64,000 nt of DNA. Origin: Phytopythium helicoides (lineage: Eukaryota > Oomycota > Peronosporomycetes > Pythiales > Pythiaceae). The DNA is taken from assembly GCA_024867545.1 (NCBI GenBank), contig JANFNE010000001.1:806001-870000 (forward strand), in the 5' to 3' direction. Below are positions 1 to 64,000 of this stretch, in pieces. Both the position numbers and the translations under genes were made by a program. How positions within the stretch are numbered: the stretch's first letter is position 1; each line of letters opens with the position of its first letter. The notes below the pieces were generated by a model. The model saw only the letters and a program-made list of their open reading frames with translations. It had not been told where the DNA came from and did no database searches.

Positions 1-750
1 AAGTCGTGCCTCGTGGTGCGCTTCGTGCGCGACGAGTTCTTCGAGTTCCAGGAGCCCACGATCGGCGGTGGGTCGCGGCGCGCGTGGAGCTGCGCTCTGG
101 GCAGACGGACTGACGCCGGATGTGTCGACAGCGGCGTTCCTCACGCAGACGGTCGGCCTCGACGACGGACTGACGGTCAAGTTTGAGATCTGGGATACCG
201 CCGGACAGGGTACGAGAGGGTTTTGCACTGGCTGCTTCGCAGTGCGCCGGTGCGAGCCGACTCACTGACGGATTGGATCCTGGCAGAGCGCTACCGAAGT
301 CTGGCCCCCATGTACTACCGCGGCGCGGCGGCGGCCATTGTTGTCTACGACGTCACCAACAAGGTAGCGTGAATTTGCTTTGATGCTTCTATGCTGCCCG
401 TAATATGCCCAACTAATTGCTGGACTCGCGCTCGGTAGGACTCTTTCACGGGTGCCAAGTCCTGGGTCAAGGAGCTCCAGCGCCGAGGCGACCCGAACGT
501 AGTGATCGCTCTGGCCGGCAACAAGGCCGACCTGGAGGCGAGGCGTAAGGTCGAGTTTGAGGAGGCGCACCAGTATGCCGAGGACAACGATATCCTGCAC
601 ATGGAAACGTCTGCGAAGACTGCCGTGAACGTCAAGGATCTGTTCGTGGCCATCGCGAAGCGGCTGCCGAAGACGCCTCCTCAGCCGGAGCGTGAGGCGT
701 TCCCCATTGCGCCTCCGTCATCCTCCAAGTCGAAGGGCGGATGCTGCTAA
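1..750 (+). CDS. RAB5: Rab5 family small GTPase (5' end outside window)
   Basis: Early-endosome Rab GTPase, missing its N-terminus because the gene starts before the window. Four exons can be joined in frame: 1-67, 132-209, 287-363 and 439-750, all with GT-AG introns. The spliced protein shows the end of the P-loop helix (KSCLVVRF), the Rab5 switch I region (GAAFLTQTV), [20 protein letters not shown] (G3/switch II), NKAD (G4) and ETSAKT (G5), and ends in a GGCC prenylation tail. The switch I and switch II sequences are specific for Rab5 rather than Rab21/22. Known role of the family: homotypic early endosome fusion and endocytic transport. The first intron is 64 nt. Only the missing first exon(s) leave doubt about completeness. 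Confidence 0.93.
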
Positions 751-1297
751 ATCCCAGCTATAGCCTCACAGAAGGGTGCAACATTTGCTTGCAAGAAGCA
801 ACCCACCGACGCGGGGTAGACGTTTTTTTTAAATCCGCTTCTTTGCGCGGAGGAAAGTTACACCAGCGCACGGTGGAGCGGCGACGCCGGTCTGTACTAG
901 AACGCGTGATTGGTGCGAAGCTGCGATGTGAGGCACACGGAGAGACGACGTACGGGGTAGCATTTTGAAGGTGGCAAGTGGAGACGCTCTAGCGACAGAG
1001 AAAGAGGAGGGCCTGAAAACAAGTATCTATATTTGCGCTGGATTCAGCTCGTTGGATATTCGTGGTGTCTTGACATGCATGGCAAGGATGATGGGTGCTG
1101 TAAAGTTCAAGCTCATGTGATCTGTGAAGGCAACTTGAAGCTCCAGATTGATTACAGTAGGCTGACCACCCTTGCTCATGCATACACTTCACGAAACGAC
1201 CACATCACTGCAGCTCGCCAACTTGGAACTTCGGTGGCAACCTATCCAGTAAGGAGGGCGTCTTCAAGCAGCCAGAAACCGCGCGTGCGGGTGTGCA
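751..1297. other. Intergenic region between Rab5 and ORMDL
   Basis: About 550 bp between the 3' ends of two convergent genes. I see no conserved-looking reading frame, RNA gene or repeat; it presumably holds the two 3' untranslated regions. Confidence 0.6.
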
Positions 1298-1864
1298 TTA
1301 CTCGGCCTTCGCCGCCTTGACCTTGACCTCGTCGTCGATGCCGACGGTCGAGTTGATGCCGAAGATGCGGACGCGGTCGAGCTCCGGCAGCTTGGCGAGG
1401 ATGAGCGTGGCCCAGATGGGGAAGTTGATGAGCAGGTGGCGCGTGTCGTAGTCCGTGGCGACCGAGGCCGCGAGGAAGAGCAGCGTGGGGATGGTCATGA
1501 GGAACTTCTTGGTCGTCGTCCACGGGTGGCCCTGGTCGATCTGCTCGTAGAAGGTCAGCTCGCGGTAGTCGCCCAGGTTGCAGTCGTCAGGCGAGCCCTT
1601 GATCCAGTGCATGATGGCGAACGAGACCTGCGCGAGTGGCGTTCGTTAGAGAGAGGGGAGTCACCGACACGCACCCACCAGAGCCGCGAGACGCACCACG
1701 CCGTGCAGCACGTTGACGGCGGTCCAGACATTGGGCGGCGGCACGATCACGGGCATGGCCATGTAGAGCGAGCCGAGCAGCAGGATGTAGAACGTCCAGA
1801 AGCCGCGCGAGTCCATCCAGTTGACGTTCTTGTTGATCTCGACGTGCGCCGCGACCTTACCCAT
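1298..1864 (-). CDS. ORMDL: ORMDL family sphingolipid regulator
   Basis: Endoplasmic-reticulum membrane protein of the ORM/ORMDL family, which restrains serine palmitoyltransferase, the first step of sphingolipid synthesis. Two exons, 1864-1679 and 1627-1298, are joined in phase 0 across a 51-nt intron to give 171 residues (animal ORMDLs are about 153). Family signatures visible: NKNVNWMDSRG near the N-terminus, the HWIKGSP loop, the YEQIDQGHPWTTTKKF block, and RIFGINST near the C-terminus. Hydrophobic segments lie at about residues 24-44, 52-66, 110-125 and 130-145. The C-terminal tail (EVKVKAAKAE) is charged and longer than in animals. Assignment is based on recognised family motifs; start chosen at the ATG preceding the conserved N-terminus. 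Confidence 0.93.
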
Positions 1865-2613
1865 GGTTGCTCGCTCGTGTTCTCGTCGTTCGGTGCTGTG
1901 GGGCGCTGCTGCTGGCGGCGCGAGGTTTCAGCCGGTCGTTTGCTGTTTGGCGGAGAGGATGGAAGAGTGCGCCTGTGACGGCCGCGGGCGTGGAGGTTGG
2001 AGAGCGGAGGGAGAGCGCCGGCCGAGCGGCGGGTCGTTCGCGCTGTTCCTTGACTTCTGTTGTTCTTGTCGGGGAGATGGAGTCGGCAGTGAGAAAACCG
2101 CGCGCAGCTGAATTGGAGCGCAGACCATTGGACGAAATAGACAACGATGAGCCAATCATGCGCGGTGAGGAGTGACGGTCCCTCTCAAGTCTATGCGAAG
2201 TGTGTCAAAGAACCGAGCGGGATGATGATGGCTGACGGAGCGGGTTCACTCGATCGCGGAGGTGCCTGCCAGGGGCTATTGGTACTGTATGACACCAGCA
2301 AGCGAGGCTGTCGGTGCCGCGTGGCGATCCCCGCTGCGTCTGCAGTCGACCCGGTCAATAATGCGATCGCGAGGGGTCGCTGCGCCATGGGGAAATATCA
2401 TCCCGTCGCGAGGTATCTTGGCGGATCGCTGGACGGAAAAGCTCGCGACGCCATGATATTCCCGAACGTTCTCAAGGGTGGCGATCCGTTTTCAGAGGTA
2501 ATCCGTAGAGGTGACCACCCGCCGACCCTTCCGACCTCCATCCGCTCGCGCGTCAGAACTCGTTGCAGTCAAGGCATCCGGGCGAGAAAGGCCGACGGCT
2601 GACGGGTGCGTGT

Positions 2614-2644
<31 letters not shown>

Positions 2645-2826
2645 TGCGGGTCTTCATGGGCGGCTAGCGCCTCGTAGCGTCGAGCGCCGGCGCCTTGGGG
2701 GCCGCGGGCGGCTGTGGGCCACCAGCGCGCGTAATCACGCGCCAGCCCCCCGCGCGGCAAATGATTGTGCCCGGCTGACCTGATGTGGGATCTCCCCTGT
2801 GATTGCTGCAGTGTCGGCGCGGAGCC
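1865..2826. other. Intergenic region upstream of ORMDL and TRAPPC8 genes
   Basis: About 960 bp separating two divergent genes. It should contain both promoters. No reading frame here looks protein-like. Apart from the triplet repeat listed separately I see no element. Confidence 0.5.
2618..2644. repeat. Triplet microsatellite (GCT)9
   Basis: Nine uninterrupted GCT units, preceded by two GTT units, about 180 bp upstream of the TRAPPC8 start codon. A length-variable site in the probable 5' region of that gene. Confidence 0.95.
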
Positions 2827-5800
2827 ATGGAGGCCATCGACAAGTGGGTGCAGGAGGCGTTCGCGCCCGTCGTGCTCTCCTGCTCCACGCCCGAGGTCGA
2901 GCGCGTCTCGCGGAAGAACGGGCTCGCTTTCGCCGACCTGCTCAACGGCTTCGCGACGCTCGCGGACATCGACGCGTCCGTGCGCTCGGTCTCGCACGTG
3001 CAGCGCCTGACCTCCTTCAACTACCGATTTCTGCCGGCGACACAGTTCGCCACGGTGCCCATTGCCGACGCGACGCGCCACCTGAAACGAGAGCGTGGCG
3101 CGGCACCCTCCCAAGGGCGGACCCGTCGTTGACTTGCAGATCCCTCAAGTCGCATCTGTCGAAGATGTGCCGATCTACTTGCGCGCGATCGATGCAGACC
3201 GCGACAACAGCGAACCGTTTCCCTGGTATCGCGAGTTCAAGCTCACGCTCATGGATACCTTTCGGTGTGAAGAGCACAGTATGCTGTGGCACCCTGCCGC
3301 CATGATTGTGGTCGTGTCTTCTACGGATGCTAATCCTCGTCAAAGTTTCGAAGAGCTAGTGGCACCGCAGAACCTGCCGCCGGTTTTCATGCAGGGGCTT
3401 TACGATCCAGCTCTTGTCCCCAAATTCTACGTTGTGCTGCATGATGCAGGGGAGACAGAGGGAACTTCTATCGACCCGGATGCGATCCTGAAGAGCCTCA
3501 ACATCGTGGAAGGTACAGGTGCCGTTATCCGCATCAACTCGAGCTCCACCACTCCTCAGCCTTCGGCGGGGAATGCCTCTATTTGGACCAAACACCCCTA
3601 CGTACGCCCACCACTTTTCTCCTCTGCTGCTGACAGTGGGGTCTCCGGTGAATCGAGCGTGCAAGGCAACTTGATTGGCGCGCTACTGTCTCAAAAAGAT
3701 ATTGACGGATTGCGAGCCTTCGTTCGCGACTTTGCGATTCGGTTCGTTCTTCCCGCCATGGAATCGCGGATTTTCCAGCTGAACGACATTGTGTCAGCAA
3801 TGAAGAAAGGAGTAAAGAACGTTTTCAAGTCGTGGTTGCGTAAGCCGAAGGACTTGGCGGCTCGACCCAACAACGCTTATGGTGGCGCTGGATCCAACGT
3901 TGCCATTACGTATCGGTACGATTCGATTGAATCTCAAACCCGACTTCTTGCAGACACAGCTTTCCTTGTGCGAGACTACGAGTTGGCCCTGCAAATGTAT
4001 CGACTGGCGAGGGATGATTTCAAGTCGGACAAATCGGTATTTCATTGTGCAAATGCGAATGAAATGATCGCGTTGTGCTTGCTTCTTAATCGAGGGTCAC
4101 CCATGCAAATCACGAACGCAATCGACTCGGCCAACGCATCTTATGCTAAGGTGAATTCGCTTATTGCGTCCCGACTTGCAGTACGAACAGCGGTCATTGC
4201 TGGAGAAATTTACAACACCCTCAGCCATATGGGGCTCTTCACGGACTACATGGACAACGCATCCGCTGCGCTGATTCGAGGGTCAACTATGGAGCAGGGA
4301 ATTTGCTCAGCAGTGCTAATGGAACGTGCAGCGCTTTGCGATCTTCACGCACGGCAGCCAAAGTTCCGCAAATATGGCTTCCGAATGGTTATGGCGGGCC
4401 ATGTCTACGACTCCCTCGGACATAGTCCGCACTCAGGCACGATGCTATTCTTTGGCTCGCGCCATTTACGACTGCAGTGGCTGGTTTCAAGTTGAAGACC
4501 ACATTAATTTCACTCTGGCTCAGCAAGCGAACCGACTAAACGATCCCATGGCGTCTGTCAACCTGTTCCTGAAGTTGATTGGCACTGGTCGCAATTCTGC
4601 CAGTCAGCAAGAGTCACTGCTCTATGAATTTGGACTCATTGTAAAAGAGATATTGCTCACTGCGGGCGACAACCCTACAACGCGAAGTGGAGCCGTCACG
4701 GTGTACGAAGATGAACACGGCAACAATAAGCTACTGGTCAAAGATTTGTGGCTGCCGGAGCTTGAAGACAAGTCGACTGTTGTGTTTGCACCTGTCAATG
4801 CCGTTGGCATTGATCGGTCTATCGACGGCAATGACGCCGACGCCGACATCTGGAAGCAGCTCGAAGAGTTTGCAGACAAGCAAAACCGGCTGCACCAGTA
4901 CGCTATGTCCAGTGATGCAATATCGAAACCAGAACAAAGTGGAAACCGCTGGTTTGCACCGTCACATTTCTACCCTGTGCCATACCGAAACAAGCGTGGA
5001 GCAAATCAGAAGCCTGCTAACTACGCGCTCGGGGAACAGATCTACGTTGAGTTTGTTATGAAGAATGCCCTGTCATGCGCCTGTGGACGTCGAAGACATC
5101 CATTTGTTCGGAAAATTCGAACCAGCAGATGGAGTTGGTTTCGACATTCCTGAGCCAATCAAGAGTCGCGAAGATGATTCTGGGGTGCCGAGCGCTACTA
5201 CGGCTGCTTCGGCATCAACTCGTGTTGAGGTTGGCCGAGTCAACTTGCAGTTGCTGCCTGTCAGTGAGGAACGCGTTCGCCTGGCGATCTGTCCAAGAGT
5301 TCCTGGTAAACTCACAATCATCGGTGTACGATGGTCTATCTGTGGGGGTGATGTGCATGGGGAACATGCGTTTGATATCCCCGGCCCGTTACTTCAAGAC
5401 ACCCGTGAACACAAAGAAGCTCGAGCCCGTGCGCCTAACATGAGCTTGATCGCAAATGTCGTTGGTGCGATGCCTTGGCTAGGTGTCAAGATATCAACGG
5501 ATGCCAACGAGGTATTCTCCGGAGAGATCGTCAAAATGCAAGTGTCTCTGTTTAATGCTGGGTCAGCAGCTGTCGCCGGCCTTCAGTGCGTGAGCAAGTC
5601 TCTAATGCTATGCGCTGCAATCTCGGATTCTCGGAACGTCGGCGAGAACCTCGCAGGGTACATTGGAGCGAACGGTCAAGTGATGGATCTGAGTGCAGTG
5701 ACTCTCGAGCCTGGAGAGGAACGGACACTGACTCTGTGGGCCCGAGCAACGACATGTGGCCGCCAGCACGTTCCTTTGACGTTCCAGTATGTCGGAGCTT

Positions 5801-7165
5801 CGCCTAGCAATGACAGCGCCAAACCGACGGTATCGACTGCAACCAAGCGCGTGGTGAAGGTGAAACTAGCTTTGAATGTCATTCCCTGTGTGGATGCGGG
5901 ATACACCATCGAGCCAAGCCACATTCACAGCAACGAATTCCTGCTTGGAGTGACGGTGTCGAATCAGCGAACTGATGTCGACTTTAATGGGGGTCCAGAG
6001 AGTGCGGTGCAATTGGAACAACTCCAATGCGTGAGCAAGTCTTGGGCATTGGAAAAATTCAACGCACCTCGACTTCCCGACTCATCAACAAATATTTCCA
6101 ATCCCTCACGTCTTGGATACCAGGAAGCAAGTACCTCTTTCTTCCGGCTAAAACCTCGAAGCACATCGACGGATTCTGAAAATGAGACGTGCACGATTCT
6201 ATTGTCAGCGAATCCAAGTGATGAGATTGCAGGGCGAACTCCCATTGAACCAGTTCCTCTGTCTCGACAACGCACTCACGATGACCAAGGCAGCCAATCT
6301 GAATGATGGCGATGTCGCCACTGGCGATGCGAAAGCAGCTGGCGGTTTGCGCTCGATTCAGAGTGTTCGACGGGAGAACAAGGCAAAGGCACTTCAAGAC
6401 GGTGCAACTGGAGATGATGCTGATGAGAGTGTGATTGTACAACCGCAGCCAACTTCGAAAGAGGCTCTGCTGTCAAACCGCGAATTGGACGGTCACCTTG
6501 TTCTGGTCTGGTCAACGAAAGGAGCCAATGGCTCTCGGACAGCCATCGGGCAGAGCAACTTTACGGGCATTCAAGTGCGAGCTCCATTGAAGGCCGACTA
6601 TTTGTCCGCTGAATGTTACCCTCGAGTACACCGATTCCATCTCGTTGAATCCCGTGCCTTCAAGTGGGGTATTTTATGCAGAACTCGAGTTTGTGATGCA
6701 TATCAGCAATACCGCGTCAATCGACTCACCACCTGTGGACTTCACAGTCGAACTTCTCCATCCAGAAGAGGCAGCATGGTACCCCCAGCGGAGGAAGAAT
6801 TATCCATCGGCTCCGAACTGAAGCGATCAAACGAGTTGCCATACATGGTGCCATTGGCGCGCAGTAATCATCCACGGCGATCCTCCTCACCGCACTTCTT
6901 CTGGACTGGCGTGACCAAGAAGATGTTTTCCCAGTTCTCGCCGAATGTTAGCGAGTCGCTTCGTCTTCGCGCTTGCTTTGTGGCACCGGGCGTGTACAAC
7001 TTGAACCGCTTCCGCATCGTGATCCACTCGAATTCTGCCGCGGAAAACAGTATCCCCGTTGCTTTTGCATTCCCTGCTGATCACCTGGTCTACGTGAATC
7101 CTCCAGCAGCAGCGACTGGAACTAGGACCGTTTCTGCAGCAAAGCAACTGGTGGCAGTGCCATAG
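2827..7165 (+). CDS. TRAPPC8: TRAPPC8/Trs85 homologue, interrupted by about six frame breaks
   Basis: Subunit of the TRAPPIII tethering complex, a Rab1/Ypt1 exchange factor used in ER-Golgi traffic and autophagy. The N-terminus (FAPVVLSCSTPEVERVSR... FADLLNGF) and the middle (RKYGFRMVMAGHVYDSLG, then ARCYSLARAIYD, then GWFQVEDHINFTLAQQ) match the order of landmarks in animal TRAPPC8. The coding sequence runs through about 4.3 kb without introns, but the frame changes near 3110, 4437, 5076, 6235, 6625 and 6810. Five changes behave as one extra base and the last as one missing base. Each segment remains open and protein-like right up to the switch, so either these are assembly indels or the gene became a pseudogene very recently. 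Reading through the breaks gives about 1,440 residues. The C-terminal part shows beta-rich, trafficking-appendage-like sequence. The gene ends 41 bp before the mobile block. Confidence 0.85.
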
Positions 7166-7440
7166 TAGGAAAGTAACCTCAGTGATAAAAGCACTCTTGA
7201 AGCAGCAATTTTGAAGAGCACGGTTCTAGATACCGGATAACGGTAGCGAACTTTGTACATCCGGTACAAGATTTTGTGCAAAAGGGCTCGGGTTATGATA
7301 GAGTAGTACGGTGTATCCTTGCGTCAGCAGGAAAATAAAATACTTTCCCGCGGCAGTATTTTCAAAATAGCGATTTTGCGCACGGCTGGCAGCCTTTCAT
7401 TCTTCAAAAGCACTCGCAGGGCTCAAGCAAACGGTTTGGT

Positions 7441-10400
7441 ATGGCGGCTGGTAGAAATATGCACGCGGACGGCGAGGAGCACGGGCAGGAGCAGCCAGAC
7501 GACGGCGACGGCAATCAGCACGACGGCGATAAGCAACAGGGCGGCGAGCAGGGAGACCCGGGCGGCGAGCAGGGAGACCCAGGCGGCGAGCAGGGAGACC
7601 CAGGCGGCGAGCAGGGAGACCCAGGCGGCGAGCAGGGAGACCCAGGCGGCGGCAGCGTTCTCCCAAGTGGCGCGGTCATCGAAGCCAACGATGCAAATGG
7701 TGGCAGTGACCCTGAGCAAGGAGACGACGTGAGCAGCGAGCAGCCAAGCGACACAGACCAGGATGTTGCAGTCAACGTTGGCGGAAGTGTGCACCAGGCT
7801 GACGCGGACAACGAGCGTCGAGGCCAGAGTTCGAGAGCTGCGGATCAGCACACCAGCTCAATGGACCATGGGGCGCGCACACAGCGGAGAAGCCTTGCTC
7901 TCAAGCGACCCGTGTCTGACAGTATTGAAGGAGAAGACAGGTTTGCTCAGCGTGTGCGGTCTTCCTCAGTTGACGACACTGTGCATAGTGCCAGGGCTGC
8001 GTCACAAACTGTGATACCGGATGCCAGTCGTCTTATCCCGGACAGCAGCAACGACCAAGGCACAGATGACGGTGATCGTGATGAAGATATGGGGTCAAGT
8101 GAGGCAAGTGACAGCGATGAAGACTACGAAGACGATGACGATCAATCTGGATCCAGTTCTCGTTCAGAGCAAGCAGCACAATCGGACACTGATGATTTGA
8201 TACCGGACGACGATGATTTGATACCGGAATCCGAAGAGGCGGATCACCGGACAGAGGAAGAGCTGGATGAGCTGCTTGGTGTCACAGATTCACCGAGTGG
8301 TTTAGATGGAGCGTTTCTCGATGGGTTTTCTCGGCGGTTCAAGTCGTGGGATGCATTTCACTCCGCATTGGCAGATTTTTGCAACAATAGCTACCAGCTC
8401 TTCCCAATCCGCACGACGACGTCAGTTTCCTCTCGCAACAAGAAGGCGAAACACCCATTCCCAGAGAAGTACGATTGGTATTGCAAGACGCTCATGTGCA
8501 CTCACGGAATAAAACAGCAGCGTCGAGGCCAAGGTTCAAGAACCCACCGATTCGTACGCTTCACGTCCTGCACAGCGAAGGTGAATGCGACGCTGACTCG
8601 AGGCGAGGATGACAGTTACTACGTGTTCGTAAAGGCGTCCGGGCGTCACAACCACAACGTATCAAAACTGCTGCATGAGTACTACGCTGAAAACAGATCC
8701 ATTCGAGACCCTGATCTGCTGAAGACAGTTGCTGAGATGCGAGCGTCGGGCTCGCATGCGAAGGGAATTTTAGCTTTTTTGAGGAAAAAGACAGGTATGA
8801 TTCCTCCTTTTCCCTATCAATGCTGTGTTGGTCTTTAATTGATTATGGATGCTGTAGGAAAAAAGTGTAAGCTTCGAGACGTTCACAATATCCTAGCACG
8901 TCAAAGAGCTCAGCAGCAAGCTGTACCTGATGAGGAGCGTGTGGAGAATCTGCTTCGTGAGTTTTGTGATGCAGATGGAAATGATGCTGTCATATTTGTC
9001 GACAGCTTATCGAAGGTCGCTCGTTTGGTTGCCTTCCAGAGCTCGCAAATGAAGCGGCTGTTCCGCTCTTTCCCGGAGGTTGTGATGGTTGACTCAACCC
9101 ATGGCACAAACATCAACGGATACAAGCTCTTCAGTTTTGTTGTTCACGACATCTTTGGACATGTACGCAGTAATACAATATTTGATACCGGATGCTCATT
9201 GTCTGATCCCGGATGTCTTTTCGTGCCTTTTTAGGGCCAGTTCGTTCACCACGCATTGTTGGATGGTGAAACAAAAGCAAACATGCGTCTAGCAATCCAC
9301 ACATTCAAGGAAAACAACCCAGAGTGGTCGCGCATTCGAGTGATTGTGACAGACAAAGACTACAAGGAAAAAGATGTGTTCAAGGAGGAATTTCCGCAAG
9401 CTCGTCAGCTCCTCTGCAAGTTCCACGTTATTGAGTACCTGAAAAAGCAGGCAAGTCAAACCGTGTGGCAGTTTTTTTGTAGTGGCGATGCTAATCATTT
9501 GTGGAAATAGGTGAACAAACTAGTGAAAGGGACTTCCAAAGAAAAGAAGCTATTAAAAGCGGTGATGATGGCGTTAGTCAACGCAGAGTCAAGCGAAGAG
9601 TACGATCGGCAAAAAGAACTGGTGCTGCAGCTTGTAGGCGGCAATGTCGAACACCCACTCTACGACTATTTTTTGCGAAATTGGGACAACATCCAGGACG
9701 AATGGGTCTCGTTCAAGCGCGGTAATGTTCCCCATCTCGGAAATGACACGAACAATCGAGTCGAGTCAAAGTGGGGCAAGCTCAAGCACACAGTTAAGCC
9801 GACGCACAAGCTTGATGAGGTCATATCCACACTAATCATTCTGCAAGAGTGGGCGGATGATGATTACGTCTCGGAATTTGTAAAAGTTGGCACGCGACTT
9901 TTGCCTGCTGGAGATGATCCTGAGCTTGCCGTGTTGGTCAATTTCCTCAGCCAGTACGCGTATGATCTCACAGCCCCCGAATATCGCTTTGCACTAGTAG
10001 CAGATGACACATACAAGATCGAACGAGCTACTAGTTCTGTTGCTGTGATAGCAAACACGAAAAGCGGACACCGGCACACGATACAGCTGCAGGTGAGTTG
10101 TCCGGGATCAGATTTTGTTTTATTTTGTATTTGAAAATGTTTGGTGACTCAGTGATTTTTGTGCAACTGTTTGCAGACCAACCGTTGCAACTGCTTGTTC
10201 ATGCAGACTTTAATTCTTCCGTGTCGACATGTGTATTTCTACCGTCGAGTATCGAACTGTGGAAGCATTTTACCACCACTTCATTGCATTGAGCAGCGCT
10301 GGTCGCGTCTCAACCCGGTGAACAACCTGAATATCGGAGTAGTTCAGGCTACAGGTGTGCGTGTTCGACATGTCGAGTCGAAGCCGTTGCGTCAGCTCAC

Positions 10401-12046
10401 AGAGAGTGAGCGATACATCCAGACAAAGGCGTTGATGGAAAAAATCTCGGACGCCATGCGACTGCAAAGCACAGAAATGTACTGCAAGATGTATGAGCAG
10501 CTTGAAGCTTTTCACTCGTGTGTTGTGAGCGGAGAAGTCCCACGCATTAGTGTTAACGACTTTCCTTCTCTGTCTCAAATTACTGTTGGTGGCACGCAAC
10601 CATCTCAAGTTTCAATAATTGGTATAGAAAGCGACGACTTCGAGAATTCGAGCTCACAGAATCTGATCCCGGACACACAATTTGAAATACCGGACGCTTC
10701 TACGCCAGCGGCAGGTGACAGCAGCATCGAGGTATCATCTTGTGTTACTCCCTCGTATCGATTAGCTAGTCCTGCAAAGAGTTCCCGCGGCCAGAGACGC
10801 AGAAAACGAATAGCAGATCGATCTGCGATGCTGAAAAAGGTCCAGGAGTTGTCATTTCAAGTGCGCCATGGAAAGAAGCACCGTCCTGTTACACTCGAAG
10901 ATTTTGAAATTTTGGTTGAGAGCAAGTACTCTTACGGAACCATGAAAGGAATAGTACGTACATCTAACTGCTCGTGATGTACTTGGAGCCTTTCCATTAA
11001 CACACCATTCCCATTGACAGGTTCCCGAGCTACACATTCCACTTGTCTCTGCCCCCGGTGAAATCACAGTAGTCTCACACAACGTTGGTCAGGCACCGGT
11101 GGTGATTGACAAACTGTTGCCACTAGATGCATTGAATGCAGCGCTTCAGAGGCTGAATGAAGCACAGCTAAACCGTGCTGCTGTGGGAGGGGACCCTGAC
11201 AACTTGATTGTTCGCATCGCAAACTACGGCTATATCACCGAAAGTCAGCTTATAACACTTCGCAAGCTCTACTGGGTGGAAGCAGAGATGGAACAACTTG
11301 AAGATGCCGTTTCCTGGGCTATTGAAACTGCGGAGACTGAAATTTCGTATGCGCTCTTCAACGACTACGCGATTGACTCAGGGGTAAGTACCACAATTTA
11401 TGATACCGGACAACAAAATCTAATACCGGATGCTCTATCGCAGAACGATGTGACGGCTAAATTGCAACAGATGTGTCTGGGCAACTACATGGTTGGCATC
11501 GAGACATTGAAAGGTTCTCAATTGCTCAGCTTCCGCCGAGACGTGTGGCTAAACACGACTTGTGTCGTCGCAGGAATGTTTTTCTTGCAGTCAATGTTTA
11601 CTGACCTTGGTGTCGTTAATCCGAGTTATTTCGAGTTCAAAGATTTAACCAAGCAGAAAGAGCTTGCTGGCGCGTACGGAGCGTTCAACAGCGACCGAAA
11701 TCGTTTGATTGGGGTCCTGAACATGGACAACGAGCATCATTGGGTTGGCTACTACTATTCTGGGATTGTGTGCAAGGTGTTTGATCCACTCCAAGAATCA
11801 GGGCGCCTCGACTTACTCAAGTCTAGCTTGGCTACTGTTGTGGAGCCGCAAATTCCGTGGCACAAGGGGGACTTTCACTACGTGACACTGAATGACTGTG
11901 TGCAGACTGATGGATCATCATGCGGGGTGTGGTGCCTTGTTGTGCTCGAGCTACTGCTTCTCGGAGCCGACTGGAACGATTGCCTGCATGACTTCATCCC
12001 GCAGCTTCGCCTTCGTCTTTTGATGAAGTGCATGCGCTCGATGTAG
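7441..12046 (+). CDS. MULE transposase with SWIM finger and C-terminal Ulp1-like protease domain
   Basis: Seven exons join in frame: 7441-8794, 8858-9162, 9235-9450, 9511-10092, 10177-10953, 11021-11383, 11444-12046, giving about 1,399 residues. The third intron has a GC donor; the others are GT-AG. Order of regions: acidic low-complexity N-terminus with five GEQGDPG repeats (about 34-68); FAR1/WRKY-like C-C-HxH region (about 295-425); DDE core with D in VVMVDSTHGTN (about 529), D in VIVTDKD (about 592) and E in NNRVESKWGK (about 710); CKFH between the last two; SWIM finger CNC...CRH (about 823-840); serine-rich linker; and a C48/Ulp1-type cysteine protease with H in NEHHWVGYY, D in FDPLQ, and Q..C in VQTDGSSCGVW. 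The last intron (60 nt) has no stop and could be retained. Transposition enzyme; the protease role (SUMO-like deconjugation) is inference from the family. Confidence 0.88.
7540..7644 (+). repeat. Five tandem 21-bp units encoding GEQGDPG
   Basis: Five near-perfect 21-bp direct repeats in the first exon of the transposase, encoding a Gly/Glu/Gln/Asp/Pro heptapeptide. Units differ only at one position of the first copy (cccgg versus cccag), so the array looks recently expanded or homogenised. Confidence 0.93.
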
Positions 12047-12400
12047 TTGGTCATAATTTCTTTGAAATGCAATCGGAAGAGTGTGCTTGACAAGTGTCTA
12101 CTTGACCTGTTCTTGTCACGTGATTTAATACCGGACGTACCAAACGCATACAGATTCCTAATCATGATTTTGCAAATACTGTTTATAGAGGTAGTTTACG
12201 CAGAGATGCTCGCCTTGGTTATATTCCTCTCTCTTCGTCCCACTTTGTTGCTGACAAAGCCGATACAGCTTTGAATTTCACCGTGAATTTCTGAATTGTG
12301 CGCTTTAAATTGTCCGGTATCAGTAACACCAGCCAATTTTGAATGGCCGGGGAACCCGGCATTGGCGCGGTAGATGGCCACAAAAACCTCCATTTCTACA

Positions 12401-13092
12401 CTAATGCCGTGCGTTGCGCGGGGAAGCTCTGAATATTTACAGCAGTAGATCAAAGACACTCAATGCTGGACACCAATTCTGCTAGTAAAGCTGCTGGTCG
12501 CGGACACACTCAACAATGCGTCTAAGCTCGTGCCAATCGAGCACGATACGAACACACTGCCACTAGTCGTCGAGATCGCGCCACTCGACAGACACACCAA
12601 AGAGATGAGCGCTGAATAGCCTGCGCCACCTGACACACTCACGCCGCCGTCGATCGATCAATCCAGCACCACAAAACACCGATGTCGACCCCCGGTTGCC
12701 AACAGATGCAGAGCTTGCGCCGCGAGGAAAGTCAAATTTCTACGGACAGGCCGCCATAGCTCCCATATACGTTCACCATACCGCCTGAAGCAGTCGTGGG
12801 CGACCTGACCTGACCGCCAAATACAGAGCAATTCCCCGTCCCAGTTGAAGCGCACTGAAATGTCATCCGAAGGTTTCGCGAATGTCGTTCTTCACCGCCT
12901 GGAGCAACATCACACCAATAGTATGCATTGTCAGAGGCTATGTGATATCTCGTCTAATTGGTATACAAGCTCCAGTCAGTAAAGCAATCTCAGTAATTAC
13001 AGCATTGGCATTGCCAAGCTAGTATACGTTTTAGTAGGTAATAGGACCCAATCAGATCCCCACGTAAACTCTGAATATAAATATTCAGAGAA
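12401..13092 (+). other. Segment present only in Fanzor copy A
   Basis: In copy B the sequence passes directly from CCATTTCTACA to TTCACCCTTCTC. In copy A about 690 bp lie between the same two points. I see no convincing reading frame in it. It ends in the 22-bp palindrome at 13069-13090, and half of that palindrome recurs near 12427. It could be an insertion in A or a deletion in B. Confidence 0.6.
13069..13090. repeat. 22-bp perfect palindrome
   Basis: CTCTGAATAT-AA-ATATTCAGAG: two 10-bp arms around an AA centre, at the right junction of the segment found only in copy A. It would form a hairpin in single-stranded DNA or RNA and may mark the edge of an inserted or deleted piece. Confidence 0.9.
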
Positions 13093-13239
13093 TTCACCCT
13101 TCTCATCCCAACGATCGCATAAACTCACTCAACCGGAAAACGTGGAAAAGATGACGTGAAACTAAATAAACCTGTAGTTACGGTACTGCCCAATTGACAA
13201 GCTGGCAGCGCAGTTCATCAGCTTCAAGCGGGTTGCGCG

Positions 13240-14563
13240 ATGCCCTCCCCCAGCGATGACAACAGCACTGCATTGACACTTCGTATTGCTTGTTGGAGAT
13301 GCCATAGGAAGGATCTCCAGAGCTCCATCATGAGCCACGGCAAGCTAGTAAAGCGGCCTTTGCAGCTCTGCCTGCATACACGTAAACGAGGGCTACGCAG
13401 ATCCACAACGAGTGGAGCTGCTTCCGCAACTCATCGAGGTCGGTCCAAGACAACACGTGCAGCTGGTCCAACATCAGGCGATGCTAGGTCTAAAAGGAAG
13501 AAGCGCAGTGCAGAACCACGCAAGAGTCAGTCAAAGAGGCGACGAGCAGAAGTCGAAGCTCGTGACGCAGCTAACGCCAAATCCTCGCTTGTGTGCGTCA
13601 AGACGTCGCTCAAGACGTTTTGCAAGAGCGATGAGGCCATGACTTTGCCGTGGGAGTCCGTGCTGGCGGATATGGACCAGGCCGTGCTGGAGGCTTACGT
13701 CCTCGCCAACATCCACGCCGTGCGGATGTGTCAGCTGGGCGATGCAGTGGCGCCACTCAATCAGGTCTTCTTCTACAGATGCCTATCGTGTGTTTGCAAC
13801 GCCAACTCCACACTCGGGTCTCTTGCATTCCAGCAATCAGTCACGCTGTACAACACTTGGCGAGGTGAAGACGCTCAACGTGCAAGCAACCGGCAGATTA
13901 CCGCTGGGTGGCAGCAGAACGCAGCCCAAATGATGGCCACTAACACCAAGAACGCGATCGAACGCGACTTCTACCGTCGCTTTCACCGTCACATCAAGCG
14001 GGTCTATGACTTAATGGTGCTGAGGCCTACGTCATGATCAAGAGCATCCTGGACCCTGTCTACAACGGCAACGATACCGAGGTGCAGGCTATACCGATCA
14101 CTCTGAACTCATCAAGAAGTGCCCCGCGGGGCCGGTCAAGAGACTCGAGCACACATTGAGAAACTACTGTCGTGTACAGCCAATTGATGAGTTTCGCACC
14201 AGCAAGCTTCACTCACGTTGCCACCGGCAGCTAGAATACCAGTACAGTCTCCGACTCTGCAAGGTCAAGAACAGCACGGACAAGGAATGGCGGACGTGCA
14301 AGGTTTATAGTGTGCTCCATTGTCGATCCAATGGGTGTTTTGGTACTACTGTGAACCGCGACGTCAACGCCTCGAAGAACATGCTGATGCTTCTCTTCTA
14401 CATGCTCCGTGGTCAACCAAGACCTAACGTTTTTTTTTTGCCGAGCGCCAACCTAACACATCAGGGGCAGGTGCGCTCAGCGTTGCCCGCAGATAGCACT
14501 GTATACTCAGGTATTGTTGCATTTTCACTGGGTTCCATTCCCAGTCATCGTCTTTTATCGTAG
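13240..14563 (+). pseudogene. Fanzor-like (TnpB/OrfB family) gene, frameshifted and internally deleted
   Basis: Two conserved-looking pieces in different frames. The first (13240 to about 14025) has a basic linker (RSKRKKRSAEPRKSQSKRRR), then VCVKTSLKTF, a DQAVLEAYVLANIH block, QVFFYRCLSCV, and RHIKRVYDL. One missing base near 14015 puts the continuation AEAYVMIKSILDPVYNGND into another frame. The second piece (about 14118-14563) reads PVKRLEHTLRNY, DEFRTSKLHSRCHRQL, HCRSNGCFGTTVNRDVNASKN: the zinc-finger cysteines and the C-terminal RuvC motif (RDxNASKN) of the TnpB/Fanzor family. The central part that should carry the first two RuvC acidic residues is missing between about 14095 and 14115. 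The gene therefore cannot encode an active nuclease. Copy B has the same lesions. Confidence 0.75.
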
Positions 14564-14591
14564 GATGCCGGGTTTACCACGGCCATACCCG
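14527..14591 (+). other. Conserved hairpins at the 3' end of Fanzor copy A
   Basis: Two inverted repeats lie in the last 90 bp of the element: ACTGGG/CCCAGT with a 7-nt loop (14527-14545) and CGGGT/ACCCG (14569-14591). In copy B the first hairpin keeps its stem with a changed loop (40636-40654) and the second keeps four of five pairs. In active TnpB and Fanzor elements the guide (omega) RNA derives from this 3' end; whether this one is transcribed is unknown. Confidence 0.5.
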
Positions 14592-14671
14592 CGAGCCGAA
14601 GGCGAGTGCTAACAATGGCGAATACAATGTATTTCACCACGATACTGTTTATCCATGTGTATCCTCCTCCA

Positions 14672-16900
14672 TCAAAAAGACCGACTGTACTTCTTGATCT
14701 CGTACAGGATTTCTTGCGTGGTGACAATGTCGTTTTGAAATCCTGGAGGTGTACGGTCGAAGCTACGCTTCACTACCTCCACAAATCGCGTATAGTAGAG
14801 AAGCAGTTGCGTGAGCACAAGCTTCAGAATCTCCATACCGTTACGGAAGTTTGCGAAAAAGCGCAGAACGTCTCCATTCATTCGCTCAATTCCCGTCTTC
14901 CAGGTTGCAGCGAAGTCGCGAACAATCTTCTCTACTTGCGCAGCATCCACTGGCTTTGGACCAGTCGCAGCTGAGCCGCTTGACCCGCTATTACTCACAT
15001 TGCTTGCATTCAAAATGGCGCTTTCGTGTTGCCGGACAAAGCGGATGAGTGGGGCGTAAAAAGACAGCAGCTCCTCTTCGACAAACTTTTCGCGCTGTTC
15101 GGACAGCAAGGTTTCAAAAGGCGTTACTTCAGCCGCTACGACGCGGCGGTCCTGCAGCATGGTAACGACGAGATCCAGGTTATTGACAAGGAAGACGCAT
15201 TTGTCCCTAGCGACTTTGTGCTGGTCAGCCAGACGTGCTAACAGAGCAAGCATTTCGTCCCGCATTGTCGCAAGATTAGCAAGCACCATGTCGCCTGCCC
15301 CGCGCTCATGCATTGCCGCACTTGACACCGTCGCAGACATGTCATCGTCGGCTCCGTAGCGAGTGTCACCAGCAGCAGCACCTGTTCCACCCTGTTGAGT
15401 GTAGAGCATGAGGCTAAGAACAGAAGATGTGAACTCTGCGTAGCGACGCATCACATAGTGCGGATGCAGGTCAATCGCGCCGAGCTTCTTGACCTTTGCA
15501 GTGCGCACACTCACAAGGTGGAGATCGAAAACGGCACGGAAGCGCGGCCACAACAGAAGCAGAACTCGATCAAAGTACGCATCAAGTACTGGGATTCGTC
15601 TGCGAGCCATGACATCTCGCTGTGCGTGGGTAATGCGAATCATCAAAAGGAGTCCGAGAGCGTCGTAGCAAGTGAACAAATAGTTCTCGAGATTTTCGAG
15701 GCATAGTGAAAGCGTCTTTGCGAAAACGCGCAGGAACAGGTCTCGCGTATCTGCTGTCTTGAAGAACTCCAGCAGAAAGAGATACTCGGAAGTGGCCGAA
15801 TCCATGAGGTGTTGCTGCACACTGCGGAAGATTGCTTCGTACGGCAGCTTCTGATTTTCTTGCTGGGCAACATGGAGCAGAATCGGCGGAGCTGCAGCTG
15901 TGCGCAAAATCTGCTCGCGTTCGGCGACTGCAAAAGTATCATTTCGTTTGCTGAGGTTAACGCGCGACGTAAACATGCCCTTTAGTGACTGCTCTTCCAC
16001 AGCAAGGAGGTCGGTGCGCGACGCCATCTCCTCGTGCAGTTTTAGTAGCCCAATGTGGTAGGCTCGGAAGACGTTGACCAGCGTTTTGCTCATGGCCTCT
16101 GCATAAACTTCGCGGTACTCAACCTCGACCTGTGGTGCATGCGTAGCAAGGAAGGTCACGAGGTACTTCATCGGTAGCAGCGTGTTCTGCTGCACCATCT
16201 GAACGTTTGTCTTGGGCTTCTTCATGTCATTCACTCGAGCAATTAAGAACTCTCGCACTCGGGTCACCGCACGTGCTCGCAGCTTCTCAAGCGGCGCCGC
16301 AACGTCCTTGCACGCAGCAATATTAGACGGCGACACCGCAACTGCATCTTGATTCTGTTCTTCCTGCTGGTCATTCGCTCCCGGGAGCTGCGCACGAGCA
16401 GCGTAGTCGAGCTTGCCGCTGAGAGAGACGAGCGCGTGCAGGTAGGCCTCATTGACCTCCGCCTCGTCAATGGTGCGGATGAGTGAGGGGGAGAGCGCGA
16501 CCTGGTCGAGAAAGACCTGCAGCTGCTGTTCGGTCGCGCGACGGTTCTTGAGGCGCACGTTCATGCCGATGGACTCGTCCTGCAGGTGGCGGATTTCGTC
16601 GCTGATGCCGCCGAGATCGGCCTGGAATCCCAGCAGCATCTCCTGCATGCGCGCCAGCAGGTTGTCGCAGGCCTGGACCTGGTCGTGCAGCTCCACGATG
16701 TCCTCGGCCTTGGCCACATACTGCGCGACCGACGCCGCCTCGGCCGCGCGCAGCTCCTGGTCGATCTGCTGCGCGTACTGGCGCAGGTCCACGCCCTTGG
16801 ACAGCGCCTCCTTGATGACTCCGTCCTGCTGGAAGAGCTCCAGGTAGTCGTCCAGCTCGTCGAAGTCGATCTCCTCCAGGTCGACGGCCGCCGCCGCCAT
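14672..16900 (-). CDS. VPS52: VPS52, GARP/EARP tethering complex subunit
   Basis: Single-exon gene of 742 residues. VPS52 is a coiled-coil subunit of the GARP complex, which tethers endosome-derived vesicles to the trans-Golgi network, and of EARP on recycling endosomes. Recognisable family sequence: the acidic N-terminus DLEEIDFDELDDYLELF, the coiled coil with DIVELHDQVQACDNLL and the conserved RNRRATEQQL-type turn (here LKNRRATEQQLQVFL), then a long helical body with LPMKYLVTFL, EVYAEAMSKTLVNVFRAYH and the C-terminal DSATSEYLFLLEFF block. The frame is open further upstream to about 17500, but that extension only mirrors the opposite-strand gene. The chosen ATG precedes the family's usual N-terminus. 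It is divergent from INTS3 and convergent with the mobile block. Confidence 0.93.
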   Translation of the reverse strand: MAAAAVDLEEIDFDELDDYLELFQQDGVIKEALSKGVDLRQYAQQIDQELRAAEAASVAQYVAKAEDIVELHDQVQACDNLLARMQEMLLGFQADLGGISDEIRHLQDESIGMNVRLKNRRATEQQLQVFLDQVALSPSLIRTIDEAEVNEAYLHALVSLSGKLDYAARAQLPGANDQQEEQNQDAVAVSPSNIAACKDVAAPLEKLRARAVTRVREFLIARVNDMKKPKTNVQMVQQNTLLPMKYLVTFLATHAPQVEVEYREVYAEAMSKTLVNVFRAYHIGLLKLHEEMASRTDLLAVEEQSLKGMFTSRVNLSKRNDTFAVAEREQILRTAAAPPILLHVAQQENQKLPYEAIFRSVQQHLMDSATSEYLFLLEFFKTADTRDLFLRVFAKTLSLCLENLENYLFTCYDALGLLLMIRITHAQRDVMARRRIPVLDAYFDRVLLLLWPRFRAVFDLHLVSVRTAKVKKLGAIDLHPHYVMRRYAEFTSSVLSLMLYTQQGGTGAAAGDTRYGADDDMSATVSSAAMHERGAGDMVLANLATMRDEMLALLARLADQHKVARDKCVFLVNNLDLVVTMLQDRRVVAAEVTPFETLLSEQREKFVEEELLSFYAPLIRFVRQHESAILNASNVSNSGSSGSAATGPKPVDAAQVEKIVRDFAATWKTGIERMNGDVLRFFANFRNGMEILKLVLTQLLLYYTRFVEVVKRSFDRTPPGFQNDIVTTQEILYEIKKYSRSF

Positions 16901-17070
16901 GTTGCCCCCCTGCGCCTTCCTTCTCGCTAGTGAACCCAAGTCGATCTTGCTTCCCCTCCGCGCGTTTCCTGTCCTTGAATCGAGAGAGTGACGCCCGCCG
17001 CTCGCTGGCTTTTCCCCAACACGCACGTGACCGCATAGAGAAACCAACTCGCGAGGTGAGAGGGCGAGCG
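16901..17070. promoter_or_regulatory. Shared divergent promoter region VPS52/INTS3
   Basis: Only 170 bp separate the two start codons, so both promoters and 5' untranslated regions must lie here or overlap the genes. No specific binding site was identified. Confidence 0.55.
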
Positions 17071-20000
17071 ATGGATCGCGCGCCGCCTCCGCCGCGCGCC
17101 GGCAGCCCGGGGAAGCCCCGCGACGCGTCCCCGAGCCCCGCGCGCGCTCCTCCTCCGCCTCCTCCGCCCGCGTCTGGTGACGCCGGTGCCAATGCGTCGC
17201 CGCCTTCTGGCGCTCCGCCACCACCGCCTCCAGGGCCTCCGCCGCCGCCTGCGAGCCAGAACAAGGCGCCCAGCCGCGTGAACGTCCCGCAGGCAGCGGC
17301 ACCGCCCATCTCGGCGCCTTCGCCTGTTTCCCCTGGCGCAGGAGCACCCGCGACCGGAGGGAGCCCCGGCACGAGCCACATGACGCCGCACTCGAAGCTG
17401 CTGAACCACCTGCCGCTCGACTGCCCCGACGAGATGGACCGCAAGTGGTACGCGCACTTCTACCACATGCAGAAGGCGATTCAGGGCAAGGACGAGACGG
17501 CAGCACTCGCGATTCTCAAGCAGGCGCCGAGCGACACAGCGACGCCGCCGCTGCAGTTCCAGCCCGATGTCGCGCTGCTCTACGCTATCATCACTGAACC
17601 CCCGCTCTCGAAGCTGTACCTGCGCTACCTCACGGCCATTGCTGCGGGTGATAACTACAAGAACGTCGTGGGCTGGCTCCAGCGTCTGATAGAGCTCAAG
17701 TTTGTCAAGCTGCTGGTGTCGTGCCGCAGCCAGTTGCTCTGGCTTGTGCGCGAACTCGTCCACCTCAACGTCCCTGGTGTTGAGAAGGTCATTATGAGCT
17801 TAATGCGGTACCTTACGGGCGGTGACCCAAGTCGTACGACGGTGTGGCTAGCGTCCTCGATCATTCGCATTCTCATCGAGCACGAGGCGTGGCTGCTTTC
17901 AAGCGCGAGCTTGATTCCATTCGTCTTTCACACGTTTGTGCGCATTTCGCTCGATCACACGGCGCCTCAGCACGCGAGTTTGCTCAAGCAGGAAGTTGAG
18001 CTGTGTACACTTCTTTGGAATCGTCGGCAGAGCGATGTTGCGCAGCTCGGACGGGAAGTTGTGCGGATCCTGAATGATGCAAAAGATGTGAGCAGTGATG
18101 CAGCTTGCATGCCAAGTTGAGCATTTTGCTAAACTAACATGCTTTTTGCCGTAACAGGTCCCCGGCATGAACCTGCTGTGGAAGCAACTCCGCAATGTGC
18201 GCGACACTGACCCGGAAAGCGACAAGGACCCTGGAATTTTCTCTGTTGCTCAACTCATGGCCACAACGACGCCACCAAAGTATTTGGCGTACCGCCTGAG
18301 TCCCAATATGGAGGAAGAGCTGATCTTTATGATGGAGCGCGTCCAAGTTGGGGCCGTCACTCGCTATCAAAAGTGGTTTTCGTCGCAGTTCCTCAGTGCA
18401 CCTGGCTCGGACTCTCTCGTTCCGGATTTGGTACGGTATATCTGCGCAGTGTATCACCCATCCAACCAGATTCTGGGGTCCAAGGTGACACCACGTTATC
18501 ATTTATTGGGATGGCTCTACCTACTATGGTGCGCTCACCTTTTTCTTTTCATGCATTTTGCGCTGCTTATTAACGGTTTTGGTCTCGATGCAGCCATGGC
18601 AGCAAGACTCCAAGTGTTCTGGCACGAGTTCAGCTTGCCATGTTCTTTGACTTTTTGTATTTCAAGCCTACGGACAACATCATGAGTGTGGAGCCACCAA
18701 TTTTGCTCATGGTGCGTCACTGATTGATTCCTATAAGCTGGAACGACACCATAACTAATTAGTTGCTTCGATTGTTGGTACAGGTCAAGTCTCTCAAGAG
18801 TCATCCCATGGTTACGCTCGCAATGATTCAATTCCTGGTTTTTGCAGTTGAGAAATTTGCTGCCTCGCCTGTGAACAACCAGCTCAAGCAGAAAGGTGTT
18901 TCGACGGCCTTCGCCATGACCCTGAAGGTTGGCGTCGTATCGTCGATTGCCCCGTTGCAGTCGTTCCCGCTGCTGCAATCCAGTGCACCGGAACTGACGT
19001 CAGAGCTGCATCGCATCTTCCCGGAGCATTTTCCAACAGCAGATGGCTCGCAACCTCATCCCCAACCTACCGGTCACGTAAGCCCCGGAGTTGGGGCGAC
19101 AAGCCCGAGTAGATCTCCAGGATTGACTTCGCCCGTTCATCCGTCTGCAGGCGAAAGCCCCGTTCGCGGAAGTCCTGTGCGAGAAAGCCCCGTTCGGGGA
19201 AGTCCTGCTCGTGGTAGCCCGGCCCGTGGAAGTCCAGCTCGTGGAAGCCCAGTCGGTGCTGGGAGTCCACTGACGTCGCCTCTGCGGAGTCCGACGCACT
19301 CAGATGCAAGTACAGCTTCGGGAGCTACTTCGACGGACTCGCTTGGTGCTCTATCGTTCCTCCCCGGCAATCAGCAAGCAGCTGAGCCCACGGAAGCGGC
19401 AGTCGCAGACTCAAGCGATGTGGTTGCCGGACCTGCTATCACTGCAAAACACCCGATTGACCCTCCTGCCTTGGTTCTGGAACTCGGTGAAGATGACATC
19501 AAGCAATTCCAGGAGATGATGCCTGAACCATGTTCTCGTCCTACCGAAGGGTTCCTCGAGTGCCTGAATGACATTTTAATCTCGTGGATCCGCCACGACA
19601 AGGCTGTTGAGATCGCGGCTCCATTGGGAGAGTTCGTCCACTCGTCGCTGGACCGCATCATTCTGTCGTCAAGAATCAGTGTAACGGACTCGCCCAAGGT
19701 AACGTGTGGTGGGATCTTTGATTCGATTCTTGATCAAGTAATCAGCGAACCAAAAGAGCTGTTCGTCCCGTTCCTGAAAGCCATGATGGAGCGTGACGTC
19801 ACCATTAGTTTTCGCCTGCTGACGTTCTGCTGCTCAAGAAGCATCGAGAAAACTCCGGACACTGCGCTTGCACCGTACGCCGCGTTTGTGGAAGGTCTGG
19901 GTAACAATGTCACCCAAAGCATTATGAAGGACTTGGCATTAGCCCAGCAGGTAGACGATGCTCGAGCGCATGCTTGTGCTGCGCTTGAGAAGACCATGCC

Positions 20001-20853
20001 CTCGAACAGGCCAAGTGATGAAATGGACGCAGTGAGTGCGGTGGTACTTGTTGTGGCACCGTACCTCTTTGCGCATATGGATCATGCCCAGCTCTCCAAA
20101 CTCGCAGGTCGCAGTGAGTCACTCGTGCAGCTTGTGCTGGGTCTGTCAACTCCGTTCACGCTGAATGAGCTGTGCACTCGCGTCACTCTCGGCGACTTTG
20201 TTATTTTCCGAGACCGGTTAGCGAACACGCTGCTTTCGTCTTTGCAGTGGAGCTCATGGGAGCAGTACGCCCTATGGGACCTCGTTGTTGCTGAGGTGCA
20301 GTCGAGCTACCGGTCATCATCAGCGAGTGAGGCGCAGTTTATGACGGCGGCTCGGAAGGTGCTCGCGTGCGTGAACCCGAAGGAGAACACAGAGACGATG
20401 CTGGGTCTGCTCAAGTGCCTGCCTTTGTTTCACCCGGAATCAAGTATCCTCCAGAGCGTGTGGAAACTTTCGGACGCATATGGAGACTTTCCGCTCGCGA
20501 CCCTCGCGTGCTGGATCGAGCGATTCCCCGAAACTGTTGCGGGGGACGTGCGCAGTCGTCTCGGCAAGGCTGGTGATAGCGATCTGAACGACCCGGTGGC
20601 TGTCGCAATGCTAGGTAAGCTGGACCGCCTACAGGCTCGACGGCGTCTCCAGCGCACTGTTGGGAGCGCTACAAAATCGAGCGACTCGGACCTCGTCTTG
20701 CTGCAAAACGTGTCCGTGGCGGATGCCCTTCGCCGCGTTCTCGAACACGGCGACCGCGCGCGCGCCAAAAGCGAGTGGCCCTCTCTCGTGGCCGCTCTGC
20801 TGTCCGAAGACGAGCCACCTGCCAAGAAGCAGCGCATAGGGGACGACGCGTAG
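17071..20853 (+). CDS. INTS3: Integrator complex subunit 3 homologue
   Basis: Four exons (17071-18087, 18158-18528, 18594-18711, 18784-20853) join in frame to give about 1,190 residues. INTS3 is part of the Integrator complex (snRNA 3' processing, promoter-proximal attenuation) and in animals also of the SOSS single-strand-DNA-binding complex. Family landmarks: ELVHLNVPGVEKVIMSLMRYL with GGD, FVRISLDH, PKYLAYRLSPNMEEEL, RYQKWFSSQFLSAP, DLVRYICAVYHPSNQILGS, GWLYL, LAMFFDFLYFKPTDNIMSVEPPILLM. The N-terminal 100 residues are proline-rich (PPPPPP stretches). A central insertion at about residues 600-720 contains repeated SPVR/SPAR-G-SP motifs encoded by near-tandem 12-18-bp units, likely disordered and phosphorylatable. 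The C-terminus ends in a basic PPAKKQRIG tail resembling a nuclear localisation signal. Confidence 0.9.
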
Positions 20854-21028
20854 AGGAAAATGGGGAAAAAGTAAATGATTGTAGCCCTTGACCGCGTTGA
20901 AGTGACCTGGATTTTATGCACGTACACTGCCCGTATCTAGGCGAGCAGAGCGCTCTAATCGAGTCACTCCGTGTAGTGCCGCGGGGGAACAACACACAGT
21001 GTAGAAGAAGACGGAGGAAGAGAAGAGC

Positions 21029-21703
21029 ATGGGCATCGCCATCTCCAAGGTGTTCGCGGCGCTGTTCGGCAGCAAGGAGGTGCGCATCCTCATCCTGGGG
21101 CTGGACAACGCGGGCAAGACGACGATTCTGTGTACGTAGCGGCCTCTGTGTGGATGTGGGGGACGCGAGGCACTGACGGAGGTGGCGCGACAGACCGGCT
21201 GCAGGCCGACGAGATCGAGCAGACCGTGCCCACCATCGGCTTCAACATGGAGACGCTGCAGTACAAGAACATAAAGTTCCAGGTGTGGGACCTGGGCGGA
21301 CAGACCAGCATCCGGCCCTACTGGCGGTGCTACTACCCCAACACGGACGCCATCATCTACGTGGTCGACTCGGCCGACGTCGACCGGCTCAATATCGCCA
21401 AGCAGGAGCTGCACGCCATGCTCGAGGAGGAGGAGCTCAAGGACTCCATCCTGCTCGTCTTCGCCAACAAGCAGGACCAGCGCGGCGCGCTCAACGCCGC
21501 GCAGATCTCGGAGGCCATGGGCCTCTCCGACATCCGCAACCGCCAGTGGTCCATCAAGGAGACCACCGCCACGCAGGGCGCCGGCCTCTTCGAGGGCTTC
21601 GACTGGTGCGAGTTTGCTGTGAGATTTATCAAGGTGCCAAAATGTTCTGACAGTTTTCGTGTTATTGTGTTGCAGGATTGTGACCTGCATCAAGGGGGAG
21701 TGA
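21029..21703 (+). CDS. ARL1: ARL1, ADP-ribosylation factor-like GTPase
   Basis: Three exons (21029-21131, 21194-21605, 21676-21703) encode 180 residues. N-terminal MG supplies the myristoylation site. Motifs in order: GLDNAGKTT (P-loop), PTIGFN (switch 1), [17 protein letters not shown] (G3), NKQDQRGA (G4). The [15 protein letters not shown] sequence distinguishes ARL1 from ARF1 (LGGQDKIRPLWRHY). Known role: recruits GRIP-domain golgins and other tethers to the trans-Golgi network, in the same pathway as the GARP complex whose VPS52 subunit is encoded 4 kb away. The last exon is only 28 nt and supplies IVTCIKGE; the chosen splice restores the tryptophan codon of FDW. Confidence 0.94.
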
Positions 21704-21881
21704 GGATGTCGGCAATGCGAGTGAGTTGGTAGCTGATAGACAAGGGCGGGCGGAGCGCGGTTTCAAAAGCAAGGCGCTCACATTCGAGTGGAGCTAAATA
21801 AATGGAGGTGAGGGTTGTGCAGCGGGTTGTGCAAATTGGCTTCGCCGTGATTTTCGTGCCCCAACATCTTCAAGTCGCTCT

Positions 21882-23758
21882 CTACGGGCTTCCTAAAAGC
21901 CAATGGAACTTGAAGGTATAGTCATAGCCTGTCGACATGAATTTGCGCCGCATTAGCGAAAGATGTCGTCGATACTATCATTCGATAGAAGAGAAACCCA
22001 CCGTTATGATCCAGCGAAGCCTGCGAGAAGTAAAAGACCCAGAAGAGAAACTTTGTCTGCACGCCATCAGCCTGTTTCTGAAGCAGGAAAGCTACCTGCA
22101 CGATGGCCGAGATACCGATCGTGCGCATCATGACGATCTCAAGCACGATGAACGAGATGAATTCCATAAAGCCGTAGAACAGGATGCCTCGGACAGTTTC
22201 AAACACGTCACCGTCACCTTTTGTCTGTGCGTAGTGCTCCCGATTGGGCATTTGTGACACGAGCATCAAGAACACGGCTGCGTCAACACAAACGGCATGA
22301 GAGATCCCAATAAGGTTAGAGTTAGCATGAGCTCGACGAACAGTATATGAACGGAACCACCACTTCGACATAGCTGAGGAGGGCGAGGAACTCGGTGAAG
22401 TACAGCATACGCCGCGTCGAATAGACTAGTCGCTGTTGCAAGCGAGCAGTGCTTACCTGCGGTTCGTATGCGATAGCACTTGCTCTCCTGACTACAGCAC
22501 CTGCCGCGCGCAGCATCCCAGGGATAACTTTGACGCTTTTGACCTTGGAAATAGCTCGACTATCGAGACTTGAAGCCGACCGCTTGACTGAACTCTCTTG
22601 TTCAATGGCGCCGTCGACGTCACGAGGAGTTCCGTGCTGTCTAAGATCCAGCATCTCACTCACCATCTCGAGCACGGTTTTCGAATTGTATCCCGAGTTT
22701 GGCAAATGCGGAAGCTCAACAGCAACTGGTTTATTGACTTCCTCAACCGGGGCTGCACTAAGTTGCTCGCGAATCGTTAGGATGCGTCCATTCAAGACGA
22801 TGAGGTCGTGGGTTGAGATGATTAGCTGGAGATAGTCGATGGCCATGAGTCCGCCAGTTGTGGTCATTGTAGGGACCGACTGCATGCAGTAAGCCACAAA
22901 CAAGGATGAGAACACGTCGGCGTTGAGGATAACAGATTCAGTTTTCTCGTCGTGTAGGTTGCCAAGTGCTCGGCTCAACCAGTTGCGCACAAGGACCTTA
23001 AGCACTGGCAGCAAACATGCGAATGGAAGTTGGCCGTGAGATGGTAATGACGTGAAAACGAAGAAGTAGGCGGGGTAGATCGACAGCAGACAGCACTGGC
23101 ACGTCCAAACTTTGGCCCACGTAATAATTTGGGCTTTCCACAACGCTCGATTGCCTTGGGCAGTTCCTGCTTTGATGCGCCGGTGCCAGTTGAAAAAGAT
23201 GAGCGAACAAAGCATGACAACCCAGGCTGGGGATGTGATGACGTTAGTGAAGGGCACAGGGAAACCTATGGCGACAGTCGCGAGGAAATAGGTTGCTAGC
23301 GCCATGCCGCCCCCAACGACGCATGCTCTCGTGAGGAGCCATACGTCATTGAGCCATAATGAATGCACGTAATGGCGACACTGATTAATGCAGAGCGCCG
23401 AAAAGAACCACCACGCCACAAACGTGCGAATGAAAAATCTCCAGTTGGTGTCTGGACCATCAGATGGGGATGGTAGTTTCACAAGGTCGACAACTATCGG
23501 CATCAGCAAACATGGCACGGTGGTGCCGAAAAGGATGATCGCCGCTTGAGCTCTGGTTGTTCTTGCATGAAAAACTGCCAACTCCTTTATGCGCTGCTCC
23601 GAGTATCGGCCGTGCAACTCGACTTGTAGCGTCTCGGCTGCTCGGAAGATGGCGTGGAAGGCGGTCTGCACGCCTCGCAGCGGCATGTTGAGCAAATTGA
23701 ACGCACAGCAGCTAACCCAGAGACACAGAACGGATGTGGGTGTGTGGAGGACTTCCAA
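21882..23758 (-). CDS. Multi-pass membrane protein of unknown function (oomycete-type family)
   Basis: Three exons, 23758-22342, 22277-22002 and 21928-21882, encode about 579 residues. Introns contain branch-like GCTAAC/GCTAAT and end GACGCAG and GACAG. About eight to ten hydrophobic segments alternate with short loops: ILFGTTVPCLLMPIVV, FVAWWFFSALCI, WVVMLCSLIFF, ILFYGFMEFISFIVLEIVM and others. A soluble stretch rich in S/K lies at about residues 360-440. The C-terminus reads GYDYTFKFHWLL. A truncated relative with the same intron positions lies at 52965-53967. I do not recognise a functional family; similar multi-pass proteins exist as expanded families in oomycetes (from memory, not searched). 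It is divergent from the 945-residue protein gene, with 215 bp between starts. Confidence 0.75.
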
Positions 23759-23973
23759 TTTTGAAGGTCCACTTTGAGAGTAACGTGGCTAGCAACTGTT
23801 GACAGTGAGCAAGATCACAGCTATTTTTTTTTTTGGCAGACGGTTGCGTTTGTATTTGCTCACATTGTTTTCGAGCGGATAACGACTCCTGAAATAGGCT
23901 ATCCTCATGCAACCTCTCACAACCGACGGTTTGCAACGGCGAGTCGTCGCGTGGGGGATTCCTGCTCAGCTCC
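23759..23973. promoter_or_regulatory. Divergent promoter region between two genes of unknown function
   Basis: 215 bp between opposite start codons, containing a T-tract at about 23823-23834. No recognised binding site. Confidence 0.45.
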
Positions 23974-26811
23974 ATGCCGGGCGACTCGCCTACTTCCCCT
24001 GATGCTGGTGGCACTGTCTGGTTTGAGTCTCCCGAACAGTGGCCGACTGCCCACTGCCATGTGCTCTATTGCATCAGTCGCTATGCTCAACAAGCAGCCA
24101 ACGCACAAACTCCAGAAACCTGGATTCGTCAGGTTGCTCTTCTGGTGTTGTTGTACGAGGGCATCGAAGCAGGTGTGCTTCCGTTTGACTACGCACCGAC
24201 GCTCATTTGGGTCTCTCATGACCGTCACGTTGAGCGGAGATGGCTTCGAATCTCGCAAGAAGCGAAGTCTGTAATCGACGATTTATGGGAGGCTCGACTT
24301 GTAAACGGCATCAAGCTCTCGTCTGCAGACTACCAGCCCGTGACAGCCTACCAAGTCTCATTGAGAGGCCTCGAGATTGTCCAGCAAATCCCTCAGAGTA
24401 TCAAAGACGCGACCGACCGGTTCATTTTTGCTCCGCCAGCATCTACTCCGAGAGCTCTCGCACCAACCAAGACGGTGCCACGGTCATCTCATGCGTCGAT
24501 TGTGAGGCAATCTATCGACGGGGGAAGGTCTCCAGTTCAAGCTTCCTCGCTACTTCGAGTACGCTATGATGGTCTGAATTTTCTGCTCATGGCCCGTGAA
24601 GGAGCGTGCGAAGACGCGTTTGTCAAAGTCAGCGCTGTCTCGGAAGGAGAGGATGTGTCCTATGTATCCTCTCCTTTCATCCCTTCTTGCCTTCGCTCAA
24701 GCACCAGCTACCGCGTAGACCCAACGTGCAACATTTTACGTGCCACCGAGTCAGCTCGTGGGTCCAATATGATGGCGAAGGCGGCTCGCCAATGTCTTGT
24801 CCTGTCCCAGGTGCACGCTCTTGTAGGCGAGTGGATGCCATTTGGCGCAAACCAGATTTCGGCACTCAACGAACGGTTAGGAGCCATGGAGCGATGCCAA
24901 GGAGGGTTATTCAGCTCTGAGATTGATCGACGTCCAACCGAGACGCACTTTCAGGTTCCCCCAGGACTCACCCAGGTCAAGATCCTCGACTTCGACCAGA
25001 TTCGGTTCATCAACTTTGAGGCCGAGATCAACTTTCCCGAAGACTCGGGGGTGATCCAGGTTGAAAACTTTGGCATGCATCTGCATGTTAGTGGCGCACT
25101 GCTTTATGGTGTCAAGATTGAAGCGATCCAGAATCATACAGAGCGAGCAATCCCAATGGATTTACTTTCACGTTTGCTAGTGGATATTCATCAGGACTCG
25201 TCCAAGGTGATTCGGGACCTGATGTCTCGGTACCAGTTGAGCGTGCTAGATATGTTGTTCATGGACAAAGCATCTCAACGCAATAAATACAACCTGATCC
25301 TGGCGCGTGGAATCTCCCCCAAACTGCCTGCTTGCAAGTACCTCGACAAAGGTGAGCGTGAGAACGAGCTCAAGCAGGTTCTCGGTGAAGTATACGCGTG
25401 CTATGACGTGTCCCGCGATGATGTGCTCTTCCTCGGTCGCGACGGATGCCTCGTTAGTGGTCCGAGTGCCGAGAAGCACGAGGCCCTTTTAACGACGTTT
25501 ATGGGACTAAATAGTCGCGAAATCTTCATTCGCAACTTCTTTGTGCGTACATTTGTGTTGGATGATACCCTGGCATCGCTGAGAAAAAAACTAGCTGCTC
25601 TAGACAACCCTCATTACCCACGAAAGCTGCATGCACCTGAACTGGCTGAGATCAAGCAGACTCTAAGCGACGCTGCTAGGCACATGATTCTGCTCATTGA
25701 GTGTCTTCAATACCTGCTCGAGTCAGTCGAGGACCTTGAGCTACCTCCAATCCCGCTCGACTTGGCTGGCGCACGAATTTTTAAAGCACTCACTCTGCTC
25801 GAACGCAAGAATAATGTAATTGTGCGTTGCCAAGACTCGATAAAATTTGTGGAGCGCCTGCGAACACAATTGGACGTACTTGTCGCCAAATTCGAGGTGC
25901 TCTCCAAGCTTCAGCTTGCAGGTGTTGCTCAGGAGCTCAATGGCAACGTCAAGCTCATGGTGAAAGGTATGGCCACTCGATTTCGCTCAAGGTTTGACCT
26001 TGAAGTTATTCGTGCAATTTTCGCTGGCCACCTTGCATTCGATATAGTGGACAGGCTGAGTGCAGGATCCGCAACGAATCTGCCAAGCCCCAAATGGGTC
26101 ATCGACTGGATAAAGAAGCCGCTCATCGATAGCGTCCCAGGATTATTTTTTGTACTCAACTTGTGCTGGTTTTACGTTCTCTGGGCGGGCTTCCAGTGGT
26201 GGCATGACCGACAGGTCGCGAGCCAAGAAGCACTCATTGTAATTCGGGCACATGCTGACAAGAAAATTAACATCAATAACCTCCAGGCACTAATACGTCG
26301 CCGGGAAGTGTTAGCTGCTGATCTCGAGTACGAGCAACAGAGTCCGGAGCGCCAAGTGTATTCCTGGCTGGAGCGCGGCTTTCCGTCTGCAGATTCGACG
26401 ACTCAGATTCGACTTGTTGTCGACGAACAGCAGCATATGCTACGAGACATCCGATTACAAATTTTCTGTGCATTAGATGAAGCAGGTCCAATCAAGACTC
26501 GTGCTTCGAGCTCAACACTAAGCAGTGCTAGTTCGCGTTTTCGTTTGCTATCCTGGTCGTCGTCAAGGCGCCTGCACCCAATGCCTGCAACCACAGCGCC
26601 ACTCATGGCTGAAAATACTGTGCTCGAGCAATTCTCAGTACTATTACGCTCTGAAGGTGTGTACCTTGATCGACGTGCACCTCTTGTGCGACTCGGGAGT
26701 CATGTCAACTTGCTAGCAGCCGCAAGTACGGGTTCAAACAATGCTACGGGTATGATGGGCTCGTCTCAGCGCCGCCGTAGCGCTGTAGTTGTCGAACGTG
26801 CTCTATTGTAA
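23974..26811 (+). CDS. Large conserved-looking protein of unknown function, 945 residues
   Basis: A single uninterrupted frame of 945 residues with codon use like its neighbours, so a real gene. The N-terminal 250 residues contain WIRQVALLVLLYEGIEAGVLPFDYAPTL, SHDRHVERRWLRISQEAK and a QVSLRGLEIVQQIP block of globular appearance. The middle has a repeated acidic/hydrophobic pattern (DFDQIRFINFEAEINFPED, MHLHVSGALLYGVKIEAI). The region from about 610 to 700 is probably helical. One clear membrane segment lies near residues 718-735 (GLFFVLNLCWFYVLWAGF), followed by a cytosol-like tail with serine-rich stretches. No catalytic motif that I can name. It may work with the membrane protein encoded divergently next to it, but that is only a guess from position. 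Confidence 0.75.
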   Translation: MPGDSPTSPDAGGTVWFESPEQWPTAHCHVLYCISRYAQQAANAQTPETWIRQVALLVLLYEGIEAGVLPFDYAPTLIWVSHDRHVERRWLRISQEAKSVIDDLWEARLVNGIKLSSADYQPVTAYQVSLRGLEIVQQIPQSIKDATDRFIFAPPASTPRALAPTKTVPRSSHASIVRQSIDGGRSPVQASSLLRVRYDGLNFLLMAREGACEDAFVKVSAVSEGEDVSYVSSPFIPSCLRSSTSYRVDPTCNILRATESARGSNMMAKAARQCLVLSQVHALVGEWMPFGANQISALNERLGAMERCQGGLFSSEIDRRPTETHFQVPPGLTQVKILDFDQIRFINFEAEINFPEDSGVIQVENFGMHLHVSGALLYGVKIEAIQNHTERAIPMDLLSRLLVDIHQDSSKVIRDLMSRYQLSVLDMLFMDKASQRNKYNLILARGISPKLPACKYLDKGERENELKQVLGEVYACYDVSRDDVLFLGRDGCLVSGPSAEKHEALLTTFMGLNSREIFIRNFFVRTFVLDDTLASLRKKLAALDNPHYPRKLHAPELAEIKQTLSDAARHMILLIECLQYLLESVEDLELPPIPLDLAGARIFKALTLLERKNNVIVRCQDSIKFVERLRTQLDVLVAKFEVLSKLQLAGVAQELNGNVKLMVKGMATRFRSRFDLEVIRAIFAGHLAFDIVDRLSAGSATNLPSPKWVIDWIKKPLIDSVPGLFFVLNLCWFYVLWAGFQWWHDRQVASQEALIVIRAHADKKININNLQALIRRREVLAADLEYEQQSPERQVYSWLERGFPSADSTTQIRLVVDEQQHMLRDIRLQIFCALDEAGPIKTRASSSTLSSASSRFRLLSWSSSRRLHPMPATTAPLMAENTVLEQFSVLLRSEGVYLDRRAPLVRLGSHVNLLAAASTGSNNATGMMGSSQRRRSAVVVERALL

Positions 26812-26917
26812 CCAGTAAATTTCACCACTGTTTGATTTGCATAGCGTTGTGATTTCATTATCTACAGCTTACTTTGGAGGAGTTTGGATTCTTAGGCATG
26901 CCTTCTGTAGTAATGAC

Positions 26918-28828
26918 TTACTGCTCTTCAGCGGTAATTTCCTCCAGCAGCAGGTATTCCAGCTCGCGATAGAATTGGGTCGGTGGACGGCGACTGAGAA
27001 CTCCAAGTTCAATGATGCTCTTCTCTTCACCCCACTCATTCCTCTTGATCGATATCGGCACTCCAGCGGCCCCACAAGCACGAACAACTGCTCGCTCGAA
27101 TGCTGATGCATTCTCGAAGCAACCTCCACGCTGCATGAAACTACCGATCCAGTGCAATGATCGACCATGGCGTGCCGCAAGCTTGAGTAACATTGTACAT
27201 ATTTTCATCGTTGCGATGCACTCTTCGCGAATGCCGAGCGCTCGCAAAGAAACGGCGTCACGCTCGGGATCCAAAGCTTCAATATGCTCAAGCTCAAAAG
27301 GCGAGAACGGGACGCGACTCTGAGGGTACTCAAGCCAGTCGAATCGCGCTTCGGACAAGTGGAACCAGCTTGGGAGAATGCATCCGTGGTCAATAGGAAC
27401 CATCGTGTATGGAGCTCGCTCACCAATAAGAAGGATGTTGCCATGGTGACGGTCAGTGTTAAAAACGCGAACGTCTAGTATAGCGATGCGGTGAACCTGC
27501 TCAACCGGGACGAACTGCTGTGCTCGCTCAAGATCAAACGGCATTCCATAGCTCTCCATACTGCCGATACTACTTGTCATAAAGCGCTGCACCGATCCCT
27601 GCTTCGTTGCTCCATCTAGAGCCGACAGCTTGAGCCGAGCGACTGCTGTCGGCGGTACACCACTGAAACCATTCGTCTGAGCATCGAGAACATAAGCGGC
27701 TTCTTCTCGAATCGCACCTTCACCTCGTGATAGTCCATCACGGACAAATTGCTCTTCCTCGACTGGCTTGAACATGGCGAGCTTTTGGCCGCTGGTGCGT
27801 GACTGCACAGCATACACACCTCCTTGACCATCCGCCACAGGATCCGCAATGACATCCGAAGAGGAACTGAGCTGAGCGACATCCCAAAGCATGTTACGCC
27901 GCATACCACTTCCAGAATTAAGTCGGCGGAGTCGGACGCGCGAGATAAAATCATCCTTGCCTTGCTGAGCAAGTGCAGGCAAGTCGACATATACATCGTC
28001 GAGTACCGCAGCATTTCCACCAGTGACTTCAATTCCACTCGAAGGATTGTTGTCTCTACCACTGGACGGCATCGAGGCGTTGGGCTGGATTGTAGATGAG
28101 AGCAGGCGCGCCATGACATGTGGCAGCGGGATCCCTGCTGATTGCTGCAGCTTGAAGACGGCAACGCTTTTGTCACCAACCTGGCACCCAAGCTCAAGCT
28201 CATGCGCGATCTGCTGAACCATAAGCTTCTCCTCCGAGCTGAAGTAGTCGGGGAACATTGTGATACTTGAATCTGTGTTACCTCGAAACGCGACTAGCTC
28301 CTCATATAATGACGCTCGCTTCGCAGCCTCTTCGACAGATAAGCTAACGAGTCCACCACGCCCAGCTGGACAGTTTGCCCCTCGGATAGTCTGCTCTTTT
28401 GTGTTTGACTTCGTAAGGCTTGACTCGGAGAAAATCTGCTTGGATTCACCGTCCTCCCACTCGTGCACACTTTCCTCTTGATCTTGGCCATCACTCTCCT
28501 CTTCGTCGGGTTCGTCTTGCTGTGATATTTTGTTTGACTTGGATGTTTTGGAAACTCGCTCCTCGCCGAGGCAGTCATTATTGCTACTACTCCTTGCCAG
28601 CAGCGTGGTCTCTCGTGTTGCCAGCGGCGATCTCGGTGCTACTGGCCAGCGTGACGCAGCAGACCGCCAGATAAGGCAGCGAGGGAGCGGTGCGGTCGAC
28701 ACAGAGGACTTTTTCGGGCGGCTGGACGCCAAGAACTCGTTCAGCGCTCGGGGCTTCCCTCCCAGTCCGTGCTCGCTCTCCATAGGTTTGGATTTAGTCG
28801 TCACCATGGCTCCTTCGCTCGCTCGCAC
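26918..28828 (-). CDS. Phosphatidylinositol 4-kinase, type gamma-like
   Basis: One exon, 636 residues (a second possible start lies 7 codons downstream, MVTTKSKP). The C-terminal half is a PI3/4-kinase-like catalytic domain of the plant PI4K-gamma sort. Seen: QSRTSGQKLAMFKPVEEEQF (nucleotide-binding lysine), GEGAIREEAAYVLD, GVPPTAVARLK, QRFM, VHRIAILDVRVFNTDRHHGNILL (catalytic loop with DRxxGN) and VPIDHGCILP (metal-binding DHG in place of DFG). The N-terminal 300 residues are acidic and serine-rich with no ubiquitin-like domain of the plant type visible. Substrate for this subfamily is uncertain: some plant members act as protein kinases rather than lipid kinases. Convergent with the preceding gene, only 106 bp apart. 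Confidence 0.87.
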   Translation of the reverse strand: MRASEGAMVTTKSKPMESEHGLGGKPRALNEFLASSRPKKSSVSTAPLPRCLIWRSAASRWPVAPRSPLATRETTLLARSSSNNDCLGEERVSKTSKSNKISQQDEPDEEESDGQDQEESVHEWEDGESKQIFSESSLTKSNTKEQTIRGANCPAGRGGLVSLSVEEAAKRASLYEELVAFRGNTDSSITMFPDYFSSEEKLMVQQIAHELELGCQVGDKSVAVFKLQQSAGIPLPHVMARLLSSTIQPNASMPSSGRDNNPSSGIEVTGGNAAVLDDVYVDLPALAQQGKDDFISRVRLRRLNSGSGMRRNMLWDVAQLSSSSDVIADPVADGQGGVYAVQSRTSGQKLAMFKPVEEEQFVRDGLSRGEGAIREEAAYVLDAQTNGFSGVPPTAVARLKLSALDGATKQGSVQRFMTSSIGSMESYGMPFDLERAQQFVPVEQVHRIAILDVRVFNTDRHHGNILLIGERAPYTMVPIDHGCILPSWFHLSEARFDWLEYPQSRVPFSPFELEHIEALDPERDAVSLRALGIREECIATMKICTMLLKLAARHGRSLHWIGSFMQRGGCFENASAFERAVVRACGAAGVPISIKRNEWGEEKSIIELGVLSRRPPTQFYRELEYLLLEEITAEEQ

Positions 28829-29679
28829 TCGCTGGCTGTTCCAGCAGCCACGACAGGCGCTCTTCCTCCCTCCCTATCGCACCCGCGCTTGCTGCTCGGC
28901 CGACCGCTCCGTCCCTCTCTGACCGTCCCGCTCCACTCTCCTTCTCTTGACTTCACGCCTCCCTCCCTCTTCGCAAAGTGACCGACGCGATGTTCCTGGC
29001 TTATGATCTTTCGCTGCGAGCTTCAAGAAGGATGAGCCGGAAACGGTGTTCTCTCCGCGCCTATTCATAGGCAGCTAAAGAGGCGACGCCCCTCTTCCTA
29101 TATGTAGATACCGGCGACCTGGCGGCGCCTACGAGGCCACCGCGTGCGGCTAAGCTTCCAGCCTGAAGCCGAGCAGTAGAAACGTGCTTGAACGCTGCTT
29201 CGCATCCCGCGCATCCGTTCCGCAACGCTTGAAGGCCGTTGGCCGCGAAACGCAGGCGGCGGCTGGGCTTCTCCATCGGCAGCAGGCTGGCGCTGTTGAT
29301 TGAGGTCCACGCAGCCTCCTCCATCCACCAGTCTCCACAGACTATCAGAATAGCAGCTTGCTCGCTGCTCGCTTGCCATCATCATGAGTCACAGTTGTTG
29401 CCAAACAAGGTGTAGTACAAAACAAGGTATATATCGTATATAAATTGCTACAAAGCACGGTGTATATCATCACGCTTATGTCACCAATCAGAGCCCAGGA
29501 AAGCGTAACGATATACACCGTGTTCTGTAACTATTTTGTATAGGATTTTGTGTGGCGTAATTGGCGTCGTCGCATCGCGGGCCGTCTCCCTCCGAGCCGT
29601 TTCTCCCGCTTCGTGCCGTCGCCACCTGCGCCTGCGGCTTCTCCGGCTCGCCGCCCGCCTCGCCGACGCCCGCGCGCGC
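28829..29679. other. Intergenic region upstream of UVRAG-like gene
   Basis: 850 bp between divergent genes. It holds an AT-rich stretch near 29425-29450 and the inverted repeat listed below. No reading frame looks coding, although one frame continues upstream of the chosen UVRAG start. Confidence 0.5.
29456..29522. repeat. 22-bp imperfect inverted repeat around a CCAAT box
   Basis: CACGGTGTATATCATCACGCTT at 29456-29477 is repeated inverted at 29501-29522 with three differences. The 23-bp spacer contains ACCAATCAG, a CCAAT-box-like sequence. It could be a hairpin-type miniature element remnant or a regulatory palindrome of the downstream gene. Confidence 0.8.
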
Positions 29680-31600
29680 ATGACGCCGACCAGCAGCGCC
29701 GGCGGCTCCGCCAGCGTCTGGAGCAGCGCGGCCTCATGGGGCGCGACGCGCGCGGCGGCGCTGCAGCAGCTCAGCGGCTTCGGCATGCGCAACCTGTCGC
29801 TGCAGGGCACGGGCGCGGGCTGTCTGCTCAACGTCTACTTCCGCATCGGTGCGTGCGGGTTGATGGAGCCTCGAGTAGGGTGTATGGAGCGGTCGCTGAC
29901 GGTCGATTCCTGGCGACGCAGTGGTGGACAGACACGTCGTGTACGTGAGCGAGGTGGTGCGCAACACGCTCAACCCCGTCTGGGTGCCGTTCCAGTCGGA
30001 AGGAGACCTGCTCGGAGACGCGGCCGCCAGGGGAGAGGCGCTGGACGTGCAGCAGCTGCTGAGCAGCTCCACGGCCTTCGAGATCGTCGTCGTGCGCGTC
30101 AAGGAGCGACGCGCCAAGCGCCGCCCACGCCGCAAGTCGCGCACGCTGAGCCGCGGAGGCGTCGTCATGTTTGACAGTGACGACGAGAGCTGGCAGCCCA
30201 CCAACAACTCGCGCTCGTTTGCAGACGCACGCGGCGCATTCGAGGACGACGAGGACGACGATGACGATGACAGCGTTTGCACCGAGGGCGGCACTGCTCC
30301 CGGCATTGTGCGAATGGCAACCAACGGATCTCCCGTTGCTAGTACAACAGAGTCTGCGGGAAAGCGGCGGCCAGGTAACGAGAGCGCCACCGACACAGAG
30401 GACGAGGAGAAGCAGGTGGATGAAGAGGAGATCCTGCGCATGACGTTCAGTGTGCGCGAACTCGAGCCGCTCCCGGTGGCCGTGTCGGATATCACCAACC
30501 TTCCGCTCAACACTTGTCTGTTCGAGTTTGCGGGACGCACGTTCGTCCACCGCGATGTGTTGGAGGTTCTCGCTGAGACAGGAGTGATCGCGGCGAAGCA
30601 CTCAAGACGCAAAGGGTCCGCGATCCAGCTGAAAGAGTACAGTCTGCATGATGGCGTTGACCATCTCGAGAAGGTTCTGGCAGCGCGCGCTACCATTGCA
30701 GAGCGCACGAAACAAAACGAAGACCTTCAGGACCAGATCCGTGCGAAACTGGCGCTCGCCCAGCGTCGCATTGTTCGAGAGCAGCAGCGTGCTCAGCTCG
30801 AGGAGCGAGTTTGTTCGATTCGTGAGCAGGTCGAGAGCAAGCGTGCTGTGCTTGACCGCCTTCGAACAGTCATGCAAGATGAGCGCAAGACATTTGAGAC
30901 CGACATCCACATCCCAAAGGCTCTTCTGAGTACGATGCAGATGAGCATGCGATACAAGGACGAGAAGCAAGGCATTTTGGAGCGGAGGTGCGAGGTTCTG
31001 CGAGCTGCGCACAAGATCCGATCCCGACAAGCAGTGCTCGTTCAGCAGCTCAACCTGGTGTACCCGATCGAGTATGTGGCGTCGGGTGAGTACAGCATCC
31101 GCGGAATCCGGCTAGCCAACTCCGACTTGACGAGCAGTGGGGCTCGGACGGACGATGAGATGGTATCGACGGCACTCGGGTATATCGCCCACCTCGTCTT
31201 CATGCTGAGCAAGTATCTACATGTAAATCTGCGGTACCGAGTGGTGCCATACTCGTCGCGCTCATACTTGAAGGACGAGATCAACGATCCATTGGGAGAA
31301 TACCCGCTATACCGCAAAGGAGCCGAACGCGACCGGCACGAGAAGGCTATTCACTACCTCAAGAAGAACGTCGAGCAGGTATGTCGACATTTGTATTGAT
31401 GTGATTGCGCGGGCATTTCACGTTGCTGACTTGTTCATCAATCATTGCCTTTTTTGCAGCTCATGTTTGCACGGAGTCTCGATCCAACGCAAGGAGCTCC
31501 CATTCTGGCACGACTCAAGACACTCATCGACGCTGAGGTAGCGTGGCTCATGAACGAGCGCAACTTGACAGCTACCGCGGGCGTGCTCGTTTCGCGGTAG
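29680..31600 (+). CDS. UVRAG/Vps38-like subunit of class III PI3-kinase complex II
   Basis: Three exons (29680-29848, 29922-31378, 31460-31600) give 588 residues. The N-terminal 120 residues contain a C2-like strand pattern ending in RNTLNPVWVPF, typical of C2 domains. A serine/acidic linker (about 130-240) includes a DDEDDDDDD run. A long coiled coil follows (about 300-430). The C-terminal BARA2-like region has the family signature DDEMVSTALGYIAHLVFMLSKYLHVNLRYRVVPYSSRS and the DPLGEYPLY motif. Known role: with Vps34, Vps15 and Beclin-1, makes PI3P for endosome maturation and autophagosome traffic, which links it to the Rab5 and FYVE genes in the window. ATG14/UVRAG alternatives: the C2 domain favours UVRAG. 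Confidence 0.85.
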
Positions 31601-31813
31601 TCGTACTCCTCATCAGGATAGCTTTGATGTGGTGCATATCGAGTCAAATATAATTGTGCTGTGCGCTCATTGGTTTTGAGGACTTTCGCAAGCATTTTTC
31701 AGTCACTCCATCAACAGTTAGTCATCAGGTCATCAAAGGAATCTCGCACCAGCGCGGGTAGTAATATGGCCAAATGAAGTTGTCTCCAATCCATGGCTAA
31801 CGTAACTCCGTGC

Positions 31814-32823
31814 CTACAGCTTCGAAACGATGCGCGCGGGCGGTGGTGGCGCGTTCTTCGGGTAGTGATGAGCGTACCAATGGCGCGCGATCTGCTCACG
31901 CGTGCAGATCCAGATCTCGTCCTGCAGACTCTGGAGGTAGTCGAGGAAGCGCAGCAGCGCCGCGAAGCGACCCGGATGCGCCACAACGCGACAGTGGAGA
32001 CCAATTGACATCATCTTGGGAGCTCCGGCGCGACCTTCGTCCAGCAGAACGTCCACTGCGTCCTTGAGGTAGGTGTAGAACTGGTCGCCACAGTTGAAGC
32101 CCTGCATGGATACGAACTTCATGTCGTTGTTGTTGAGCGTGTACGGGATCACGAGGTGGGGGCGGCCGAACTGCGTGTTCCAGTACGGCAGGTCGTCGTT
32201 GTACGCGTCGGCGTCGTACAGGAAGCCTCCCTCCTCGATCACAAGGCGGCGCGTGTTGACGTTGGGTTTTCCTTGATAAATTCCCACGGGACGCTCCCCA
32301 AGCAGCTTCTCGTGTACGGCAACAGTCTTGCGGATGTGCTCGCGCTCCGTGGCCTCATCCACATTCTGGTAGTCGATCCAGCGGTAGCCATGACTCGCAA
32401 TCTCCCACCCGGCGTCCTTCATGGCGCGCGCGGCCTCGGGGTTCTTCTCGAGCGCCATCCCCACCGCGTAGACTGCAGATGCATCTCCAGTTAGACCACG
32501 GTCTATGGCCGAGCATCAAGGCGAAACGCACCAGTCACGGGCATCTTGCGGGCCGTGAAGGCGCGGTGCAGGCGCCAGAAGCCCGCGCGCGAGCCGTACT
32601 CGTACAGCGACTCCATGTTCATGTGGCGCTGGCCCTCGTACGGCGCGGCGCCCACGATGTCCGACAGCAGGTGCTCGGACGCGCGGTCGCCGTGGAGCAC
32701 GCAGTTCTCGCCGCCCTCCTCGTAGTTGATGACGATCTGCACCGCCAGCTTCTTGCCGCCGGGCCACTTGGGGTCCAGGCCGCGCGCGCCGTAGCCCACG
32801 AGGTCGCGCTGCTCCGTCTTCAT
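31814..32823 (-). CDS. puuE: PuuE-type allantoinase / polysaccharide-deacetylase-fold hydrolase
   Basis: Two exons (32823-32532 and 32472-31814) encode 316 residues. The N-terminus RDLVGYGARGLDPKWPGGKKLAVQIVINYEEGGENCVLHGD is the signature of the PuuE subgroup, which hydrolyses allantoin to allantoate in purine breakdown. Further family sequence: YEYGSRAGFWRLHR, ASHGYRWIDYQ, GWYQGRPN-like GIYQGKPN, DDLPYWN. It differs from true chitin deacetylases in lacking the HxxxH zinc motif, as known for PuuE. It is convergent with the UVRAG-like gene and probably cytosolic, with no signal peptide. Bacterial PuuE proteins are of similar length. Confidence 0.88.
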
Positions 32824-33166
32824 GGCCGCTGCTGCTTGGTCGCTCGCTCTGGTCGCTGGGTCTCCTGAGGGGGAATGCGCTCCTGGGAGCCGTTCGAGCC
32901 GCTGAATGCGCATTGAAGCTGCTTTTTGGCCACTGAATGCGATTGAAGCGCACTTTCCGCCAATCGAAGCGCGCCCAGTAGATCGTGACGCGCGTCGCGT
33001 CAGTGCTCTCCCGTTAAAGTGTATATCCTGAACTCAAGCGAGGATGCGATCTATCGCACTTTGCAGGAGTGACACAGTAGCGCCGACTCCCTTCTTTCCA
33101 AAGGGGGCGAAAAGGATCGAAAGCCAAAGCCCAAGGAGAGCCGAGCCAAGTCGAGAGTCGACCGCC
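32824..33166. other. Divergent promoter region, allantoinase and proteasome alpha6
   Basis: 343 bp between opposite start codons. Contains CTCCCGTTAAAGTGTATATCC near 33010-33030. No firm site recognised. Confidence 0.45.
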
Positions 33167-34188
33167 ATGCCTGGAGACGGATACGACCGCCACATCACCA
33201 TCTTCTCGCCCGAGGGCCGGCTGTACCAGATCGGTGCGTGCGCTGGGCTGTCGACGTGGCGGAGGCCTCGCGGGCGCTGACGCGTCGCCTTGTGTGCGTG
33301 GGGGGAGCAGAGTACGCGTTCCGCGCCGCCAAGGAGAGCAACCTCACGTCCGTCGCGGTGCGCGGCAAGGACAGCGTCGTCTTCGTGACGCAGAAGAAGG
33401 TCCAGGTGAGCGCGTGAGCGTGGTAGGTGCGGTGGTTGAGCTGCGGGGACTCACGAGGTGGTTGCGCCGTCCAGGACAAGCTCATTGAGCCCGACTCGGT
33501 CACGAATGTCTTCCAGATCACGCCCGAGATCGGCTGCCTCATGACGGGCCTCTACGGTGCGCACTGTGCTGATGCTTGCCGAAGCTGAGCTGGAGTTCCT
33601 GATGTGGTTGGCCTCTTGGTGTCAACAGCTGACTGCAAGGCGCAGGTGCAGCGCCTGCGCTACGAGGCGCACGAGTTCGAGTTCAAGTACGGATACAAGG
33701 TGCCGTGCCACGTGCTGGCGAAGCGCATCGCGGACATCTCGCAGGTGTACACGCAGCACGCGTCGATGCGCGCGTTCGGCGTCATCACGATGTTGATCAG
33801 CGTGGACGACGAGAAGGGCCCGCAGCTGTTCAAGATCGACCCGGCCGGCCACTTCTGGGGGTACAAGGCCACGTCGGCGGGCGTCAAGGAGCAGGAGGCG
33901 CAGAACTACCTCGAGAAGAAGATCAAGGCCAACGACAGCATGGACTACGAGACCACGCTCCACACGGCCATCACGTGCCTGCAGTCAGTGCTCTCGGCCG
34001 ACTTCCGCCCCAACGAGATCGAGGTCGGCGTCGTTCGCCAGGGCGAGCGGTGCGTGTCATCATTCTCGGTGAAATCACAATCACAAAAAAAAAGTTGCTG
34101 ACTTTGGCTTTCGATGGCGAGCAGGTTCCGCCAGATGACCGAGGACGAGATCGAGACCCACCTGACCGCCATCAGCGAGCGCGACTAG
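33167..34188 (+). CDS. PSMA6: 20S proteasome subunit alpha type-6
   Basis: Five exons: 33167-33233, 33311-33405, 33475-33556, 33629-34049, 34125-34188, total 242 residues, close to the usual 246. N-terminus [25 protein letters not shown] is the alpha-ring signature, and [17 protein letters not shown] is specific to alpha6 (PSMA6/Scl1). The body has NVFQITPEIGCLMTGLYADC, RYEAHEFEFKYGYKVP, ADISQVYTQHASMRAFGV and the ISVDDEKGPQLFKIDPAG strand. Structural subunit of the outer proteasome ring; no catalytic threonine. The frequency of introns is higher than in its neighbours. Confidence 0.96.
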
Positions 34189-34488
34189 ATGGATCCGTCA
34201 CCCTTCCGTCCGGACCCAAGTAACAGGGGAGAGCCCTCCATGTCGGTGACGATAAAAAAAAAAAAAACAGGAGAACGCTTGAACCCCACCTGTGTCGTCG
34301 TGTGGTGCCGCACTGTGTGGACCACTCTCGCGAACCCATGAGCAAAATGATTATGGGACTGGGAAACCGCCCGCCAGTCCTGCCCCATCGAGAAACCGCC
34401 GCATAGACCGCGCCGCGTTCAGCTCACAACCTCTTGGGACTCCCTCGCCCCTGCCCGCCGCCCCCTCCAGCTCCCTCCACAGCCCAGT
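34189..34488. other. Intergenic spacer after PSMA6
   Basis: 300 bp with an A13 tract near 34254-34267 and a pyrimidine-rich leader before the next ATG. Nothing else seen. Confidence 0.5.
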
Positions 34489-34800
34489 ATGTCGCCGACG
34501 CAGCAGCAGCCGCACAAGAAGTCGCTCAAGAACTTTGTGGGCGAGAACATGGGCTGGACGTTCAACCTGCTGACGACGCAGGCCATGTTCTGGGCCGTGG
34601 GCTTCCCCCTCGCCAAGGACTACGGCTACGCCAGCTCCGAGTACAACGAGAAGGGCGGCATCCCCTCGGGCTCGCAGGGCTCGGGCGCCTACGTTGTCAC
34701 GCTCTTCGTCTGCGCCCTCTGCACGCTCGTCTACGCCCTCCGACTCGTCTCATACTTCCGCGCCGACGCGCCGGGCATCGAGAAGGAGAAGGCCGAGTAG
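34489..34800 (+). CDS. Small two-segment membrane protein, unknown
   Basis: One exon, 103 residues. Basic N-terminus (KKSLKNF), then a moderately hydrophobic segment (about 22-42, [20 protein letters not shown]), a Gly/Ser loop and a strong membrane segment (about 70-88, [19 protein letters not shown]), ending in a charged tail. Codon bias is strong, C/G at third positions, as in highly expressed neighbours, and a T/C-rich leader precedes the ATG. I do not recognise the family. Confidence 0.65.
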
Positions 34801-35171
34801 GGGACACTTGCGCGCACCCACCGGCTTGCTTGCGCTCGTAAATGAACGCATTTTATCTACATTGACAGATACACACACACACACACATGCCGCGTTGACC
34901 GCCTTCATCTTCATTCGATGGAAATGCTCACTACTCTTTTCTGTTTTGGTTTTTGGCATGCAACACACCAGGAACTCTCTTAGTCGCTATCGACTCGGGG
35001 GCGCGAATGGCGGCTCGTGGGGCAGTGACGGCCATACAGCTCTCAGTCACGCCGTTCGGGCCTCGCATTCCCTTGCGCGAAGCCCATGCTCGCGCTCCCC
35101 GCTCTTTTCTTGCTTTTTACATTTCTCCAGATTCACACACGATACAAAAAGCAGTCGGCCGGCCGAACCGC
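34801..35171. other. Intergenic spacer with AC microsatellite
   Basis: 370 bp between convergent genes. An (AC)8 tract lies at about 34871-34886. No gene seen. Confidence 0.55.
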
Positions 35172-38100
35172 TCAGGGGAACTTGCGCGCTGAAAGCGACG
35201 AAAAAGTCGACGGTGTCAGAGAGCTGCGGCGCGGTGGGGCTCCCGTCTTGGCAGGGGAGCTCTGCGGCCCACTGTTCGCGGCGAGCCCTTCCTTGCCGTA
35301 GAAGGAAGAGCGAGCCTTGATCTGCCGCACAGGCGCGCCAAGCTCGCACTGGCTCACATTCTGCGCAAACCGCAGACTGCAAAGCGATTCGTCCAGTGAC
35401 ATGAACGTCGGAGACAGGTTGACCATCATGAGCGTCTTGCCGTCGCCCGAGAGCGCCGGCTGCAGCACATAGGTCAGCTTGCTGTTTCGGTACGGGACGT
35501 GGTTCGACTTCTTGACGAGCGCCTGGAACACGTCCGCAAGCGAGCTCAGACTCTTGTTGATGGCTTGTGCCTCCTTGAGACGGTCGCCCGTGGCATTGGA
35601 GCGGCTCAGACGCTCGCTACCCGCAAGGTCTACTAGGCTCAGGCTGCCCTCCATCTCCGTGTTCTGTGCCTCATTGAAGCCGCGGATCTTCATCGTAAAG
35701 ATACTGTGGCTGCGAGACGAATGTGCGTTCATATCGGTGCGGTCCACCGAACGGTTGCATGCAGCCAGGTTGACAATGTCCTCGATTTGCTCGTGCGCAT
35801 TCTCAAAGTCGATCGCGATCTCTGTCAGACCCTCGACGTAGTTCTTGCCGCGCTTGTCAGTGCGGATGTTGTACTTGCGCTGCTCACGACGGTTGTCCGT
35901 CGCAAGGAGGTCGCGGATCGTTTCGTTGTAGATCTCAAAGAAGTTCACATCAAGCGCGTAGGTCCAGCCCATGCTAGAGAGCTGCTCGCACGTGCTGATA
36001 ATCTGTGGGACATCAACGGCGGTCGGTCAGTTACGTATACACAGCAGAAGCGCGGGACTGGTAGCTGATGACGTACGTGCTCAATCGAGCGCGGAATGAT
36101 GCCACGCATCTGAGCCTTGCCACTACCTTGCATCTAAACAACAAACGCGGAGGCAGCCATTAGAATGTAGTGTCTCTCAGCGCAACTGAGCTATGAACAA
36201 CGCACCGTGTGGGTCTTGCCAGATCCAGTCTGACCGTACGCGAAGATGCACACATTGTAGCCATCCATCGCCGACTGCACGAACTCGGCCACGTCGTCAA
36301 AGACTGTTTCTTGCGAGTCCGACTGGCCGTAGATCTTGTCGAACGCGAACGTGTGCGGCTTCTCGACATTCGTTGAAATAGTCGAGCCGAATGTATCACA
36401 GCGCAATGCCGGCTGCGGCGGCTCGCCATGCACATTCTCTTCGCCGTCTGACCGGAGGAAGGGACGCAACCGCACATGCACGCGCACGTTGCCACGAAGT
36501 TCCTGGATCGTGTTGTGAAGTTTTCGCCGCAAGATCTCGCCATCGGCAACGCGACGCTCCAGCTCGGAAATGATCTCAATCTTCTCGCTCAACTCTTGCC
36601 GCGTGTCCAGCAGCTCGTCTGTCATCTCCTTCAGCCGGTCGCTCATCTCGCCCTCCTCCTCTCGCGAGAAGCGCGACGCCCCGCTGTTCCCACGGCTCGA
36701 CTCACCCGTCGGTTCCGCACTGCGCATCAGGCGGTTCTGTGTCTGGAGCAACTTCATCTCGCCAGCCAAGACTCCGTTTCGCTTCTCATAGAGTTGCCGC
36801 AGTTCCTCCATCTTTGCCTCGTGGGTTGTTTGCAACGCCACCATCTGTGCATACAATGCAGTGTTCTCAACAGTGAGCTGCTCCACATTGACTTGGAACT
36901 GCTCCCTCCGCGCCTTCTCATCCTCGAACTTTGCCTCCATCGAGGCCAAGTTGTCATAAAGCAGGTTCTTCTCGGACTCCATCTCTCGCGTTTTCCGGAT
37001 GCGGTCCAAGTTGTCTGCCTTGGCATCAGTCGCCTTCGACTTCATAATTTTGATAGTCTCATTGAGGCGGTTGACAGTCTGGTTCGCGACGGCGAGCTCC
37101 TCTGTCAGAGCACGGTTCTTCTTTGCAAGATCGGTTGTCTTCTGCCAGAAGCTGTGTGCATTTGAAGAACGCTCATCGTCCTGCTCATCCAGCTGCTGCT
37201 TCATGAACTCCAGCTCTTGCTTAGCGAAGTCGAGTTCAATCTCGATATGCTTCTTCTGTGCAAGAATAGCGCTGTTCTCCTCACGCAGCGCCTTGATCTC
37301 ATCGTCTTTGCTCTGCATTGTCTCCGTTGCCATCCGCGAGTTCGTGACAACCGAAGCAGAAGTCCGCTCACGCTCCTGTGCAAGAGCCTGTTCGTGCTCG
37401 GCAAGCTGCTCTGCAAAACGCGCCTTCCACTTCTCCTCGATCTTATCGGTCGCATTCTTCAAGATCTCGCGCACGTACGCAGACAGGGGAGAATCCTCCT
37501 TCATCGCATTGAGCATCTCCTCGCGATGCTGCTCTGTGTCATCCGAGGATTCTGCAGGTGTGATATCCAGCTCTAGCGAGCTGCTGGACTCTCCTGTGTC
37601 CGGGGTCCGAATGACAAGCGCGTCAGGCATCGCTTCAATATCTTCCTCCATATCTGGCATGTGCATTTGTGTTGCTAAGGCATTCTCCTCCGTCAAAAGT
37701 CCCATGAGGCGGTCGATCTCTGCGTGTGAGGCTTCCACATACTCCTCCTGGTCCAGCGTCTTTTGTTCAAACGCCTCGATACACTGCATAAGCACCTCGC
37801 TATGCGCTGTTAGCTGCCGCAGACCCTGTCTCAAGACACTAACATCCTCAAGACGGGCAGTCGATGTGCTGGAGCCCTGCTGAATCTCGCTCAGCAGGTC
37901 ACGGATCGCTTGCTCCGCCAAAAAGTGCTGCTCCTTTAGTGCCTGTACCGTCGCTTCTTCGAGCGTGAATTCTTCCTTCACTACGGTCGTCGGCCACAGC
38001 TTACGCATGCTCTTAGGTCGCCCCGGCGAAGGCCGGGAGTTGCTGGCGATTCCACTGGTTTTCCGCCCAGGCGTCGACGAAATGCTACGCTGCGTAGATC

Positions 38101-38836
38101 GCGACGGAGTTGACGACACCACAGACGCTGACGTGGCAGCTGACGAGATGGACGAGCACGAAGATACTGACCCGATACTGCTGCGCCGGTCGTCCTCCAT
38201 GTCAGCGAGGTCCTTCAAACTCTGATGGCGCGACTGCAGTTCGCTCAACGAGCGCAACGGCTTCCTGCTACGCGCACTAGCGCTCGATGAACTTGCCAGG
38301 CCGCGGTTGCGCAGCGACGCCGAGTACGCCTTGCGCAGTTCGAGTGAGGACTGAGCCCTGGTGGACCCGCTCGAGCTGTCTCCCAGCCCTGGTCGCAGCC
38401 CCAGCGCCTCATTCGGCGATCCAGCGCGCACAACCTTCTTCTCCAGCACTCGCGGGGTCACGCGCGCCGCCATTCCAAGCCTGTTGGGCGCGACCGTAGG
38501 TCCACTGTCAGTCGGCCTCCGCTTCGTGGGCGTCGACAAGGGCGTCGACTGCGCCGCGCTCGCTACTGAAGCAGCCGCTGCGGCCGCTGAGGCGCCGCTG
38601 TTGGTTCCGACGGAGCTGCCGCGGCGCATGGGGATCTTGCTGGGCGTGGGGATGCGGCTGCCGTTCGCTCGCGTCGCGTTGTCGCCCACGTTCGACGAGA
38701 CGGTGGAGATCGTGGACCCGGAGGACGACGAGAACGAGTCTCGGCGCGCCTTGACGTCCTCCTTGTCGCCGATCGCCGGCTCGTTGCCCGCCGCGTCCGC
38801 GTGCGGCGGCTTGTTCTCCGTGTCGCTCATTCCCAC
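35172..38836 (-). CDS. Kinesin-14 (C-terminal motor kinesin)
   Basis: Three exons (38836-36206, 36133-36077, 36002-35172) encode 1,172 residues. Residues 1-270 are Ser/Thr/Arg-rich and likely disordered, with SxIP-like SRIPTPSKIP. About 290-790 is a long coiled coil. The neck is LHNTIQELRGNVRVHVRLRPF, directly before the motor, which identifies the minus-end-directed kinesin-14 class. Motor motifs: AYGQTGSGKTHT (P-loop), MNAHSSRSHSIF (switch I), SLVDLAGSERL (switch II), YRNSKLTYVLQPALSGDGKTLMMVNLSP. A 90-residue Ser/Pro tail follows the motor. Known roles: spindle pole focusing and minus-end transport. Two start codons lie six bases apart. Confidence 0.94.
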
Positions 38837-39731
38837 CCGCCTGTCTCCTCCTCGCTCGGCTCGGTTGTATCCACGCCGTGGATCGAGTGCTGTCGCCTGG
38901 CCGCCCCTGCCGATGAGGGAGCGCCTGCTTCTGCGTCTCCTGCTGCTGCTGCTGCTACTGCCTGTCCTCCCCCTGGAGCGACCGACAGCGCGCGCGGGCT
39001 GAGCGAGCCGCGCGTTCCTCCTCCGCCGCCGAACGAAGAAGTGAGAACTTGGGCGAGGGGAGATTTCAGTCGCGGAGAGGTATTTTCGGCTGACGCCCGC
39101 TTACACCCGCTTACGGTCGTTCGAAGACCCATATTGATCTTGTGTTTTGTATGGTTGAAGGTTGGCGGGTGTAGAGAGATGTAGAGGAACCGCGCGGCTG
39201 TGTTTTTTGTCCTTGTTACACATCACAAGCGGCAAGGCGCATCACTGGACGCTACCGTACGCAAGGGAAGGCAGCTTTCAGCAGCTCATGACTCCACGCA
39301 GCTCCATTTTTGCTGGCAGCAGGCCGCTAGTTGCTGAGAACTCGTACTTGGAAGTTCTACATCTCAACAGCTTGCCCCATGCAGATTGTCGCGCTCGTGT
39401 GATTGATTTGACTGCGGAATCTGCATGCAGATGGCTGCGAGCCTGGACAGCTGGAGGAGACTATTTTCGCGCACAGCAAGAGTCCAGGAATGGTGACGCA
39501 AGAATCACAGCAAAACACATGCAATTATGCGTCCATTTCGCGTCCGATAGCGGTAGATTCGAGGCACGCCGCGTGCAATCCGTACAATAGTGAACGCTTG
39601 CTGGGACGATCGATCGCTCTCGGCTGCAGCTTCATAGACTCACAGATCCGTGTCGCGAATGTACCGGTTGCCCTCACTTTCTTTGATCTCCGCTCTGCAG
39701 AATCAAGTATCTCTCACGTAAGCTCGCACGA
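38837..39731. other. Intergenic region between kinesin and FYVE genes
   Basis: About 900 bp upstream of the kinesin gene and downstream of the FYVE gene. It starts with a GC-rich, short CTG-repeat-containing stretch (about 38938-38958), then becomes lower in GC. No protein-like frame or repeat recognised. Confidence 0.5.
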
Positions 39732-40507
39732 TCACAGCACGTATGTCAACGCAGCACGGACGCACCGGTATCTTCCGACGGTCAGCACTGTTCGGCTCGC
39801 GGTCTTGGAGGCCGGCAGCGGCGCTGGTTCCGGCGTATTGCTGTTGTCATCATTCTCGTTCGTGTCTGTCGGGATGGACTTGCCGAACCGCTTCGATAGT
39901 CCTTCGGCGAGCTTCTCGTCGATCACCTGGATGCACAAATCGCACACGCGGCAGTCCTCCGCTGCCGTTTTGGTCGGCGTGATCTCCTGCAACAAGCAGC
40001 AATCCGCCTCCAATCAGCGCAGAGCCCTTCGCGCCAGTGCCATCCTCCATGCGCCTCCACCTTGTAGATGAACTTGGTGCGGCTCAGCGAGCAGCTGTCA
40101 CACACGACGGCGCCGCACCGGCGGCAGTGGTGGCGCCGAATCCACCACGAGAACTCGGCACGGCACAGCATACACGTGCTCACCGACACGTCCGGCACCC
40201 ACTGGCCCTCTCCCTGCAGCCGCACCAGCCCAACCGTCGCTGAGTTAGATACCTTTGCAATGACCGCGACGCAACTCGCGCTGGCGCTGCTGGCAGCACC
40301 GTCTGCGCCGACGAGAGGCGACGCACCATGTGCGTGCGCCAGGAGCTCTCGAGCGGGTCGCGCGTGCGCGTCTTGAGCAGCGGGGGCGTCGGCAGCTGCT
40401 TGCTCATCGCGGAGCGCTGTAGGGGCGCTCGATCTCGAGCGCAAAAGATGGAATGGGTGCGACCGATTGCTCTTCTTTTCGGATCGCATGCATCTCATGT
40501 GGGCCAC
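39732..40507 (-). CDS. FYVE zinc-finger protein
   Basis: Two exons (40507-40061 and 39986-39732) form a short protein. The FYVE domain has all landmarks: the WVPD motif (WxxD), CMLC, RRHHCRRCG (basic phosphoinositide-binding patch), CDSC, and the last zinc pair CDLC in the second exon. FYVE domains bind PI3P on endosomes. The start is uncertain. The first 90 residues in this frame look like out-of-frame sequence, whereas a neighbouring frame from 40407 (MSKQLPTPPLLKTRTRDPLE) looks more natural and would need a one-base correction near 40265. The tail after the domain is acidic/asparagine-rich. Its upstream region abuts the inverted Fanzor copy. Confidence 0.75.
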
Positions 40508-40569
40508 ATGAAGAGCTACGGAGATTCAAGGGAAAGCAGTTGCGAGGATTGGATCATTTGAGCTGTTGC

Positions 40570-42123
40570 TAGCACTCGCCTTCGGCTCGCGGGTATGGCC
40601 GTGGTAAGCCCGGCATCCTACGATAAAAGACGATGACTGGGAATGAAACCCAGTGAAAATGCAACAATGCCTGAGTATACAGTGCTATCTGCGGGCAACG
40701 CTGAGCGCACCTGCAGACACTTTGTGGCTCCTGATGTGATAAGTTGGCGCTCGGCAAAAAGCGTTAGGTCTTGGTTGACCACGGAGCATGTAGAAGAGAA
40801 GCATCAGCATGTTCTTCGAGGCGTTGACGTCGCGGCTCACAGTAGTACCAAAACACCCATTGGATCGACAATGGAGCACACTATAAACCTTGCACGTCCG
40901 CCATTCCTTGTCCGTGCTGTTCTTGACCTTGCAGAGTCGGAGACTGTACTGGTATTCTAGCTGCCGGTGGCAACGTGAGTGAAGCTTGCTGGTGCGAAAC
41001 TCATCAATTGGTTGTACACGACAGTAGTTTCTCAATGTGTGCTCGAGTCTTTTGACCGGCCCCGCGGGGCACTTCTTGATGAGTCCAGAGTGATCGGTAT
41101 AGCCTGCACCTCGGCATCGTTGCCGTTGTAGACAGGGTCCAGGATGCTCTTGATCATGACGTAGGCCTCAGCACCATTAAGTCATAGACCCGCTTGATGT
41201 GACGGTGAAAGCGACGGTAGAAGTTGCGTTCGATCGCGTTCTTGGTGTTAGTGGCCATCATTTGGGCTGCGTTCTGCTGCCACCCAGCGGTAATCTGCCG
41301 GTTGCTTGCACGTTGAGCGTCTTCACCTCGCCAAGTGTTGTACAGCGTGACTGATTGCTGGAATGCAGGAGACCCAAGTGTGGAGTTGGCGTTGCAAACA
41401 CACGATAGGCATCTGTAGAAGAAGACCTGGTTGAGTGGCTCCACTGCATCGCCCAGCTGACACATCCGCACGTCGTGGATGTTGGCGAGGACGTAAGCCT
41501 CCAGCACGGCCTGGTCCATATCCGCCGGCGCGGACTCCCACGGCAAAGTCATGGCCTCATCGCTCTTGCAAAACGCCTTGAGCGACGTCTTGACGCACAC
41601 AAGCGAGGATTTGGCGTTAGCTGCGTCACGAGCTTCGACTTCGGCTCGTCGCCTCTTTGACTGACTCTTGCGTGGTTCTGCACTGCGCTTCTTCCTTTTA
41701 GATCTAGCACCGCCTGACGTCGGACCAGCTGCACGTATTGTCTTGGACCGACCTCGTCGACTTGTGGAAGCAGTTCATGCCCGACAGAGCTTGCAAAGGC
41801 CGCTTTACTAGCTTGCCGTGGCTCATGATGGAGCTCTGGAGATGCTTCCTATGGCATCTCCAACAAGCAATACGAAGTGTCAATGCAGTGCTGTTGTCAT
41901 CGCTGGGGGAGGGCATCGCGCAACCCGCTTGAAGCTGATGAACTGCGCTGCCAGCCGTAAGTTTCTTGCCGTAACGACAGGTATATTTAGTTTCACGTCT
42001 CCTTTTCTACGTTCCGGTTGAGTGAGAGTTTATGTCGATCGTTGGGATGAGAAGGGTGAATGTAGAAATGGAGGTTTTTGTGGCCATCTACCACAGCGCC
42101 AATGCCGGGTACCCCGGCCATTC
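40570..42123 (-). mobile_element. Defective Fanzor (TnpB-like) element, copy B (inverted)
   Basis: Nearly identical to copy A at 12341-14611 but on the other strand, 28 kb away. Same right end (GGCGAGTGCTA, at 40570 on the complementary strand), same left end (GAATGGCCGGGG), same subterminal inverted motifs. Compared with A it lacks the 690-bp segment and has an additional deletion of about 45 bp in the basic linker. No target duplication recognised. The left end is 52 bp from the stop codon of the uracil phosphoribosyltransferase gene. Confidence 0.78.
40685..41916 (-). pseudogene. Fanzor-like gene remnant, second copy
   Basis: Starts with the same MPSPSDDNSTALTLRIACW as copy A, then loses frame in the linker because of a deletion near 41735-41790. 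It continues with CVKTSLKAFCKSDE, DQAVLEAYVLANIH and RHIKRVYDL, has the same missing base after VYDL, the same central deletion, and the same C-terminal piece with CHRQLEYQYS and SRDVNASKN. The lesions shared with copy A must predate duplication. The extra linker deletion is private to B. Confidence 0.75.
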
Positions 42124-42174
42124 ACTTCAAGAAAGAAATCTACCCACGACAGGAAGCCAGGGCGCGACGGCTGA

Positions 42175-43273
42175 CTAGTGCTTGTGTCGCTTGATGGCCG
42201 TGTCGGGATGCACGCCCGTCTGGAACTGGCGGTCGCCAGCGTCGCCCAAGCCTGGGTAGATGTAGCCATCCTGCCAAGATGCACCACCGCAACGTTAGCA
42301 ATCGCACAGACGCAGAGGTGCGCACAAAACATACCTCAGTCAGCTCGTTGTCGATGGCGCCGACGAATACTTCGACCTCCGGGTGCTGCGCTAGCAGATC
42401 CTGCAGGCCTGTACCACGAAAGATTACGCCGTAAGAATCCCATTACAACTGGGAGCGCTGCAGTAGACTTGGGAGCATACCTTGCTTGGCGGCAATGGCA
42501 CTGACGATCTTGATCTTGTCGACGCCCCACGTCTTGAGGATCGCGACCGTCGCAATGATGGTGCCGGCTGTCAATGCCACCAAGTGATGTCAGACCTGCC
42601 CTTGATTCACGCATGGAGATTCCACACAAACACACCGGTGGCGATCATTGGCTCGAGGACGATGGCGACGTCCGTGTTGCACTCCTTAGGGAGCTTGTTG
42701 TAGTACTGCACCGGCAGGAGCGAGTTCTTGTTGCGGTACATGCCGATGTGGTGCACCGTGGCGTTCGGGAGCAGGTCAAGCATCGGTTCCACCTGCACGC
42801 CCGTTTTCATCAGCCACACACCAATATGGACGACCTCAAAAGGAAGATTCACTCACCATGCCGAGACCGGCGCGCAGGATAGGGACGACGGCGACCGACG
42901 TGGCGAGCTCCGCCCCTTGGTGCGTGCCCAGCGGGGTCTGCACCCTCGACCGTTAGCGTCCTGATTCGAGTTAAGCCCTCTCGAAAAGGAACGCACCTTG
43001 ATCTCCTTGGGCTTGGTAGACAGGTCAGAGGTCGCTTCGTATCTACTCAACAAGCCGCCTCGTCAGCAACCGCCGTCTGGCGCCCGCCGCCAGCAGGACG
43101 CACCCGAGGTAGAAGGTGACCTCGCGCAGCAGGTGGCGGAAGACCGTGCTGTCCGTGCGCTCGTCGCGCAGCTTGGTGAGCTTGTGGTGCAGCACCGGGT
43201 GGGCGCCGCACGAGACCTTGCTGCCCTCGGGAAGCTCCGCGGTCTGCGGGTCTACGTGCGCCTGGCCGTTCAT
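42175..43273 (-). CDS. UPRT: Uracil phosphoribosyltransferase
   Basis: Seven short exons (43273-43104, 43042-42997, 42937-42857, 42792-42636, 42567-42481, 42408-42335, 42270-42175) encode 236 residues. The enzyme makes UMP from uracil and PRPP (pyrimidine salvage, cytosolic). Landmarks: LRDERTDSTVFRHLLREVTFYLGYEAT, VAVVPILRAGLGM, HHIGMYRNKNSL, the PRPP loop VLEPMIATAGT, and the uracil-binding YIYPGLGDAGDRQFQT near the end. In the PRPP loop the usual DPMLATGG is changed to EPMIATAG. All introns are 38-80 nt. The stop codon is 52 bp from Fanzor copy B. Confidence 0.93.
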
Positions 43274-43694
43274 GCTGGGGAGACTTGGGCTGGAGCTGGA
43301 GCTGGAGCTGGAACTGGGAGACGCTTCGACCTCAGACGGCGAAAACGGAAATGGCCGACTGAGCGCGGCGAGCGGCCGGCCGGCCGGAGATGGTTAGTAG
43401 CTGCAGGGCGACGCCTGAATGCGAACCGAAGAGTCCGCAGCACAAGCTCTCTTGAAGGCTCGGGGAGACGTCATCGGGCATATCCGCCAATCAGAGGGCG
43501 TTAAGAGCGGGTTTCCACCAATCAAGTGGGCGACACGATGTGAATGCTTACTTCAACTCGACGGGATACCGTGAGGCACGCAATCTCAGATGCGCAAATC
43601 TGCTGAGCGATGCAATGAATCAAAGGAAGTGCATTTGTGTATTTCGGATGCGTCTAACGGAGTGCTGCGAGGCCCGAACTCGCATGCGCGCAGC
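43274..43694. other. Intergenic spacer between UPRT and SDR genes
   Basis: 421 bp. Contains short GGAGCT repeats at about 43290-43315 (six-base units upstream of the UPRT start). No other element seen. Confidence 0.5.
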
Positions 43695-45652
43695 TCACCA
43701 CTCGGTCTCGTGGTAGTCCTTGAAGAACTTGCCGAAGAGAGCCTTGTCCGAGTTGTAGCCATCGAAGATCGGGTCCAGCACGCGCGCAGCGGCGTCGATC
43801 TCGTCGATGGGCGTCTGGAAGTTGTGCGCTTTCGCGTGCGCGTGGGCCTTCTCGAGCGGGTTCTCGTCGTTGATCCAGCTGCACGAGCAAGCAGACAATT
43901 GTTAGATGGCGGAATAGCAGCAGGACAGGTTTCACACCCGACAACGCACCCCGTGTCGACCGAGTTCATGTAGATGCGACGCTTGCTCAGGTCTTCGGCG
44001 CACGTCCGCGTCATCATGTTGAGCGCAGCCTTGGCCATGTTCGTGTGCGGGTGGTTGGGCGTCTTGTGGCGGTAAAACTTACCCTCCATGGCGCTGACGT
44101 TGATGATGAACTTCTTCTCGACGACGCCAGCGCGATAGCTCTTCTCGAGCAGCGGCATGAGGCGGTTGTTCATGATGAACGGCGCCAGTGTATTGATGGC
44201 AAACACCTCAGCCACCTCGGGGGTCTCAACCTCGCCCAAGCGCAACAACCACGTGTTCTTGGATCGCAGATCTAGCTGTTGGCCGTTCACATCGACCATG
44301 CCAGTCGGGAAGGCCGCGTGGTTGTCCTCGTGGTCCTCTCCAGCGATCATCGGGACCTGCGACTTGAGCGCTGACGACATCGCCAGGTGAGGCGTCGTCG
44401 TTGTGCCAGAAGAAGCTCCATTGGACTCGCCCGCTCCCTGTGTTAGCGCAAGCGACTTGACATGAGACTCGAACTCTTGTTGGTGATGCATGAGCATCTT
44501 CACGTCATTGCTGCTCTGCTCGAGAGATTTCATCTCCTTGTCAACGAGATGTTCGTAGTACTTTGGCGGTCGGCGAATGGTTTGGCACGCGTTATGAACG
44601 ATCATATCCAATCGCGAGTACCTAAAGTCGGTGACCTGCAGTCAGTGGCCTGCCTCTAAAAGCAAGCATGCAATTGTACGCTACGTACCGCGTCAAAACA
44701 AAATCGATAAACTGCTCGAGATGGATGAGGTCGCGGAAGTCAATCCCAAACACCTGGAGGCGGTCCTTGAAGGTCTCGTACTCGGGGTGTTTGGCAAAGC
44801 GCTCGGCAGCATCGCGCGGGAAGCGAGAAGTAGCAATCACCGCAGCGCCAGCCAATAGCAGCTTGATAGCCGCCTGGAAACCAATCTTGACTCGGGCACC
44901 GGTAACAAGCGCCACCTTTCCGCGCAGGTCGGACGACTGGAAGCGCTTGGTGAAGTTGAGCTCCGCGCAGCGCGGACACAGCTGGTCGTAAAAGTGATGG
45001 ATCTTGTCGAACCGCCCCTTGCACGTGTAGCACGAGCGGAAGCCGAGCAGCGTGCTGGCCTCCTGCTTCTCGGCTTCAGCCTGCTGCTCCTTGGCGTGTG
45101 CTGCATCGTCACTGCACAGCGCCTGCAGTGACGTGGTGTGCACAACGTCTTCGCCCGCAACGCCGTCAGCGATCATGGGCAGCGCGTCGCTATTGCCCTG
45201 CTCCAACAGCGCCTCGAGCTTCTTGATGCGCTCGCGGCGGAGCGCCGAGCTGTTGATGTGGCGCTTGTCGTGCATCTTGCGCTGGTTGTGGCGCGCGCGC
45301 TTCTCCTCGCGCAGCTGCTTGTCCTCGAGGTACTTCTTGCGGCCCACGCCACCGAACTTGCGGTTCTCCATGTACTCGGACACGGGCGCCAGTCGCTTGC
45401 GGAACATGCGCATGCTGCTCAGGTCCACGAGCGCCGTGTCGGCCGCGATGGCGTCGAACACCTGCAGCAGCCAAGCGCGTGAGTCGCCGACAGCCGCGCT
45501 CCCGAGCGCTCCCGACAGCAGCGCACCTTGTAGCACACGGCCAGCTCCTCCTCCGAGAACGGCAGCTCTCGCTCCTGCTGCTGCTCGCTCTGCTGCTCCG
45601 TCGCCTGCGGCGCGGCGGCCGTCGGCGCCTCGACCTCCATCTCTTCGGCCAT
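43695..45652 (-). CDS. Atypical short-chain dehydrogenase/reductase with N-terminal zinc-ribbon-like region
   Basis: Four exons (45652-45527, 45461-44689, 44621-43950, 43878-43695) encode 584 residues. N-terminal 240 residues are acidic then basic (RKKYLEDKQLREEKRARHNQRKMHDKR), followed by a CYTC...CPRC pair that may bind zinc (about 245-270). The Rossmann fold begins with GKVALVTGARVKIGFQAA, followed by FRDLIHLEQFIDFVL, LDMIVHNACQTIRR (NNAG-like) and an 80-residue insertion. In INVSAMEGKFY... TNMAKAALNMMTRTCAEDL the place of the usual YxxxK reads TNMAK, so the catalytic tyrosine is replaced while the lysine is kept. Probably an oxidoreductase relative with altered or lost activity; substrate unknown. 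Confidence 0.82.
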
Positions 45653-45876
45653 CCCACTCGACGACTGACTGGCAATGGAGCCATGTCGGCCGCCATTTGT
45701 AATTTAAAGGTCCATACGTCATATTTCTAATAATAACTACTACACGGAGTATCCAGTAGTAGGGACCCGTCCCGAAAGCAAGGATCCCGCTTCGGGACAG
45801 TCGTCCCCCGCCTCGTCCTCCGTCACCCTCCGCCCAACGTGACCAGCTTCCGACTTGCCGAGGGACCGGAGGGAGC
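45653..45876. promoter_or_regulatory. Divergent promoter region with GTCCCGAA hairpin
   Basis: 224 bp between opposite start codons. GTCCCGAAAGC at 45769-45779 pairs with GCTTCGGGAC at 45789-45798 (one bulged A), a stable hairpin with a 9-nt loop located about 80 bp upstream of the next gene's ATG. Confidence 0.5.
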
Positions 45877-46214
45877 ATGTCGCTCGGCGCGTTCGTGGCG
45901 GGCGCGGCCTTCGGCGGCCTGCAGTACGCGGCCGCCAAGTTCCAGCTGTTCGAGCGCGAGAACGTCGTGGCCTACGCGGCGGCGCAGGCGCGCGAGCAGC
46001 TGCGCCCGAGCGCCAAGCCGGTGCGTCGCCCAGCCGCGCGAGCGGACAAAGGAGAGCAACTGACGTGTGGACGCAGGTCAAGAGCGCGGACGAGCGGTAC
46101 GCGGCGCTGCCGAGCCGCGAGCACGAGTACTACACGTACGTGCGCGAGGGATGGAACTCCAAGGTGTTCGCGTTCCGCGACGGCGTGCTGGACCTGTTCA
46201 ACACCAAGAAGTAG
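45877..46214 (+). CDS. Small protein, unknown (possible mitochondrial)
   Basis: Two exons (45877-46020 and 46077-46214) encode 93 residues. N-terminus MSLGAFVAGAAFGGLQYAAAKF is a glycine/alanine-rich hydrophobic helix like those of small inner-membrane proteins. The second exon reads EREYYTYVREGW-like HEYYTYVREGWNSKVFAFRDGVLDLF. Strong third-position GC. I do not recognise the family; a small subunit of a mitochondrial complex is possible but unsupported. Confidence 0.65.
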
Positions 46215-46378
46215 ACCGCCAGCCAGCGAGACGAAGAGCGAGGCGGGTGCCGTATTGTCGCTGTATGTAGACTGCGCTATTAACGCCTGCGACCGCGGCG
46301 AAGAGGACAATTTAGCGGGTGCCAACACATTGATACCGCCCTACCACTTTTACGCTACGGAACGGACTCGGATCGAGG

Positions 46379-49300
46379 CTAATCGTCAAAACTGCGCATG
46401 CCAATGGACTCGAGCGCCAGCTTGCACGCCGCGTTCTTGGCTGCGTTGATTGTGCGCCCACACCCGCGCGCGATCTGTCGACCCTCAACGTATAGCGCCA
46501 CGGCGTGTTGCGGTTGCGCCTGTTGCTGCTTCTTTTTCTTCTTGCCACTCGTCTCATCTTCTTTTCGCACCAATACGCCATTGGGGTTTTCGGCGCTCGC
46601 TGGCGCCGGAATCACCTTGAACGTGCATTGGATCGGGTCGTGACGAGACTTGTTCCAATGTGAAACGTGGTGCATGAACACTTTTTGAGGGTTCATCCAC
46701 TGTCTCCGTTTGATTGCCTGTACAGTTCTAGGCATTAGCAACCTCATCACAAATTCACAAAATATCGCGCTGCGCACCTCAGTCAAACGTGGAAACACTG
46801 AGCGCTTCAAGACATCGCGAACCGGGCCAAGTGTAGTCGGATTTTCGAGGAAGATAGCGCCGAGTGTTGCTTCAAACACGTCTGCCAGAACGTCTTCCAT
46901 GTAGAGCGACCCTCCTTCCTTTGCGAGTTTGCCGAGTCGAAAAAACTCTTCGTATCCGAGGTCCCGAGCCACAACCGCTAGTCGAGTGTTTTTAACGAGC
47001 GAAGACCGTGCTTGTGTAAGCAAGTGTTCTTGATGATGGGGGAACGCTTCGACGAGGAACTCGGATGACAACAGCTGTAGCACAGCGTCGCCCAAGAACT
47101 CAATGCGCTCATAATTTGGGTCGTGGCACAAGAATTCATCCTCGTCAATCTGCGGGGCCACAAAGGACGGGTGTGTCATTGTCTGGATCCACATGTGTGT
47201 GTTCTTGATATCGACTCCTGTGGTCTTGGTAAACCGGCGGTGTGTCATCCGCATGCTCGCATAATTCTTGTGGTTTTGAATAGCCAGCTTGTCGATTGCA
47301 ATGTACTTGTTCGCTTCCTCGGTGATCTCATCGGTAGATAGGAACATCAAATCCCGCAGCTCGGCGTCGTGCCATCCCAAAAGTTTTCCGAGTACCTCTC
47401 GGCACGGCTCAATACCCTGGTCTTTGTAAAGTGCGCCTAGCAAGGCCTCAAAACAGTCTGCAACAATCTTTAACTTGACTTCCTCCTTCAGTTTTGAGTG
47501 ATCGAACGCGCTGAGTAGAAGTGACTCGAAGTTTGCTGTGCTTGCGATTTTGCCGAGGTTTTCATTGTTGGTTAGGTCTTTTCGCATTTCGTGCAGATCT
47601 CCTTCGTGAGCATTTGGTATCTTCAGAAACGTGGAGGAGGCGACTAAAAAGCTCAGTACTGCATCCCCAAGAAACTCGAGTCGCTCGTATGGACACAAGT
47701 AGCGAGAGTGGAACTCTTGCTTGAAATCTCCAGAGAGGTGCTTCGCTGCAACTTGCTGGATACCACCGTCGTCACTCCCGCTGTTTTGTCGATTGCGATT
47801 TAGATCGTTGTCGTCGCGGAATGCCAAGCTGCGAGATCGCTTTAGAGATGCAGTGTTTTCGAAAAAGTGCGCGAGCCGAACTCTGGCAGTCGTTGCTTCG
47901 ACAGTGTTGACGCTCTGCATTCCGACGTCGATATACGATGCGTGCGTGAACGCTTGGCGAAGAAGGGCCTTATCTTTGAAGGTGATGCCGATGGATTGCT
48001 CAAACAGCACCAAATTGTTGTAGTGGCGAATGTGCTTCAGAATCATTGGCATAGCAGTACCCAGCTCGAATATGTCTGTTCGAAGCCCAGTGAGGTGCGT
48101 CTCTGTTGGGTTCAGCTCAAAGATTTGAGCTTCGACCTCCGGCGAGAGTTGTAAAAACTCGCCCTGTTTTCGCCATTCTCGAGTCTTCCGATCGCTTTTG
48201 GCCCCGTCGTAGTTTCTGGCACCCTCTCCGCGATGAAATACAGCAGATACGATCCCACTACCATCTTTCGTCATTATTCGACTTGATGCACTGTTTGCAT
48301 CCATGTTTTGATCGCTCCCTGGGGAAGCTGCTTCCTCGCCCTTGTGGGCGTTCTTGACAATAACTTCATCTACGCGGAACGCACCTGGTACGCCGTCTAT
48401 GCGAGTGGTAACGACGCAATCGACGAGCTCACGATGGTTGAACATGGCGAAGTAGTTTCGGACGGTGAATTTGGTGCTCGCGTCCATGTACTCGAGCACC
48501 TTCTCGACAGATAGAAGCCGTCCAACAGCAAAACCCATGCGGTTTGGTGCAAATAGGTCTCGACGGTTTAGCAGAGGCTCCTCGTTCACGGCGACAAAGC
48601 GCGGGATTATGTGGAAGTCACTGCAGATCTGAGAGGCATCTCCCGTCGCGTGTTCAGGATCTGCGTACACTTTTGTGAACATGTGCATGGACTGGATGCC
48701 CATCAGTTGGCTGAATAGATATCGCTGCAGCATGAAAACCTGGTTGCAGAAGCTGGCGTGTGCGTGCTCGTCCGGCCCTAGATTCGTCTCATTGCCACGA
48801 AGTGCATTTGGTAGCTCCTCCGGCACAAAATTCACCTTGCACATGACATCGCCGCGCGTGTATTCGAACTACCACACAGACGTTAGTAGTTAACCTTGAT
48901 GAAAGCCAAGCAGAAGCTGCAAACCTGGGGGACTGTTGGTGGTTCACCGTGACACAGCAAGCAGAAGCCATCAAACATGTACACTTCCTTGCCCTGGCCC
49001 ATGACCAGTGTCGTCTTGGGCAAACACCGCGGGTTCACTGGCCAGCAATCTCGTTGTCAGCATTGTTTGCAGTCCCTTCAAGGCCGCATCAGTTGATGCC
49101 CATCGTACTCTCGACCTCCCACTGCAGCCGGAAGCACTTGGACGCGCGGCACTGCCTCGACACGCGCATGAACTCGTCGACCGGGCCCGCAGAAGGCGGT
49201 GGGGCCACTCTTACAGTCCCATTCGACGCAGATGCACTCGCTACTGCAGCTGTAGCAACAGTTGCAGTCGCATTTGTTGCTGGCGGCGACGCTGCAACTG

Positions 49301-49466
49301 GAGCTGGCGTTTCAGTCGGAGCCGGCGCTGGGGCTGCAACCGCGGCTGGAGCCTCTGAATCTGCCGCTGGAGCTGGAGCAGGTGGAGCAGCGGCTGCAGC
49401 GCCGCCCGAGGGAAGCAGCGAGGCCTCGGCGTGGTCCATGTCGAGGCCGAGGGAAGCTTCGTCCAT
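46379..49466 (-). CDS. DCL1: Dicer-like protein: two RNase III domains and dsRBD, no helicase
   Basis: Three exons (49466-49109, 49049-48925, 48868-46379) encode 990 residues. Residues 1-105 are Ala/Pro-rich. Several cysteines follow (about 110-150, ending FDGFCLLCHGEPP). Residues 165-440 have no clear motif but occupy the platform/PAZ position. RNase IIIa runs about 455-650 with HASY, ERLEFLGD (about 556) and ADCFEALLGALY (about 630). RNase IIIb runs about 720-840 with THPSF, ERIEFLGD (about 748) and ADVFEATLGAIF (about 823). Both domains keep the acidic catalytic set. A dsRBD lies at about 885-985, with a lysine/glutamine-rich insertion. Expected role: cutting dsRNA into small RNAs. The DExD helicase of plant and animal Dicers is absent. 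The symbol follows my memory of oomycete naming. Confidence 0.88.
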
Positions 49467-49825
49467 GGTGGTCGTCCACGTCCCAGGCTCGGGATGCGCT
49501 CACGGTGGAAATGGAAGAAATTCAGCCAACCCGATCGCTTGCTGGACAATGCAATCACTTTGATTTGTTAAAAAATAGAATAACCAAGGATTTCTTCCAA
49601 TGAAGAGGAGGAATTCCATGTCTGCAACATGCAGGTGCATGTGGAGGTGATTGTTGCTGCTGTTGGTGGTCTCAGTGTGCGTCGCCATGGTGGTTCGTAC
49701 GCATAGTTTGCTCATAGAGCGAGCATGTACTAGCAGAGCAGCAGCATCAAGACTAGCGGGGGAGATGTGTGGTTTGGCGCGGTCGCAGCGCGTATATTTG
49801 AGAGACTCTACAACGCGCGCGGCGC
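49467..49825. other. Spacer between Dicer-like and L32m genes
   Basis: 359 bp, probably the Dicer-like promoter plus the L32m 3' untranslated region. No element recognised. Confidence 0.5.
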
Positions 49826-50311
49826 TCAGACAAAGTACTTGCCCTTCTTGAAGCAGCTCATGCACAGGCGGTGGCGCAGCTTCTTGTCTCCGCACATGGG
49901 GCAGTCCTGGAAGTGCACGATGTTCTTCAGCCGCTTGCTCGGGTCGTTGTTGCGGATCTTCTTGCGCGACGGCGTCACCTGCAGCGCCGCACCACGAGCG
50001 TTCGTCAGCGATCACAGCCTCCCCACCTCGCGGTCGCTCGGCTCCCCAACGCTGCCATTTCAGCCGCATTGACGGCCCAATCGCCAGCGCTGAGACCCTC
50101 CGAGCGCAGCAACCAGCGAGCGCACCTTGGACTTGGGGGCCGCGAGCCACAGCGCGTCCAGCAGCGCGTTGGGCGCCGCGGCGCCAGCGCCTGCCAGGGC
50201 CGGAGCCGCCGAGAGCGCGAGCGCGGGCGCCGCTTGCTGGCGGGCGAGCGCCTGCTGGCGGAAGAAGCCCAGCGCGCGGGCGAGCGCGCTGCGCACGAGC
50301 GTGGCCGCCAT
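49826..50311 (-). CDS. MRPL32: Mitochondrial large-subunit ribosomal protein bL32m
   Basis: Two exons (50311-50126 and 49978-49826), 112 residues. The first exon is an alanine/arginine-rich mitochondrial targeting sequence (MAATLVRSALARALGFFRQ). The mature part begins KSKVTPSRKKIRNND and carries the L32 zinc-ribbon: CPMCGDKKLRHRLCMSC. The targeting part is removed on import; the rest joins the mitoribosome large subunit. Intron of 147 nt, one of the longer ones in this window. Confidence 0.87.
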
Positions 50312-50441
50312 GACGCGCGCTTGGTCGGAGGAATGTGGCTGCCAGTCGTTGGAAGGGGGCGGGAGGGTCTTCTCTCGAGAGAGTGCCGTGCCGTCGCAGG
50401 TCACTCTCTCGATATCTGAAGTTGAGTGACACGGCAACATC
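50312..50441. promoter_or_regulatory. Divergent promoter region bL32m/RibD-type reductase
   Basis: 130 bp between opposite ATGs. It contains two CTCTCGAGAGAG-related runs near 50374-50412 (TCTCTCGAGAGAG and TCACTCTCTCGATATC), a palindromic CTCGAG core, and a pyrimidine-rich TCACTCTCTC that could act as an initiator. Confidence 0.45.
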
Positions 50442-51599
50442 ATGGAGATGGCGCAGGAGCAAGGTGGTGATGGCCAGCTCGCGCGCGTCGTGAGCGCCGT
50501 ACGGACCGCCATGGACGAGCACAAAGCGCGCGAGCGGAAGCCGAACGCGCCCTTCTTGACGCTCACGTACGCGCAGAGCGTGGACGGCAGTATCGCGGCC
50601 GAGCGAGGTGCGAATGTCGACGCGTCTCGGTCGAGCGGCCTAGTCAGCGGTCGGTGGTGGGGCAGCTGACGTCTCGGCCGCAGGCACGCCGACGCTGCTG
50701 AGCGGACCGATGTCCATGAAGATGACGCACGCGCTGCGCGCGCTGCACGATGGCATCCTGGTTGGTGTGGGGACCATCGCGGCTGACAACCCGTCGCTCA
50801 ACACGCGCCTCGTGCAAGGTGGAATGCGGTGGAAGATGGCGGTTGCAACGAATAGATCTCTCTAATACCGTCCGACTGGTGTGGCAGGATCCAACCCCAA
50901 GCCGATCGTCGTGGACTCGTCGCTGCGCTGCCCGACGTCCATCAAGCTGTTCACGTCGCCAGCCAGCGTCAAGCCCATTATCCTGTTCGTAGTCTCGCCA
51001 GACAACGCTGGTACGCTTGCCAACGCGCTCATCTTGCCATGGCGCGGGAAGGTTGATTGTCTACCTCGTTCCTTCAGAGCTGCAACAGCGCCGAGATGCC
51101 CTCGAGGCTCATGGCGCGACGCTAATTGCGTGCGAAGGCGCTGAGGATGACAGCGGGCGAGTCCACGTGGATCTGCGCGACGCCTTCCGTGCGTATGCAA
51201 AGTTGCCGCGACTCTTTCGGAGAGCTTTCAAGCCTAACACAAATCATCGCTATGCGGCTCCAGGTCGAGTGCTGGCGCTCGGCATCACAAGCGTCATGGT
51301 CGAGGGCGGCGCCTCCATCCTTACCTCGTGCCTTCGCGAGTCCTCTCGCGCGCACCTCATGGACCTCGCCGTGGTCACCATTGCGCCGACGTTTGTACGT
51401 CGCAATCGTTTGTACTTCGGATCCCTACAGCTAAAGAGTCTCACCACCAGCGCGTGTATCGCATCGATAGATTGGCGGGCTCGCTGCCGTCAGCGGCTTG
51501 GCCAGCAGCTCCCCTCTCCTGCGCCTCGAACGCCCTCGCTACGTGACGCTAGGCGACGACCTCGTGCTGCTCGGCAGCTTCCCGTCGTCATCGACATGA
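50442..51599 (+). CDS. RibD C-terminal-type reductase (riboflavin pathway-like)
   Basis: Six exons (50442-50607, 50684-50818, 50888-51010, 51078-51188, 51264-51394, 51471-51599) encode 264 residues. Fold of the dihydrofolate-reductase/RibD_C family: FLTLTYAQSVDGSIAAERG, MTHALRALHDGILVGVGTIAADNPSLNTRLV, NPKPIVVDSSLRCP, SVMVEGGASILTSCLRE and C-terminal PRYVTLGDDLVLLGSF. Members such as yeast Rib7 reduce the ribosylaminopyrimidine in riboflavin synthesis using NADPH. Length and single-domain layout match Rib7. It could also be one of the related uncharacterised reductases. Introns of 63-77 nt were needed to keep the frame. Confidence 0.85.
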
Positions 51600-51853
51600 C
51601 CAACGGTCGGATGCTGGTGTTGAAGCGCGTCATTTCAAATCCCTGCAAAAAATGGTGCAAATTTCTGGTGTGCCACCCAATAATGCCTCGTGCGACCATT
51701 TTTACCCTCTGCGCATGCGCGCAACGGCGGCGTCGCAGTCGCCAATCTGCCCGCGCGCCTTCGAGTCGCTTCGCCCTCGCCAAGGCCAAGACCGAGCCCA
51801 AGCGCAAGCCCCAAGCTCCGCGCTGCGTTTTCCAGCTCTGCCCGGTTGTCGAG

Positions 51854-52931
51854 ATGAGCGCCGAGCACTCGGAGGCTCCGCGGCGCTCGCGGCTGTCGGT
51901 GACGCACGCGAACGCCCTGGACAACTTCTCGCTGCTGCGCGACCGCTTCGCTAACCACCGACTCGTGGTGTTCCTGGACTACGACGGAACGCTCACGCCC
52001 ATCGTGAACGACCCGGCGCTCGCGCTGCTGTCACCCGAGATGCGAGCCACGCTGCAAAAGCTTCGCGAGCAGTTCATCACAGGAGTCATCACGGGCCGCT
52101 CGCTCGACAAGATCCAGAACTTTGTCAGCATCCCGCAGCTCTACTACGCGGGCAGCCACGGCTTTGACATTGAAGGTCCTGACGGCACAGGCCATCAAGA
52201 ACCAGGTGGCCGCGCAGTTCCTGGCCGATTTGCGCCAGGTGCGTGACGCGCTCACGGCTAGCGTCGCCGACATCCCTGGTGCGAGCGTCGAGGACAACAT
52301 CTTCTCCGTGTCGCTGCACTACCGGTGCGCATTGGCGTTTGCGGTATTGTGATTAACATGCGCGACTCGAGTCTGACCTGCACCTTGCTCAACAGCAATG
52401 TCGACCTAGCCGCCCATGCCAAGGTGAGCGCGATCGCGCAGGCAATCAGCGAATGAGCACCCGAAGATTCGGTACGCTTACCATGATTAAAAACGATATG
52501 GACAAGTCATGGCTGATGTTTTGTCACGTGGTGCAGTCTGAACCATGGAAAGATGGTATTCGAGTTCAAGCCCAAGATCGACTGGGACAAGGGCAAAGCG
52601 CTTGTGTGGCTGCTGCAAGCACTCAACCTGGATGAGCATGACGACGTGTACACTATTTATATTGGGGACGATACCACGGACGAGGACGCCTTTGAGGTGT
52701 TCCAGGACGTGTACAAGCGCAAGGGTGTCGGCATTATTGTAACAGGAGGAGAGCACGTCAACTAACGCTTCGTTCACGCTCCGGAACACTGACGAAGTGT
52801 GCGAGTTCCTAAACAAGTTAGTCTCGTACGGAGTCGGGCGTGCAGGCTGCCACGGCGCAGGAAACACGCGATGCCTAAATGTCTGCGGGCGTAATGCATC
52901 ACTCCAGCTTTTCTTTTGGGATCACAAATGA
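51854..52931 (+). CDS. Trehalose-6-phosphate phosphatase, with frame breaks
   Basis: HAD-superfamily phosphatase removing phosphate from trehalose-6-phosphate. Motif I is VVFLDYDGTLTPIV with both catalytic aspartates. ITGRSLDKIQ, YYAGSHGFDIEGPDG and SVSLHYR follow, then HGKMVFEFKPKIDWDKGKAL and the DDTTDEDAF motif IV. Exons about 51854-52324, 52396-52423 and 52537 onward. The frame breaks near 52190 (GGCACAGGCC, one base too many before AIKNQV) and near 52757 (before TNASFTLRNTDEV). A third break seems needed at the start of the last exon. As with other broken genes here, either assembly indels or recent inactivation. The 3' end is uncertain. Confidence 0.8.
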
Positions 52932-52964
52932 AATTCGTATTCGATGGCGTAACACTCGTCCCTA

Positions 52965-53967
52965 CTAGGAGTTCTGATGACGATTTAACCACGCAAACTT
53001 GAAGGAGTAGTCGTATCCTAACACCCATGCCCCATGTTAATCGTAGTCGCACACTAGTAGCAGCCATCATCGTAGCAGACGTACCGTAATGCTGAAGTGT
53101 CGTCTCAGAGGAGTACAAAACCCAAAACACAAGTTTAAGCTGCACGCCATCGATTTGCCGCTGAAGCACAAAGGCTAACTGGGCTGGTGTGAAGAAGCGC
53201 AGCTTTTATAGTAAGTGCCCAGCACAAAATCACGAGCGACAACAACTCCATAAGCGCATAGAGCGCGACCGTTGAGATCATTTGATGAAAATCTTTCTCG
53301 CTGAGTTCTGCCAGCGCAGGATAGTAGCTTCGGTTGGCCAAATAGTAATGAGCAAATAAGCGAGAGAGCTGTCAACACGCAATTAGCGATGGTCCCCAAG
53401 TTGCACAACAAATCTCAACTTACTGTAAACTATGGGAATGATGACCTCGACGAGTTGAGTAGAAGCAGGAACTCGGTGAAAAAAAAGCAGCCGGCTGATC
53501 AATTCTAGCAATTGCTGTTCTGGAGAAGAAAGAGCGACGACGCAACTTCCCAGAGTAGAAGAGCTATCTCGAGGAGGAACTGCAACTATTGGATCCTTGT
53601 TGCGCAAGAGTGGTGAAACACTAGCCCCAGGAAAAACGTTGAGCATGCCTTTCAAGAAAGCCCATTCACGACTCCCGCTTGAGCCGACAACTGGTCCGGG
53701 AATAAGGCCTGGCTTCGTTGGCACAAGAACAGACGAAGGTGCAGCCATACGCTGGGAGATAACTCTATGAGCTACTTGAAGCACATTTTGGCTTTCGCTC
53801 AACTCGATCGACTTTTTAACCCCTTGGTTCCCAACGTCGTATCTTACGACATAACCGCATGGAGTGCGTGCGATAGTATCTGCATGACACGCGTGTTTCT
53901 CATTAGCATGGAGTGCCTGGAACCCAGCGAGGACGTGAGCGTCATGAGGACTGCCTAGGCGACTCAA
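52965..53967 (-). pseudogene. 5'-truncated relative of the membrane protein at 21.9-23.8 kb
   Basis: Corresponds only to the C-terminal third of the multi-pass protein. Matching blocks: RLLFFHRVPASTQLVEVIIPIVY (cf. RMLYFTEFLALLSYVEVVVPFIY), LANRSYYPALAELSEKDFHQMIS, ALYALMELLSLVIL, AFVLQRQIDGVQLKLVFWVLYSSETTLQHYG (cf. AFLLQKQADGVQTKFLFWVF) and, after an intron, YDYSFKFAWLN (cf. YDYTFKFHWLL). Intron positions match the intact gene, with GTAAGT donor and GTTGACAG acceptor. The frame fails at the first intron junction (one base off). The N-terminal 350 residues with most membrane segments are missing. Confidence 0.72.
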
Positions 53968-55245
53968 CGGACACTACACTACTCGACTGGATTCTCTCGG
54001 TCGCGTAGAAGGCTTGCCGAGAGCTCATTGGCTGTGTCGTGGATGCCAACGCGCAGGTTCGCATGGCTGCCTCCTCGCTTTGTTCCTGTGTGCAATACAA
54101 GTGTCGAGACCTGGTTGCTCACCAGACCGTTGGAAAGTAGAGGGTGCCATACCACCTTGTTCACCATGGTTCACATACAATTTGCATGTAAAAAGGGAGG
54201 GATGTCACGAAAGCGCGAGGACTTCAGCTTGCGAGGGCGAGGCATTCGACGCCAAGCTCTCTTCCCCTCAGTTGGCAAGTTTCAAGTAGCTTTCACGGCG
54301 AATGCGGAATCCGCTGTGAATGCGGAACACTGCGCCGCGCAGCGAGAGACTAGAGTCTGCTCGACCGCATCCGTCTGTGACGCCCCGCTGTAGTCCGGGA
54401 AGAAGTTGGCTGGCCGCGCATGTCGACCGAAGTTACGAAGACGTGTCCCCTCGACAGCGCTCTCGTGCTGAAGTCGTCAAGTTGAACGTCGCGCGCGTTG
54501 CTTGGTTTTCGCTGGCGCACGACACTCGCCCATCGACGCAGCTCTCGAGCGTGGCTAAGCAGCAGCAGATAGACGCAGCTTGGTTTTCGCAAGCGTCCGA
54601 TAGAGCCGCCACTTGAGCCTCCGTGAAGATCTTGAACTTGGACGCGCAGCTGAAGCCGAGGCGAGGTGCTTGGATTTCGCGAACGTCTGGGTCCAGCTGA
54701 CGCGTGTCAGCTCTTGATCACGAGAGGTTGTGTCTTCGTCTTGGTTTTCTCGCGCGGTGGATCCTCAAGCGCGTGGCCCTGGGTCGTGAACCGCGGAGAG
54801 CAGTCGCTTGAGCTCCATCATTTATCTAGTTAGATGTAGCTACTGTGGTATGGTCGATGTGTATCCAAGCAAAGTTTGGTTGATATCGGGACAATTGAAG
54901 CGCTGAATTCCTCTGCGGTGAGGCCTCTCTGGTCGATGAGACCGTCATCCATCATCCCAGGAATGACACGACGTTCGTGCTAGCAAGTTACGTGCCACAG
55001 CGAGCTCCATGTCGACTTCAACTTGGTCGGTGGCATCCACTGTGCCATTAGCCACCACCCAGCCCCAGCAGCTCCGCTCGCCCCGTCTCTGAGCGGCAGG
55101 TTGATGCAGCGCGCCAGTGTCATCCTCGCTGCTTCATCAGCCGCCGCGTCAGCCGCTCTCGCTCAGTTCGCGAGTCGCCGGGGGGAGCGACAGCAGACCA
55201 GCGACTAGCGCGAGAGACACGCGGCTGAGCGCTCGACCTGACTCC
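53968..55245. other. Gene-poor region with degenerate repeats
   Basis: About 1.3 kb without a convincing gene. CTTGGTTTTCGC-like 12-mers recur near 54500, 54579, 54669 and 54739 (spacings about 79, 90 and 70), each in a GACGC/CGAG-rich context, suggesting a degraded tandem repeat. The rest shows nothing recognisable. Confidence 0.5.
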
Positions 55246-57104
55246 ATGGCGGCGCGCTGGCTCCCGAGGCTGCTGCGCGCGTCGGCGCCGTCGACTCGCG
55301 CCTGGACGCGCTCCGGTGCGCTGCGGTCGCTTCCTGCTGGGCTTTGGCTGCTGCTGACGGTGGCGGCGGCGGTGCGTTCTGGGGGTGCGCAGCGGCGGCA
55401 GCGCCACGCGCGGTCGTACCGGTGCGCGGGTTCTCGACCAAGGAGCACGCGGTTGGGGATGAGGACGAGCTCAAGAGCATCGCGCTGTCGGTGCGTGGTG
55501 GGTGAGAGCTGGGCGGAGGGGTAGCGGTGGGGCTGAAGGTGCTGCTGGTGGCCTGGATACGCAGTTGGCGGGGATGGATGTGCAACACCGCGACTACATC
55601 TCGCTGCGCTGGACTGACGGGCGCTCGAGCAAGTTCCACCTGCTCCACCTGCGCACGTGGTGCCCATGCCCCGAGTGCCAGCACTCGACGGGCCAACGCC
55701 TGATCAACTGCTCGGAGATCGACCCAGACAAGCTCGATATTGCCGACATCTATGGTGCGTGACGAGATTTGGGTGGTTTGCTGCGCACACTCTAACACGC
55801 CGTGCAACCGCAGTCAAGGGAGACTCGATCAACATCGAGTGGGCCGGCGACCACCACAAGTCGTCTTTCACGTGGAACTGGCTGCGCGAGAACTGCTACT
55901 CAAGCGCGACACTGGACCAGGAGGCGAAGGAACATGACAACCACGGCGCTCGGGACCCACGTCGGTTGTCCCTACCACCGAATACTCTCGAATGATGGAG
56001 ACCGACGACGGGTTGCTCGAGGCGCTGCATCAGATTGTTGAGAATGGCCTGACAGTGATCCGCAACACACCATGCGAACCGGGTCAGGTCAAGACGCTCG
56101 CGGAGCGCATTGCACCAGTCTCGCACTCGTATGTCGAAAATCTTTGTTACGGCGAATTGATTTCTTTCCTTACTGATCTGTTCCTCTTTTGACGACGCAC
56201 AGCTTCCTCTACGGAGACGTCTTTGATGTCGTTGCAGAGCCCAATCCGGTAAGCTAATCTGTTACATTGTCTGGTGTGAATCGCTAGCTCACCCGTTTCT
56301 GTTGCTCGAACACTTTTTACTATCGTGCAGGTCAACATCGCATACACGACTGTCCACCTGAAGCATCACCTGGACCTCGCGTATTACGAGTCACCCCCAG
56401 GATTCCAATTCCTGCACGCCCTCCGCTTTGACAAGACCGTGAAGGGCGGCGAGTCGACTTTTGTAGACACGTTTGCTGTTGCGGAGGAGTTCCGACGCGT
56501 GTATCCCGAACACTTTGCTACCTTCCTCGCGTGCCAGCAACCTTCCAGAAGCGCCATCTCGAGCGCAGTAACCCCGCCATAATGGTGTACCAGCGTCCAC
56601 ATATTCAGTTGAATCACCGCGACGAGGTTTGTCAGCTGTGTCGTCGGTATGCATTTGATATTGCTTCGCTGACAACAAATTACTTCGCAGGTGATTGCTG
56701 TGCACTGGAGCCCTCCCTTCGAAGGACCCCTCAAGGTCCCGTTCGATGACGTCAAGCCGTACTACGACGCTTACCGCGTGTTCATGAGATCGTCGAGAGT
56801 GGCCGCCACACAGTCGAGTTCAAGCTCGCGGAGGGCGACGCTGTCATCTTCAACCAGCGCAGGTGCGGCAAGATCACTGCTCGGCAAAAACGTAATCCCA
56901 CCTAACGTGGTTGCCTATTTCCTTCTCAGGGTTCTGCATGGTCGCAAGGAGTTCACGGCAGGCTCCGATGGTGTCCGCCACCTCCAGGGCACGTACATCA
57001 ACATCGACGACGCCTTCTGCCGCTACAATGCGCTGCGCGAGCGCCTGGCGCCTGGAGACCCTGCCTTCATGAACCGCCGCGCCGGCAACGGCAACTTCGC
57101 GTGA
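55246..57104 (+). CDS. Gamma-butyrobetaine/trimethyllysine dioxygenase-like, with frame breaks
   Basis: Fe(II)/2-oxoglutarate oxygenase of the carnitine-pathway (TauD) family. N-terminus MAARWLPRLLRASAP... RGFSTKEH looks like a mitochondrial presequence. Then comes the zinc-binding N-terminal domain ISLRWTDGRSSKFHLLHLRTWCPCPECQH, SFTWNWLRENC, and SFLYGDVFDVV. The metal site HLDLAYYE (HxD) follows, then LHALRFDKTVKGGESTFVDTF, and HGRKEF... GTYINIDDAFCR near the end. Exons about 55246-55490, 55565-55754, 55814-56128, 56203-56248, 56331-56626, 56691-56862 and 56930-57104. Frame breaks are needed near 55415, 55945, 56532 and 56775. BBOX1 and TMLHE cannot be distinguished here. Confidence 0.82.
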
Positions 57105-57397
57105 GCTGAACTGCAATTGCGTGCAAGTCGCGTAGGAAGGTGCATCGAAGCAGTTGAGCTAGAGCGTTGTGTCGAGCGTGGCGCATCAAATGAGACTCTC
57201 CAAAAGATACTTTTTGTCTTTTGAGCCGGTGCAACATTTTTTCCCGCCCAGCGCTGTCGATTAGTGGCAAAGGTCCCGAATTTGAATTGAAACGTGCCTC
57301 CAGTGTGCCTATTTTAGGGATGGACTGTGCCACTAGCCAATCGAACCGCCCAGCCTTCCGCCTTTTTCCATCGGAGCGACCCGCTGGAGCGAAGAAA

Positions 57398-60019
57398 ATG
57401 CCCGCGGACGCCGAACGAGCGCGCGTGGCGTCGCCCTCCGCCGCCGCGCCGGCGCTCCCCGCCGCGGACCTCCTCGTGGTAGATGCGCGCGTGTCTCCGC
57501 TGTCGGCTGCCGCCTCTCCCGCGCCAAACCCCGCGCTAGAAGCGGAGATATCGGTCGAGAAGTCAAGTGCTTCTGGTTGACGGAGACTCGGGGCCGGCGA
57601 CTCCGAGCGCGGTGGACCAAGAGCCCGAGCTGGCGAGTGCCGAAGCTGCCAAGGTCAAGAGCGCCGACGTGAAGCGCGTCTGTGTGGGCTGCGGATTCGG
57701 CTCGGAAGATAGCGGAGACTACCTCCTTGTGTGCGCTGATTGCGGAATTGCTGTCCACGGTCGGTGTTACTTTGACTCCAATGTGCACAACAAGCAGCCT
57801 GCAAGCCTAGAAGGAGTGTCAGCAACTGGTTCATGCTGGAAATGTGACTGCTGCGCTCACGGTGTTGTGCCTGACGCGCTGCAGTGTGTGTACTGCGAAA
57901 GGTTGGAGACGGCGCGATGCGCATGATTGACACAGATTGTGCACTCTGGCAGTCACTTCTGCCCGAGCAGGACGATGCACAGCGAGCGCTTCACTTTGGA
58001 CACCTGCTTTGTACTAGCTGGGATCCACGACGTGTCGAGATCAGAGATGATCCGTCCAAGTCGAAACCTAGCGAGTCCCGAGATGAAGCAGCGGAAAACG
58101 TCGTGGGTATGGACAGTGCTGTGTCTGCACCACCACCAAAGCCTGTGCCAGCCCAGCTGAACCAACGTTCCCTGCTTGCGCCAGAGGATTGCTGTTTCTG
58201 CGGCTCTGCTTCGGGCGTCCGCATCCAGTGCCGACGTCTGGACTGCGCTCGATTCTTTCACGCGATGTGCGCGTCACAGTCATCTTATGGCTACCTCGAG
58301 CGCACAAACGTTGGCGCAATATCCCAGTACCATGCTTATTGCGATCGGCATCGCGGTTGTAGAGAGGATGTCGTTTCCTTGCTCGAGAAACTTGCTTCAA
58401 AACCGATTTCGTCGTTGATTGGCCGGGAAGACGCACGAAAGCTCCACATCCTGCTCAAACACGCATCTACATACACGAACATCGAGGCGCTACTTTCAGA
58501 GATTGCAGAAACGCTAGTGGGATTGTGTAAGAAAGGTCTACAAACGTCGAAGTCAATCCCGCCGACGTACATTGTGAAGCATTTGCAAGTGCTCCAATTC
58601 TTCTTGGGCTATGTGCCCCAGCTGGAGGTGGTCTACAACGTTCCTCATATCCCGATCAAAGGACCGCATTGGAGATTTGAAGTTGTATAAACACCTGGCC
58701 AAGACATTTAATCCATCACGATTTATAAGCAGATACCCAGGACCACTGAGCCAGCTGCATTCTTGCGTTGTGTGCCTTGAACCTTTTCTCGAGCGGCAAC
58801 ATCTCCTGTATTGCTCTCATGCGACCGAACCTCATTTGCAGCACTGGATGTGCATAACGCGAGAGCACCTTTCGAGCGCCAAAGATCGGAATCCAGCAAG
58901 TTCTGGTAAAAAGAGGAAGAAACACAGCGCGACCTTGAACGGTACCAGTGCTGATTCCCAACATCAGCAGGACCGACAACTGCCGTGGACAAATTAATCT
59001 GCTCAGTCTGTGCTGCACCAATGGATCTCCGCGGGCTAACTTCGCTGCCAGCAAAACCCCCCGGGTCACATCTTGGGCAACGACCGAGCATGTTTGTGGA
59101 CAACGGGCGCTTCATCAACACTGTCCCCACCAAGACACTATCAGCTGCAAGTCGGCCATCATCAAATCGATCGTTGGGAGTGTTACCTGTGCCAACTACT
59201 GACACCACGAAGACAGTGAGCGGGCCTCCTGGTGAAGTCGCTAGCACGACGGAACTTGCGCCATTGAAGTTGGAGAAGATCAACGTTCAGCGTACTGCGA
59301 AGTGGCTGTCATGCGTTGCTCAGATCATTCGCTTGGCCGGGCGTGCACAAACCACAGTCGACCCACTCGATGTTGAAGGCATCCCCACAAGAACCTGCGC
59401 AGGGAATTCCAGTTGATAAAGAGGTCTGTACTCCAGAACCGATTGCCTCTCCTGTCGTTGTGGAGATGCCAGGTGCTCCCACCGAGGCGAAAGCCTTGAA
59501 AGGATGGAGCAGAGACTGTCGAACGGTGCGCCGGTGACTTCGCTTTCAACAAGCGAGGTTACTGCACCTACTGAGTCACAAGCGAACGCATCAGACACCC
59601 CACGCTTCGCAACAACTGGAAGTGATAGCGCTCCAAATCAATCAGTCGAAACACCGAAGGCACAAACGAAGGACGAAGTGCAACTCTACTTCGACGAAGC
59701 CATCCGGATCATTGGAACATTCGATCCTTATGCATTGAACCGCGTTGAGACAGCACGGGATATGCTGGCAAGACGGTCTGGTCCGGCGGTTGCCGTTTTG
59801 CGGATGTTAGCTCAAGAATACACGCGGTTCATCCACGCCAAGCATGTTCGCGCGGTGGAAAAGGTGCGTGCTGAAAAGCGCAAGCGCGAGGAGCTTGAGG
59901 CCCAGAAACGTCGAGAGCTGGAACGCAAGCGACTCGATCGCGAAGCCGAGCTCGCGCTGAAGAAGAAGATGCTAGCGATGCGCAAGAAGCAGCGGACCGG
60001 CCTGTTCGACCAAGCATAG
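57398..60019 (+). CDS. PHD/extended-PHD zinc-finger protein, with alternating frame breaks
   Basis: Probable chromatin reader. First PHD: CVGCGFGSEDSGDYLLVCADCGIAVHGRCY. Then WKCDCC...CVYC leading into an extended PHD with GAMR, ALW, CCFCG, CRRLDCARFFHAMCA and YCDRHR. A third cysteine cluster (CVVCLEPFLERQHLLYC...HWMC) lies near 58770-58850, and a CSVCAAP pair at about 59000. The C-terminal part is Thr/Ser/Pro-rich and ends in a basic coiled coil (KRKREELEAQKRRELERKRL). The order resembles BRPF/Jade-type PHD-zinc knuckle-ePHD modules. The frame switches near 57562, 57905, 58685, 58990, 59370 and 59515, alternating one extra and one missing base, so the protein can only be read through corrections. 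Confidence 0.75.
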
Positions 60020-60308
60020 CGACCGGCATGTCATTGGTTTGTGTGAGCCTCGAAGTTGGCTGTGGTGTAATGGTTTGGGGTTGATGGCATCTGGAGTGAC
60101 CGATAGCCGTAGCCAAATAGATCTAGTCTCCTGCTCCACGTTCCGTTGGCATTGCGCATGGCTTGGCAGGCGAGATGGGAAAGTGCATCACCGCCTGGCG
60201 AGCACTTCAACGCAGGCTCGAATGTGTCCGCCACACCACGTGGTGTCGTCCACACCTCCCTGGGCTGCCAGTGACCCGAATGCCACTGGCGCTGGAGGAG
60301 ACGCGAGC

Positions 60309-61522
60309 ATGAGCGGGTTCGAGCGCATCCTGGCGCGCGTGGGCGGCGACGCGCTGCGCGACTACTGCTCGTCGGCCATCGAGGACGAGCTGCGCTCGCT
60401 CAAGGGCAAGATGGAGGGCTGCCTGGCGGCGGTGGAGCAGGCGCTGCAGGTGCAGGACGCCATCCTCAAGCTCGACGTGCCGCTGGACGACAGCGCCGCG
60501 GCCTTCAAGTCGCTGCAGAAGGAGTTCAAGCGTTTCCACGCGGACCTGGACGCCTTCGTGGCCGAGCAGAACAGAGTGCGTGCTTTTTGCGAGTGATGAC
60601 GGGCAGCTACTGCTTCTAGGGGGCTAAACGTGCGGTGCGTGCTGTAGATCCAGGAGGAGAGCGGCGTCGCGGAGGAGGAGGAGGCGGACAAGGCGGGCGA
60701 GTCCACACAGCAGCAAGTCGCCAAGCTGCTGGGCAAGATCCAGCACCGCATCACGCGCAAGCGCTCGGACGCGTGGGTGGACAAGAGCTTCAAGGACGTG
60801 CAGGCCGTGGCCGAGCTCGTCAAGCGCGACGACTACGGCGGACCCGACAAGCCGCAGCGACACGAGATGGTGCTCGTGCTAGACCACCTCATCTCGGCCG
60901 TGCTGCTTAGCCCACTTGCGACCTTCGACGTGCTCGCACAGCTCGAGAGCGTGCTTGCCAGCTTCCTCGGCGTGCACAAGGAGATCGACGAGTACATCCA
61001 GTGTGTACCAAGTCACTGCTGCCAAGCTTTCTGACCTGGGCTCTCAGCTACGCCAACTTGTGGTGCAAACGTGTGCATGCAGGTCATCAAATGCGCTGCT
61101 AGCGACCAAACGAGCAGCATTTGCGCCCCCCTCGTCAGCCAACGTGTTGGCGCTGCCTGCTGAAGAGCCCCCATCCAAGCGTCAACGCACCGACACTAGC
61201 GGCGACGCACTGTTTGTCAAGTCGGAGCGGCTTGCAGAGCTATCAGCGGCCGTGGCGTCATCTACCCCATCAGCAAACACGCCGTGCGAAGTGTATGTGT
61301 CGGACCTGCCATGGGGTGCCAAATCAGCCGACGTTGAGTCGTTTTTCGGTATCGCCGGGAAGGTCGAGTCGGTGCGCATGCCCGACGATGGACGATGGGA
61401 GCACCGTGGGCGTGGCGGTTGTTCGCTTCGCCAACTTTGAGGGCATGTCCCTCGCGCTGCGCATGAACGGATACCCGTTCAACGGCAAGACCATCCGAGT
61501 GACCGTGTCTCGGTCGAACTGA
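60309..61522 (+). CDS. Coiled-coil protein with C-terminal RRM, disrupted by 7-bp duplication
   Basis: Exons 60309-60575, 60648-61000 and 61083 onward. The first 230 residues are helical with conserved-looking LARVGGDALRDYC and AILKLDVPLDDSAAAFKSLQKEFKRF; I do not recognise this part. The end is an RNA-recognition motif: EVYVSDLPWGAKSADVESFFGIAGKVESVRM (RNP2 = VYVSDL), then VGVAVVRFANF (RNP1-like) and GYPFNGKTIRVTVSR. Between them GACGATG is tandemly repeated (61384-61397), shifting the frame so the protein would end at about 61440 without the second half of the RRM. Removing one 7-bp unit restores RMPDDGSTVGVAVVRF exactly. Confidence 0.72.
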
Positions 61523-61787
61523 GCTAGCTCTGACGAATAGACATTTGTACCAACGTAATGGAGGCGTTGTCTGTGTTTTGGAGGAGTGCATTGCCCACAT
61601 GCAACTACGCTTGCAGCATTGGATGGGCACAACGCGAGGGTGCTGAGAAATCACTGGTTTTTGCGAGCCTTGAAGTGGGCTGTTGTGATGTGTGATTGTG
61701 ATTTGAGCCTGGGGGTGTTCGAGAGCCATTACAGATGAGATCAATCCTCCCGCCCCGCGCGCTGTAAGGTTATGCTGGTGTCGCCAC

Positions 61788-62357
61788 CTAGTCGTCGAAC
61801 TCGCTGTCCGAGTCGGAGGCATCGCCCGAGGTGACGCCGATGCCCTGCTCGATCTCCTTCTTGATGACGGCGTTGACGTCGTAGGCGCCCTCGCACACGG
61901 CGCGGATCGTGGGCTTGGCGTGCGTGTAGGCCATCTTGAATCCCGGGTGCGAGTTCTGCGGGATCCTGTATAGTGCGAACAGGTATGATAGGTCCCCATT
62001 AGTCACGTGCGTCGCAGTCTACAAAGCAGTCACCGCGTACCAAGTGATGAAGAAGAGCTTGCTGGACTTGCGTCCGTCGGGCGTGGTGAACTCGTGGTCG
62101 TAGATGGCGTAGCGGCACTCGGAGTCAGGCAGCGCGGCCATTAGCTGCGCGAAGCCGGCCGAGGGCGGCGCCGACGAGTCGACCACGACCTGCGCGCCTT
62201 CGATGCGGAACAGCAGGAAGCGGTACTTGCGGCGCATCTTGAGCAGCCGGAACTCGGCCACCACCTCGTCCGTGGGGGTGATGGCGTTGGCTGGTACGTC
62301 GTCCTGGTGCCGGATGTACTTGGCCACGCCCGCCGTCTTGAGGTGCGGCTCCGCCAT
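61788..62357 (-). CDS. ADF/cofilin family actin-binding protein
   Basis: Two exons (62357-62041 and 61965-61788) encode 164 residues. ADF-homology fold: IRHQDDVPANAITPTDEVVAEFRLLKMRRKYRFLLFRIE, ALPDSECRYAIYDHEFTTPDGRKSSKLFFITW, then IPQNSHPGFKMAYTHAKPTIRAVCEG (the actin-binding long helix, with K-M-x-Y). Severs and depolymerises actin filaments. An acidic tail (SDSDSEFDD) is longer than in animal cofilin. The splice restores the tryptophan of FITW. Slightly longer than typical (140-166). Confidence 0.92.
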
Positions 62358-62894
62358 GTCGTCGAGTCTCTCGGGGCTTACTGAGCGCTCCTTGATGATG
62401 GCGGTTGAACTGAGAAGGATTCGACCCTGCGAGAATGAATACCGAGTGGGGGTACATCAATTTGTGCAGTGTGCGGTGGGGCTGGATATACAGGTACAGT
62501 GGTTGGTTGCAGCTGGCTTGGCTTTAAGCGCGGCATACTGTGCGCCAGTCACGGCGCTTTGAGTGGCTGCGAGCGCTTAAATACGCGGTCCCCCTTGACC
62601 AGGCAACCGTAGTGGCGGCACTCTCAGTTTTGGATCGTTGGCGCTCTCGCACCACCAGGTACGCGCCGCTCCTTCCTGCCCGCCGCCTGTCGCCGCGCCC
62701 AGCAGCAGGGGGAGCGAGCCAGCCGGCCGCATGTTGCGCGTCTCGTACCGCAGGCCCGGCCTTTCCCCCCCTGCGGACTCGGTGGCTGGCGCGCGAGGAA
62801 CCGCCCCATGAGGAGGGGGCTGGACCAACGGGAAAGTGACTCACTTTTCCTTTCTCTCGGCCCTTTGCGCAGTCAATCTTCAGTCCCAAGCAGC
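62358..62894. promoter_or_regulatory. Divergent promoter region cofilin/eIF5A with initiator-like sequence
   Basis: 537 bp between opposite start codons. ACTCACTTTTCCTTTCTC at about 62839-62856, 40 bp upstream of the eIF5A ATG, resembles the oomycete initiator (YTCAYTYY followed by a pyrimidine run). No other site recognised. Confidence 0.45.
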
Positions 62895-63377
62895 ATGTCG
62901 GAGGAACACGACTACTCGTTCGAGTCCACGGACGCCGGCGCCTCGGAGACGTACCCGTGCGAAGCCGGCCAGATCCGCAAGGGCGGCTTCATCATGATCA
63001 AGGGCCACCCGTGCAAGGTCGTCAACGTGTCGACCTCCAAGACGGGCAAGCACGGCCACGCCAAGTGCAACTTCACGGCGCTCGACATCTTCACCAACAA
63101 GAAGTACGAAGATATTGTGCCCTCGACGCACACCACGTCGGTGCCCTTCGTCTCGCGCGCCGAGTACACGCTGCTCGACATCACGGACGACGACTTCGTC
63201 AGCCTCATGGACGACGGCGGCGACACCCGTGAGGACATTAAGCTCCCCACCTTCCCGGACAACTTCGCCGACGAGATCCGCGCCGACTTCGAGGCCGGCA
63301 AGCAGCTCGTCGTGACGGTCCTGAAGGCCTGCGGCACGGAGCAGATCATTGCCAAGAAGGAGGACGTCTCGGCGTAA
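62895..63377 (+). CDS. EIF5A: Translation factor eIF5A
   Basis: Single exon, 160 residues (animal 154). Essential factor that relieves ribosome stalling at polyproline and helps termination. The hypusine site is Lys52 in TSKTGKHGHAK. Also visible: GGFIMIKGHPCKVV, KCNFTALDIFTNKKYEDIVPSTH, YTLLDITDDDFVSLMDD, and the OB-fold end VTVLKACGTEQII. Very strong third-position C/G bias fits high expression. Proline-rich proteins (INTS3 N-terminus, several others here) would depend on it. Confidence 0.97.
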   Translation: MSEEHDYSFESTDAGASETYPCEAGQIRKGGFIMIKGHPCKVVNVSTSKTGKHGHAKCNFTALDIFTNKKYEDIVPSTHTTSVPFVSRAEYTLLDITDDDFVSLMDDGGDTREDIKLPTFPDNFADEIRADFEAGKQLVVTVLKACGTEQIIAKKEDVSA

Positions 63378-64000
63378 GCCTTCTTTTCGCAGCGGTAGCC
63401 CAGCTCTTCCAGCCAGGCGAGCAGCGTGATCGACGACCGAGCCAAGTCAACGGGCGCCAACGATCACCCGATCAACTGTGTGACCAAGGACTAGAGTGAC
63501 GTTCGCGTGCTAATTTCTATATTGTTTTTGAAGAGATTCTCGTCTCTCGGGCATGATCTTTTCCTGCAGTCTAGCGCCTTTCGGCTGGTTGAGTTTGCTG
63601 TAGGGAGCGCAGTGAATCCAAAACTTGTGCTCACTTGACGTCTGATCTTGAGTCATAGCAAGATTCTTGGGTACACTATGTTACGCCATGGATAGCGATG
63701 CTCCGATGGCTACAACAAGCTGAGCAAACTCGTAGAGCATCTGTCGGCCAAGCGTACATCAGATCAGTATGGATACGGAACATTCGGATTCACCGATGTA
63801 AATATTCCCCAACGTACCTTTGGCGCAAACACGCTCCAAATGAACAGGTGAAAGCGCATCAGGTAAACGACAATCCTGAAACACAAACTTTGTCAGTGAC
63901 TTGTTGCAGCAAATTGCCACACGAAACGTACGTGTACACCATGAAACGAACGACTTGGTAGGCGACGATGGTCATCGCAACACAGTCGCAAGGTTTGCTT
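63378..64000. other. Downstream region, window end
   Basis: About 620 bp of lower GC after eIF5A. The 63698-63961 frame (87 residues) has no family features and atypical composition, so I do not call it a gene. Another gene may begin beyond the window. Confidence 0.45.

Follow-up and report, generated by a model that had tools for sequence, protein, structure and literature searches.

Mutator-like elements (MULEs) often have long terminal inverted repeats, which are sometimes absent, and other elements, En/Spm (TNPA sites) and Ac, carry many short copies of a binding site, clustered near the ends. The VANDAL elements of Arabidopsis are described as carrying short motifs of 8-9 bp that are family-specific and recur over the length of the element, frequently as tandem copies; they diverge between related families and make use of introns and terminal regions (PMC5735166, PMC10398659). 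We found no description of comparable arrays in MULEs of oomycetes in the open-licence literature searched. Here we describe a MULE in a 64-kb stretch of the Phytopythium helicoides genome (the window). This element resembles En/Spm and Ac in having many copies of a short, putatively functional site, but its sites occur in exons and introns from one end of the body to the other and are not clustered at the ends.

The element and its transposase gene

The window contains an intact MULE, delimited by its target-site duplication (TSD) and inverted end sites:

7207-7215, no strand: left target-site duplication AATTTTGAA, an identical 9-mer at both ends
7216-12334, plus strand: Mutator-like element, 5119 bp
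7441-12046, plus strand: transposase gene, 1399 codons
7441-8794, 8858-9162, 9235-9450, 9511-10092, plus strand: exons 1-4
10177-10953, 11021-11383, 11444-12046, plus strand: exons 5-7
8299-8793, plus strand: N-terminal C..C..HNH zinc domain, WRKY-GCM1-like, candidate site reader
11444-12043, plus strand: C-terminal Ulp1/C48-like protease region
12335-12343, no strand: right target-site duplication AATTTTGAA, a perfect 9-bp duplication

The presence of AATTTTGAA on both flanks agrees with the 8-11 bp TSD of MULEs; shortening the right end of the element by one base would give an alternative 10-bp reading (CAATTTTGAA). The terminal inverted repeats are imperfect, extend over only about 22 bp and consist mostly of the motif described below. 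The element is present as a single copy, the lone DNA match in the 49-Mb genome.

With hand-chosen splice signals, the transposase gene is an open frame without internal stop, interrupted by six tiny introns (72 bp for intron 2 and 60 bp for intron 6). PF21056 and PF10551, both above cut-off, match at 8956-9435, and the relative P0003 bears the name MULE transposase domain. The putative WRKY-GCM1-like zinc domain appears to have a fold of DNA-binding type, which counts in favour of binding by the transposase; among its C..C..HxH ligands, HNH is present in all eight rows of alignment A1 and each cysteine in seven of the eight. The protease region was assigned by eye from the motif HWVG..FDPLQ..GSSCGVW, as in P0001, and Ulp1/C48 Pfam matches were obtained in P0001 (1.5e-4 with PF02902), L033 and L030; exon 7 of the window transposase alone gave no Pfam match and no PDB sequence match. 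The transposase is the only gene found in the element, and all four ORFs of at least 150 aa belong to it. A Pfam scan of these ORFs, a set without exons 2 and 3 and with a threshold that a split small gene could escape, found no separate VANC gene (DUF1985/DUF287), and a scan of viral contigs found no relative.

Fifteen sites along the element

We identified 15 sites with the core T[A/C]CCGGA in the element. They span positions 7229 to 12321, i.e. the whole element, and lie in exons and in three of the six introns as well as in the 3' end and at each terminus:

7229-7237, plus strand: 5' terminal site GATACCGGA, 13 bp inside the left end
7260-7266, minus strand: second 5' site, facing the 5' terminal site
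8013-8042, plus strand: site pair in exon 1, 21 bp
8199-8228, plus strand: site pair in exon 1, 21 bp, DDLIPDDDDLIPE
9184-9213, plus strand: site pair in intron 2, 21 bp
10101-10109, minus strand: single site in intron 4
10665-10694, plus strand: site pair in exon 5, 21 bp
11402-11430, plus strand: site pair in intron 6, 20 bp
12127-12135, plus strand: site in the 3' noncoding end
12313-12321, minus strand: 3' terminal site, inverted, 13 bp inside the right end

The count of fifteen, already given in the initial annotation, holds for this degenerate core, but only seven of the sites are exact copies of GATACCGGA; a sixteenth core match (9071) was excluded, having no A before the core. Conservation extends beyond the core over about 21 bp (CACAAWNTYTGATMCCGGAYG), with CACA at positions -12 to -9, T at -5 and -3 and A at -1.

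All seven exact copies of GATACCGGA in the 64-kb window lie within the element, against an expectation of 0.16, and none of 100 shuffles reached seven. With one mismatch allowed, the excess is less marked: the window holds 17 copies (expected 7.91; 17 reached by 2 of 100 shuffles), although 13 of them lie in the element. The pattern [GA]AT[AC]CCGGA occurs 13 times in the element and never in the rest of the 64 kb. The end motif, fixed beforehand, has 11 internal copies in the window element with at most one mismatch, a number reached by none of 200 permuted motifs (mean 1.23). The recurrence of the core in exons, introns and flanks is real, and its internal copies are far above chance. The inverted copies reported 13 bp inside each terminus were found as described, and both adjoin the TSD.

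Ten of the 15 sites form the five head-to-tail pairs noticed initially, three in exons and two in introns, with spacings of 21, 21, 21, 21 and 20 bp. None of 100000 random placements gave five pairs at 20-22 bp. The pattern RATMCCGGA-N8-14-RATMCCGGA, outside which the fifth pair falls, has four matches in 49 Mb, all in the window element, and its reversed control has none. Shuffles, permuted motifs, random placements and this genome-wide pair scan lead us to reject chance or composition as the origin of the sites. Paired sites abut because the conserved site is itself about 21 bp long. The further suggestion that the pairs lie two helical turns apart on one DNA face fared less well: steps of 11 bp in one related clade and of 10/20 bp in locus L024 agree with it, whereas the CACTAC clade has 24, 27 and 30 bp. 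At five loci, with L022 omitted as a copy of L023, 28 of 39 spacings between mutually dependent copies fall within 1 bp of 10.5, 21 or 31.5. The best-fitting period is 11.76 and, together with the CACTAC clade, leaves strict helical phasing unsupported as a rule.

Nine of the 15 copies are noncoding, being in introns, at the ends or on the minus strand, and site density is 12.3 per kb in introns against 1.4 per kb in coding sequence. The six coding copies share one reading frame (VIPD, LIPD, LIPD, LIPE, LIPD, EIPD). These are the protein's six IPD/IPE peptides, all encoded ATA/ATC-CCG-GAN by the DNA motif and never by other synonymous codons; one of the two alternative frames would place a TGA stop on the usual motif flank. 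A coding minisatellite with a 21-bp unit is also present in exon 1 (7540-7650).

Related loci in the same genome

We compared 19 other MULE loci of the same genome (15 relatives and four further places); genome-wide searches with PF21056 and PF10551 gave 45 and 66 matches, most of them outside these loci. A dispersed motif of its own was detected in 13 of the 19 loci and not in the other six (L028, L029, L037, L038, L039 and L040). Such motifs are partly general among the MULEs of this genome, which is a new result.

Five TSD-bounded relatives (L024, L030, L033, L034 and L035) carry their own motif 14-15 bp inside both ends. Internal copies of the end motif number three exact (reached by 0 of 200 permuted motifs) and five at one mismatch (3/200) in L034, and two exact (0/200) and five at one mismatch (8/200) in L030; L035 has eight at one mismatch (0/200), yet one exact (8/200). 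The negative contrast is L039, a MULE locus with clean, near-identical terminal repeats, whose end sequence showed no internal recurrence (best count 4, equalled or exceeded in 9 of 40 control pieces), whereas the same procedure gives 11 for the window element, reached by 0 of 40. A motif-guided TSD search found no convincing ends for L022, L023, L025, L026 and L032. A motif-free end search recovered L024, L033, L034, L035 and the L039 element and missed the window element and L030.

The motifs of related families are alike yet distinct (TACCGGAT, TCATGGAT, TACAGGAT, CTGGAT). In a tree of the loci, constructed without L028 (too short), L032, L039 and L040 and with motif labels assigned by hand, L027 (CCAGGAT) groups among the CTGGAT loci. 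A homologous intron contains the locus's own motif in six of the seven relatives that have this intron, L025 being the one without, in three spellings and at steps of about 11 bp. The window motif was counted 16 times in its own element and 0-2 times in each of ten relatives; this indicates family specificity and is no independent test, because the elements counted had also served to define the motifs. Genome scans gave 24 matches to ATCCAG-N5-ATCCAG, ten of which fall within the elements at L026 and L030 (none for the control), and 17 to TCATGG-N5-TCATGG, six of them in L022/L023; the latter pattern is only mildly specific, since its control gives 5. De novo 8-mer scoring sets the window element alone apart from host DNA (9.1, against maxima of 5.2 in 15 host windows and 6.97 in 200 generated sequences). 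L028 scores 10.1, probably due to a 451-bp tandem array with tRNA genes.

Proposed function and comparison with known systems

The reading that we favour as probable is that the transposase encoded by the element itself binds the repeats and, in cis, keeps the element transcribed against silencing. The distributed transposase-binding array, or self-marking, proposed in the initial annotation is partly supported and is the best reading, because the end sites are fixed in position, internal copies exceed chance and 13 of 19 loci have their own motif. The WRKY-GCM1-like zinc domain would read the 21-bp site. One site, observed at a fixed distance from each end, may mark the cut, and the remaining 13 are distributed over the body, in introns, in the noncoding ends and in acidic coding stretches that tolerate them. 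By analogy with VANC and VANDAL elements, the transposase bound to internal sites could cover the element that encodes it and, acting in cis, maintain transcription despite host silencing, with the Ulp1-like protease as candidate effector. Protein and sites would co-evolve, without cross-activation between families, since related MULE families keep their own motifs. Such families, with their kindred but distinct motifs, make protein-DNA co-evolution directly readable and a domain-to-motif code testable in vitro. More tentatively, oomycete MULEs might have a single-protein system of self-recognition, arisen independently of plants and without 5mC, in which a transposase carrying a fused SUMO-type protease covers an exon/intron array specific to its family and thereby overcomes silencing; rewriting of the array in place at each change of specificity would yield orthogonal DNA-reader codes in one genome.

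That the sites serve transposition only, with those at the ends as substrate and those inside as enhancers, docking sites or decoys limiting transposition as copies rise, is conceivable but rather unlikely. In its favour, Ac, En/Spm and P elements have transposase sites at internal or subterminal positions, and the window element and five relatives each carry end sites at a constant distance from the cuts. The reading also agrees with the described binding of Mu terminal inverted repeats by MURA (PMC3310237). Copies beyond the ends, in mid-body, introns and exons, argue against it, and with only one copy of the window element present, this genome offers nothing visible for copy counting to act on. 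A host protein, such as a repressor, that silences or uses the element could also be recruited by sites in introns and ends; we think this improbable, as the motifs differ by family and sit at cut ends, which a host factor is not expected to track. Still less credible is functionless minisatellite debris left by neutral tandem duplication: the pairs are tandem units, exon 1 has its minisatellite and L024 and L033 hold long regular arrays, but the sites lie far apart, in differing contexts, on either strand and also at the two termini, and the motif in the same intron varies from relative to relative. Selection on the peptide LIPD, which could account for the single frame of the exon copies and was judged unlikely at the outset, is rejected as sole cause and scarcely plausible at all, given the noncoding majority and the uniform codon spelling.

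Compared with known systems, transposase binding in the window element would recall Galileo, described as having several THAP sites for its transposase; Galileo, however, belongs to the P superfamily and its sites are in long terminal repeats (PMC3688188). Maize Mu likewise has a motif near each end, recognised by a MULE transposase, and target duplications of 9-11 bp, but the Mu site is described within terminal repeats of 100-500 bp (PMC3310237). The terminal repeat of the window element barely exceeds the motif, and 13 more copies are internal, which suggests that cut-end motif and body motif can be identical. The VANDALs are likewise MULEs with short family-specific motifs along their length. 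There, a separate protein, VANC, is described as reading the motifs and acting on DNA methylation; none was found in the window element, and no 5mC has been detected in the Phytophthora species studied. The comparison suggests that distributed transposon self-marking, experimentally known from the Arabidopsis VANDALs, would recur where cytosine methylation is undetected. The VANC21 sites are described as noncoding, whereas the window motif is also present at both cut ends and in coding exons, where, if the favoured reading is true, a DNA-level signal has been written into coding sequence.

Sites within the window element

The Phytopythium helicoides genome (49 Mb, 100 contigs) contains, according to a DNA search, one copy of the window Mutator-like element (MULE), which is bordered by a 9-bp target-site duplication (TSD), AATTTTGAA, and lies about 50 bp beyond the stop of a TRAPPC8/Trs85-like gene. 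Its features are:
7216-12334, complete element
7441-12046, stop-free transposase gene of seven exons and 1399 codons
7540-7650, 21-bp coding minisatellite (repeat unit GGEQGDP) within exon 1
9451-9510, transposase intron 3, with an apparent GC start (GCAAGT..AG)
The window also includes a Vps52 gene of oomycete affinity; its closest named relatives belong to Nothophytophthora (72%) and to Phytophthora (70-71%), and matches to unnamed proteins reach 89%.

Fifteen sites in the element share the core T[AC]CCGGA, which is preceded by A in 14 of them. Further upstream, the conserved positions are T at -5 and -3, each in 13 of 15 sites, and CACA from -12 to -9, in 10, 10, 11 and 11 of 15, so that the full site spans about 21 bp. 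All seven exact occurrences of GATACCGGA in the 64-kb window fall within the element. Six sites are coding, five intronic and four located in the element ends, corresponding to 1.4, 12.3 and 7.8 sites per kb, respectively. The five pairs reported in the initial annotation were measured at the same spacings (21, 21, 21, 21 and 20 bp) and consist of abutting sites; the paired pattern has four matches genome-wide, all in this element. The exon 1 minisatellite has the same period as these pairs and an unrelated sequence.

With the end motif taken as given, 11 internal copies were counted at up to one mismatch; none of 200 permuted motifs reached this number (mean 1.23), and 0.29 copies are expected from host density. 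Selection on the protein could be invoked for the coding copies, which lie in a single common reading frame and encode all six IPD/IPE peptides of the transposase (their codon use results from the search procedure and is not separate evidence). Nevertheless, nine of the 15 copies are noncoding, which upholds the earlier view that protein selection is an unlikely cause.

End motifs and internal copies in other MULEs

We fetched 19 other MULE loci from the same genome (L022-L040), 15 from a protein search and four from longer family lists. Five TSD-bearing relatives present an inverted motif 14-15 bp inside both ends, compared with 13 bp in the window element; the TSD of L024, a T run, is less telling. 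Recurrence tests anchored on these ends gave a mixed outcome.

Internal copies of the end motif in TSD-bearing relatives (permuted motifs reaching the count)
L034; clear; 3 exact (0/200), 5 at one mismatch (3/200)
L035; clear; 1 exact (8/200), 8 at one mismatch (0/200)
L030; fair; 2 exact (0/200), 5 at one mismatch (8/200)
L024; weaker; 1 exact (4/200), 4 at one mismatch (4/200)
L033; own end 9-mer, no internal recurrence; 0 exact, 2 at one mismatch (125/200)

The element at L039:2855-6555 has near-identical terminal repeats of at least 24 bp and an 8-bp TSD, and its end sequence does not recur inside; arrays are thus not common to every MULE in this genome.

Family-specific motifs and a shared intron

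An own motif was detected in 13 of the 19 loci; the motif searches applied here found none in the other six (L028, L029, L037-L040).

Motifs by locus, with repeats in the shared intron
L022, L023 (two copies, 98% identical); TCATGGAT; intron CATGA-type, i.e., the TCATGG motif on the opposite strand (only one intact in L023)
L024; GCCCGAAY
L025; TACAGGAT; none in the intron, but three further along in noncoding sequence
L026, L030, L036; CTGGAT (L036 weak, mainly from one intron); intron CTGG-type
L027; CCAGGAT; intron CCAGGA-type
L031, L032 (two copies, 94%); GCGCCTTTA
L033, L034, L035; CACTAC types

In a cross table, each motif occurs mainly in its own family, the motifs having been picked on the very elements tabulated. 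For TCATGGA this preference is weak: L023 has 4 copies, other elements have up to 3, and 30 kb of host DNA has 9. Pairs of TCATG are specific, with 10 in L023, one in L024 and none elsewhere. The table contains no CACTAC pairs at 10-12 or 20-22 bp. Spacings close to whole helical turns, proposed initially for the window element, are seen in that element (20-21 bp), its clade (11 bp) and L024 (10/20 bp), but not in the CACTAC clade (24/27/30 bp).

Seven relatives possess an intron at a matching protein position, and in six of them it contains repeats, spaced mostly by 11 bp. Since the repeats differ in this homologous intron, one noncoding place bears each family's own spelling. The window-element introns occupy other protein positions; by eye, its motif and those of the shared-intron clade align as T[AC][CA]N-GGAT. 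In the transposase tree, loci with like motifs broadly cluster, although L027 is placed with the CTGGAT group and support is weak at some nodes.

Several loci show other peculiarities. MULE fragments adjoin tandem tRNA arrays at L028:319-3998 (nine equal-scoring tRNAs, period 451 bp) and L029:7176-9536 (four tRNAs, period ~760 bp). At L022:2394-3579, the 5' part of the MULE copy is spanned by an almost perfect inverted duplication (1.2 kb, 99.5%); no inverted self-match occurs within the fetched stretch of L023, in which the L022-homologous intron (4374-4447) is open in one frame inside a 753-aa ORF and could be coding.

Putative role and comparison with VANC/VANDAL

The analysis demonstrates the positions, enrichment, family specificity and end symmetry of the motif. 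Its putative reader is the element's own transposase, as suggested by the end sites and the N-terminal WRKY-GCM1-like zinc domain. The internal sites run the length of the element and are most closely packed where coding imposes the least constraint, which suggests that they may act in self-recognition and expression, not in cutting.

As far as the accessible text of the sources goes, the nearest tested system is that of the Arabidopsis VANC anti-silencing proteins acting on VANDAL elements: VANC21 binds YAGTATTAY in noncoding parts of VANDAL21, the VANC6 motif differs from it, and VANC targets multiply by tandem repetition (PMC5735166, PMC10398659). Unlike this system, the window element has end sites with the array's motif, and no separate VANC gene was found among its ORFs of 150 aa or more. 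In the Phytophthora species examined, 6mA is present and 5mC undetectable (accessible text of PMC6211444), so that any effect on chromatin would have to proceed otherwise than with VANC.
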